A stretch of 42,222 nucleotides of DNA. Origin: Isoptericola sp. BMS4. Lineage in GTDB: Bacteria; Actinomycetota; Actinomycetes; Actinomycetales; Cellulomonadaceae. Location of the stretch: contig NZ_SIRP01000001.1 in the NCBI RefSeq assembly GCF_011634835.1, positions 1,165,606 through 1,207,827 of the forward strand, given 5' to 3'. Below the pieces are notes generated by a model that was not told where the DNA came from, did not search any database, and saw nothing but the letters and a program-made list of their open reading frames with translations. The position numbers and the translations under genes are program-made. This document shows positions 1 to 42,222 of the stretch, piece after piece; the first letter of the stretch is position 1; every line of letters begins with the position of its first letter.

Positions 1-94
1 CGAACTGAGCGCCTGACCTCACCAGGATCACCGAGCGCTACACCACTACCGGGGACTTGACCGATCTGCGACGCTGTGCGGGCTTGCGGCAGCG

Positions 95-2686
95 GTGGCC
101 ATCGCCACCGTGACCGGCTGGGCTCCTGCGGCGCACGCGGTGCACGCGGCGCCCCCCGAACGGATCGTCTACGTGGCACCCGACGAGGGCGCCCGGGGGA
201 CGGCGTGCCATCAGAGGACCCCGTGTTCCATCGAGCGAGCCCAGGAGCTCGTCTCTGCCCTCGCCAAGGGGGGCAACAGGGACATCACGGTCCGGCTCGC
301 AGGCGGAACCTACCGGCTCGACGAGCCTCTCGAGCTGCGCGCCGAGGACGGCGGGCGGGACGGCCGTACGGTCACCTGGACCGCCGCACCCGGTGAGCGC
401 CCGGTGCTCACCGGTGCGATCCAGGTCGACGACTGGTCGGTCTACGACGAGGACGCCGGAGTGTATGTCGCGGACGTTCCGGCCGGGATCGACTCCCGCC
501 AGCTGTACGTCGAGGGGATCATCGCCGCCCGGGCCGCGATGCCCGTGGATAGCTCGGACGTCGAGGTGACGCCCGAAGGACTACGGATCGTGGACCCGGC
601 GCTGGACTACCTCGCCGACCTGCCGGACGCCGACAGGATGGAGTTCGAGTCCCTCGGCGACTTCACGAACCGGTACTCGCCGGTCGCCGGGATCGACGGC
701 GACCTCATCGTGATGGACCAGCCGGCATGGGACAACAACACCTGGGGATGGGACACCTTCCAGAACTCGTTCCTCGCCGCACCGACCTACTTCCTGCAGA
801 ACTCCCTGGCCTTCGTGGACGAGGTCGGCGAGTGGTACCTGGACCCCGAGGCCGGGCAGCTGTACTACAAGCCCGGCGAGGGCGTCGACCCCGACGACCT
901 GGACATCGAGCTGCCGCGGCTCGAGACGTTGATGAGCATCGGCGGCACGTACGACGAGCCCGTCACCGGCCTCGAGATCCGTGGCCTCGAGCTCACGGGC
1001 ACCTCGTGGCTCGGACCGTCCGCGTACGGGTATGCGAACCAACAGAACGGCACGTTCATCGCGGAGGACTACGAGTATCGCCCGGACGACGCCTTCGACA
1101 GCTGCTCCCGCGGCTGCGAAGCGTTCGAACGCGCCCGGTTCGACGCCTGGTACCAAGAGCCGGCCGCCGTCCAGGTCTCGGCGGCCTCGCGCGTGTCGCT
1201 CGTCGAGAACCGCTTCGTCAACCTCGGCTCGACGGGACTGGGTATCGGCAACGACGACAACGCTCACCTGAGCGGTGTCGGGCTGGGTGCCGGCGACATC
1301 ACGGTGGCGGGCAACATCTTCAACGAGATCTCCGGCCACGGCATCGCCGTCGGTGGCGTGCGCGCTGACGCCCACCACCCGAGCGACGTCGCCATGACCA
1401 ACCGTGACATCGTGATCGAGAACAACACGATCAACCGGGTCGCCGTCGACTACAAGGACAACTCGGGCATCCTCGGCACCTATGTGACGAACCTCGACAT
1501 CGTCCACAACGAGGTGGCCAACGTGGCCTACGACGGCATCGACACCGGCTTCGGCTGGGGCGCCAACGACCCCGGTGGCTCTGACGAGTACCTGCGCCGG
1601 GGCTACTACAACTGGCATCCGGTCTACGAGACCCCGACGACGCTCCGCGACAACACCGTGTCGGGCAACCTCGTCCGCAACACCAAGGCGCGCTTCGCGG
1701 ACGGCGGGACCCTGTACAACCTGTCGGCGAGCCCGGGCACCGTGGTGTCGGAGAACTATGTGACGAGGGCGTCGGGGGTCGGTCTCTATCTCGATGAGGG
1801 GACGCGCTACACGACGTACGAGCGCAACGTCCTGGACGGCAGCAACCCCTGGGTCTTCACCAACGCGTACAGTGCCGGGAACGGCACGAACGACAACCTG
1901 CTGCGCGGCAACTGGATGAACTCCGGAGGTGCGCAGATGCCGAACGCGGAAGCGCGCAACAACCGTCTCGAGGACAACGTCCGGGTCGACGGGACGGACT
2001 GGCCGGCGGAGGCCCAGGACGTCATCTGCGCCGCAGGCGTGGCGCCCGAGTACCGGACCGCCCTCAACGCGAATCTCTTCGGGCTGGACGGCTGCACGGT
2101 GGACGCTCCGGTCGGTGACGGCTCGCTCGTGACGGCCGAAGGGGTCGCCCGGTCGTACGCCGCGCAGGTCGGCGACAGCCTGGGCCTCGCCGCGGCCGGG
2201 GCCGACGTCTGGGGCGGAGGTGGCCAGATGGACGACGAGTACGCCGGCATCTACCGACCCGGCGGTCTCACCGACGGTGGCAGCGTGACGGTCCGGGTCG
2301 ACTCGCTCAACGACGCCGACCCGTGGGCCAAGAGCGGTGTGATGGTCCGCGACGACATCTCCGCGAGCGGCGAGTCCTCGGGCTACGCCGTGCTCGCCGT
2401 CACCGGAGGCCACGGTGTGGCCCTCCAGTGGGACGGGGACGGGGACGGCTACCTCGACCAGGCGCGCACGGCCGATGTCGACACCTTCCGCCCGGTGTGG
2501 GTGCGCCTGACGCGCTCCGGCGGCGAGCTGTCCGGGTCGTACTCCTACGACGGCGTGAACTTCAGCGCCGTCGGGGGCCCGGTCACGCTGCCTTCGGTGA
2601 CACCGCAGGACGCCGGCGTGTTCGCCACCTCGCACGACCGTGGACGGGCGGCGGTGAACATCTTCAGCGAGCTCGCCGTCGACTGA
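95..2686 (+). CDS. Secreted right-handed beta-helix glycosidase, GH141-like (possible alpha-L-fucosidase)
   Basis: Predicted secreted carbohydrate hydrolase of 863 residues from the first usable GTG. The N-terminus is a hydrophobic segment ending AAHA, a likely Sec signal peptide. Residues about 25-135 have the 'IVYVAP...GGTYRLDEPLEL...GERPVLTG' layout and about 245-300 the 'GEWYLDPEAGQLYYKPGEG' layout that I associate with family GH141, which includes a Bacteroides alpha-L-fucosidase. Residues about 360-640 are rich in short beta-helix rungs (VVSENYV, DIVIENNTI). The last 180 residues, with 'DPWAKSGVMVRDD', resemble a DUF1349-type concanavalin-like sugar-binding domain. Neighbouring oxidative deoxy-sugar genes fit an extracellular enzyme that releases L-fucose. 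The family call rests on remembered motifs; the beta-helix fold is firmer than the substrate. The start is doubtful: the signal peptide reads open upstream of the GTG without a normal start codon. Confidence 0.75.
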   Translation: MAIATVTGWAPAAHAVHAAPPERIVYVAPDEGARGTACHQRTPCSIERAQELVSALAKGGNRDITVRLAGGTYRLDEPLELRAEDGGRDGRTVTWTAAPGERPVLTGAIQVDDWSVYDEDAGVYVADVPAGIDSRQLYVEGIIAARAAMPVDSSDVEVTPEGLRIVDPALDYLADLPDADRMEFESLGDFTNRYSPVAGIDGDLIVMDQPAWDNNTWGWDTFQNSFLAAPTYFLQNSLAFVDEVGEWYLDPEAGQLYYKPGEGVDPDDLDIELPRLETLMSIGGTYDEPVTGLEIRGLELTGTSWLGPSAYGYANQQNGTFIAEDYEYRPDDAFDSCSRGCEAFERARFDAWYQEPAAVQVSAASRVSLVENRFVNLGSTGLGIGNDDNAHLSGVGLGAGDITVAGNIFNEISGHGIAVGGVRADAHHPSDVAMTNRDIVIENNTINRVAVDYKDNSGILGTYVTNLDIVHNEVANVAYDGIDTGFGWGANDPGGSDEYLRRGYYNWHPVYETPTTLRDNTVSGNLVRNTKARFADGGTLYNLSASPGTVVSENYVTRASGVGLYLDEGTRYTTYERNVLDGSNPWVFTNAYSAGNGTNDNLLRGNWMNSGGAQMPNAEARNNRLEDNVRVDGTDWPAEAQDVICAAGVAPEYRTALNANLFGLDGCTVDAPVGDGSLVTAEGVARSYAAQVGDSLGLAAAGADVWGGGGQMDDEYAGIYRPGGLTDGGSVTVRVDSLNDADPWAKSGVMVRDDISASGESSGYAVLAVTGGHGVALQWDGDGDGYLDQARTADVDTFRPVWVRLTRSGGELSGSYSYDGVNFSAVGGPVTLPSVTPQDAGVFATSHDRGRAAVNIFSELAVD

Positions 2687-2698
2687 GCGGCGCACCGC

Positions 2699-2776
2699 GT
2701 CGGCACGCCGGCCCGGCATGCCGACCGAGTGCCCCTGGGCTCGTGGACGATCGTGTCCTTGTCCCGGGGGCACTCG
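2699..2776. terminator. Paired hairpins between convergent genes
   Basis: Two adjacent inverted repeats lie between the convergent hydrolase and regulator genes. GTCGGCA (2699-2705) pairs with TGCCGAC (2719-2725). CGAGTGCCCC (2726-2735) pairs with GGGGCACTCG (2767-2776). They probably act as a bidirectional terminator. Confidence 0.5.
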
Positions 2777-2782
2777 CGCACC

Positions 2783-3565
2783 TCATCGACCCGCGCTCTT
2801 CGACCCGCGGTGGTCCGTGGGGCGGCGGCGGGTCCAGGCGTCCACGACATGGCGGTACATCGCCGTCGCGGCCTCTTCCGGGGATCCTGCGGCGATGGCC
2901 TCGAAGACCCGCTCGTGCTCGCGGAGCGTCTGCTCGTGGAACGATGCCGGGACGTCTACCCGGGCGTAGCGCGCACTCTCCCGTGCTCGCTCGTACAGGA
3001 TCCGGGCGATGCTCTCGGCGAGCCGGTTCCCCGACATGGCCATCACGGTCTCGTGGAAGGCCACGTCGGCCGCCAGGAAGCGGGGTACGTCGTCGATGGA
3101 CGTCCGCATCTCCTCGAGTGCCTCGCGCAGGGGCGCGAGCTGGGCGGGCGTCAGCGATGCCGCCGTCTCGCTCGCCATGGCGGACTCGAGCTGCCCCCTG
3201 ACCACCGTCAGCTCGTCGAGGACGCCGAGGGTCTTGTCGTGCGCGATCAGCGCCTGGAGGACCACACGGTCGAGCATGTTCCAGGACCGGGTCGGCTGCA
3301 CCACCGTGCCTCGCCCCTGGCTGACCGTGACGAGCCCCTTCTCCTCGAGCCGCTTGACCGACTCTCTCAGCACGGTCCGGCTGACACCGAACTGCTCGCT
3401 GAGGGGTAGCTCGGGCGGCAACGACTCACCCGGTGCGAGCCTGCCCGACACGATCAGGTCCACGAGCGCCTCGACGACCGCGACCCCCAGTCGCTTCGCG
3501 GGGACCCGCAGGGGAAGGGCGAGGGCCCCGGTTGCGTCGCCGCTGGTGCCGACGTCATCTGCCAT
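2783..3565 (-). CDS. GntR-family transcriptional regulator, FadR subfamily
   Basis: DNA-binding repressor of 260 residues. The N-terminal winged helix-turn-helix (about 25-92) contains 'LPPELPLSEQFGVSRTVLRESVKRLEEKGLV', the standard GntR recognition unit, written here only as family layout: LPPE, FGVSRTVLRE, then EKGLV. The C-terminal FCD domain (about 115-245) keeps the metal or ligand positions D167, H171, H217 and H239. Such regulators usually bind a sugar acid or other carboxylate and release DNA. The gene is divergent from the dehydratase and next to sugar genes, so it probably controls this locus. The ATG at 3565 has no ribosome site but sits 6 nt after a TATAGT hexamer, suggesting a leaderless mRNA. 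The ligand is unknown; an L-fuconate-type acid is a guess from context. Confidence 0.9.
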   Translation of the reverse strand: MADDVGTSGDATGALALPLRVPAKRLGVAVVEALVDLIVSGRLAPGESLPPELPLSEQFGVSRTVLRESVKRLEEKGLVTVSQGRGTVVQPTRSWNMLDRVVLQALIAHDKTLGVLDELTVVRGQLESAMASETAASLTPAQLAPLREALEEMRTSIDDVPRFLAADVAFHETVMAMSGNRLAESIARILYERARESARYARVDVPASFHEQTLREHERVFEAIAAGSPEEAATAMYRHVVDAWTRRRPTDHRGSKSAGR

Positions 3566-3571
3566 GAGGGG

Positions 3572-3577
3572 ACTATA
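3572..3577 (-). promoter_or_regulatory. -10 hexamer of the FadR-type regulator gene
   Basis: TATAGT on the minus strand, 6 nt before the ATG at 3565, with no Shine-Dalgarno sequence between. This is the spacing expected for a leaderless transcript. Confidence 0.55.
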
Positions 3578-3599
3578 GCCAACAGCGCTCAAAAAGTAG

Positions 3600-3610
3600 A
3601 CATGTGATGT
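3600..3610. promoter_or_regulatory. Candidate FadR-family operator, copy 1
   Basis: ACATGTGATGT is a perfect inverted repeat ACAT-GTG-ATGT with a 3-nt centre, the same geometry as the classic FadR consensus TGGT-N3-ACCA. It lies between the divergent regulator and dehydratase promoters. A near-identical copy (ACATGTGACGT) lies at 10392-10402 in front of the transporter operon, which the same regulator would be expected to control. Confidence 0.55.
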
Positions 3611-3626
3611 ATGCTGTTTGGCATAC
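3609..3626. promoter_or_regulatory. Inverted repeat GTATGC-N6-GCATAC
   Basis: Perfect 6-bp arms (3609-3614 and 3621-3626) around TGTTTG, just downstream of the candidate operator and about 50 bp before the dehydratase ATG. It could be a second operator or extend the first. A possible -10 hexamer for the dehydratase, TACGAT, overlaps its right edge at 3624-3629. Confidence 0.4.
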
Positions 3627-3676
3627 GATGGCATCTCCGTTCGGCGACGGGCGCACCCGATGAAGGACCGCGAACT

Positions 3677-4846
3677 ATGAAGATCACTGGCTTTCGCACT
3701 CTGACGACCCTCCAGGACTGGGGGCGTCCCGTCGGGGACGTCAACGGCTTCATCGATGACGGCATCACCGAGGTTCCGGTGGTCGTCGTGGAGACGGACG
3801 GTGGTCTCGAGGGCATCGGTGTGGGATCGCACGCGGACCTCGATCGTCTCTTTCCCGCCCTCGAGGGGCAGGACCCGCGGGCGGTGTCGGCGCTCCACGA
3901 CCGGATGCTGGCCCACGTCTTCAAGAGCGGGCACGCCGGCGCGACGTTCGGCGGCGTCGGAGCGTTCGACATGGCCCTGTGGGACCTGAAGGCCAAGATG
4001 GCCGACGAGCCGCTGTGGCGCACGCTCGGAGCCGCCGACCGGTTCGTCCCCGCCTACGCCTCGGCCCTGGAGGTGGCCGTCCCGGACGACGAGCTCGGTG
4101 CGCTGCTGTCCGGCTGGGTCGAGAGGGGCTTCACCAGCGTGAAGCTCAAGGGTGGGCTCGACCTCGACCGTGACGCCGCCAGGCTCCGGCTCGTCGGCGA
4201 CCTCTTCCGGCGCAACACCTCGCGGCCCGGGCTCATGCTCGACGCGAACGAGTCCTGGAGCCGCAAGCAGGCGGTGCGGCACGTCTCGGAGCTCGAGCGA
4301 GAGTTCGACCTCACGTGGGTCGAGGAGCCGTTGCGCCGCTGGGACGCCGAAGGGATGGCGCTGCTGACGCGCTCGGTCCGTGCGGGCGTGGCGACCGGCG
4401 AGAACCTGACCGGTCTCGAACAGCTCCGTCCGCTGCTCGACGCCGGTGCGGTCGACATCGTCCAGGTCGGCAGCATGTGGGGAGTCACCCATTTCCTCCG
4501 TGCCGCCGTCGTCGCCTACGCGCACGACCTGCCCATCAGCCCTGTCGGTTCGCTCGCGAGCCCCGTGTGGCATGCCGCTGCCGCGGTCCCGAACCACCTT
4601 GCGCTGGAGCTGCAGAGCCTGACCGACCCGGTCGGCCTGGACACCGATCACGAGGTCGACGACGGCGGTGTCGTCCTGGGCGACGACCCGGGCAACGGCC
4701 TGTCGATCGACGAGCGGGCCATCGCCCGGACCCACGCGCTCCAGCGATGGGCGCAGCCGTCAGGTCCCCATGTCCGGCCCGAACGCGCCGGCCTCCGGCT
4801 GGTGCCCGAGGACGTGGTCTTCGGCCGCGCGGCTGGAGACTGCTGA
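3677..4846 (+). CDS. Enolase-superfamily sugar-acid dehydratase (L-fuconate dehydratase-like)
   Basis: Mandelate racemase/muconate lactonizing-type enzyme of 389 residues, expected to dehydrate an aldonic acid to a 2-keto-3-deoxy acid. The capping domain (about 1-120) is followed by the barrel. Metal ligands are D189 in DANESW, E216 in VEEPL and E242 in TGENL. The general-base motif KxK is K156-L-K158. The usual Asp-His dyad is not evident: the Asp position reads QVGSMW (about 265) and the His position reads SPVGS (V290), so stereochemistry or reaction may differ from known members. AAGGA at 3663-3667 supports the ATG at 3677. It stands alone on the plus strand, divergent from the regulator, and context suggests L-fuconate or a related acid. 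It could equally act on another 6-deoxy or hexonic acid. Confidence 0.75.
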   Translation: MKITGFRTLTTLQDWGRPVGDVNGFIDDGITEVPVVVVETDGGLEGIGVGSHADLDRLFPALEGQDPRAVSALHDRMLAHVFKSGHAGATFGGVGAFDMALWDLKAKMADEPLWRTLGAADRFVPAYASALEVAVPDDELGALLSGWVERGFTSVKLKGGLDLDRDAARLRLVGDLFRRNTSRPGLMLDANESWSRKQAVRHVSELEREFDLTWVEEPLRRWDAEGMALLTRSVRAGVATGENLTGLEQLRPLLDAGAVDIVQVGSMWGVTHFLRAAVVAYAHDLPISPVGSLASPVWHAAAAVPNHLALELQSLTDPVGLDTDHEVDDGGVVLGDDPGNGLSIDERAIARTHALQRWAQPSGPHVRPERAGLRLVPEDVVFGRAAGDC

Positions 4847-4861
4847 CCCAGGAAGGCGGCG

Positions 4862-4892
4862 AAGGCCCTCCGGAGAAGCTCCGGAGGGCCTT
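4862..4892. terminator. Perfect 14-bp stem bidirectional terminator
   Basis: Arms 4862-4875 and 4879-4892 are perfectly complementary (AAGGCCCTCCGGAG with its reverse complement) around the 3-nt loop AAG. The hairpin sits between the convergent dehydratase and aldo/keto reductase genes. Confidence 0.8.
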
Positions 4893-4929
4893 GGCGATGG
4901 TCGGCCTCGCGCAGGTGCACGACGACCGG

Positions 4930-5910
4930 TCAGCTCAGGGCCGCCGGCTCGAGGAGGCCGGCCGCCACCAGGTCCGACCAGAGTTCGGCCGGTACGCCCT
5001 GGTCGTGCCGGTCGACGTTCATGTCCAGCTGCGCGGAGTCCCGCGCACCGAGAACCACGGCCGTCACGGCGGGATGCATGAGGGGGAGCTCGACGGCGGC
5101 GGCGGGAAGCGTCGTCCCGTGCCGCCGGCAGATCTCGGCGATCCTGCGCGCACGGGACAGCATCTCCGCCGGAGCCGGTCCGTACTCGTACAGAGCGTCG
5201 TCCGGGGGCCACGGTCTGCTGAGCAGTCCGGAGTTGAAGACGCCGGCGACGACGATCGCGACTCCGGCGTCTCGTGCCGGCTCGAGCGCCGAGCGCAGTG
5301 CGCCCTGCTCGAGCAGGGTGAAGCGCCCGGCCACCATGACGACGTCGGCCAGGCCGCTCGTGAACAGGCCTGGTACTCGGTGCGGCGCGTTCGTCCCCAC
5401 GCCGATGGCCCGGACCACCTTCTGGTCGCGCAGTTCGGCGAGAGCCTCGAGCGCTCGCAGCCCCGAGTCGGGGGAGTGCTGGTCCGGATCGTGTGCGTAG
5501 ACGGTGTCGACGTGGTCCAGCCCGAGCCGGTCGAGAGAGGCGTCGAGCGACCGTCGCACGCCGTCGCGGCTGAAGTCCCACACTCGCCGCACGTCGCCGG
5601 GGACGACGAACCCGTCGTCGTCGAGCGCGGTCGGTCGGGGGTGAGGTTCGAGCAGCCGGCCCACCTTCGTCGAGATGACGTACTCGTCGCGCGGCCGTTG
5701 CCTCAGCACCGCGCCCAACCGGCGCTCGGACAGCCCGAGGCCGTAGTGCGGCGCCGTGTCGAAGTAGCGGATCCCTCGGTCCCAGGCGCCGCGGACGAGC
5801 GCCTCGGCGTCCTCGTCGGTCATCGCGCGGCCGAGATTGCCGAGCGTCGACGCCCCGAGGCCGAGCTCCGTCAGTCGCAGACCGCTGGTCCCGAGGGGCC
5901 TCGAGCGCAT
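4930..5910 (-). CDS. Aldo/keto reductase, L-fucose (D-threo-aldose) 1-dehydrogenase-like
   Basis: NAD(P)-dependent sugar oxidoreductase of 326 residues with the AKR barrel. The catalytic tetrad is visible: D51 (YFDTAP), Y56 (HYGLG), K82 (ISTKVG) and H140 (VYAHDPD). The order 'SERRLGAVLRQRPRDEYVIS' and 'DSGLRALEALAELR' resembles the D-threo-aldose 1-dehydrogenase group, which oxidises L-fucose to L-fucono-lactone. It is the last gene of the minus-strand transporter operon, starting 5 bp after the lactonase stop, so it would supply that enzyme's substrate. The cytoplasmic location follows from the lack of a signal peptide. L-Galactose or D-arabinose are alternative substrates of the same enzyme group. 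Confidence 0.85.
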   Translation of the reverse strand: MRSRPLGTSGLRLTELGLGASTLGNLGRAMTDEDAEALVRGAWDRGIRYFDTAPHYGLGLSERRLGAVLRQRPRDEYVISTKVGRLLEPHPRPTALDDDGFVVPGDVRRVWDFSRDGVRRSLDASLDRLGLDHVDTVYAHDPDQHSPDSGLRALEALAELRDQKVVRAIGVGTNAPHRVPGLFTSGLADVVMVAGRFTLLEQGALRSALEPARDAGVAIVVAGVFNSGLLSRPWPPDDALYEYGPAPAEMLSRARRIAEICRRHGTTLPAAAVELPLMHPAVTAVVLGARDSAQLDMNVDRHDQGVPAELWSDLVAAGLLEPAALS

Positions 5911-5915
5911 CGCCG

Positions 5916-6764
5916 TCACCGCGTCAGCCCGTAGGTTCGTGCCGTGTTCCGGCCGTCGATGGCGGCCTGATCGTCCGGGGCGAGACGATCGGTCAGCTCC
6001 ACGTACGCCCGCAGCCACGCCTCGTACCCGCCGGCCAGCTCGGCGAGCGGCCAGTCCGAGCCGAACAGCAGCCGCCGCGGTCCGAAGACCCGGAGCGCGT
6101 GATCGACGATCGGTCTCAGGCGCGCGACCGACCACCGGCCCGGCTCGTCCTCGGTCACGAGACCGGAGACCTTGGCGACGACGTTCGGCTCCCCCGCGAC
6201 GAGCGCCAGGTCCCGGGCCCAGTCGACGAGCGTGGTGCTCGGCACCGGCACCTTCCCGAGGTGGTCCAGGACGAAGCGTGTCCGCGGGTGGTCGCGGACG
6301 ACCTGCGCGGCCTGGGCCAGCTGCTCGTGTCCCACGAGGACGTCGAACGTCAGGTCGAGGTCTGCCAGATCGTCGAGACCCCGGCCGACGTCGTCCCGGG
6401 AGAGCCAGCGCTCGTCGTCCTCGACGAAGGTGACGTGGCGGATCCCGACGAGCTTCTCCCCTCCGGGTCCCGACCGGAGTGCGCCGACCTGGGCGCGCAC
6501 GTCGCCGGTGAGGTCGACCCAGCCGACGACGCCGGCCACGGCGTCCAGCTCGCGGGAGTCGGCCAGCAGGTCGACCGTCTCGTCGATGTCGTTGACCGCC
6601 TGCACCACGACACCACCGCGAACGCCGTGCCGGCCCAGCTCGGCCACGGCGTGCGTCGGAGGGAAATCCTTGGCGATGCCCGCCATCGTGTCCGGGTCGA
6701 TCCAGGGCTGCGGGTGCTTGGCTCGTTCCCACACGTGCAGGTGGGCGTCCAGGATCTGCCTCAT
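5916..6764 (-). CDS. Amidohydrolase-family sugar lactonase (L-fuconolactonase-like)
   Basis: Metal-dependent hydrolase of 282 residues in the COG3618 'predicted TIM-barrel' family, which includes L-fucono-1,5-lactonase and L-rhamnono-lactonase. The N-terminal HxH metal motif is H8-L-H10 (DAHLHVWE). Further barrel-end residues are in LDHLGK (about 185) and FGSDWP (about 235). It would open the lactone made by the adjacent aldo/keto reductase to the free acid used by the dehydratase. The ATG overlaps the mutarotase stop codon by 4 bp (ATGA), showing translational coupling and fixing the start. The exact lactone cannot be read from sequence. Confidence 0.87.
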   Translation of the reverse strand: MRQILDAHLHVWERAKHPQPWIDPDTMAGIAKDFPPTHAVAELGRHGVRGGVVVQAVNDIDETVDLLADSRELDAVAGVVGWVDLTGDVRAQVGALRSGPGGEKLVGIRHVTFVEDDERWLSRDDVGRGLDDLADLDLTFDVLVGHEQLAQAAQVVRDHPRTRFVLDHLGKVPVPSTTLVDWARDLALVAGEPNVVAKVSGLVTEDEPGRWSVARLRPIVDHALRVFGPRRLLFGSDWPLAELAGGYEAWLRAYVELTDRLAPDDQAAIDGRNTARTYGLTR

Positions 6765-7087
6765 GCCAGGTGCCAGACCTCCTCGAGCCGACGCCACCGG
6801 TCGGCGGGTCGGGCGTCGCGGCCGAAGGGCGTCTGGCACGGGTCGGTATGCCTCAGCCACTCCTGCATGTCCGGGTCGGAGTCCAGCTGTGCCATGTCGG
6901 CCTCGTAGTCGTCGCCCGTGTACTCGTAGTACCCGACGAGCGTGTTCTCGAGCACGAAGATCGAATAGTTGGTGATGTGGTGGGCGGACAGGGCCGCCTC
7001 CACCTGCGGCCACACCGCGGAGTGCAGCCGCAGATATTCCGCACGCTTCTCGGGCACCACGTCCACGACGAAGGCGAGGCGTTGCAT
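6761..7087 (-). CDS. L-rhamnose/L-fucose mutarotase family protein (RhaM-like)
   Basis: Small dimeric alpha-beta enzyme of 108 residues that interconverts sugar anomers. Y18 and H22 in 'EYLRLHSAVWPQVE' match the catalytic Tyr and His of E. coli RhaM in both identity and numbering. The 'HHITNYSIF...YYEYTGDDYEADM' core is also typical of the family. In other bacteria a RhaM-type protein accompanies the non-phosphorylating L-fucose pathway. The ATG at 7087 is preferred over the in-frame GTG at 7093 because AAAGGAG lies at proper distance from the ATG but would touch the GTG. It follows the permease gene directly and overlaps the lactonase start. Confidence 0.9.
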   Translation of the reverse strand: MQRLAFVVDVVPEKRAEYLRLHSAVWPQVEAALSAHHITNYSIFVLENTLVGYYEYTGDDYEADMAQLDSDPDMQEWLRHTDPCQTPFGRDARPADRWRRLEEVWHLA

Positions 7088-7089
7088 GG

Positions 7090-7998
7090 TCACTCCTTTG
7101 TCCCGCCGGCGGTGAGGCCGGCGACGAGGAATCGTTGGGAGAACAGGAAGACGAGCAGCACGGGGGTGACCGACAGCAGGGTCGCCACCGCCAGGGTCGG
7201 CAGCTCGATGGCGGTCACCCCGGCCGATGTCGGGTTGAACGCCGGCACGCTGCCCAGCAGCTCGGTCAGGCCCACCTGGATGGGGGCGGCGCGGCCGGGA
7301 ACGGTGAGGAACGGGAGAAAGAAGTTGTTCCAGTTGGCCACGAAGCTGAAGAACCCCACCAGCGCGACCACGGGGAGCGCGAGGGGCATCGCGATCCTGG
7401 TGAACACGACGAACTCGCCGCAGCCGTCGATCCGGGCCGCGTTGAGCAGGTCACGAGGAACGCTGGTCGAGAAGTAGATGTACGTCAGGTACACACCGAA
7501 CGGGAAGAACGAGAACGGCAGGATCGCAGCGAGCGGGTGGCCGATCAGATTCACCGCCGACAGCTCGAGGAAGATCGGGAGCACCAGTGCGGTGTTCGGG
7601 ATGAGCATCACGACGAGGGTCGTGGTGAGCAGCACCTTGCGTCCGCGAAAGTCGCCGAGCGCGAGCGTGTAGCCAGCGGGGACCGTCGTGACGAGGGTGA
7701 TCACCAGCGCGCCGAACGAGTAGAGCAACGAGTTCCCGAGCCACCGGAAGACGATGCCGTCCTGGAAGCTCACGAGCGCGTTCCAGTTGACGGCCAGGTC
7801 GTCGAAGGAGCCCAGGACGAACGGGCCCGTCGTGATGAGCGCGTGCGGGGACTTCCCCGTGGCGATCAGCAACCACACGATCGGCACGGCGAAGAAGAGG
7901 ACGAAGAAGACCGTGATGACGATGATGGTCGCGCGTCCCAGCCAGGCGCCGGGCGTCAGCTCACGGCGGGGGCGGGTGCGCAGGTCAGTCGCGCTCAA
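7090..7998 (-). CDS. ABC sugar transporter permease, MalG/LacG type
   Basis: Inner-membrane subunit of 302 residues for carbohydrate uptake (CUT1 type). About six transmembrane helices are visible, the first at 24-47. The EAA-type loop that contacts the ATPase is around 'LLNAARIDGCGEFVVF' (about 195). The start is an unusual TTG at 7998, chosen because GAGGAGG lies 5 nt upstream on the minus strand and no better start follows. The gene therefore overlaps the preceding permease by 14 bp. It works with that permease, the binding lipoprotein and an ATPase that is not encoded here. Confidence 0.9.
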   Translation of the reverse strand: MSATDLRTRPRRELTPGAWLGRATIIVITVFFVLFFAVPIVWLLIATGKSPHALITTGPFVLGSFDDLAVNWNALVSFQDGIVFRWLGNSLLYSFGALVITLVTTVPAGYTLALGDFRGRKVLLTTTLVVMLIPNTALVLPIFLELSAVNLIGHPLAAILPFSFFPFGVYLTYIYFSTSVPRDLLNAARIDGCGEFVVFTRIAMPLALPVVALVGFFSFVANWNNFFLPFLTVPGRAAPIQVGLTELLGSVPAFNPTSAGVTAIELPTLAVATLLSVTPVLLVFLFSQRFLVAGLTAGGTKE

Positions 7999-8947
7999 AG
8001 AGGCCTCCTCGGACGACGAAGAACAGGCTCACGGCGAGCGAGGCCACGAGCAGGAGGACGGCGATCGCCGCAGATCCGTTGAGGTCCTGCTGCTTGAACG
8101 CGTACAGGTAGGTCAGCTGGTTCAGCGACCAGTCCGTCGGGACGACGGCGTGTGTGGCCTGGGAGAGCACCCGGGGCTCGACGAAGAGCTGGGCTCCTGC
8201 CGCCAGGGACATGACGGCCATGTAGGCGATCCACTTGCGCAGCATCGGCAGCTGGATGTGCAGTGCGGTGCGCACCGCCCCCGCTCCGTCCATGCGCGCC
8301 GCTTCGAGCACCTCGTCCGGGATGCTGTTCAGCGCGCCGTACATGACGATGATCCAGTTGCCTGCGCCCGTCCAGAAAGCGATCACGGCGAAGACGACGG
8401 GCAGGTTGCCCGGCGAGACCGTCTGGACGAACGACTCGAAGCCGAAGGCGTGCAGGACGGCCGACACCGGGCTCACCGTGGGGTTGAGCACGAAAAGCCA
8501 CAGCACCACCGACGACGCGCCTGCCAGGGCGCCGGGGATGTAGTAGACGAAGCGCAGGCTCGAGCTGAGCCAGCGCCGCCCGATCCCGTGGACCACCAGT
8601 GCCAGCAGCGTGACCAGCACCATCAGGGCGACGAGCCAGACCAGGAGGAAGAGTCCGACGTGCGCGGCCGCGGGCCAGAACCGGAAGTCGGCCAGCACCT
8701 TCGTGAAGTTCGCGATGCCGGTGAACCGGCCCTCGTTGTCGAGGAAGGCGATGAACACGGCGTACAGCGTGGGCAGGACACCGAAGGCGAGCGCGAACAG
8801 GACGTAGCCCGAGACGAAGACGTAGCTGAACCGGGACCACTTCGCGGTGACTGACCGGTGCGGGGTCGACACGCGCTGCCGCCGGCTCCCACGGGGGGCA
8901 CCGGGGGCAGCGACGTTCGGCGATCCGTCGAGTGCTGATGCGGTCAC
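7985..8947 (-). CDS. ABC sugar transporter permease, MalF/UgpA type
   Basis: Second membrane subunit of the CUT1 importer, 320 residues. A roughly 30-residue Ser/Pro/Arg-rich cytoplasmic head precedes six or so transmembrane helices. The EAA loop is 'EVLEAARMDGAGAVRTALHI' (about 210-230). The GTG at 8947 overlaps the stop of the binding-protein gene (GTGA), so translation is probably coupled; no strong ribosome site precedes it. Longer in-frame readings upstream lie inside the binding-protein gene and were not used. Confidence 0.9.
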   Translation of the reverse strand: MTASALDGSPNVAAPGAPRGSRRQRVSTPHRSVTAKWSRFSYVFVSGYVLFALAFGVLPTLYAVFIAFLDNEGRFTGIANFTKVLADFRFWPAAAHVGLFLLVWLVALMVLVTLLALVVHGIGRRWLSSSLRFVYYIPGALAGASSVVLWLFVLNPTVSPVSAVLHAFGFESFVQTVSPGNLPVVFAVIAFWTGAGNWIIVMYGALNSIPDEVLEAARMDGAGAVRTALHIQLPMLRKWIAYMAVMSLAAGAQLFVEPRVLSQATHAVVPTDWSLNQLTYLYAFKQQDLNGSAAIAVLLLVASLAVSLFFVVRGGLFERD

Positions 8948-10317
8948 TTGATCGTGTACCCGTTCACTTGTGCCTCGTTCTCGATGGCGGTCTCCCACTC
9001 CGGCAGCAGGCCGACCAGGTTTTCCCCCGCGGCCAGCTTCGGGGTGATGGTCTTGTTCCACACGGCTTCCTGGCTGAACCGCGGGTATCCCCAGCCGTCC
9101 CAGACCTGGGTCGAGGCGGACGAGAGCGCCGCGGCGAAGTCACCGGCGAAGAAGCCGTCCTCGGCCTGCTGGGCGAGCCACTTGTCGGCGGACTCCTGGT
9201 AGGCGGGCAGCCCGGGGGCCAGGTCGACCTGGTAGCGCTCGTCGCTCGTCACGAACTCGAGGAAGGTCTTCGCGGCCTCGAGGTTCTCGGAGTGCTGGGA
9301 GATGAACCAGGTGCCGCCGCCGACGTTTCCGGCGGCAGGCTCCTCGCCCTCCCAGGCGAGCGGCGCGCCGACCGCGATGGTCCCGGGCTTGGCGTCGAGG
9401 GAGCTCGGGTTGTTGAAGATCGCGCCGGAGAACCAGGCCGGCCCAGGCAGCATCAGGACCTTCCCGGAGTGCTTCTGCACGAAGTCCGGGCTGAACACGT
9501 CGTCCTGGGCGAGCGCCCCGGCGTCGAGCAGGTCGTCGAGGATCTCCGCCATCCGCGTCGCGTGCGGGTCGGAGGCGTCGGCGCTGAAGGTGTTGACGTC
9601 CACGACGGTGCTCAGCGGGGCCTTGGCGCCCCAGAAGTAGATCTCCTCGGCGAAGGCGTCGCCGATGCCGCCGACGATGTAGCCGGGGTGCTCCTCGGCG
9701 ACCTTCAGGCCCAGCTCTCGGTATTCCTCCCACGTCGTGGGCACCTCGTAGCCGAACTTCTCCATGAGGCTCTGGTCGTACCAGGTCACGGTGGGTGCGA
9801 TGTCGTTGCGCAGACCGTAGACGGCGCCGTCGACGGTGAGCGGAGCGAGCGCGCCCTCGGTGAAGCCGTCGAGGAACGACTGGTCGAAGTAACCCTGGTC
9901 GAGGGGAGCGGCGAAGGGGTCGTCGCCCTGGCTCGCCCAGGCCGCATCGTTGTTCTGCGTGGAGAACACGACGTCGGGCCACCCGTTCCCGGCCTGGTTG
10001 AAGGCCTGGATCTTGGTCTGGAACGAGCCAGACCCGTCGGCCCCGCCGTCGTAGGTCTCGACCTCGATCGGGACGTCGGGATAGGCCTCGGCGAAGGCGT
10101 CCGCGGCGGGCTTGCGCGAGGCGTCGACCCAGACGGTGATGGGGGCGTCGGCGTCTTGTTCGACCGTCTCGAAGCCGAACGGCGAGTCCGATCCCGTTCT
10201 CTCGGCGGACGTCGAGGAGCCTGGCGTGCACGCAGTGAGCGCGAGCAGCGCGGCGGCGGCCAGTGCGGATATGCGCGAGGCATGCGCCCGCCCCGTGCGG
10301 GTGTTCGGCTTCGTCAT
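8944..10317 (-). CDS. Sugar ABC transporter substrate-binding lipoprotein
   Basis: Extracellular receptor of 457 residues, COG1653 type. A signal peptide with basic n-region (KPNTRTGRAHASR) and hydrophobic core ends in the lipobox LTAC; C30 would be lipidated and anchor the protein to the membrane. The mature part has the periplasmic-binding fold layout, with 'ITVWVDASRKPAADAFAEAY' near 65-85 and 'PGPAWFSGAIF' near 285. AAGGA about 8 nt upstream supports the ATG at 10317. It is the first gene of the minus-strand operon of importer, mutarotase, lactonase and dehydrogenase. The bound sugar is not readable; L-fucose or an oligosaccharide from the adjacent hydrolase is an inference. Confidence 0.92.
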   Translation of the reverse strand: MTKPNTRTGRAHASRISALAAAALLALTACTPGSSTSAERTGSDSPFGFETVEQDADAPITVWVDASRKPAADAFAEAYPDVPIEVETYDGGADGSGSFQTKIQAFNQAGNGWPDVVFSTQNNDAAWASQGDDPFAAPLDQGYFDQSFLDGFTEGALAPLTVDGAVYGLRNDIAPTVTWYDQSLMEKFGYEVPTTWEEYRELGLKVAEEHPGYIVGGIGDAFAEEIYFWGAKAPLSTVVDVNTFSADASDPHATRMAEILDDLLDAGALAQDDVFSPDFVQKHSGKVLMLPGPAWFSGAIFNNPSSLDAKPGTIAVGAPLAWEGEEPAAGNVGGGTWFISQHSENLEAAKTFLEFVTSDERYQVDLAPGLPAYQESADKWLAQQAEDGFFAGDFAAALSSASTQVWDGWGYPRFSQEAVWNKTITPKLAAGENLVGLLPEWETAIENEAQVNGYTIK

Positions 10318-10386
10318 GATCCCGTTCCTTCTTCCTCGGAGAAACACGCGGCTCCGCGCAGGTGCGGCTTCGTTGTCCGAGAGTAG

Positions 10387-10392
10387 ATCATA
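10387..10392 (-). promoter_or_regulatory. -10 hexamer of the transporter operon
   Basis: TATGAT on the minus strand, about 70 nt before the binding-protein ATG. The candidate FadR operator (10392-10402) abuts it, and an inverted repeat (10399-10415) covers the -35 region. Confidence 0.5.
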
Positions 10393-10402
10393 CATGTGAC
10401 GT
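10392..10402. promoter_or_regulatory. Candidate FadR-family operator, copy 2
   Basis: ACATGTGACGT matches the element at 3600-3610 in 10 of 11 positions (ACAT-GTG-AYGT). It touches the putative TATGAT -10 of the transporter operon and lies in the divergent control region of both catabolic operons. Confidence 0.5.
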
Positions 10403-10415
10403 TTCCTTCAAACGT
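10399..10415. promoter_or_regulatory. Inverted repeat ACGTTT-N5-AAACGT
   Basis: Perfect 6-bp arms around CCTTC, placed where the -35 region of the minus-strand operon would be. It may be an operator for a second regulator; no such regulator gene is in the window. Confidence 0.4.
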
Positions 10416-10469
10416 CGCTACGGTAGGGCCGGCGCCCGGGTGCGTCACCCCACGACTGAGGAGGCAACA

Positions 10470-10559
10470 GTGCTCAGAGCCGCACATCTCGGAGATCGCC
10501 CGTCCGATGCTGCGAGCACAGGTGAACGCGTGCACCACGACAACCGGGGGTGCGCGTGA
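10470..10559 (+). CDS. Putative 29-residue leader peptide/upstream ORF
   Basis: A short ORF not recognised as any family. AGGAGG (10459-10464) sits exactly 5 nt before GTG 10470, the best ribosome site in the region. The ORF runs 29 codons (MLRAAHLGDRPS...) and its TGA overlaps the GTG start of the next gene as GTGA. This arrangement implies translational coupling into the dehydrogenase operon. The peptide is hydrophilic and contains a VHHD stretch, with no membrane segment. It could be a regulatory leader or just a coupling device; there is no comparative evidence here. Confidence 0.45.
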   Translation: MLRAAHLGDRPSDAASTGERVHHDNRGCA

Positions 10560-11578
10560 GCACGCACGAGGGGGCGCCGGCGGGCGTCGAGGTGCTCGTA
10601 CCGGCGGAACCCGGATCGCCGGTGGTGCTGATCACCGACTGTGACCACGACTCGTTCGACGCCGAGATCGCCGTCGCTCAGCAGGCCGGTGTCGAGCTCC
10701 GGCTCGCCCAGGCGCGCTCGCTCGACGAGCTCGTCGCGGCGGCCACCGGCGCGGCCGGGCTGGTGGTGCAGTACGCGCAGATCACGGCCGCCGTCATGGA
10801 CGCGATGCCCGGACTGCAGGCGATCAGCCGATACGGCGTCGGGGTCGACTCGGTCGACGTCGCCGCCGCATCGGCGCGCGGCATCGTCGTGTGCAACGTG
10901 CCCGACTACGGCACCGAGGCCGTGTCCGACCACGCGATCGCGCTGGCCCTGGCCGCCTCGCGCGGGATCGCCCGCCTGGACCGGGGCGTGCGGGCCGGGC
11001 GGTTCGATCTCGAGGCGATTCGCCCCGTGCCCCAGGTGCGGGGCTCGATCTTCGGCGTGGTGGGCGTCGGCCGGATCGGGCATGCGACGGCGCTCAAGGC
11101 GCGCGGGCTGGGCTATGACGTCATCGGGTTCGACGTGCAGGCACCCGCCGGCGCGACGGAGTACCACGGCGTGCCCGTCGCACCCCTGGACGAGGTGTTG
11201 CGGCGAGCCGACGTGGTCTCGCTGCACACGCCGCTGACCGAGGCGACCCACCATCTGGTCGGGGGGCGCGAGCTGGCTCTGCTCCGACCGGCCGCCGTCC
11301 TGGTCAATACCAGTCGCGGCGGGGTCGTCGACACCGATGCCCTGGTGGCGGCGCTGCGTGACGGCGGCCTGCGTGCTGCGGGGATCGACGTGCACGAGGA
11401 CGAGCCGGTGCCGCTCGGCCACCCGCTCACGCGACTCGACAACGTGGTGCTCACCCCGCACCTGGCGTGGTACACGGAGGAGTCGTACACCGAGCTCAAG
11501 CGCCGCACCGCACAGAACGTGGTGGAGGCGATCGCCGGGCGCAGGCCCCGGAACGTGGTGAACGGGGAGACGCGATGA
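10556..11578 (+). CDS. D-isomer-specific 2-hydroxyacid dehydrogenase
   Basis: NAD(P)-dependent oxidoreductase of 340 residues from the family of D-3-phosphoglycerate and C-terminal-binding-protein-like dehydrogenases. The Rossmann motif is GVGRIG (G170, G172, G175). The catalytic triad is R254 (NTSRGG), E283 (DVHEDEP) and H302 (TPHLAW). The GTG at 10556 is preferred to GTG 10550 because it overlaps the stop of the leader ORF as GTGA. The regulatory serine-binding domains of a true SerA are absent. It heads an operon with two other dehydrogenases, suggesting reduction or oxidation of a keto or hydroxy acid from sugar breakdown; its substrate is not known. Confidence 0.85.
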   Translation: MSTHEGAPAGVEVLVPAEPGSPVVLITDCDHDSFDAEIAVAQQAGVELRLAQARSLDELVAAATGAAGLVVQYAQITAAVMDAMPGLQAISRYGVGVDSVDVAAASARGIVVCNVPDYGTEAVSDHAIALALAASRGIARLDRGVRAGRFDLEAIRPVPQVRGSIFGVVGVGRIGHATALKARGLGYDVIGFDVQAPAGATEYHGVPVAPLDEVLRRADVVSLHTPLTEATHHLVGGRELALLRPAAVLVNTSRGGVVDTDALVAALRDGGLRAAGIDVHEDEPVPLGHPLTRLDNVVLTPHLAWYTEESYTELKRRTAQNVVEAIAGRRPRNVVNGETR

Positions 11579-12636
11579 GCCAGCCGATCGACGACGCCGG
11601 GACGCCGCCGCCCGGGACGATGCGAGCGGCGGTCTGGGACGGGCCTGACACGATCACGGTCCGAGACGTCCCGATGCCCGACGTGCCCGACGGGTGGGTG
11701 CTCGTCGGGGTCGAGTACACGGGGATCTGCGGTACCGACCTGTCGATCGTGCACGGCAGTCATCCGCGGGCGCGTGCGGGGGTCGTGCCGGGGCACGAGA
11801 TCGTGGGGGTGGTCGCCGACGCGGGGACCACCGGGCTGAGCCCGGGGAGCCGTGTGGTCGCGGAGCCGCTGATCTCGTGCGGAGAGTGCCGCGCCTGCAG
11901 GTCCGGCAGCCCGCACGTGTGCCGCGACCTGAAGCTGTTCGGGATCGACGCTCCCGGCTCGCTGGCCGGGCACGTCGCCCTGCCCGCGACTGCGCTGCAC
12001 GTGCTTCCCGCCGACGTGCCCGCCCGGCACGCTGCGTTGGTCGAGCCTCTGGCCGTGGCCGTCCACGCGGTGTCCCGTTCCGGCATGCAGGCCGGTGACA
12101 CCGTGGCGGTCCTCGGCGGGGGGCCGATCGGGGTGCTGACCGCGCTCGTCGCCCGGGAGTCGGGCGCCGAGCAGGTGGTCGTCGTGGAACCGCGCGCCTG
12201 GCGCCGGAACGTGATCGCGGGGCTCGGCCTGGACGTCGTCCCCGAGGGTGTCGAGCCCGCCGAGCACATCGCCGCGCTGACCGGTGGTGAGGGGGCGGAC
12301 ACGACGTTCGATGCCGCGGGGCACCCGGCCGTGGCGGCTCAGCTGCCGGGCGTGACCCGGGTGCTCGGGCGGATCGTCGTCGTGGGGGTGTACAAGCAGC
12401 CCGCGCCGGTGGACCTGCAGGCGGTCTGCTTCAAGGAGCAGAGCCTCGTGGGAGTGCGCGTCTACACCCGTGACGACGTCGCCCGTGCCGTACGTCTGGT
12501 CGCCGACGGAGAGCTCGGGCTGGACCGGCTGCCGGTGGCTGTCTTTCCCTTGGACGACGTGGCCGCCGCGTTCGACTCGGCCGCTGCCGGAGAGGACAAC
12601 CTCAAGGTTCTCGTCCGCTCGGGAGGTACGCGGTGA
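11575..12636 (+). CDS. Zinc-dependent medium-chain alcohol/polyol dehydrogenase
   Basis: Medium-chain dehydrogenase of 353 residues. Catalytic zinc ligands are C52 (GICGTD) and H74-E75 (PGHEIVG). The structural zinc cysteines are C102, C105, C108 and C116. The nucleotide-binding motif is LGGGPIG around 195-201. The protein resembles threonine, sorbitol or galactitol-phosphate dehydrogenases. The ATG overlaps the preceding stop (ATGA) and its own stop overlaps the next start (GTGA), so all three dehydrogenases are probably made together. In this context it may oxidise a sugar-acid hydroxyl or handle lactaldehyde, but this cannot be decided from sequence. Confidence 0.87.
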   Translation: MSQPIDDAGTPPPGTMRAAVWDGPDTITVRDVPMPDVPDGWVLVGVEYTGICGTDLSIVHGSHPRARAGVVPGHEIVGVVADAGTTGLSPGSRVVAEPLISCGECRACRSGSPHVCRDLKLFGIDAPGSLAGHVALPATALHVLPADVPARHAALVEPLAVAVHAVSRSGMQAGDTVAVLGGGPIGVLTALVARESGAEQVVVVEPRAWRRNVIAGLGLDVVPEGVEPAEHIAALTGGEGADTTFDAAGHPAVAAQLPGVTRVLGRIVVVGVYKQPAPVDLQAVCFKEQSLVGVRVYTRDDVARAVRLVADGELGLDRLPVAVFPLDDVAAAFDSAAAGEDNLKVLVRSGGTR

Positions 12637-13394
12637 CGGCCGGCGGGCGCTTCTCCCTGTCCGGCCGTACCGCCGTCGTGACCGGCGGCGGCCGAGGACT
12701 GGGGGCGGGTGTCACCACCGCGCTGCTCACGGCCGGTGCCGACGTCGTCGTGCTCGCCCGGCGAGACCCTCCGGCCGAACTCGTCGAGGCCGCCCGAGAC
12801 CTCGGCCGCACCCTGGAGTTCGTCCCGGTGGACCTGGTCGATGCGGACGCCGTCGACGCGGCCGCCGACGAGGTGCTCGCCCGGCGCGAGGTGGACGTCC
12901 TGGTCAACAACGCGGGCGTCCAGGAACGCCACCCCGCTGCGGAGTTCCCGCTCGACGCGTGGGACCGTGTGCTCGACGTCAACCTGCGTGTCGTGCTCCA
13001 GCTCACCCAACGGTTCGGGCGGCCGATGCTCGCGCGTGGGGCCGGCGCCGTCATCAACATGGCATCCCTGTTGAGCTTCCAGGGCGGGCTGAACGTGGCT
13101 GCCTACGCCGCGTCGAAGGGTGGCGTGGCGCAGCTGACGAAGGCCCTGGCCAACGAGTGGGCCGGCCGCGGCGTGCGGGTCAATGCCGTGGCACCGGGCT
13201 ACATGGCCACCGAGATGAACGAGGCACTGCTGGCCGATCCCGTCAGGCTCGAGCAGCTCTCGGCACGCATCCCCGCCGGCCGGTGGGGGACGCCGGAGGA
13301 CGTCGGTGATGTGGTGGTGTTCCTGGCTTCCCCGGCCGCGGGATACGTGCACGGACAGGTGCTGGCCGTCGACGGCGGATGGATGGGGCGATGA
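12633..13394 (+). CDS. Short-chain dehydrogenase, KduD-like (2-keto-3-deoxy sugar acid dehydrogenase)
   Basis: Classical SDR of 253 residues. The cofactor motif is TGGGRGLG (17-24), the NNAG motif is at 92-95 and the catalytic triad is S145, Y158, K162. The stretches 'LLSFQGGLNVAAYAASKGGV' and 'RIPAGRWGTPEDVG' match the KduD subgroup that acts on 2-keto-3-deoxy-gluconate-type acids. The 2-keto-3-deoxy-L-fuconate 4-dehydrogenase of the Xanthomonas fucose pathway is also an SDR of this kind. It would act on the product of the dehydratase at 3677-4846. The GTG overlaps the previous stop by 4 bp. It is the last gene of its operon. Confidence 0.87.
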   Translation: MTAGGRFSLSGRTAVVTGGGRGLGAGVTTALLTAGADVVVLARRDPPAELVEAARDLGRTLEFVPVDLVDADAVDAAADEVLARREVDVLVNNAGVQERHPAAEFPLDAWDRVLDVNLRVVLQLTQRFGRPMLARGAGAVINMASLLSFQGGLNVAAYAASKGGVAQLTKALANEWAGRGVRVNAVAPGYMATEMNEALLADPVRLEQLSARIPAGRWGTPEDVGDVVVFLASPAAGYVHGQVLAVDGGWMGR

Positions 13395-13457
13395 GTGGCG
13401 TGGGCGACCCACGGCTACCTCGCGCCGACCCGGCATCACGGTCGTTCTGAACAGGCG

Positions 13458-14720
13458 CTAGTCGACCCGGACGGTGCGGATACGCCGGTCCTCGACCTCG
13501 ACGACGGTGAGGACGTGCCCGTCGACATCGACCGTGTCGTCGACCTCCGCCAGGCGGCCGAGCCGGTCCAGCACATAGCCCGCCACCGTCTCGTACGGCC
13601 CGTCGGCCAGCTCGACGCCCGTCGCCCGGGCGAAGTCCTCGATCGTGAGGCCCGCGTCGTGCGTGCCGGCGGCGCGCGCGGGGCGGGCGGGGTCGTACTC
13701 GTCGCGGATGTCTCCGACCAGCTCCTCCAGCACGTCCTCCAGGGTGACGATGCCGTCGGTGCCGCCGTACTCGTCGACGACGACCGCCAGGTGCGCGCGT
13801 GTGCGCTGCATGGTGGTCAGAGTCGGGAGCAGCCGTCCGGTCGTGGGGACCTCCAGGACGGGCCGGACCACGTCACGGACGACGCGTGGTCCGGCGCCCG
13901 GGCCGTCCCTCCGGGTGTCCAGGTCGCGCACGTGCACGAAACCGAGCACGTCGTCGGCGTCCTCGCCGGTGACGGGGTAGCGCGAGTACGGCTGTGCCCG
14001 GGTCAGCCCCTCGGCCTCCGTGACGGGCATCTCGGCCGGCAGGAAGTCGACGTCGGCCCGCGGCCGCATCACCTCGGCCACCGTGCGTTCGGAGGCGGCG
14101 AAGACGTCCGCGAGGATGCGTCGTTCCTCCTCCTGGAGCCCGGGGTGCGCGGCCACCAGGTCGCGCAGCTCGGTGCCGCTCATCTCCTCGGAGCGCACGG
14201 CCGGGTCCCCGCCCAGCAGACGGACGACGGCGTCGGTGGACCGCGACAGCAGCCAGATCACCGGCCGCATCAGCAGGGAGAACCGGTCCAGCGGCGGCCC
14301 CACGACGAGCGCGACCTGCGCCGAGCGCTGCAGCGCGATGCGCTTGGGCACCAGCTCGCCGAGCACCAGCGACAGGTACGCGACGAGCAGCGTCAGGACG
14401 ACCAGGGCGACCGTGTCCGCGACGCCGGGCCCCAGCCCGAGCGCGACGAACGCCGGCGCGACGTCGGGGGCGAGGGTGGACGCGCCGTAGGCCGCCGAGA
14501 AGAACCCGGCGACCGTGACGCCGATCTGCACCGCCGCGAGGAAGCGGTTCGGGTCGCGTGCCACGGCGGCGACCCGCCGGCCGCGGGCACCGCGGCGCTC
14601 GAGCTGGTCGATCTGGGTGCGGCGCAGCGAGACCAGGGCGAACTCCGTGCCGGCGAAGACACCGCCGACCAGCACGAACAGCAGCACGAGGGCGATGTTC
14701 CACCAGGTGTCCGCGTCCAC
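13458..14720 (-). CDS. CNNM/CBS-domain transporter (HlyC/CorC family)
   Basis: Membrane protein of 420 residues. An N-terminal DUF21/CNNM transmembrane domain (about 5-185, three or four helices) is followed by a pair of CBS domains (about 205-335; 'ADDVLGFVHVRDL', 'YGGTDGIVTLEDVLEELVGDI') and a C-terminal CorC_HlyC domain (about 345-420). Relatives take part in magnesium or cobalt export and were once called hemolysins. AGGAG 5 nt upstream supports the GTG at 14720. The gene is convergent with the sugar operon across 63 bp that holds no strong terminator hairpin. Confidence 0.9.
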   Translation of the reverse strand: MDADTWWNIALVLLFVLVGGVFAGTEFALVSLRRTQIDQLERRGARGRRVAAVARDPNRFLAAVQIGVTVAGFFSAAYGASTLAPDVAPAFVALGLGPGVADTVALVVLTLLVAYLSLVLGELVPKRIALQRSAQVALVVGPPLDRFSLLMRPVIWLLSRSTDAVVRLLGGDPAVRSEEMSGTELRDLVAAHPGLQEEERRILADVFAASERTVAEVMRPRADVDFLPAEMPVTEAEGLTRAQPYSRYPVTGEDADDVLGFVHVRDLDTRRDGPGAGPRVVRDVVRPVLEVPTTGRLLPTLTTMQRTRAHLAVVVDEYGGTDGIVTLEDVLEELVGDIRDEYDPARPARAAGTHDAGLTIEDFARATGVELADGPYETVAGYVLDRLGRLAEVDDTVDVDGHVLTVVEVEDRRIRTVRVD

Positions 14721-14782
14721 GCCGCTCCTCTCGCCGGGTTCTCAGGTCAACGACGACGTGCCCGCGCGAGTTCCGCGGGCCG

Positions 14783-15571
14783 TCAGCGGAAGCGCTGCGC
14801 CGCCAGCGGCGCGGCCTCCGCGAGCCCGCGCACCGCGGGGTGGGCGTCCTCGGCGGCGCCGGACGCCAGGACGTCGTCCAGGGGGCCCGACGCGACGAAG
14901 ACGCCGTCGGCGAGCACGTGCGTCGTGGCGCACAGGCGGCCCACGAGCTCGACGTCGTGCGAGACCAGCAGCACCGCGGTGCCGAGGTCGCGGGCGGCGT
15001 CGGCGAGGCCGCGCGCGATCCGGCTGCGCATCGCCGGGTCCACGGCGGTCAGCGGCTCGTCGAGCAGCAGGGCGTCGGGCCGGGTGGCGAGCGCCAGCGC
15101 GAGGGCGAGGCGCTGCTTCTCGCCGCCGGAGAGCGTGGCGACCTGCCGGGTGGCGAAACGCGGCTCGAGCGCGACGTCGTCGAGCAGCTCCTCGGGCGGG
15201 CGACCGTTGGCGCGCCCGGCCTTGCGCGCGTCGGTGAGCGCCCCCTTGAGGGCGCGCTCGACGGTCCATCGCGGGTCGACGTCGAGGCCGTTCTGCGCGA
15301 CGGTCCGCACGGCACCGCGGAACCGCTTCTTGTCCCGCCGCGACAGCTTCGACACCGTCCGGCCCTCGAACGTCACGTGGCCCTCGCGCGGGCGCACCTG
15401 CCCCAGCAGCGCCGCCACCAGCGTCGACTTGCCGGCCCCCGACTCGCCCACGACGCCGACCGGCGCGGTGCCCGGTACGAGCTCCAGGTCCACACCGCCC
15501 AGGACGGCGGGCCCGCCGTAGCCGGCCACGAGGCCGTGCGCGCGGAGGATCGGGGTACCAGAGGTGCTCAT
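14783..15571 (-). CDS. ABC transporter ATP-binding protein (orphan, oligopeptide/nickel-like)
   Basis: ATPase of 262 residues. Walker A is GESGAGKST (42-50), the signature motif LSGGEKQR (147-154) and Walker B ALLLDEP (about 167-173), followed by a switch-region LLVSHD. The short spacing and 'VTFEGRTVSKL' resemble the ATPase units of peptide and nickel importers. No permease or binding protein lies beside it, so the partner must be elsewhere. AAGG upstream and the neighbouring intergenic region support the ATG at 15571; an in-frame extension to 15661 would add a poorly conserved head. It is unlikely to serve the distant sugar permeases, which normally use a MsiK/UgpC-type ATPase with a C-terminal regulatory domain. 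Confidence 0.85.
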   Translation of the reverse strand: MSTSGTPILRAHGLVAGYGGPAVLGGVDLELVPGTAPVGVVGESGAGKSTLVAALLGQVRPREGHVTFEGRTVSKLSRRDKKRFRGAVRTVAQNGLDVDPRWTVERALKGALTDARKAGRANGRPPEELLDDVALEPRFATRQVATLSGGEKQRLALALALATRPDALLLDEPLTAVDPAMRSRIARGLADAARDLGTAVLLVSHDVELVGRLCATTHVLADGVFVASGPLDDVLASGAAEDAHPAVRGLAEAAPLAAQRFR

Positions 15572-15689
15572 GCCTGCTGCCTTCGTGAGGGTGTCGCGGG
15601 GCCGGGACGGCCGCACGGTCCGACGAACGACGGTACCCGGAGGTTCCCGGACATCTGTCATCGGTACGGTCGGACACGCGGATGCATGC

Positions 15690-16100
15690 TCAGGCGCCGA
15701 GCGTCTCCCAGTAGTCGAGGTCGACGTGCCACGGTGCGGGAAGCGCCGCGGCGAGCGTGTCGCGCAGGGCCTCGCCCTCGACTCGGTGCGCGGCGGCGAC
15801 CCGACGGTCGTCCCACCCTCGTTCGTGGTGGAAGTGCTGGTCGAAGACCTCGGCCCAGGCGTGCAGCCGTGCCGTGAGGACGTCGTCGACGAACTCGTCG
15901 ACCAGCGCGACGAGTCGCGGGTCGTCCTGGGGCCAGAGCGGCATCCGGGCGCCGTACTCGTTCATGAGCTTCACGCGGTCGAGGTCACGAGGTGGCGGCG
16001 CGGGAGCCTGGTCGGGACGACTGCGGGGTACGAACACCGAGCCACTCGTCGGTGCATATGCGTACCACCCGTGCTGGGCGTCGTCATCGGTCTCGGGCAC
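15690..16100 (-). CDS. Hypothetical protein
   Basis: Protein of about 136 residues that I do not recognise. A Pro/Ser-rich N-terminus with many aromatics (HGWYAYAP) is followed by a predicted helical region (about 45-115) containing 'WPQDDPRLVALVDEFVDDVL' and ending 'HVDLDYWETLGA'. It lacks a signal peptide and membrane segments. The GTG at 16100 is taken because an AACAGT hexamer lies 6 nt upstream, the leaderless spacing seen at other genes here. A GTG at 16127 in the same frame is an alternative. Coding use is convincing (strong third-position GC), but function is unknown. Confidence 0.7.
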   Translation of the reverse strand: MPETDDDAQHGWYAYAPTSGSVFVPRSRPDQAPAPPPRDLDRVKLMNEYGARMPLWPQDDPRLVALVDEFVDDVLTARLHAWAEVFDQHFHHERGWDDRRVAAAHRVEGEALRDTLAAALPAPWHVDLDYWETLGA

Positions 16101-16145
16101 ACGGCCACTGTTCCACGACCTCCCCACCGGCGTCGCCCCCGGACG

Positions 16146-17462
16146 TCACCGGGCGTTCAGCGGGCCGCCGCGGGCGTCGAGGCGCTCCAGGAGCGTGCTG
16201 AAGACGTCGCCGGCGCGCAGGCCGTCGTGCTCGAACTCGTTCGTCACCCAGGCGCGGGCGTTCCCCACGCGCGCGGCGGTGTCGAGCGACAGCCCGGAGT
16301 CGACGAACATGTCGTCGAAGTAGACGGCGGCCTCCAGCGGCACCTCGTTCGCCGCGAGGGTGCCGAGGTCGTACAGGTCGCCCCAGTCGTCGCGTGCTGC
16401 GAGAGCCTCGGCCGCGGCGCGGAACGGCCGCAGCGCGGCGACCTGCTCGAACATCCAGGGGTAGATCATCTCGCCCGTGAACAGCAGGGGCCGGGCCGAC
16501 GTCGCGAAGGCGGGGTCGGCGTCGCGCACCCGCTGCGCCGCCCACGCGGTGGCGCCCGTGCCGGACTGCGCGTAGATCGACTCGTGCAGGACGGCGTACA
16601 GCGGGTTCGTCGCGAAGCCGGTCGCCGCCTCGACCTCGGCGAGGAAGGTGTCGGAGAGCTCGTCCGAGCCGGGGTCGAACGCCTCGTCGACGATCCAGTG
16701 CACCCGCTCGAAGCCCGGGCCCATCCCGAACGCCATGCCGAGCGAGCAGAACCGCTCGACGGTCAGCGGGTCCCCGCCGGGGAGGCGGACGTCGCCGGCG
16801 GCGATCCGGTCGGCGACGCGCGCCACCCGCGCCTCGTCGCCGGGGTACCGCTCGCGGTACCGCGCGTTCTTGGCGACGACGCGCGGCTGCGTCCGCCGGT
16901 AGACCTCCTCGGCGCTCGCCGTCAGGCCGGCCAGACCGCCCGTGACGTACGACGCGGCGACGCCGTCGGGCGCGAGCGACAGGTACGTCAGGGTGAGGAA
17001 GCCGCCGTACGACTGGCCGAGCGTGGACCACCGCCGGCCGCCGTAGAGCGTGGTCCGCACGTGCTCGGCGTCGCGCACGATCGAGTCCGCCCGGAAGTGG
17101 CTCAGGTGCTCGGCCTGGGCGGCGGCGTCCCCGAGGGCGGTCAGTGCGCCCGCGCGCACCGCCGTCGACCGCCCGGTGCCGCGCTGGTCGAGCAGCACCA
17201 CCCGGAACCGCTTCAGCGCTTCGCCCACCCAGCCGTCGGGCCCGGTGGGCCGGGGCCCCTTGCCGCCGGGCCCGCCCTGCAGGAAGACCAGCAGGGGCAG
17301 GTCGTCGCCCTTCTTCGTCGGGTCGACCAGCTCACGCACGAACAGCGACAGCGTGCGCCCGTCGTCGGGCCGCGCCCAGGCCAGCGGCACGGTCAGGGTG
17401 CGGTCGGTGACGTGGACGCCGGGAATCGTGTACGAGGACTCGCTGGTCACGGTGCTGCTCAC
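16146..17462 (-). CDS. Alpha/beta-fold hydrolase, proline iminopeptidase-like (S33)
   Basis: Cytoplasmic serine peptidase or hydrolase of 438 residues, the usual length of the actinobacterial S33 aminopeptidase group. The oxyanion-hole motif QGGPGG is at 62-67. The nucleophile S151 lies in GQSYGG. The acidic and His members are probably in 'DDMFVDSG' (about 390) and 'EFEHDGLR' (about 415). Members remove N-terminal proline or other residues from peptides. No ribosome site is seen; a TAGGGT hexamer 6 nt before GTG 17462 suggests a leaderless mRNA. Confidence 0.88.
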   Translation of the reverse strand: MSSTVTSESSYTIPGVHVTDRTLTVPLAWARPDDGRTLSLFVRELVDPTKKGDDLPLLVFLQGGPGGKGPRPTGPDGWVGEALKRFRVVLLDQRGTGRSTAVRAGALTALGDAAAQAEHLSHFRADSIVRDAEHVRTTLYGGRRWSTLGQSYGGFLTLTYLSLAPDGVAASYVTGGLAGLTASAEEVYRRTQPRVVAKNARYRERYPGDEARVARVADRIAAGDVRLPGGDPLTVERFCSLGMAFGMGPGFERVHWIVDEAFDPGSDELSDTFLAEVEAATGFATNPLYAVLHESIYAQSGTGATAWAAQRVRDADPAFATSARPLLFTGEMIYPWMFEQVAALRPFRAAAEALAARDDWGDLYDLGTLAANEVPLEAAVYFDDMFVDSGLSLDTAARVGNARAWVTNEFEHDGLRAGDVFSTLLERLDARGGPLNAR

Positions 17463-17468
17463 CCCGCC

Positions 17469-17474
17469 ACCCTA
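17469..17474 (-). promoter_or_regulatory. -10 hexamer of the S33 peptidase gene
   Basis: TAGGGT on the minus strand, 6 nt before the GTG start at 17462. Confidence 0.5.
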
Positions 17475-17502
17475 GAGGCCGGCCGTCCCCACCACGCACC
17501 GC

Positions 17503-17662
17503 GAGCCGACAGCAGAGCTGAAGGGACGCCGTCGCCCCGCCCGCCCAGTCCCATCACCCACCCACGAGCAGTGAGCCGAGGCAGAGCTGAGGGGACGCCG
17601 TCGCCCCGCCCGCCCAGCCCCATCGCCCCCACGCGCAGTGAGCCGACGGCAGAGCGGCGGGG
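17503..17662. repeat. Degenerate tandem repeat, about 67-70 bp unit
   Basis: Three starts of the same unit at 17503, 17573 and 17640, each beginning GAGCCGA and continuing to GCAGAG. Units 1 and 2 share the following GGACGCCGTCGCCCCGCC core and are alike over about 50 bp. The third copy runs into the inverted repeat. Located in the 308-bp gene-free stretch between glpK and the peptidase gene. Confidence 0.75.
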
Positions 17663-17755
17663 ACGGACCTCGTGCGGGCGGCCGTATCCTTCCCGAAGTG
17701 GAGGGCGCCCAGCGCCCGTGAACGCGGCCGCCCGCACGAGGTCCGTCCCCGCCGC
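17654..17755. repeat. 31-bp-arm perfect inverted repeat
   Basis: Arms 17654-17684 and 17725-17755 are perfect reverse complements, separated by 40 bp. The structure lies just after the glpK stop codon (minus strand) and could terminate that operon. The arms contain GACGGACCTCGTGCGGGC. Together with the tandem repeat this fills the gap between 17463 and 17770; no gene was seen there. Confidence 0.8.
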
Positions 17756-17770
17756 GGGCCGAGCAGAAGA

Positions 17771-19285
<1,515 letters not shown>

Positions 19286-19342
19286 GGGGGTTGCCCTTCA
19301 CGTCGGTGTGCGGTGGTGCGGTACGGGGTGTGTGGTGGGCGA

Positions 19343-20104
19343 TCAGACGTAGACCGCCCCGGCGAGGCCGGCGAGCACGCCGCCGACCAGCGGGCCGGCG
19401 ACGGGGACCCACGAGTAGGCCCAGTCGCTGGAGCCCTTGCCCTTGATGGGCAGGAAGGCGTGGGCGATGCGCGGGCCGAGGTCGCGAGCGGGGTTGATGG
19501 CGTACCCGGTGGGACCACCCAGGCTGGCGCCGATGCCGACCACGATGAGGGCGACGGCGAGCGGGCCGAGACCGGACGGCGTCTCGCCGGACACGACCAC
19601 GAAGAAGACGAGCACGAAGGTGCCGATGACCTCGGTGACGAAGTTCCAGCCGTAGGAGCGCACCTCGGGGCCGGTGGAGAACACGGCGAGCTTGGTCGCG
19701 CCGGGCGCCTCCTGGTCGAAGTGGCGCTTGTAGGCGAGGAAGCACAGCACCGCACCGACGATCGCGCCGATCATCTGCGCGCCGAAGTACATGAACATGT
19801 TGCCGACGGTCGGCTCGATGCTCGCGGTGACCAGGCCCTCCGGGCCGGTGACCTCGAAGAAGGGCCGGTCCGCGGAGAAGAGGCCGATGGTGACGGCCGG
19901 GTTGATGTGGGCGCCGGACTTGAACGCGGTGAAGACACCCGCGAACACCGCCAGCCCCCACCCGAAGTTGATCAGCAGCCACCCGCCGTCGAACCCCTTG
20001 TTGCGGGGCAGGACGACGTTGGCGACGACACCGCAGCCGAGCAGTACCAGCGTCGCGGTGCCGAGGATCTCGGACCAGAACGCCTGGGCCAGTATGGAGT
20101 CCAT
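19343..20104 (-). CDS. glpF: Glycerol facilitator (MIP-family aquaglyceroporin)
   Basis: Inner-membrane channel of 253 residues with six transmembrane helices and two NPA half-helices: HINPAVT (about 66) and INPARDLGPR (about 205). The Asp after the second NPAR marks the glycerol-conducting rather than water-specific group. It lies between glpD and glpK, so glycerol entering by diffusion would be trapped as glycerol 3-phosphate by the kinase. Start ATG at 20104 lies 90 bp after the glpD stop. Confidence 0.96.
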   Translation of the reverse strand: MDSILAQAFWSEILGTATLVLLGCGVVANVVLPRNKGFDGGWLLINFGWGLAVFAGVFTAFKSGAHINPAVTIGLFSADRPFFEVTGPEGLVTASIEPTVGNMFMYFGAQMIGAIVGAVLCFLAYKRHFDQEAPGATKLAVFSTGPEVRSYGWNFVTEVIGTFVLVFFVVVSGETPSGLGPLAVALIVVGIGASLGGPTGYAINPARDLGPRIAHAFLPIKGKGSSDWAYSWVPVAGPLVGGVLAGLAGAVYV

Positions 20105-20194
20105 CGTCGGTTCACTTTCTTCTCGGGGGGACTTCGTCGTCTCCTGGCGGAGAGAGCGCGGCGGGCGGGGTCGCCCGTCGCGGTGATGGAGCGG

Positions 20195-21940
20195 TCAGCC
20201 CTGCAGGGGCTGCATGGCGGCGACGTCGGGCGCGCGCAGCCGGGCGGCCTCGGCGGCGGCGTCGTCGGGCTCGAGCCCGGCCGCGTCCTCGGCGTCGGCG
20301 CGGGCGGTGTAGGAGTCGATCTCGGCCTGCCGGGTGGCGTCGTCCCAGCCGAGCAGCGGGGCGACGATGTCGGCGATCTCGGGCAGGGCGCCGCGTCCGC
20401 GGTCGTCGACCTCGTAGACGAGGCGGGTGCGGTGCAGCATGACGTCCTCGAGGTGCAGGGCGCCCTCGTGGCTCACGCCGAAGTGGATCTCGGCGCGCAG
20501 GTAGGCGGGGGCGTGCTCGAGGGGGCGGGCGAGGCCGGGGTCCTGCTCGCACAGCTCGACCAGCGCGGCGACGTCCGAGCCGTACCGGTGCAGCAGGTGG
20601 TCGACCATGGCGGGCGTCCACCCGTACCGCTGCGCCCAGGCCCGGGCCTGCCGCCGGGTGGCTTGCAGGCCGACGGCGCCGAGCAGCGGGATCTGGTCGG
20701 TGATGGACGGGAGGGCGGCGGCCCGCTGCCCGATGGCGAAGTCGACGGCGTCCTTGGCCATCACCCGGTAGGTGGTGAGCTTGCCGCCGGCGATGACCGT
20801 GAGGCCGGGGGCGGGGCTCGCGACGGTGTGCTCGCGGGACACCTTGGCCGAGCTGGTGCCCTCCTTGGTGCCGGGCTGCAGCAGCGGCCGCAGACCGGCG
20901 TACGTGCCGACGACGTCGTCGCGGGTGAGGGGGTGCGCGAGGACGGCGTTCGCATGCTCGAGGACGTAGTCGATGTCGGCAGCGGTCGCGACGGGGTGGG
21001 TGAGCTCCTGCTCCCACGGGGTGTCGGTGGTGCCGACGATCCAGTACCGCGACCACGGGATGACGAACAGCACGGACTTCTCGGTCTGCAGGATCAGGCC
21101 GGAGGTGCCGCGGATGCGTTCGCGCGGCACGACGACGTGCACGCCCTTGGACGCGAGGACGCGCAGCCCGCCGCCGTCGCCGGCGAGCGACTCGGTGTCC
21201 TCGGTCCACACGCCGGTGGCGTTGATGACCTGCCGGGCGCGGACGGTGATCTCCCGCCCGGTCTCGAGGTCGACGACGACGGCGCCGTTGACCGCACCCG
21301 TGGCGCTCTTGGTCAGCGCGACGACCTGGGTGCGCGACGCGGCGTGCGCGCCGTAGCTCGCGGCGGTGCGGATCAGGGTGGTGACGAGGCGGGCGTCGTC
21401 CACGGACGCGTCCCAGTACTGGACGGCGCCGATGGCGGCGTCGTGCGCGAGGTCGGGGAACTTGCGCTCCATCTGGTGCCGGGTCAGGTGCCGGTGCAGC
21501 GGCATGGCGCGGCGGCCGGGGGCGAGGGAGGCGAGCGTGTCGTAGAGCGCGATGCCGGCGCCGACGTAGGCCCGCTCCCAGAGGCGGTGCTCCAGCGGGT
21601 AGAGGAACGGGACGGGCTTGACCAGGTGGGGCGCGATCGTCTTGAGCAGCAGGTCCCGCTCGGTGAGGGCTTCCTTGACGAGGTGGAAGTCGAGCATCTG
21701 CAGGTAGCGCAGGCCGCCGTGCACGAGCTTGCTGGAGCGGCTGGACGTGCCGGAGGCCCAGTCCTGGGCCTCGACGACGGCCGTGGACAGGCCGCGGGTG
21801 GCGGCGTCGAGGGCGATCCCGGCGCCGGTGACCCCGCCGCCGACGACGAGGACGTCGAGCTCGGCGCTCGCCGCCTGGGATCCCTCGAGCGCGGCAAGGG
21901 CCTGGGATCGTGCGTCGGCCGTGAGCCGGGATGAGGCCAT
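20195..21940 (-). CDS. glpD: Glycerol-3-phosphate dehydrogenase (FAD, aerobic)
   Basis: Membrane-associated flavoprotein of 581 residues oxidising glycerol 3-phosphate to dihydroxyacetone phosphate and feeding electrons to the quinone pool. The FAD-binding motif VVGGGVTGAG is near 31-40. 'ASGTSSRSSKLVHGGLRYL' (about 65-85) is the family signature. The C-terminal DAO_C domain covers roughly 400-540. GGAAGGAAG upstream supports ATG 21940. It is the first gene of the glp cluster and is divergent from a SorC-type regulator across 105 bp. Confidence 0.97.
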   Translation of the reverse strand: MASSRLTADARSQALAALEGSQAASAELDVLVVGGGVTGAGIALDAATRGLSTAVVEAQDWASGTSSRSSKLVHGGLRYLQMLDFHLVKEALTERDLLLKTIAPHLVKPVPFLYPLEHRLWERAYVGAGIALYDTLASLAPGRRAMPLHRHLTRHQMERKFPDLAHDAAIGAVQYWDASVDDARLVTTLIRTAASYGAHAASRTQVVALTKSATGAVNGAVVVDLETGREITVRARQVINATGVWTEDTESLAGDGGGLRVLASKGVHVVVPRERIRGTSGLILQTEKSVLFVIPWSRYWIVGTTDTPWEQELTHPVATAADIDYVLEHANAVLAHPLTRDDVVGTYAGLRPLLQPGTKEGTSSAKVSREHTVASPAPGLTVIAGGKLTTYRVMAKDAVDFAIGQRAAALPSITDQIPLLGAVGLQATRRQARAWAQRYGWTPAMVDHLLHRYGSDVAALVELCEQDPGLARPLEHAPAYLRAEIHFGVSHEGALHLEDVMLHRTRLVYEVDDRGRGALPEIADIVAPLLGWDDATRQAEIDSYTARADAEDAAGLEPDDAAAEAARLRAPDVAAMQPLQG

Positions 21941-22009
21941 CGTTCTTCCTTCCGATCGACGAGGGACGTTTTCCAGATCAACACTGGTGGCACGTCCTCG
22001 CAAGCCGGG

Positions 22010-22023
22010 TGCACGAACGTGCA
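22010..22023. promoter_or_regulatory. Palindrome TGCACG-AA-CGTGCA in the glpD/regulator gap
   Basis: A perfect 6-bp inverted repeat with a 2-nt centre, 23 bp before the regulator start and 70 bp from glpD. It is a plausible operator for the SorC-family protein. Confidence 0.45.
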
Positions 22024-22045
22024 GAATCCGTGAGACCGTGGACGG

Positions 22046-22999
22046 GTGACGACCGACCGGGAACGTGACGTGGTGATGGCCGCGACCATGTACTACCTGC
22101 AGGACATGAAGATGGAGACCATCGCCCGCCACCTGCGCACGTCGCGCTCCACGGTGTCGCGGTTGCTCAAGCGGGCGCGGGACACCGGCGTCGTCGAGAT
22201 CACCCTGCGACCCGGGCACTCGCGGGCGCCGGGCCTCGGCCAGGAGATCACCGAGCGGTACGGCATCGACGCCTACGTGGTGCCCGTCCCGGACTCGGCC
22301 GGCGACGCCGAGCGGCTCGACCAGGTGGCCATCACCACCGCCCGGCTCCTCGCCCGGTGGTTCGACTCCGAGATGGTGCTCGGCATCGCCTGGGGGACGA
22401 CCCTCGCGGCGATCGCCCACCACCTGCCGCACAAGCCCACCCGCGGCTCCGCCGTCGTGCAGCTCAACGGGGCCGCCAACACGCGGACCTCCGGCGTCAG
22501 CTACGCCGGCGACCTGATCGCGGGCTTCGGCGAGGCCTTCGACGCCCACCTGCACCACTTCCCGGTGCCGGCGTTCTTCGACTACGCCGAGACCCGGGAG
22601 GCGATGTGGCGCGAGCGCTCCGTGCGCCGCGTCCTCGACGTCCAGTCGCGGGCCGACATCGCGCTGTTCTCGGTGGGCGCCCTCACCGGCGGCGTGCCGT
22701 CCCACGTCTACGCGGCCGGGTACCTGGAGCCGGACGACGTCGGCGTCCTCGACACGGAGGGCGTCGTCGGGGACGTGTGCACCGTGTTCCTGCGGGCGGA
22801 CGGCACGTACCGCGACATCTCCCTCAACGCCCGTGCCACGGGCCCGTCGCCCGCCGAGCTGCGGCGCATCCCGCGGCGCCTGTGCGCCGTGGCGGGGGAC
22901 AACAAGACGGCCCCGCTGCGGGCCGCGCTGGCCGCCGGCGTCGTGACCGACCTCGTGGTGGACGAGGTGACGGCCGCTCGCCTCGTGGCGGGCCGGTGA
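22046..22999 (+). CDS. SorC-family (DeoR-like) sugar-binding transcriptional regulator
   Basis: Regulator of 317 residues. An N-terminal helix-turn-helix (about 10-55) contains 'MKMETIARHLRTSRSTVSRL'. The C-terminal sugar-phosphate-binding domain (about 60-315) has 'GIAWGTTLAAI' (about 110-120) and 'GVPSHVYAAGYL' (about 212). It is divergent from glpD, so it probably controls the glycerol genes with a phosphorylated metabolite such as glycerol 3-phosphate or dihydroxyacetone phosphate as effector. Actinobacterial glp operons are more often under GlpR-type or IclR regulators, so the assignment is inference from position. The GTG at 22046 is preceded by GACCGT at leaderless spacing. Confidence 0.88.
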   Translation: MTTDRERDVVMAATMYYLQDMKMETIARHLRTSRSTVSRLLKRARDTGVVEITLRPGHSRAPGLGQEITERYGIDAYVVPVPDSAGDAERLDQVAITTARLLARWFDSEMVLGIAWGTTLAAIAHHLPHKPTRGSAVVQLNGAANTRTSGVSYAGDLIAGFGEAFDAHLHHFPVPAFFDYAETREAMWRERSVRRVLDVQSRADIALFSVGALTGGVPSHVYAAGYLEPDDVGVLDTEGVVGDVCTVFLRADGTYRDISLNARATGPSPAELRRIPRRLCAVAGDNKTAPLRAALAAGVVTDLVVDEVTAARLVAGR

Positions 23000-23084
23000 C
23001 GACGGGTGAATGTCGTGAACGTCTGTGCACGGACGGGGGCGCGGCGTGCCGCGGACGCCCGGACGCGGTGGCCGGCCCCGGTCG

Positions 23085-23090
23085 TAGAGT
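23085..23090 (+). promoter_or_regulatory. -10 hexamer of argA
   Basis: TAGAGT, 6 nt before the GTG at 23097; no ribosome site. A leaderless promoter is likely. Confidence 0.55.
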
Positions 23091-23096
23091 GACCGC

Positions 23097-23627
23097 GTGC
23101 CCACCGAGCCCCAGGACCCGATCGCCCTGCGTCCCGCCCTGCCCGCCGACATGCGCGCGGTGCGGGGGCTCGTGGAGCCGTACGCCGAGCGACGCATCCT
23201 GCTCGACAAGGAGATGGTCGGCTACTACGAGGCCGTCCAGGAGTTCGTCGTGGCGACGTCCACCGACGGCGGCACAGCCGGTGACGTGGTCGGGTGCGGC
23301 GCCCTGCACGTCATGTGGGAGGACCTCGCCGAGGTGCGCACCCTGGCGGTCGACCCGGCGTGGCGCGGACGGCGCGTCGGGCACGCCCTGCTGGCGGCCC
23401 TGGTGGAGCGGGCCCGCGGCCTCGGGCTCCGCCGCGTCTTCTGCCTGACGTTCGAGGTCCCGTTCTTCGCCGCGCACGGGTTCCGCGAGATCGACGGCAC
23501 GCCCGTCACCGCGGACGTGTACGCCGAGCTGCTGCGCTCGCACGACGACGGCGTCGCGGAGTTCCTCGACCTCGCCCACGTGAAGCCCAACACGCTCGGC
23601 AACACCCGCATGCTCCTCGACCTCTGA
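23097..23627 (+). CDS. argA: Amino-acid N-acetyltransferase (short N-acetylglutamate synthase)
   Basis: GNAT-fold enzyme of 176 residues that would acetylate L-glutamate (or glutamine) as the first step of arginine synthesis. It closely follows the Mycobacterium tuberculosis Rv2747 layout: 'YEAVQEFVVA', 'VVGCGALHVMWEDLAEVRTLAV', 'VFCLTFEVPFFAAHGF', 'GTPVTADVYAE', 'GVAEFLDLAHVKPNTLGN'. The acetyl-CoA loop is RGRRVG (about 89-94). It is a monocistronic gene convergent with mutY across a 124-bp palindrome. Confidence 0.92.
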   Translation: MPTEPQDPIALRPALPADMRAVRGLVEPYAERRILLDKEMVGYYEAVQEFVVATSTDGGTAGDVVGCGALHVMWEDLAEVRTLAVDPAWRGRRVGHALLAALVERARGLGLRRVFCLTFEVPFFAAHGFREIDGTPVTADVYAELLRSHDDGVAEFLDLAHVKPNTLGNTRMLLDL

Positions 23628-23642
23628 CCCTTCGAGGCTGCC

Positions 23643-23766
23643 CTCCGGTGTTGTGGGTACGAAGATGGCGTGGATCCGGGCCCGGATCCACGCCATCTTC
23701 GTACGTACGAAGATGGCGTGGATCCGGGCCCGGATCCACGCCATCTTCGTACCCACAACACCGGAG
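23643..23766. repeat. Perfect 124-bp palindrome with internal tandem 48-bp palindromes
   Basis: The whole segment equals its own reverse complement, centred between 23704 and 23705 with no spacer. Inside are two head-to-tail copies (23657-23704 and 23705-23752) of a 48-bp palindrome, each beginning GTACGAAGATGGCG and centred on GGGCCC. The outer 14-bp flanks begin CTCCGGTGTTGTGG. It lies between convergent argA and mutY and would form one long or two shorter hairpins in either transcript, acting as a terminator. Confidence 0.95.
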
Positions 23767-23773
23767 TGGGTGG

Positions 23774-24679
23774 TCAGGCAGGCAGGTGGAAGCGGTCCGC
23801 GTCGTCCTGCTCGATCAGGCCGTCCTCGACCAGGCCCGCGAGGCAGCGCTCCACCTGCACAGGGTCGGGCCCGGAGTCCGCGAGCAGCGCCCGGGGGACC
23901 GGGGCGTCCGAGGCCCGCAGGGCCGCCATGACGCGCCCGCGGACCTGGCGGTCGGTGCCGTGCCACGCCTGGGTGCGGCGGCGGTGCGCGTGCGCGTCCG
24001 GCGGGTGCCCGGCGGCGCGCCAGGCGCACAGGTCGGCGACGGGGCACGCGTGGCAGCGCGGGGCGCGCGCGGTGCACACCAGCGCGCCGAGCTCCATCGA
24101 CGCCGCGGCCCAGCGGGCCGCCGTGGCGTCGTCCGCCGGGACGGCAGCGGCGGCCAGGGCGCGCTCGGCCGCGGTGGGTGACGGGGCGCCGAGGGCGGTG
24201 CCGCCGAGGGACCGGGCGAGGACGCGCCGCACGTTCGTGTCCACGACGACGGCGCGGCGGCCGAACGCGAACGCCCGCACCGCGGCCGCCGTGTACTCGC
24301 CGACGCCGGGCAGGGCACGCAGCGCCTCCTCGTCGTCCGGCACCGCGCCGTCGTGCCGCTCGACGATCGCGCGGGCGCAGTCGGCGAGCCGCAGGGCTCG
24401 GCGCGGGTAGCCGAGGCGGTCCCAGGCACGCAGCACCTCCGCCGTGGGGGCGGTCGCGAGGTCGGCGGGGGCGGGCCAGCGGCGCATCCACTCGCGCCAC
24501 ACCGGCTCCACCCGCACGACCGGCGTCTGCTGCAGCATCACCTCGCTGACGAGCACCTGCCAGGGGGTCCGGTCCGGGCGTCGCCAGGGCAGGTCGCGGG
24601 CGGCGCCCGAGAACCAGTCGGTGACGCGCTCGACGAGCTCGTCGGTGGTCTCGGGGGCCGGGGGCGCGGTGGTCGACAC
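23774..24679 (-). CDS. mutY: A/G-specific adenine DNA glycosylase
   Basis: Base-excision repair enzyme of 301 residues that removes adenine opposite 8-oxoguanine. The catalytic Glu is E46 (SEVMLQQT) and the Asp is D147 (VVDTNVRR). The helix-hairpin-helix is LPGVGEYTA (about 123-131). The 4Fe-4S cysteines are C202, C209, C212 and C218 in the expected 6-2-5 spacing. The C-terminal NUDIX-like domain of E. coli MutY is replaced by a short winged-helix-like tail (about 235-301), as is usual in actinobacteria. The GTG start at 24679 begins VSTTAPP; there is no strong ribosome site. Confidence 0.95.
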   Translation of the reverse strand: MSTTAPPAPETTDELVERVTDWFSGAARDLPWRRPDRTPWQVLVSEVMLQQTPVVRVEPVWREWMRRWPAPADLATAPTAEVLRAWDRLGYPRRALRLADCARAIVERHDGAVPDDEEALRALPGVGEYTAAAVRAFAFGRRAVVVDTNVRRVLARSLGGTALGAPSPTAAERALAAAAVPADDATAARWAAASMELGALVCTARAPRCHACPVADLCAWRAAGHPPDAHAHRRRTQAWHGTDRQVRGRVMAALRASDAPVPRALLADSGPDPVQVERCLAGLVEDGLIEQDDADRFHLPA

Positions 24680-24829
24680 GGTGGCCCATTCTCTCCCACG
24701 ACCTGTCACGCTCGGGTACCGGTCGACGGCCATCTCGCCCTGACGACTGGGGGTGGCGGCGCGGCTGCGCGGTGGGCGCGTGCCCACGTCGTACTGTGGC
24801 GCCGGCAGTACGAGACGGAGGGGTGGCCG

Positions 24830-26329
24830 GTGACACCTGCGAAGGACGGGCGCCGAGGCTCCGGGGCCTCGCGCGGCGGTGCGGCACGCGGAGGCGCGTC
24901 CGGGTCCCGGGGCGCGGCGGCCTCGCGGGGCGGGGCCGCCGCCCGCCGGTCGGGCGCCTCCGCGTCGGGCACGTCCAGGTCCGGATCCACCCGTTCCGGT
25001 GGGACCCGGTCGGGCTCGTCGAGGTCCGGTTCCGGGGCGTCCGGCTCCTCCCGCTCCGCCGCGGCGAAGGGCGGGCAGCAGGCCGCCACCCGGCGATCGA
25101 ACGGGCAGGCGAAGTCGTCTTCCACGTCCCGGTCCACGGCCTCGCGGTCGGCCTCGTCGCGGTCGGCCTCGTCCCGCTCCGGTGGGGCGCGCACGTCGGG
25201 CCGCGGCACGGCACCGGCCGGGCGCGGCGCGTCGCGCGGTGGGTCGAGGTCGGGCGGCACCCGCAGGACGACGAACGGGCTGGTCGCGCCGGGCACCGCC
25301 CGCCGGACGCCGGGCCGCGCCCCCACCCGCTCCGGCGCGCGCCGCCGCGCGGGCGGAGGGCGCGGCCGTCTCGCCGGGATGCTGGCGGTCCTCGCGCTGC
25401 TGTGCACGGTGGGCGTGCTCGGCGGCTACGGCGTGGGTCGGGCCGCGGACGCCGTGCGCGCGGTGCTGCCGAGCTCGGACCCCGGCCTGCCGGCCGACAA
25501 GGCCGCGCCGCCGGAGCCGATCGACCTCACCGGCCCGGCCACCACCTGCCGCGCGGACGCCGTGGACCTCACCCTCTCCGCCGCCACGCCGACCGCCGTG
25601 GTCGGCGACTCCCTCGTCTTCTCCGTGAAGGTGACGAACACCGGCCGGGTGCCGTGCCTCGTCGACGGCGGCTCGGGCAGCCGCACCGTCACGGTGCGGG
25701 AGCTCCCGGCCGACGCGTCCGGCACCGCCGGCGCGACGGGGACGGCCGGCACGTCGTCGGGGTCCGCGAAGAAGACCGCGACCGAGGGCGCCGAGGAGGA
25801 CGCCGCGGCCCCGGGGAAGCGCGTCTGGTCCTCGGGTGACTGCACCGACGGCGAGACCATGCTGCTGCTCGGGGTCGACCACGTCGCCGAGCAGGACGTG
25901 CGCTGGCGCACCGAGCGGTCGACGGCGAAGTGCGCGGACGACCTGCCAGCGCTGGAGCCCGGCACCTACCAGGCGTACGCGGAGCTCGCCGACGTGCCCG
26001 GTGCGCGCAGCGAGCCCGTCACGGTCACCGTCACCGCCCCGCCCGAGCCCAGCGTCGCGCCGTCGGCGGAAGGCTCCGCCGAGAAGGGCGACGGCGGCCG
26101 GGGCGCGGCGTCCGGCACCGGGGACGACTCGGCGGCCGATGACGGCGCCACCGACGACGGCTCCGACGACGCGACCGCGGACGGTTCGGGCACCAGCCCC
26201 GACGGGAGCACGAAGGACAAGGACGCGAAGGGTGACAAGGGCGCGTCGGGGGACCGGCCCACGAAGGGGACCGAGACCGCGGAGGACGCCAAGGGCGGCG
26301 GGCAGAAGAGCGGGACGGACGATGCCTGA
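24830..26329 (+). CDS. Membrane protein with basic disordered N-tail and acidic C-tail
   Basis: Unrecognised single-pass protein of 499 residues. Residues 1-180 are almost only Arg, Ser, Gly, Ala and Thr with essentially no acidic residue after D6. A transmembrane helix follows (about 181-203). The extracellular part (about 215-405) holds a beta-rich domain ('LTLSAATPTAVVGDSLVFSV', 'VTNTGRVPCLV') with four cysteines that may form two disulfides, resembling bacterial DUF4232/BsuPI-type domains. The last 95 residues are low-complexity and acidic, rich in Asp, Lys, Gly and Ser. The positive-inside rule places the basic tail in the cytoplasm. GGAGGGG upstream supports the GTG at 24830. It overlaps the next gene by 8 bp. 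Function is unknown. Confidence 0.8.
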   Translation: MTPAKDGRRGSGASRGGAARGGASGSRGAAASRGGAAARRSGASASGTSRSGSTRSGGTRSGSSRSGSGASGSSRSAAAKGGQQAATRRSNGQAKSSSTSRSTASRSASSRSASSRSGGARTSGRGTAPAGRGASRGGSRSGGTRRTTNGLVAPGTARRTPGRAPTRSGARRRAGGGRGRLAGMLAVLALLCTVGVLGGYGVGRAADAVRAVLPSSDPGLPADKAAPPEPIDLTGPATTCRADAVDLTLSAATPTAVVGDSLVFSVKVTNTGRVPCLVDGGSGSRTVTVRELPADASGTAGATGTAGTSSGSAKKTATEGAEEDAAAPGKRVWSSGDCTDGETMLLLGVDHVAEQDVRWRTERSTAKCADDLPALEPGTYQAYAELADVPGARSEPVTVTVTAPPEPSVAPSAEGSAEKGDGGRGAASGTGDDSAADDGATDDGSDDATADGSGTSPDGSTKDKDAKGDKGASGDRPTKGTETAEDAKGGGQKSGTDDA

Positions 26330-26834
26330 CGTGGCGAGCCCGTGTCCGGCGGAGGCGCCGGCCGCAGGGCTGGTCTCGGGGCTGGTGCCGGTGCGCGCCG
26401 ACGACGTGCCTGACGTCGAGGCCTTCCTGCGGGACGCCGACCTCACCCTCGCCGGGCTGGACCGCGCCGACGTGCACCTCTGGGTGGCCCGCGACGCGAG
26501 CGGGCGGGTCGCGGCGAGCGCTGGCTTCGAGCTGAGCGCCGACGGCGAGCACGCGCTGGTGCGCAGCACCGCCGTGCGGCAGGACCGGCGCGGCCGGGGC
26601 GAGGGCCTGGCGGTCGCTGAGTTCGCCGTCCTGCGGGCCCGCGACGCGGGCGCCCGTCACGCGTGGCTGTTCTCCCGGCGGTCGGGGCCGTTCTGGCAGC
26701 GGCTCGGGTTCGCGCGCGCGACGACCGAGGAGCTGGCCGGCGTGCTCGCCGACGCCACCCAGGTGCGCCTGTTCCGCCGGACCGGGCAGCTCGAGCGGGA
26801 GGTCGCCTGGCACCGTGACCTGGACCGGCCGTGA
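26322..26834 (+). CDS. GNAT-family N-acetyltransferase
   Basis: Acetyltransferase-like protein of 170 residues. The fold elements visible are 'VRADDVPDVEAFLRDADL' (about 24-41), 'LWVARDASGRVAASAGFEL' (about 50-68), the acetyl-CoA loop 'RQDRRGRGEGLA' (about 86-97) and 'SGPFWQRLGF' (about 125). The layout is similar to ArsN2-type arsenic-resistance acetyltransferases, but no other ars gene is nearby, so the substrate is open. Its ATG lies 8 bp inside the end of the preceding membrane-protein gene, which suggests co-expression. Confidence 0.85.
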   Translation: MPDVASPCPAEAPAAGLVSGLVPVRADDVPDVEAFLRDADLTLAGLDRADVHLWVARDASGRVAASAGFELSADGEHALVRSTAVRQDRRGRGEGLAVAEFAVLRARDAGARHAWLFSRRSGPFWQRLGFARATTEELAGVLADATQVRLFRRTGQLEREVAWHRDLDRP

Positions 26835-26858
26835 CCGGCAACGGGCCGTGCTCTGTCG

Positions 26859-26877
26859 CGCGCGGCTCCGCCGCGCG
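26859..26877. terminator. 8-bp stem GC-rich hairpin
   Basis: CGCGCGGC (26859-26866), loop TCC, GCCGCGCG (26870-26877). It lies between the convergent GNAT and disA genes. Confidence 0.6.
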
Positions 26878-26905
26878 GTGCAGCGCTGTCAGGCGTCGGG
26901 CTCGG

Positions 26906-27991
26906 TCAGACGTAGCGCTCGAGGATGCTCGACTCCGCGAGCCGTGACAGGCCCTCGCGCACGGCTCGGGCACGCTGCTCGCCGACGCCCTCGACGGCCA
27001 TGAGGTCGTCGACGCTCGCCGCGAGCATCTTCTGCAGCCCCCCGAAGTGCCCGACCAGCCGGTCGATGATCGTGGCGGGCAGGCGCGGCACCTTGGACAG
27101 GAGCCGGTAGCCCCGCGGCGCGACGGCGGCGTCGAGGGCGACGCCGCCGCCGGGCAGCTCGAGCACGCGGCCGATCTGCCCGAGGTCGAGGAGCTGGGCG
27201 GAGTCCAGCGACGCGAGGTCGGCGTGGACGGCGGCCACGGCGCGGCCGGCCCGGTCGAGCTCGACGTAGTCGCGCACCACGAAGTCCCGGTCGGCGCCGA
27301 TGCCCCCGATGAGCTCGTCGAGCTGCAGCGCCAGCAGGCGGCCGTCCGCGCCGAGCTCGACGACGTAGCCGTCGATCTCCTCGGAGATGCGGCGCACCAT
27401 CTCCAGGCGCTGCACCACGGAGCACACGTCGCGGACCGTCACCAGGTCCTCGATCTCCAGGGCGGACAGGGTGCCGGACACCTCGTCGAGGCGGGAGCGG
27501 TACCGCTCCAGCGTGGCGAGGGCCTGGTTGGCGCGGCCCAGGATGGTGTCCGGGTCCTCCAGCACGTGCCGGAAGGATCCGATGTAGATCGCGACGATGC
27601 GCATGGACTGGCTCACCGAGATCACCGGCAGGCCGGTCTGCTTGGCGACCCGCTCGGCGGTGCGGTGCCGGGTGCCGGACTCGCTGGTCTCGATCGTCGG
27701 GTCGGGCAGCAGCTGGACGGCGGCGCGCCGGATGCGGGTCGCGTCCCGGTCCATGACGACGGCGCCGTCCATCTTGGACAGCTCGCGCAGGCGGGTCGCG
27801 GAGAACTCCACGTCGAGGACGAAGCCGCCGGAGCACATCTCCTCGACCACGTCGTCGAGGCCCAGGACGATCAGCGCGCCGGTGCGCCCGCGCAGGATGC
27901 GCTCGAGACCGTCGCGGAGCTCGGTCCCGGGGGCGACGGCCGCGAGCGTCTCCCTGAGCAGGGCGTCGGAGTGCGCGAAGGAGGGAGCCAC
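26906..27991 (-). CDS. disA: DNA integrity scanning diadenylate cyclase
   Basis: Octameric enzyme of 361 residues that makes cyclic di-AMP from two ATP and senses branched DNA. The DAC domain (about 10-145) has the DGA motif at 75-77 (KMDGAVV) and the RHR motif at 108-110 (GTRHRTAE). A helical linker follows, and the C-terminal helix-hairpin-helix DNA-binding region is around 325-350 ([12 protein letters not shown]). It follows radA on the same strand, 92 bp apart; RadA is a known partner that inhibits DisA. TAGGCT 6 nt before GTG 27991 suggests its own leaderless promoter. Confidence 0.97.
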
Positions 27992-27997
27992 GAGGAA

Positions 27998-28003
27998 AGC
28001 CTA
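27998..28003 (-). promoter_or_regulatory. -10 hexamer of disA
   Basis: TAGGCT on the minus strand, 6 nt before the GTG start; no Shine-Dalgarno sequence. Confidence 0.5.
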
Positions 28004-28083
28004 CGACGTGCGAGGCCGCCCGCCCCAGGGAAGACACCCGGTCGGCGCCGGATCGGCCCCGGCACGGGGCAAGCGCTCGCCGG

Positions 28084-29487
28084 TCAGCGGCGCGCCGCGA
28101 CCTCGGCGAGCTCCACGGCCTCGGCGATGTGCCGGGCCTCCAGCAGCCGCATCCCGGCGGGCGCCGCGACCTTGGTCCCGGCGGGCACGACGGCGCGCAC
28201 GAAGCCGAGGCGCGCCGCCTCGCCCACCCGGCGGTCGAGTCCGGTGACCGGCCGGATGTCGCCGGCGAGACCGACCTCGCCGAGCGCCACCGTGCCCGTC
28301 GGCAGCGGGGTTCCGGTGCGGGCGGACACGATGGCGAGCGCGGTGGCGAGGTCGGCGGCGGGCTCGGTCACCTTGGCGCCGCCGATGGTGGAGACGTAGA
28401 CGTCCTGGTCGGCGAGCCGCAGCCCGGCGTGCCGGTGCAGGACGGCGAGGATCATCGCGAGGCGGGACGTCTCCAGGCCGCTCGTGGTGCGGCGCGGGTT
28501 AGCCAGCGGGGACGGGGCGACGAGCGACTGGATCTCCAGCGCCAGGGGGCGTCGGCCCTCCAGCGTGACCGTGACGCACGTGCCGGGGACGCCGGCACCG
28601 AGGTGGGACAGGAAGAGCCCGCTGGGGTCGCTCAGCCCGACGATGCCCGACTCGTTGAGCTCGAAGCAGCCGACCTCGTCGGTGGGCCCGTACCGGTTCT
28701 TCACGGCGCGGACCATGCGCAGGCGTGAGTGCCGGTCGCCCTCGAACTGGCAGACGACGTCGACGAGGTGCTCCAGCGTGCGCGGCCCGGCGACCGTGCC
28801 GTCCTTGGTGACGTGACCCACGAGCAGCACGGGCACTGCGCGCTCCTTGGCCGCCGCGATGAGCGCCGCCGCGACCTCGCGCACCTGGCTGACGCCGCCC
28901 GGGGCGCCGTCGACCTCCGCCGAGGCGATGGTCTGCACCGAGTCGACGACGAGCAGGTCCGGCTCGGTCGCCTCGATGTGGCCCAGGACGCTGGCGAGGT
29001 CGGTCTCGGCGGTGAGCATCAGGGTGGGCGCGAGCGCCCCGATGCGCTCGGCGCGCAGCCGCACCTGCCCGGCCGACTCCTCGCCCGTCACGTACAGCAC
29101 GGTGCGGTTCGAGCGGCCGTCCGCACCGCGGGCGAACGTCGCGGCGACGTCGAGCAGCAGCGTCGACTTGCCGACGCCCGGCTCCCCGGCGAGCAGCACC
29201 ACCGCGCCCGGCACCAGGCCGCCGCCGAGGACGCGGTCGAGCTCGTCCACCTGGGTGGGCGACGCCTGCGCGGCGGCCACGTCGATCTCGCCGATCGGCC
29301 GCGCCGGGTTGCGGGCCGGGCTGACCGCGACCGTCCGCGGCCCGGTCGCCGCCGGCCCCTCGTCCGTGACCGTGCCCCACTCCTGGCACTCCCCGCACCG
29401 CCCCACCCACTTCGCGGTGGTCCAGCCGCACTCCGTGCAGCGGAAGGCCGGGCGGTTGCGCGTGCGGGACGCCGTCGAGGTACTCAC
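28084..29487 (-). CDS. radA: DNA repair protein RadA (Sms)
   Basis: RecA-like DNA repair and recombination ATPase of 467 residues involved in branch migration. The N-terminal zinc finger cysteines are C17, C20, C31 and C34. Walker A is GEPGVGKST (101-109). The RadA-specific KNRFG motif reads KNRYG here (263-267), a conservative change. The C-terminal LonC-like domain covers about 290-467 ('LGEVGLAGDIRPV'). It precedes disA in the same direction, a conserved pairing. The GTG at 29487 has a TAGCGT hexamer 8 nt upstream and no ribosome site. Confidence 0.97.
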   Translation of the reverse strand: MSTSTASRTRNRPAFRCTECGWTTAKWVGRCGECQEWGTVTDEGPAATGPRTVAVSPARNPARPIGEIDVAAAQASPTQVDELDRVLGGGLVPGAVVLLAGEPGVGKSTLLLDVAATFARGADGRSNRTVLYVTGEESAGQVRLRAERIGALAPTLMLTAETDLASVLGHIEATEPDLLVVDSVQTIASAEVDGAPGGVSQVREVAAALIAAAKERAVPVLLVGHVTKDGTVAGPRTLEHLVDVVCQFEGDRHSRLRMVRAVKNRYGPTDEVGCFELNESGIVGLSDPSGLFLSHLGAGVPGTCVTVTLEGRRPLALEIQSLVAPSPLANPRRTTSGLETSRLAMILAVLHRHAGLRLADQDVYVSTIGGAKVTEPAADLATALAIVSARTGTPLPTGTVALGEVGLAGDIRPVTGLDRRVGEAARLGFVRAVVPAGTKVAAPAGMRLLEARHIAEAVELAEVAARR

Positions 29488-29495
29488 GTCACGAC

Positions 29496-29501
29496 ACGCT
29501 A
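29496..29501 (-). promoter_or_regulatory. -10 hexamer of radA
   Basis: TAGCGT on the minus strand, 8 nt before the GTG start. Confidence 0.45.
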
Positions 29502-29616
29502 GGGGCGGGCACCGACAGGGAGAGTCCGGCCTCGACACGCGGCCCGGATACGGCTCCCGGACGGCGTCGCGCGCTCTAGGCTGCGGGTGCACCGCGCCGA
29601 CGACCAGGAGGACGAC

Positions 29617-30261
29617 GTGAGCCAGGCACGCACGGGCCCGAACGGTCGAGGCGGGTCCCGGCGCCCGTCGGCGGCGGTGATCCGCCGTCGTCGGATCGTG
29701 GTGGCCTCGCTCGCTGGTGCGCTGGTGCTGCTGGTGGTGATCTTCACGGCCGTGGTCTGGCCCGGCTTCGCGCGCTCGCCCGAACCGGAGCCCACGACGA
29801 CGGTCACCGGCCCGCCGCCGACGCCGACGATCGAGCCGAGCGGCCGCCCGGAGGACCAGACGGCGTTCCTCATGGCCATGCCGGACACGGTGCTGCAGCT
29901 GGCGCTGCGCGAGGCGGTCCCGCACGACGCGTGGGTCGACGACGTGGACGCCGTCGAGGCGTGGGAGCTGACGTACGCCGACGGGGATGGTGGCGGGGCG
30001 ACGCGTGTCGACGTGCTTGCCGGGCAGTGGGAGGACGGCGACGGCGCCGCCGGCACCTACGAGGCGCTCGTGAAGGCGGCGGGCGACCCGACGGACGAGG
30101 GCGACGTGCAGGTGGACGGCGAGACCGTCGGGTCGTACGTCGTCACGCCGGGCAGCGCCGAGGGCACCGCCGTCGTCACGTGGCGCAACGGGACCGCCGT
30201 CCTGCAGGCCACCGGCCCGGCCGAGCTGGTCCAGGACTTCTACTCCGCCTACCCGCTGTAG
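29617..30261 (+). CDS. Hypothetical single-pass membrane protein
   Basis: Protein of 214 residues, not assigned to a family. A basic N-terminus (VIRRRR at about 21-26) precedes one transmembrane helix (about 27-49), then a Pro/Thr/Glu-rich linker (SPEPEPTTTVTGPPPTP) and an extracellular domain (about 80-214) with 'AVEAWELTYADGDGG' and 'GSYVVTPGSAEGTAVVTWRNGTAVLQATG'. The beta-rich pattern suggests a small surface domain. AGGAGG 5 nt before GTG 29617 fixes the start, and TAGGCT at about 29577-29582 is a possible -10. It is divergent from radA. Confidence 0.8.
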   Translation: MSQARTGPNGRGGSRRPSAAVIRRRRIVVASLAGALVLLVVIFTAVVWPGFARSPEPEPTTTVTGPPPTPTIEPSGRPEDQTAFLMAMPDTVLQLALREAVPHDAWVDDVDAVEAWELTYADGDGGGATRVDVLAGQWEDGDGAAGTYEALVKAAGDPTDEGDVQVDGETVGSYVVTPGSAEGTAVVTWRNGTAVLQATGPAELVQDFYSAYPL

Positions 30262-30325
30262 GCGCTGCTGCCCGGCTGTGGCCGTCGGCACACGTCCACG
30301 CGGCCGCCCGCCGTCGTCCGCCCCG

Positions 30326-30331
30326 TACCGT
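30326..30331 (+). promoter_or_regulatory. -10 hexamer of proC
   Basis: TACCGT, 7 nt before GTG 30339. This spacing favours that GTG over the in-frame GTG at 30333. Confidence 0.5.
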
Positions 30332-30338
30332 GGTGCCC

Positions 30339-31181
30339 GTGAGCGAACAGACGGACGAGCAGCAGGTCACCGGCACCACGGTCGCGTTCCTCGGCACGGG
30401 GAACATGGGCGAGGCGGTGCTGTCCGGGGCGTTGAAGGCCGGCGTGGCGCCGGGCGACGTGGTGGTCACGTCCCGCCGGCCCGAGCGCGGGGCGCAGCTG
30501 ACCGAGCGCTACGGGGTGCGCGCGACGACGGACAACGTCGCCGCGGTCGCCGGCGCGCACGTCGTCGTCGTCGGCGTGAAGCCGAAGGACGTCGGGTCCA
30601 TGCTCGACCGGGTCGCGGACGCCCTGGAGCCGGGCGCGGTCGTCGTCAGCGTCGCGGCGGGCCTGCCGCTGTCGTTCTTCGAGCAGCGGCTGCCGGCGGG
30701 GACGCCGGTCGTGCGGGCGATGCCGAACACGCCGGCGCTCGTCGGGGCGGGCGTCACCGCCGTCGTCGGCGGCACGGCGGCCCGCGAGGACGACGTCGCG
30801 CTGGTGGAGACGGTCCTGTCCGGCTCCGGGCACGTCTTCCGTGTCGCGGAGAAGGACATGGACGCGTTCGGCGCGCTCGCCGGGTCGGGGCCTGCGTACG
30901 TGTTCTACGTCGTCGACGCGATGGCGGAGGCCGGCGTGCTGCTGGGCCTCACGCGCGACGTCGCGCGCCGCCTCGCCGTCGAGACCGTCCTGGGCTCGGC
31001 GAAGCTCCTCGACGAGACCGGGGAGCACCCGGTGCTGCTGCGCGAGAAGGTCTCCTCGCCGGGCGGCACCACCGTCGCCGCGCTGCGCAAGCTGGACGAC
31101 GGCGGCGTGCGCGCGGCCTTCCTCGACGCGCTCTCCGCCGCCCGGGACCGGTCGCGCGAGCTCGCCGCCGAGCACGGCTGA
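30339..31181 (+). CDS. proC: Pyrroline-5-carboxylate reductase
   Basis: Last enzyme of proline synthesis, 280 residues, reducing 1-pyrroline-5-carboxylate with NAD(P)H. The Rossmann motif FLGTGNMGEA is near 16-25, 'RAMPNTPALVGAGVTAV' near 120, and the family signature 'SPGGTTVAALRKLDDGGVRAAF' lies at about 240-262. The gene appears to be transcribed alone from a leaderless promoter, with the TetR gene starting 48 bp downstream. Confidence 0.96.
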   Translation: MSEQTDEQQVTGTTVAFLGTGNMGEAVLSGALKAGVAPGDVVVTSRRPERGAQLTERYGVRATTDNVAAVAGAHVVVVGVKPKDVGSMLDRVADALEPGAVVVSVAAGLPLSFFEQRLPAGTPVVRAMPNTPALVGAGVTAVVGGTAAREDDVALVETVLSGSGHVFRVAEKDMDAFGALAGSGPAYVFYVVDAMAEAGVLLGLTRDVARRLAVETVLGSAKLLDETGEHPVLLREKVSSPGGTTVAALRKLDDGGVRAAFLDALSAARDRSRELAAEHG

Positions 31182-31228
31182 CCGCCGCCGTCCGGCGGGC
31201 GCGCCCACCCACCTGGCACGATGACGGT

Positions 31229-31858
31229 GTGCCCGCACGTGAGAAGCCCGCCGAGACCAGGCCCGGCCGCCGGGGGCGCCGCCCCGGCGGCTCCGACACC
31301 CGGGGCGCGGTGCTGGCGGCGGCCCGGGCGGAGTTCCTCGAGCGGGGGTACGAGGCAGCGTCCCTCCGTGCGGTCGCGCGGCGTGCCGGGGTGGACCCGG
31401 GCACGGTGCGGCACTGGTTCGGCGACAAGACGCACCTGCTGACCGCCACACTCGGGCTGGCGGACGTCGACCCCGCGTCCATCGCCCGGGCCGTGGCCGA
31501 GGGCGGTCCAGTGGAGACCATGGGGGAGCGGCTCGTGCGTGCCGTCCTCGAGGTGTGGGACGCGGACGAGGGCGACACCGTGCGGCTGATGATTCCCGCC
31601 GTGCTGTCCGACCCGGGCCTGCGGGCGCTGCTCCCGCAGTTCCTCGGCGCGGAGGTGCTCGGGCCGCTCGTGCGGCGCCTCGGCGTCGACGACGCGCGGC
31701 TGCGTACCTCGCTCGTCGCCTCGCAGATGTCGGGGCTCCTCCTGACCCGCTACCTCGTCCCCGTCGAGCCGCTGGCCGCCCTCCCGCCGGCGCGTGCCGC
31801 TGCGCTGGTCGGGCCGACCGTCCAGCGCTACCTCACGGGGGAGCTGCCGCCCGGCTGA
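31229..31858 (+). CDS. TetR-family transcriptional regulator
   Basis: Repressor of 209 residues. The N-terminal helix-turn-helix (about 18-65) has 'FLERGYEAASLRAVARRAGVDPGTVRHWFGDK', recognisable by the GYEAASLRAVA and VRHWFGDK elements. The C-terminal ligand domain is of the general TetR_C type. It lies directly upstream of an ABC-2 exporter pair, and an inverted repeat covers that operon's start, so it likely represses the exporter until a toxic compound binds. CACGAT lies at leaderless spacing before GTG 31229. Confidence 0.9.
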   Translation: MPAREKPAETRPGRRGRRPGGSDTRGAVLAAARAEFLERGYEAASLRAVARRAGVDPGTVRHWFGDKTHLLTATLGLADVDPASIARAVAEGGPVETMGERLVRAVLEVWDADEGDTVRLMIPAVLSDPGLRALLPQFLGAEVLGPLVRRLGVDDARLRTSLVASQMSGLLLTRYLVPVEPLAALPPARAAALVGPTVQRYLTGELPPG

Positions 31859-31890
31859 CCGGGGGGATTGCGTCGGGCACGGCGGAGGAG

Positions 31891-31896
31891 CAGAAT
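31891..31896 (+). promoter_or_regulatory. -10 hexamer of the ABC-2 exporter operon
   Basis: CAGAAT, 7 nt before ATG 31904, with TTGCGT (31868-31873) 17 bp upstream as a -35. The start codon would be the first transcribed triplet. Confidence 0.55.
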
Positions 31897-31914
31897 TCTT
31901 CACATGGTGAATAA
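31896..31914. promoter_or_regulatory. Candidate TetR operator over the exporter start codon
   Basis: TTCTTCAC-ATG-GTGAATAA: arms match at 7 of 8 positions around the ATG, with a perfect TTCAC/GTGAA core. A bound TetR dimer would cover the -10 edge and the first codons. Confidence 0.55.
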
Positions 31915-32668
31915 CGGAGGTGCCGTCCGGGTCCGCGGCCTCGACGTCGAACGCGGCGGTCGCGAGGTGATCGCCGGCCTGGACGTCGACGTGCCCACCG
32001 GCCAGGTGGTCGGTCTGCTCGGGCCGTCCGGGTCCGGCAAGACGACCCTGATGCGCGCGATCGTCGGCGTGCAGGACAGGACGCGCGGCGAGGTCACCGT
32101 GCTCGGCGAGCCCGCCGGGTCGCCCGGACTGCGCCGTCGTGTCGGCTACGTGACCCAGGCCGCCTCCGTGTACACCGACCTCACCGTCGTGCAGAACCTG
32201 CGGTACTTCGCGCGGCTGGCGGGCCTGCCCGCCGCGGGGGCCGATGCCGCCGTCGCCCGGGCGGTCGACACGGTGGACCTCGCCGGCCACGAGAAGCAGC
32301 GGGTCGGCACGCTCTCCGGAGGGGAGCGCTCGCGCGTCTCCCTCGCCGCGGCGCTCGTCGGCGACCCCGAGCTGCTCGTCCTCGACGAGCCGACCGTCGG
32401 TCTCGACCCCGTCCTGCGCCGGGACCTGTGGCGCACCTTCCGCGGCCTGGCCGCCGACGGGCGCAGCCTGCTCGTCTCCAGCCACGTGATGGACGAGGCC
32501 ACCCAGTGCGGCCGGCTCCTCCTGCTGCGGCGGGGCGAGCTCGTCGCGGACACCACGCCCGACGAGCTGCTCGCCGAGACCGGCGCCCCCGACGCCGAGC
32601 GGGCGTTCCTCGCGCTCATCGACCGGTCCGAGGCGGCCGGGACCACCACCGGGGAGGAGTCCCGATGA
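31904..32668 (+). CDS. ABC-2 type exporter ATP-binding protein
   Basis: ATPase subunit of 254 residues. Walker A is GPSGSGKTT (about 37-45), the signature motif LSGGERSR (about 140-147) and Walker B LLVLDEP (about 159-165), then VSSHVMDEA. The type is the DrrA/NodI-like drug or lipid exporter group. The permease gene overlaps its stop (ATGA). The ATG sits at the centre of a TetR-like operator and 7 nt after CAGAAT; a purine-rich GGAGGAG lies rather far upstream (13 nt), so leaderless translation is likely. Confidence 0.93.
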   Translation: MVNNGGAVRVRGLDVERGGREVIAGLDVDVPTGQVVGLLGPSGSGKTTLMRAIVGVQDRTRGEVTVLGEPAGSPGLRRRVGYVTQAASVYTDLTVVQNLRYFARLAGLPAAGADAAVARAVDTVDLAGHEKQRVGTLSGGERSRVSLAAALVGDPELLVLDEPTVGLDPVLRRDLWRTFRGLAADGRSLLVSSHVMDEATQCGRLLLLRRGELVADTTPDELLAETGAPDAERAFLALIDRSEAAGTTTGEESR

Positions 32669-33387
32669 CCCTCACGCTCACCACCGCGGCACGCGTCCTG
32701 GCGCAGATCCGGTTCGACCGACGGACCGTGGCGCTCATCATCGTGCTGCCGTGCCTGCTGCTGGGCCTCATCGCCTGGATGTTCGACGGGACCCCGGTGC
32801 TCGACCAGTTCGGCCCCATGCTCGTGGGGCTGTTCCCGCTCATCGTGATGTTCCTGGTCACGAGCGTCGCGACGCTGCGCGAGCGGCAATCGGGCACGCT
32901 CGAACGCCTCATGACGACCCCGCTGGGCAAGGGCGACTTCGTCGCCGGCTACGCGCTCGCCTTCGCCGGGCTCGCGCTCGTGCAGGCCCTGGTGGTCGTC
33001 GGCTTCGCGCTCCTGGTCGGGATGGACGTCGCCGGGCCGCTGTGGCTCGTGGTCGTGGTCGCGCTGCTCGACGCCGTGCTCGGCTCCTGCCTGGGCCTCG
33101 CGGCGTCAGCGCTCGCCCGGTCGGAGTTCCAGGCGGTGCAGATGATGCCGGCGATCATCTTCCCCCAGCTCATCACCTGCGGCCTGCTCATGCCGCGCGA
33201 CGAGATGCCGCAGGTGCTCGAGTGGCTGTCCCGCGTCTTCCCGCTGACGTACGCCGTGGAGGCCATGCAGGACCTCGCCGCCGGCGCCGAGTGGCCCGAC
33301 GTCGCCGGCGCCGTCGGCGTGATCGCCCTGTTCATCGTCGGGGCCGTGACCCTCGGCGTCGCGACCCTGCGCCGCCGCACCGCCTGA
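32665..33387 (+). CDS. ABC-2 type exporter permease
   Basis: Membrane subunit of 240 residues with about six transmembrane helices. The family sequence 'LRERQSGTLERLMTTPLGKGDF' lies at about 71-92. Helices near 20-40, 52-70, 95-120, 125-150, 165-180 and 213-235 can be seen. It pairs with the ATPase to export a small molecule or antibiotic under TetR control. The gene overlaps the ATPase stop by 4 bp. Confidence 0.92.
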   Translation: MTLTLTTAARVLAQIRFDRRTVALIIVLPCLLLGLIAWMFDGTPVLDQFGPMLVGLFPLIVMFLVTSVATLRERQSGTLERLMTTPLGKGDFVAGYALAFAGLALVQALVVVGFALLVGMDVAGPLWLVVVVALLDAVLGSCLGLAASALARSEFQAVQMMPAIIFPQLITCGLLMPRDEMPQVLEWLSRVFPLTYAVEAMQDLAAGAEWPDVAGAVGVIALFIVGAVTLGVATLRRRTA

Positions 33388-33390
33388 TCC

Positions 33391-33452
33391 GTTGTGGGCG
33401 CGATTTCGGGGACAATCCGCGGTCGGATCGTCCCCGAAACCGCGCCCACAAC
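33391..33452. terminator. 29-bp-arm inverted repeat between convergent genes
   Basis: Arms 33391-33419 and 33424-33452 match except at two positions, around the 4-nt loop CGGT. Both mismatches become G-U pairs in a minus-strand transcript, so the hairpin is fully paired there. The arms begin GTTGTGGGCGCG. It lies between the exporter permease and the phytase gene. Confidence 0.8.
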
Positions 33453-33465
33453 ACGGGTGGCTGGG

Positions 33466-34824
33466 TCAGTGGTGCAGGCCCAGCGCGTCGGCGACGGCGT
33501 CCCAGCCCACGTAGTGGAAGTTCGTCGCGTCGTCCGCGCGCTCGTCGGCGACGTCGGGGCCGGTGTGCGGCTCGTCGTGCAGCACGAGCAGCCCCTCCGT
33601 GTGGTCGCCCACCGGCCGGTGCGTGACGGCCAGGCCGTCCGACCCGTGGACGTCGTCGACGTCGCCCGCGCCCTCGGCGCGGAACGACCCGACGGCACGG
33701 TTGCGGCCCGTCGTCGAGTACACGGCGAACGTGTCGTCGCCCTGGCTGGAGACGATGACGTACCCGGTGCGGCCGGGCCCGTCGTAGACGTCCACCCCCT
33801 CGGCGTCGGCCGTGAGCAGGTCGCCGCCGAACGGGTTCGCGGCGACGGCGTCGGCCTGCGACGAGCCGTCGGCCGGTGCGCACTCCTCGGTGGCGGGGTC
33901 GTAGGCGTCGTGCACGCCGAAGTCCGTGACCCGGTCCACCAGGCGCGGCTCCCCGGAGCCGAGCGGGAGCGGAAGCCGCCACAGCCCGACGTCCTCCTGC
34001 GCCGCGTACAGCGTGCCGGTGCGCTGGTCCACGGACAGGCCCTCGAGCTGCGGCCCGACGCCCGGCTCGTCGCACGGGGTCCACGTGGTGCCGTCGGGCA
34101 GGTCGAACGACGCGGGCATGTCGAGGTGCTGCACGTCCGTGTAGCCCACGGTACCGTCCGCGCCGGGCACGAGGCGCGCCGTGGCGATGCGGGTGGTGCC
34201 CTCCTGCGTGACGACGGCGTACGCGTCGTCGCCGTCCTGCCACACGGCCAGGCCGTATGCGGTCTGCTCGGAGTCCACGCCCGCGCGGTCCGGCTGGAAC
34301 AGGAACTCCTGGTCGGGCGTCGTGATCTCGTGCAGCGGCGCGTCGGAGGCCGCGCCGTCGGGGTCGACGGCGAACAGGCGGATCTGGTCGTTGTACCGGT
34401 CGGAGACGACGGCGACGTCCAGACGCTCGCCGCCGACCTCGAGGCCGTAGGCGACGTCGACGTTGTTGTACCGGCCGTCCACCCCGTCGGCGCGCGGCGC
34501 GGGCGTCGCGGGCAGCGACTGGACCTCGGCGGCGTCGGCGTCGTAGACGCGCAGTCCGCCCTCCTTGGCGGTGGCGACGACGAGCGAGCGGTCCGGGTCC
34601 TCGGGGTGCACCCAGATGGCGGGGTCGTCGCCCGAGGCGTTGCCGCCCGCCTCGTCGTCGAACAGCGCCGGGGTCTGGACGTCGGTCGTCACGGCCGCCA
34701 CGTCGCCGCGGCCGTGCGGGTCACCGCCGCCGTGCCCGGGATGCCCCCATGCCGCGGCGGCGTGGACGACGGCGAGGGCGGGCAGCAGGGCGAGCGCGAG
34801 CAGCGCGGTTCGTGGGGATCGCAT
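33466..34824 (-). CDS. Secreted beta-propeller phytase (3-phytase)
   Basis: Calcium-dependent phosphatase of 452 residues that releases phosphate from phytate outside the cell. Residues 1-27 form a signal peptide (MRSPRTALLALALLPALAVV...). The mature N-terminus has a His/Gly-rich HPGHGGGDPHG stretch. Family motifs are DDPAIWVHP (about 65), YNNVDVAYG (about 118) and HGSDGLAVTHR (about 415). The propeller repeats are spread over the length. The ATG at 34824 is preferred because a signal peptide follows it at once; no clear ribosome site is seen. The gene is divergent from the AAA ATPase gene. Confidence 0.9.
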   Translation of the reverse strand: MRSPRTALLALALLPALAVVHAAAAWGHPGHGGGDPHGRGDVAAVTTDVQTPALFDDEAGGNASGDDPAIWVHPEDPDRSLVVATAKEGGLRVYDADAAEVQSLPATPAPRADGVDGRYNNVDVAYGLEVGGERLDVAVVSDRYNDQIRLFAVDPDGAASDAPLHEITTPDQEFLFQPDRAGVDSEQTAYGLAVWQDGDDAYAVVTQEGTTRIATARLVPGADGTVGYTDVQHLDMPASFDLPDGTTWTPCDEPGVGPQLEGLSVDQRTGTLYAAQEDVGLWRLPLPLGSGEPRLVDRVTDFGVHDAYDPATEECAPADGSSQADAVAANPFGGDLLTADAEGVDVYDGPGRTGYVIVSSQGDDTFAVYSTTGRNRAVGSFRAEGAGDVDDVHGSDGLAVTHRPVGDHTEGLLVLHDEPHTGPDVADERADDATNFHYVGWDAVADALGLHH

Positions 34825-34936
34825 GGGAGCAGAGGTTCCCCTGCGGCTCTGACCTCCCGGTGGCGCCGGGGTGTCCGGGAGGCGAACACCGCGAGGCCCG
34901 CGCATCGCGGGACCGAGCGGGAGGCTCCCGCGCGCA

Positions 34937-35028
34937 TCTGTAGCGTGGGAGCCTACGTGTTTGTAGCGTAGGGACGTGCGTGTTTGTAGCGTAGGAGTCC
35001 GCGAGTCTGTAGTGTGGCCTGGTGGAGT
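34937..35028 (+). repeat. Four tandem 23-bp repeats before the AAA ATPase gene
   Basis: Units start at 34937, 34960, 34983 and 35006 with an exact 23-bp period. The conserved core is TyTGTAGcGTrGG; the rest of each unit varies. The fourth copy (TCTGTAGTGTGG) supplies a TAGTGT hexamer 6 nt before the GTG at 35022. The array therefore covers the promoter and the start of the gene. Confidence 0.85.
35010..35015 (+). promoter_or_regulatory. -10 hexamer of the AAA ATPase gene
   Basis: TAGTGT in the last 23-bp repeat, 6 nt before GTG 35022; no ribosome site. Confidence 0.5.
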
Positions 35029-36293
35029 ACAGGAATCGCGTGGTCGATGGTGAGCTCGACCGCATGCTCACCGGCTTGCCAGCAGTGGCGATCGTCGGCC
35101 CCAAGGCGGTGGGCAAGACGGCGACGGCTCAGCGACGTGCGCGCACCGTGGTCGACCTCTCCGACCCGGACGAGACCGACCTCGTCGTGGCAGACCTCCG
35201 CCGCGTGACACGACTTCCCCGGCCCGTCCTCGTCGACGAGTGGCAGGTGCTCCCGAGGGTGTGGGACGCGGTGCGTCGTGGCGTGGACGACGGGGCCGAG
35301 CCCGGTTCGTTCCTGCTGACGGGATCCGCGACGCCGACGGCACGGCCGATGCACTCGGGCGCTGGACGCATCGTGCAGCTGAGGATGCGTCCGATGGCCC
35401 TGGCGGAGCGCGGCATCGGCGACCCCACGGTCTCGCTCTCAGCGATGCTCGGTGGCGAGCGCGCACTTGAGGGCGACACCGGTGTCCTGCTCGAGCACTA
35501 CGCCGAGGAGATCGTGGCATCAGGGTTCCCCGGGTTGCGTGAGATGCCGCCACGCGTGCGACGGGACGCGCTTGACACGTATCTTCGGCTCATCGTCGAG
35601 CGTGACTTCCCGGAGGCCGGCCGCGAGGTTCGTCGGCCCGGGACGCTCCGGGCCTGGATGCGGGCGTACGCGGCCGCCACGGCGACGACGGCCTCGTACA
35701 CCGAGATCCTCGACGCGGCGACGGCGGGAGAGCCGGACAAGCCTGCGCGGACCACCACGACCGCGTACCGCGAGACCCTCGAGCGCATCTGGCTGCTCGA
35801 GGAGCTCCCGCCGTGGGTCGGGGCAGGCAGCCGGCTGAGCGCCCTGGGCAGGACGCCGAAGCATCACCTCGCCGACCCGGCGCTCGCCGCCCGGTTGCTC
35901 GGAGTGAACGCGCCCACGTTGCTGGACACGCCGCACCCCGCCGGGACGGTCGGGCCCCGTCGTGGAAGCCTGTTCGGTGCGCTCTTCGAGAGCCTGGCGA
36001 CGTTGTGCGTCCGCGTCTACGCGGAAGGAGCGGGCGCGACGGTGAGCCACCTGCGGACGCACCGAGGGGACCACGAGGTCGACCTGATCGTCGAGCGGGA
36101 CGACGGGCGCGTCCTCGCGATCGAGGTCAAGCTCGGTGCCACGCCGAGCGACCGGGACGTGCGACACCTGCACTGGCTCTCAGAACGTGTCGGGGCAGAT
36201 GTCGTCGACTCGGTCGTCATCACCACGGGGCGGGCAGCGTACCGGCGACCGGACGGCATCGCCGTCGTCCCCCTGGCCCTGCTCGGGCCTTGA
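35022..36293 (+). CDS. AAA ATPase with DUF4143 domain (AAA_14)
   Basis: P-loop protein of 423 residues. Walker A is GPKAVGKT (26-33), Walker B VLVDEW (69-74), and LLTGSA (98-103) a sensor-like motif. The C-terminal DUF4143 part carries a PD-(D/E)xK-like pattern: E323 (FES), D354 (EVDLIVE) and E368-V-K370 (IEVKLG). Proteins of this family are common accessory genes of unknown role; nuclease function has been suggested by fold only. It is preceded by a 23-bp repeat array and is convergent with trkA (7-bp gap). Gene borders suggest insertion between phytase and the potassium genes. Role is unknown. Confidence 0.88.
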   Translation: MEYRNRVVDGELDRMLTGLPAVAIVGPKAVGKTATAQRRARTVVDLSDPDETDLVVADLRRVTRLPRPVLVDEWQVLPRVWDAVRRGVDDGAEPGSFLLTGSATPTARPMHSGAGRIVQLRMRPMALAERGIGDPTVSLSAMLGGERALEGDTGVLLEHYAEEIVASGFPGLREMPPRVRRDALDTYLRLIVERDFPEAGREVRRPGTLRAWMRAYAAATATTASYTEILDAATAGEPDKPARTTTTAYRETLERIWLLEELPPWVGAGSRLSALGRTPKHHLADPALAARLLGVNAPTLLDTPHPAGTVGPRRGSLFGALFESLATLCVRVYAEGAGATVSHLRTHRGDHEVDLIVERDDGRVLAIEVKLGATPSDRDVRHLHWLSERVGADVVDSVVITTGRAAYRRPDGIAVVPLALLGP

Positions 36294-36300
36294 CCGCGCG

Positions 36301-36972
36301 CTACGGCCGCGCGGAGAACCGCTCCAGCAGCTCGGCGTGGCCGGAGCAGACCAGCAGGTCGTTTGCGCTGACCCGCGTCTCCGGCGTCGCGTACGCGAAC
36401 TCGACGCCGGGCGACTTCACCCCGATGACGGTGATGCCGTACTTCTGCCGGATGTTCGCCTGCGCGAGCGTGAACCCCTGCATCTCCTTCGGCGGGCGCA
36501 TCTTGACGATGGTGAACCCGTCCTCCACCTCGATGTAGTCGAGCATCTTGCCGCTGACGAGGTGCGCGACGCGGGAGCCCGCGTCCGTCTCGGGGAACAC
36601 CACGTGATGGGCGCCGATGCGCGTGAGGATGCGGCCGTGCTCCACCGAGACCGCCTTCGCCCAGATCTGCGGGGTGCCCATGTCCACGAGGTTGCCCGTG
36701 ATGAGCACGGACGCCTCCAGGGAGGTGCCGACGCCGACGACGGCCACGCCGAAGTCCCGGGCGCCGAGCTGCTCCAGCGCCTCCGGGTTGGAGGCGTCCG
36801 CCTCGACCAGCGGCAGTCGCCCCGACCACTGCGCCACGAGGCGCTCGTCCTGCTCGACGGCGAGCACGTCCTGACCGAGCCGGTCCAGCGTGGAGGCGAT
36901 GGCCGAGCCGAACCGGCCCAGGCCGATGACGAGCACGCCGGCGTCCCGCTCGGGGACCTTCTTGTCGGGCAC
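36301..36972 (-). CDS. Potassium channel regulatory subunit, TrkA/KtrA type
   Basis: Cytoplasmic RCK protein of 223 residues that gates a potassium channel with NAD(H) or ATP/ADP. The N-terminal Rossmann motif VIGLGRFGSA is at about 15-24, and the RCK_N domain covers to about 130. The RCK_C (TrkA_C) domain is about 145-223. It is the second gene after the trkH-like gene, 60 bp apart, and AAGGA precedes GTG 36972. A gene symbol is not given because the Trk and Ktr types are not separable here. Confidence 0.93.
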   Translation of the reverse strand: MPDKKVPERDAGVLVIGLGRFGSAIASTLDRLGQDVLAVEQDERLVAQWSGRLPLVEADASNPEALEQLGARDFGVAVVGVGTSLEASVLITGNLVDMGTPQIWAKAVSVEHGRILTRIGAHHVVFPETDAGSRVAHLVSGKMLDYIEVEDGFTIVKMRPPKEMQGFTLAQANIRQKYGITVIGVKSPGVEFAYATPETRVSANDLLVCSGHAELLERFSARP

Positions 36973-37032
36973 GGTGTTCCTTTCCTGGTGGGGCGGAGCG
37001 TCAGCCGATGCTGTCGGTCGGATGAGTCTGGC

Positions 37033-38421
37033 TCACCCGATGATCGGGCGTTCCTCGGGGAAGCGTACGATGCGGCGCCGGTCGCGCAGCGCCAGCGCGC
37101 TGAGGATCGAGATCGTGCCGACACGGCCCATGAACATGAGGGCGCTGAGCCAGATCTTCGCCGCGTCCGGCAGCTCGGGCGTGATGCCGGTGGACAGCCC
37201 GACGGTCGCGAACGCCGAGATCACCTCGAACAGCACCTGGGACAGCGAGAACTCGGTGATCTGCAGCAGCACGATGCACGACACGAGCACCGCGGTCGCG
37301 CCGATGAAGACCACCGCGATGGACAGCCGCAGCGTGTCGCGCGGGATCCGCCGCCCGAACGCCTCGGTGTCCTTGTCGCCGCGGGCCTCGGCGAGGATCG
37401 CGAGCAGCATGACGGCGAGCGTCGTGACCTTGATGCCGCCCGCCGTCGAGGCGGACCCGCCGCCGACGAACATCATGGCGTCGTGCACGAGCCACGTCTC
37501 GTCGTGCATGGCGCCGACGTCCACGGTGCTGAACCCCCCGGAGCGGGGCATCACGGCCGCGAAGAACGTCGAGAGCAGCCGGGTGGGCAGGTCCTGCTCG
37601 CCGAGGGTGCGGGGGTTGTTCCACTCCAGGGCGCCGATGAGCACCGCGCCGCCGGCGAGCAGCGCCAGGCTGGTGGTGACCGTCAGCTTCGTGTGCAGCG
37701 ACAGCGACCGCACCCAGTGGTGCCGGCGGCGCCGGTGGGTGAGCACGTTGAGGATCACGGGGAAGCCCAGCGCCCCGATGAACACGCCCAGGGCCACCGG
37801 CACCAGCACGAGCCAGTCGGAGGTGTAGGGGACCAGGCCGTCGGCCGTCGGGACGAACCCGGCGTTGTTGAACGCCGAGATGCCGAAGAACGCCGCGTGC
37901 CACGCGGCCTGCCCGACGCTCTCGCCCAGCGCGAGGAAGCGGGGGAAGAGGAACAGGGCGATGGTGGCCTCGATCGACGTCGAGGTGATGATGATGACGC
38001 GCACGAGGTCGCCGACCTCGCCGAGGCGGCTCGTCTTGGTCTCCGAGGCGGTGAGGAGACGCTGGGTCAGCCCGATGCGCCGCGACACCGCCATGCCGAG
38101 CAGCGACGCGAGCGTCATGACCCCCAGGCCGCCGATCTTGATGCCGACGATGATGACGACGCGACCGTAGGTGGACCAGTACTCCCCGGTGTCGACGGTC
38201 ACCAGGCCCGTGATGCACACGGCCGAGGTCGCGGTGAACAGGGCGTCGGCGAACGATGCGGAACGGCCCGACGCCGTCGCCCACGGGGGCAGCAGCAGCA
38301 GCGTGAAGACGGTGATGACGGCGGCGAACACGGTCATCGCCAGCCGGGCGGGGTACTCGCGGACCGTCTTGTCGACCCACTCGCGCAGCATGACGGCGCG
38401 GCTGCCCCACCTCGTCGCCAC
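37033..38421 (-). CDS. Potassium uptake channel subunit, TrkH/KtrB type
   Basis: Membrane protein of 462 residues with four M1-P-M2 repeats. Filter glycines lie in 'SAVCITGLVTVDTG', 'SAFNNAGFVPT', 'MPRSGGFSTVD' and 'SAFATVGLSTG'. It forms the K+ (or Na+-coupled K+) pore with the RCK protein encoded next. GGGAGG 4 nt upstream fixes the GTG at 38421; the in-frame ATG 11 codons later has none. The gene is divergent from acuC. Confidence 0.95.
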   Translation of the reverse strand: MATRWGSRAVMLREWVDKTVREYPARLAMTVFAAVITVFTLLLLPPWATASGRSASFADALFTATSAVCITGLVTVDTGEYWSTYGRVVIIVGIKIGGLGVMTLASLLGMAVSRRIGLTQRLLTASETKTSRLGEVGDLVRVIIITSTSIEATIALFLFPRFLALGESVGQAAWHAAFFGISAFNNAGFVPTADGLVPYTSDWLVLVPVALGVFIGALGFPVILNVLTHRRRRHHWVRSLSLHTKLTVTTSLALLAGGAVLIGALEWNNPRTLGEQDLPTRLLSTFFAAVMPRSGGFSTVDVGAMHDETWLVHDAMMFVGGGSASTAGGIKVTTLAVMLLAILAEARGDKDTEAFGRRIPRDTLRLSIAVVFIGATAVLVSCIVLLQITEFSLSQVLFEVISAFATVGLSTGITPELPDAAKIWLSALMFMGRVGTISILSALALRDRRRIVRFPEERPIIG

Positions 38422-38517
38422 CCGACCTCCCGTTGCCGTCCGGCCTTCGCACGTGCCGCCGTCCGCGTCCCCGCCCCGGTCCGCGGACACGCGGCTCAAG
38501 CCTGCCACGACGTGGGC

Positions 38518-38523
38518 TACCGT
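38518..38523 (+). promoter_or_regulatory. -10 hexamer of acuC
   Basis: TACCGT, 6 nt before the ATG at 38530; only a weak GACGGG lies between. Confidence 0.5.
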
Positions 38524-38529
38524 GACGGG

Positions 38530-39708
38530 ATGCGCGTCGCCCGGCTGCTGTGGAGCCCCGAGCTCCTGCGATACGACTTCGGTCCCGGGCACCCGATGGC
38601 GCCCGCCCGCCTCGACCTCACGATGCGGCTGGTCCGTGAGCTGGGGCTGCTCGACGAGCCGACCCTCGAGGTGGGCGACGTCCCGGGCCCCGCGCCCGAC
38701 GACGTGATCCGCACGGTGCACGACGCCGACTACGTCGCGGCGGTGCGCCGCGCCGCGGCCACCGGCGAGCCCGACCCGGCCCGCGGCCTCGGCACCGAGG
38801 ACGACCCCGTCTTCGCGGACATGCACGACGCCGCCGCGCGGCTCGTGGCCGCCTCCGTGGACGCCGCGGAGTCCGTGTGGACCGGCCGCGTGGCGCACGG
38901 CGTGAACGTCGCCGGGGGCATGCACCACGCCCGCCGGGACGCCGCGTCCGGCTTCTGCGTGTACAACGACGCCGCGGCCGCCGTGCAGCGGCTCCTCGAC
39001 CTCGGCGCCGAGCGCGTGGTCTACGTCGACCTGGACGCCCACCACGGCGACGGCGTCGAGTCGATCTTCTGGGACGACCCGCGGGTGCTCACCGTCTCCG
39101 TCCACCAGGACGGGCACACGCTGTTCCCGGGCACCGGCAACGCCGGCGACACCGGTGGCACGGCCGCCCAGGGCACCGCGGTGAACGTCGCCCTGCCGCC
39201 GCGCACCGGCGGCGAGCAGTGGCTGCGCGCGGTGGACGCCGTCGTGCCTGCGGTGGTGCGCGCGTTCGAGCCCGAGGCGATCGTCTCCCAGCACGGGTGC
39301 GACGCCCACGCCAACGACCCCCTCACCGACCTCGCCGTGAGCGTCGACGCGCAGCGGACGGCCGCGCGCTGGGTGCACGACCTCGCGCACCAGGTCGCCC
39401 GGGGCCGGTGGGTGGCGCTCGGCGGCGGCGGGTACGCGGTCGTCGACGTCGTCCCGCTGGTGTGGGCGAGCCTCGTGGCGGAGGCCGCCCATGCGCCCCT
39501 GGCGCCCGGCCTGGAGCTGCCCACCCGCTGGCGTCGCGAGGTGGAGGAGCTCTCCGGCCTCGACCCCGCGGAACGGCTCGGGGGCGGCGAGGTCGCGTGG
39601 CGCCCCTGGAGCGACGGGTACGACCCGGAGGACGACGTCGACCGCGCCGTGCTGGCCACGCGCCGCCACGTGTTCCCGACGTGGGGCCTGGACCCCTACC
39701 GCGACTGA
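38530..39708 (+). CDS. acuC: Acetoin utilization protein AcuC / histone deacetylase family
   Basis: Zinc-dependent deacetylase of 392 residues, likely acting on acetyl-lysine, including acetyl-CoA synthetase in bacteria that have this system. Catalytic features are GGMHHARRD (about 136-144), the metal motif DLDAHHGDG (about 170-178), 'SVHQDGHTLFPGTG' and 'SQHGCDAHANDPL' (about 256), and 'LGGGGYAV' (about 301). Length and order match AcuC. The gene stands alone, with a leaderless-type promoter. Confidence 0.94.
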   Translation: MRVARLLWSPELLRYDFGPGHPMAPARLDLTMRLVRELGLLDEPTLEVGDVPGPAPDDVIRTVHDADYVAAVRRAAATGEPDPARGLGTEDDPVFADMHDAAARLVAASVDAAESVWTGRVAHGVNVAGGMHHARRDAASGFCVYNDAAAAVQRLLDLGAERVVYVDLDAHHGDGVESIFWDDPRVLTVSVHQDGHTLFPGTGNAGDTGGTAAQGTAVNVALPPRTGGEQWLRAVDAVVPAVVRAFEPEAIVSQHGCDAHANDPLTDLAVSVDAQRTAARWVHDLAHQVARGRWVALGGGGYAVVDVVPLVWASLVAEAAHAPLAPGLELPTRWRREVEELSGLDPAERLGGGEVAWRPWSDGYDPEDDVDRAVLATRRHVFPTWGLDPYRD

Positions 39709-39723
39709 GGGGTGCCGTCCGTG

Positions 39724-39753
39724 TTCGGGCCTGCGGGCCGGATCGGGTACTCT
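39724..39753 (+). promoter_or_regulatory. Promoter of the bS22 gene
   Basis: TTCGGG (39724-39729) and TACTCT (39748-39753) are spaced 18 bp. Transcription near 39760 would leave a 90-nt leader before ATG 39851. Confidence 0.45.
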
Positions 39754-39772
39754 GAGGGACGGACTTTTTCGT

Positions 39773-39834
39773 GTTGGTCGGCTGCGCCTGGGGACAGGTG
39801 CTCGTGGGACCAACCGTGCTCCACCACCCGACCA
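39773..39834 (+). promoter_or_regulatory. Leader with two mutually exclusive stems
   Basis: GTTGGTC (39773-39779) can pair with GACCAAC (39808-39814). The overlapping TGGTCGG (39775-39781) can instead pair with CCGACCA (39828-39834). Both lie in the 5' leader of the ribosomal protein gene and could switch between two folds. Confidence 0.4.
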
Positions 39835-39850
39835 GCATTGTGAGGACCTC

Positions 39851-39949
39851 ATGGGCTCCGTCATCAAGAAGCGCCGCAAGCGCATGGCGAAGAAGAAGCA
39901 CCGCAAGCTGCTTCGCAGGACGCGTCACCAGCGCCGCAACAAGAAGTGA
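39851..39949 (+). CDS. Small ribosomal protein bS22 (AURKAIP1/COX24-domain)
   Basis: Ribosomal peptide of 32 residues, MGSVIKKRRKRMAKKKHRKL then LRRTRHQRRNKK, too short for usual ORF callers. More than half of its residues are Lys or Arg. It matches the actinobacterial AURKAIP1/COX24-domain protein found in the mycobacterial 30S subunit near the decoding centre. GAGGA at 39842-39846 precedes the ATG. It has its own promoter and leader, and ends before a strong hairpin. Confidence 0.92.
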   Translation: MGSVIKKRRKRMAKKKHRKLLRRTRHQRRNKK

Positions 39950-39983
39950 CGCCGCCCCCGCCGGTCGGCGGGGCGCACGCACC

Positions 39984-40015
39984 GAGCCCGGGCCCTCCGT
40001 GAGGGCGCCGGGCTC
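39984..40015 (+). terminator. Hairpin terminator after the bS22 gene
   Basis: GAGCCCGG-GCCCTC pairs with GAGGGC-G-CCGGGCTC around CGT, a 14-bp stem with one bulge. It lies 35 bp after the stop codon. Confidence 0.75.
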
Positions 40016-40042
40016 GTCGCGTCTCCGGACGGTGCGGGCGCG

Positions 40043-40110
40043 CCGGGTCGGCATCCCGTCCCCGGGTCGGCACACAGGCGTGCCGACCCGGGGACGGAAT
40101 GCCGACCTGG
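40043..40110. terminator. 30-bp-arm inverted repeat between convergent genes
   Basis: Arms 40043-40072 and 40081-40110 match at 28 of 30 positions around an 8-nt loop. Each arm holds GTCGGCA twice with CCGTCCCC between. It lies directly after the HAD gene stop and after the bS22 terminator. Confidence 0.8.
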
Positions 40111-40111
40111 G

Positions 40112-40918
40112 TCAGCGGCGGCGGAAGCGCCGCTGGATCGAGCGCAGCACCAGGCCGACGATCCAGGCCGCGCCGGCCCACGACGCCGTCTTCATGCCCC
40201 GCCCGGCGACCCGCTGCCCGCGGCCGCGGAACTCGCGGATGGGCCAGCCGACCTCCTTGGCGTGCCGCCGCAGCCGGGTGTCGGGGTTGATGGGGCACGG
40301 GTGGCCCACGGAGCGCATCATCGGCAGGTCGTTGAGGGAGTCGCCGTAGGCGTAGGACGACGCGAGGTCGACGCCCTCGCGCTCCGCCAGCTCGCGGACC
40401 GCCGCGCCCTTCGCCTCGCCGTGCATGAGATCGCCCACGAGGCGGCCGGTGTAGTAGCCGCCCGAGTGCTCGGCGACCGTGCCGAGGCAGCCCGTGGCGC
40501 CGAGCCGTCGCGCGATCATGCCGCCGATCTCCACCGGGGTCGCCGTCACCAGCCACACCTGGTCGCCCGCGGCGAGGTGCTCGTCCAGCAGCCGCTTGGT
40601 GCCGGGGAAGATCCGCAGCTCGAGGACGGTGTCGTACACCTCCTCGCCGACGGCGGTGATCTCCGCGACGGACCGGCCCGCGATGAGCGACAGGGCCCGG
40701 CTGCGGACGGTCTCGATCTGGCTGCGCGACTCGCCGAACATCAGGTACTTCGCCTGGATCAGGCCGAAGCGCAGCAGGTCGCCGGCCCCGAAGAATCGGC
40801 GCTGGTACAGCGCGCGGGCGAGGTGGAAGGCGCTCGCGCCGCGGATGATCGTGTTGTCGACGTCGAAGAACGCCGCCGTGCGCGCCGGGGGAACACGAGA
40901 CTCGGCGGGCGACGGCAT
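40112..40918 (-). CDS. HAD-superfamily phosphatase (HAD-IB, SerB-like)
   Basis: Phosphohydrolase of 268 residues. The nucleophile and acid are D19 and D21 (FFDVDNTI). Motif II is VTATPVE (about 126-132) and motif III/IV is YGDSLNDLPM (about 190). The C-terminus has a basic tail (RSIQRRFRRR) and hydrophobic 'ASWAGAAWIVGLVL', suggesting membrane association. Family members act on phosphoserine, glycerol phosphates or lipid phosphates; the substrate is unknown. TACAGT 7 nt before ATG 40918 supports that start over GTG 40927. Confidence 0.9.
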   Translation of the reverse strand: MPSPAESRVPPARTAAFFDVDNTIIRGASAFHLARALYQRRFFGAGDLLRFGLIQAKYLMFGESRSQIETVRSRALSLIAGRSVAEITAVGEEVYDTVLELRIFPGTKRLLDEHLAAGDQVWLVTATPVEIGGMIARRLGATGCLGTVAEHSGGYYTGRLVGDLMHGEAKGAAVRELAEREGVDLASSYAYGDSLNDLPMMRSVGHPCPINPDTRLRRHAKEVGWPIREFRGRGQRVAGRGMKTASWAGAAWIVGLVLRSIQRRFRRR

Positions 40919-40925
40919 GCGGCCC

Positions 40926-40931
40926 ACTGTA
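40926..40931 (-). promoter_or_regulatory. -10 hexamer of the HAD phosphatase gene
   Basis: TACAGT on the minus strand, 7 nt before the ATG at 40918. Confidence 0.5.
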
Positions 40932-40955
40932 TCGGCGCCACCACGTCGGCGCGGC

Positions 40956-40961
40956 TACGCT
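40956..40961 (+). promoter_or_regulatory. -10 hexamer of the glutaredoxin gene
   Basis: TACGCT, 7 nt before GTG 40969. The whole divergent gap with the HAD gene is only 50 bp, with no room for leaders. Confidence 0.5.
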
Positions 40962-40968
40962 GTCCTGC

Positions 40969-41262
40969 GTGAGCGGGCTGCAAGAATCGGTCGACGACCC
41001 CCGGGTCGTCCTGTACACGAGGGCGGGCTGCCACCTGTGCGACGAGGCACGGGCGGTGGTGGTCGAGGTGTGCGGCACCGTGGGCGCGGCGTGGCGCGAG
41101 GTCGACATCGACGTCGGCGGAGCGGGCGACGCGGCCGGCGGGGCGTCGGACGACCTGGTGGCGCGGTACGGCGACTACGTACCGGTCGTCGAGGTGGACG
41201 GTGTGCAGCAGGGGTTCTGGCGGGTGGACGCCGCGCGCTTGGCGCGCCGGCTGGGGCGGTAG
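40969..41262 (+). CDS. Glutaredoxin family protein
   Basis: Thiol-disulfide protein of 97 residues. The active site is C21-H-L-C24 (AGCHLCDEA), followed by the thioredoxin-fold cis-Pro region 'YVPVVEVDG' (about 69-77). The group (DUF836-like) is commonly found next to rex in actinobacteria. Rex starts 17 bp downstream, so the two are probably one transcript that links thiol and NADH redox state. Confidence 0.9.
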   Translation: MSGLQESVDDPRVVLYTRAGCHLCDEARAVVVEVCGTVGAAWREVDIDVGGAGDAAGGASDDLVARYGDYVPVVEVDGVQQGFWRVDAARLARRLGR

Positions 41263-41279
41263 CCCGGGAGGGAACGAAC

Positions 41280-41948
41280 GTGATCGAGCTCGGCGAGGCG
41301 ACGGTGCCGGCCGCGACGGTGGCGCGGCTGCCCTACTACCTGCGCGCGTTGCGCGACCTGGCGGAGGCGGGGGTGACGACGACGTCGTCCTCGGAGCTCG
41401 CGGAGCGCTCCGGCGTGGGGTCGGCGCAGCTGCGCAAGGACCTGTCGTACCTGGGGTCGTTCGGCACGCGCGGCGTGGGCTACGACGTGCAGTCGCTGGC
41501 GTCGTACATCGCCTCGGCCCTGGGTCTGGGCTCCGAGCACCGGCTGGCGATCGTGGGGATCGGCAACCTGGGGCACGCGCTGGCGAACTACTCCGGGTAC
41601 GCGGCCCGCGGGTTCCAGGTCGTGGCGCTGCTGGACGCCGACCCGCGCGTCGTGGGCCGCACCGCGGCCGGCATCACGATCGACCACGTCGACGACCTCG
41701 AGGACGTCCTCGCCCGGCGCGGCGTGTCGATGGTGCTGCTGGCGACGCCCGGCCCCGTGGCGCAGGGCCTCGCCGAGCGCGTCGTCGCCGGCGGGGTCCG
41801 CGAGATCCTGTCCTTCGCGCCGGTGGCCCTGCAGCTGCCCGACGACGTCGTCGTGCGCTCCGTGGACGTCGCGGGCGAGCTGCAGATCCTCGCCTTCCAC
41901 GCCGCCGCCCGCGCCGCGACCCACGCCGCCCCGCAGCCCCAGCCGTAG
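41280..41948 (+). CDS. rex: Redox-sensing transcriptional repressor Rex
   Basis: NADH/NAD+-sensing repressor of 222 residues. The N-terminal winged helix (about 10-80) has 'LPYYLRALRDLAEAGV' and 'SAQLRKDLSYLGSFGTRGVGY'. The Rossmann domain has VGIGNLGHAL (about 95-104). Rex normally represses cytochrome bd, NADH dehydrogenase and haem genes when NADH is low. GGGAGG 8 nt before GTG 41280 gives the start. In many relatives hemA follows, but no hemA start is seen in the remaining 274 bp. Confidence 0.96.
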   Translation: MIELGEATVPAATVARLPYYLRALRDLAEAGVTTTSSSELAERSGVGSAQLRKDLSYLGSFGTRGVGYDVQSLASYIASALGLGSEHRLAIVGIGNLGHALANYSGYAARGFQVVALLDADPRVVGRTAAGITIDHVDDLEDVLARRGVSMVLLATPGPVAQGLAERVVAGGVREILSFAPVALQLPDDVVVRSVDVAGELQILAFHAAARAATHAAPQPQP

Positions 41949-42047
41949 ACTCCGCGGCCTCGCGGTGGCCGACGCCGGCCTCCCGAGCCGACGGCAGTCA
42001 CCGGTGCAGGCGCGGTGGTCCCGGCATCCCTCCGCTCTTTCTCCGCG

Positions 42048-42145
42048 TGACTTGGCGCGCGTGCAACCAGGGCGACCACAGCACCTGCAGCAGCCGCTCC
42101 CACAGGCCTGACGTGGCGCGCGTGCAGGCAGGGCGACCACAGCAC
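42048..42145. repeat. 37-bp direct repeat, two copies 61 bp apart
   Basis: Copies at 42048-42084 and 42109-42145 match at 34 of 37 positions; both contain TGGCGCGCGTGCA and GGGCGACCACAGCAC. The surrounding 41949-42222 has no supported gene. It might belong to the control region of the next gene. Confidence 0.75.
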
Positions 42146-42222
42146 GAGACCCTTCGGGGATGCTTGTCGCGAGGCTGGCTGGGCCTGGCAGGAGGCCGCG
42201 AGGAACGAGCGGCCGAGCGGAC

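Follow-up and report, generated by a model that had tools for sequence, protein, structure and literature searches.

Paired DNA-uptake sequences serve as terminators in Neisseria and Haemophilus, where short words form inverted pairs in gene-end hairpins and occur as lineage dialects. REPIN and RAYT are systems related to the REP and BIME elements. REP and BIME elements are themselves dispersed extragenic palindromes, which often lie between convergent genes and come in species-specific types (PMC1525189). For high-GC bacteria, I-shaped (U-less) intrinsic terminators have been described as stable GC-rich hairpins located about 50 nt or less from the stop codon (PMC8269248, PMC12288462), with a "U-lack" class defined by uridine count and bidirectional transcript ends reported in Streptomyces clavuligerus (PMC8269248). 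The need of mycobacterial RNA polymerase for a U-tract is a point on which two titles in the reference list of PMC12288462 contradict each other.

We analyzed a stretch of 42,222 nucleotides from Isoptericola sp. BMS4 (hereafter the window, numbered from its first letter), in which a palindrome of 124 bp separates an argA-like from a mutY-like gene. At a rough probability of 0.88, the whole explanation is that an assembly artefact has doubled a real 76-bp hairpin belonging to a dispersed family, which is most likely a two-strand terminator. This hairpin would most likely belong with the known dispersed extragenic palindromes, acting as two-strand terminators mostly without a U-tract. Neither the hairpin family nor this artefact was described in the titles and abstract openings of the literature searched.

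The palindrome between argA and mutY as assembled

The palindrome occupies positions 23643 to 23766 (no strand assigned) and consists of two 62-nt arms with zero mismatches and zero spacer, inside which two identical 48-bp palindromes adjoin each other at 23657-23704 and 23705-23752. Such a perfect 124-bp string is far beyond chance, and it is present just as the sequence-only reading had described it, with two 48-bp inner units and neither loop nor mismatch. On its left, an argA-like amino-acid N-acetyltransferase gene is encoded on the + strand (23097-23627; NF005921, 267.2 bits with a cut-off of 180), leaving 15 nt between its stop codon and the palindrome. On its right, a mutY-like A/G-specific adenine glycosylase gene is encoded on the - strand (23774-24700, start codon position not fixed; TIGR01084, 194.5 bits, under the curated cut-off of 286.5), and its reverse stop codon lies 7 nt past the palindrome end. 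The gene ends at 23627 (+) and 23774 (-) bear out the convergent argA/mutY setting that the same reading had claimed for the palindrome.

Other hairpins of the window differ from this one. At 33391-33452 (no strand assigned), between convergent gene calls, lies a second hairpin of a wider group framed by TTGTGRG...CYCACAA that has a different inner sequence. A hairpin type with GTCGGCA ends, unrelated to the ends of the TGTGGG family, is found at 40046-40107 and also at L020 (2114-2173), where the copy is a perfect 60-bp palindrome.

A dispersed family of gene-end hairpins

When the argA-mutY region was searched against its own genome (4.43 Mb in 47 contigs), 47 matches were obtained, and almost all of these hit the palindrome. 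The pattern GTGGGTAC-N24-54-GTACCCAC gave 29 forward matches in this genome and none in a backward control; these merge into 26 loci, or 27 with the window, given that two doubled loci match twice and one pair of matches flanks an N run. Looking for copies elsewhere in the genome, as the sequence-only reading had advised, proved the right check: this genome of the Isoptericola group carries a family of 27 dispersed loci with the ends TGTGGGTACG...CGTACCCACA, whose doubled members all measure 124 bp. Units in the 26 loci besides the window are 56 bp long in 22 cases and 55 bp long in four, and the copies are alike in sequence and not in shape alone (79% mean column identity). At several loci the outer arms are locus-specific yet complementary. 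We regard it as virtually certain that this dispersed family of gene-end hairpins is real. The frame TTGTGRG...CYCACAA has 19 matches in the same genome, comprising four of the exact family and 15 with further inner types, one of which is common with the relative G011. We also note an inner module, AGACACGCCG, that occurs both with GGGTACG ends (L077, L078, L079) and with GGGCGCG ends (L210, L232), as if ends and centres recombine.

The family resembles the uptake sequences of Neisseria and Haemophilus in having a conserved short word as an inverted pair in gene-end hairpins, with lineage dialects. It differs from them in that TGTGGGTACG has 53 of its 54 matches within hairpin loci and only one outside (a backward-pattern control gave 7 matches), and a DNA-uptake sequence was rejected because the word is not enriched as single copies. 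The likeness to REP and BIME elements as characterized in PMC1525189 is that the family is dispersed, extragenic, palindromic, often located at convergent genes, and divided into species-specific types. Unlike these elements, it is built of units that are each a single long, near-perfect hairpin whose interior covaries, and no Y1 transposase (PF01797, Y1_Tnp) was detected in any of 18 genus genomes by a search whose control was positive in 5 of 14 named genomes; a REP element with a RAYT transposase was rejected on the basis of this missing gene. A quick look at a few flanks revealed no target-site duplications. An Rfam search returned 20 matches with E no higher than 1, each of them under its gathering score, which were discarded for these scores and for being mostly to microRNA models that any long hairpin would match.

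Doubling at a fixed total of 124 bp

Three of the 27 family loci are doubled, namely the window, L008, and L009. Their inner blocks measure 48, 56, and 60 bp and their outer arms 14, 6, and 2 nt, respectively, and the total is exactly 124 bp, or 2 x 62, each time; the single hairpins implied at these loci are 76, 68, and 64 bp long. At L013, 62 palindromic nt are followed by exactly 100 N and then by the mirror 62 nt, implying a hairpin of 66 bp. This N run (1117-1216; G000:C1:1316116-1316215) lies between two identical 58-bp palindromes. Rather than separating two copies or masking a stretch, it most likely marks a scaffold gap within one hairpin. That three totals equal 124 bp despite differing units, together with the 62-nt cuts at L013, points to contig ends at k-1 = 62. 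The perfect palindromes of L019 and L026 (62 bp) and of L020 (60 bp, the other hairpin type) are all single, and a scan of 150,971 bases revealed no perfect palindromes of 64 to 122 bp; these bases comprise the window and partly overlapping stretches around hairpins.

A perfect palindrome of at least 64 bp would fold on itself in a de Bruijn graph with k = 63. The left contig would then close with the first 62 nt of the hairpin and the right contig would open with its last 62 nt, so that a blunt join of both would always yield a perfect palindrome of 124 bp whose centre is duplicated. For every locus we wrote a model sequence containing one hairpin and determined the de Bruijn contig ends at all odd k between 41 and 127. 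In these models the contigs stop k-1 nt inside the hairpin on either side, and k = 63 is the sole odd value in this range that fits all four loci (hairpins of 76, 68, 64, and 66 bp) letter for letter. Since the models are the assembled palindromes collapsed, and any single locus totalling 124 bp fits k = 63 by construction, the weight of this fit comes from one k serving four loci with different units. For the window, the model at k = 63 places the inferred left contig end at 23643-23704, where the 76-bp hairpin would contribute its first 62 nt (outer arm of 14 plus block of 48), and the inferred right contig start at 23705-23766, its last 62 nt, with the blunt join at 23704/23705 and no strand assigned to either part. 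Among 12 undoubled control loci, the same k predicts no break in 10 and a break in two, the perfect 62-bp copies L019 and L026; these are single in the assembly, apparently by the usual merging of contigs that overlap by exactly k-1. By this modelling, the assembly would have been made at k = 63 with contigs joined blunt.

Replication slippage that tandemly doubled the centre of the hairpin would instead have left a true 124-bp palindrome in the cell. A palindromic block duplicated in tandem does give a perfect palindrome, such as the string found here, and doubling is seen at three loci; however, three independent events would each have had to hit exactly 124 bp despite different blocks, the identical 62-nt cut recurs beside the 100-N run of L013, and the two perfect 62-bp copies are undoubled. 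The relative Isoptericola sp. AK164 (G017), for which PMC10425560 gives PacBio sequencing and FALCON assembly, has perfect hairpins of 64, 66, and 66 bp that are all single among 16 chosen of its 32 forward matches, in agreement with the doubling being an artefact. We consider a real duplication very improbable.

The 124-bp palindrome is thus almost certainly an artefact of short-read assembly in which the middle of a single 76-bp hairpin has been written twice, and the cell most probably holds one perfect 76-bp hairpin in the argA-mutY gap. The sequence-only reading was right to flag the risk of an assembly artefact, as seen from the 124-bp totals and the k = 63 fit at four loci. The recent duplication of a hairpin that it had proposed gives way to contig ends at k = 63, which explain all four affected loci and likewise account for the 124-bp string without a loop that it had found exceptional. 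The duplicated palindrome is in all likelihood unreal, and the 76-bp hairpin underneath remains. For other draft genomes this offers a simple test: where perfect palindromes recur throughout the assembly at a constant length of 2(k-1), they are contig joins.

Base pairing, folding, and the U-tract

Covariation was assessed over 23 units, comprising 22 of 56 nt and the collapsed unit of the window and leaving out the four 55-nt units. Both sides are altered in 17 of 27 pairs and 95.2% of the 621 cells are paired, while none of 500 shuffles equalled the real units on any of five covariation measures and sliding the partner by 1 to 3 positions lowers pairing to 29-43%. The eight pairs that never vary are uninformative because the search pattern demanded those ends. 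G-U pairs are rare (9 of about 591 paired cells), which fits a structure needed on both strands because a G-U pair on one strand corresponds to C-A on the opposite strand, though the same scarcity is equally predicted by a DNA-level role or by template-switch repair of imperfect palindromes.

For the 76-nt RNA, the folding energy is -77.2 kcal/mol (z -15.6). Fewer than three T are present in the 8 nt after the stem at 51 of 54 strand ends, and the window hairpin's own + strand, with exactly three T, is among the three strand ends with at least three. Under the U-lack class of PMC8269248 as defined there by uridine count, these 51 of 54 family strand ends belong and the + strand of the window does not. 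A promoter and terminator scan found no consensus terminator, as expected given that the T-run is absent.

Distribution and site history among relatives

The exact family is confined to one of the 18 genus genomes, that of BMS4 itself. Matches to the looser frame TTGTGRG...CYCACAA occur in 14 of the 18, where the control never exceeds one match per strand. Across the taxonomic family, 43 of 121 genomes have them, though many of these 43 are no higher than their own control. At least 10 forward matches are found in 14 genomes from five genera, with controls of 0-3. G113 and G077 of genus g7 have 104 and 73 looser-frame matches, compared to 19 in BMS4. The inner sequences of these hairpins differ between species.

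All 17 same-genus relatives searched have argA, and mutY lies beside it in 14 of them, with a gap of 0-51 bp and no long hairpin in 13 of the 14; the gap of G005 measures 91 bp and has a hairpin of different inner sequence. In G019, which belongs to another genus, the argA-mutY gap (L053, 2038-2126) contains a different repeat, GCCGAGGTAGTGCCTTCGTCGGACGA, twice.

For a comparison of sites, 54 hairpin loci of six relatives were aligned by blastn with 41 stretches of the BMS4 genome, dropping one G005 match to a homopolymer tract. Ten of the 54 lie at the same gene end as a BMS4 stretch, some of them with only one flank aligning: 2/7 in G005, 3/4 in G006, 3/11 in G014, 1/15 in G011, 1/16 in G017, and 0/1 in G009. 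Around one would be expected by chance from some 40 BMS4 sites and perhaps 2000 gene ends, a rough estimate and not a computed control.

These data bear on the idea that the family is chiefly a selfish and mobile REP- or MITE-like palindrome, which settles after gene ends because little damage is done there and for which any termination is a by-product. Its copies would be alike in both sequence and shape, as observed, and the hairpin-free argA-mutY gap in 13 of 14 relatives, the restriction of the exact family to one genus genome, and the variation of inner sequences between species all agree with mobility. We nevertheless find it somewhat unlikely in view of the missing Y1 transposase in 18 of 18 genus genomes, the locus-specific yet complementary outer arms at several loci, and the gene ends common to species in excess of the rough chance estimate (10 versus about one).

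The shared gene ends carry differing inner sequences. At the L017 gene end, three inner types occur in four species (one in BMS4, one in both G006 and G014, and one in G011), while the size of 60 bp and the GTTGTG/CACAAC frame are kept. That gene-end hairpins of this bacterial family stay put while their inner sequence is swapped wholesale is a tentative and rather doubtful proposal; if true, it would need a process of copying or conversion without a REP-type transposase. Against it, the BMS4 genome holds several inner types including that of G011, so the dialects are not cleanly separated, and hairpins may instead have been gained independently at favoured sites.

Position at gene ends and probable transcription termination

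The GC phase at third codon positions classifies 16 of the 27 loci as convergent, 11 as co-directional, and none as divergent; the background from points placed each 25 bp in the window is 241 convergent, 1163 co-directional, and 237 divergent. A rough gene caller finds a gene 3' end no more than 25 nt away for 25 of the 27 loci, the exceptions being L015 (89 nt) and one L020 hairpin that it left unplaced. It counts 18 convergent, 11 co-directional, and no divergent contexts for 29 hairpins, a set that includes the two other-type hairpins of the window, but it missed mutY, and the context counts quoted are those of the GC-phase test. In relatives, 19 of 20 hairpins hand-picked for near-perfect stems are convergent and one is co-directional by GC phase.

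A role at the DNA level, with the hairpin forming a cruciform or binding a protein so as to organize the chromosome or to relieve the supercoiling that lies between convergent genes, would draw on the convergent position of 16 of 27 copies and on the scarcity of G-U pairs, which is expected if DNA or both RNA strands pair. Two-strand termination or template-switch repair predicts the same, however, and we judge a DNA-level role to be quite improbable. None of the results obtained indicates the replication or recombination hot spot that the sequence-only reading had offered as another option.

We think that the hairpins of this family are probably bidirectional terminators, a reading drawn from their sequence and setting. 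The most likely function follows from the position after stop codons, the stable hairpin, the pair-preserving change, and the mostly absent U-tract. The 76-bp hairpin would act as an "I-shaped" terminator of the kind that needs no factor and mostly lacks a U-tract, stopping transcription on either strand, and the transcripts of argA and mutY would thereby be kept from running into each other. Counting against a two-strand terminator, 11 of the 27 copies are not between convergent genes. The "super-terminator" suggested by the sequence-only reading is still plausible, unlike the recent duplication that it proposed.

Like the I-shaped terminators described in PMC8269248 and PMC12288462, the family members are stable GC-rich hairpins soon after a stop codon and mostly lack a U-tract. 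They differ in being near-perfect, about 56-76 bp long, and homologous dispersed copies with conserved ends, and their termination is a prediction. We see a moderate interest in these lineage-specific, near-perfect gene-end hairpins, which would act on two strands in high-GC bacteria, a group for which U-tract-independent termination continues to be debated.
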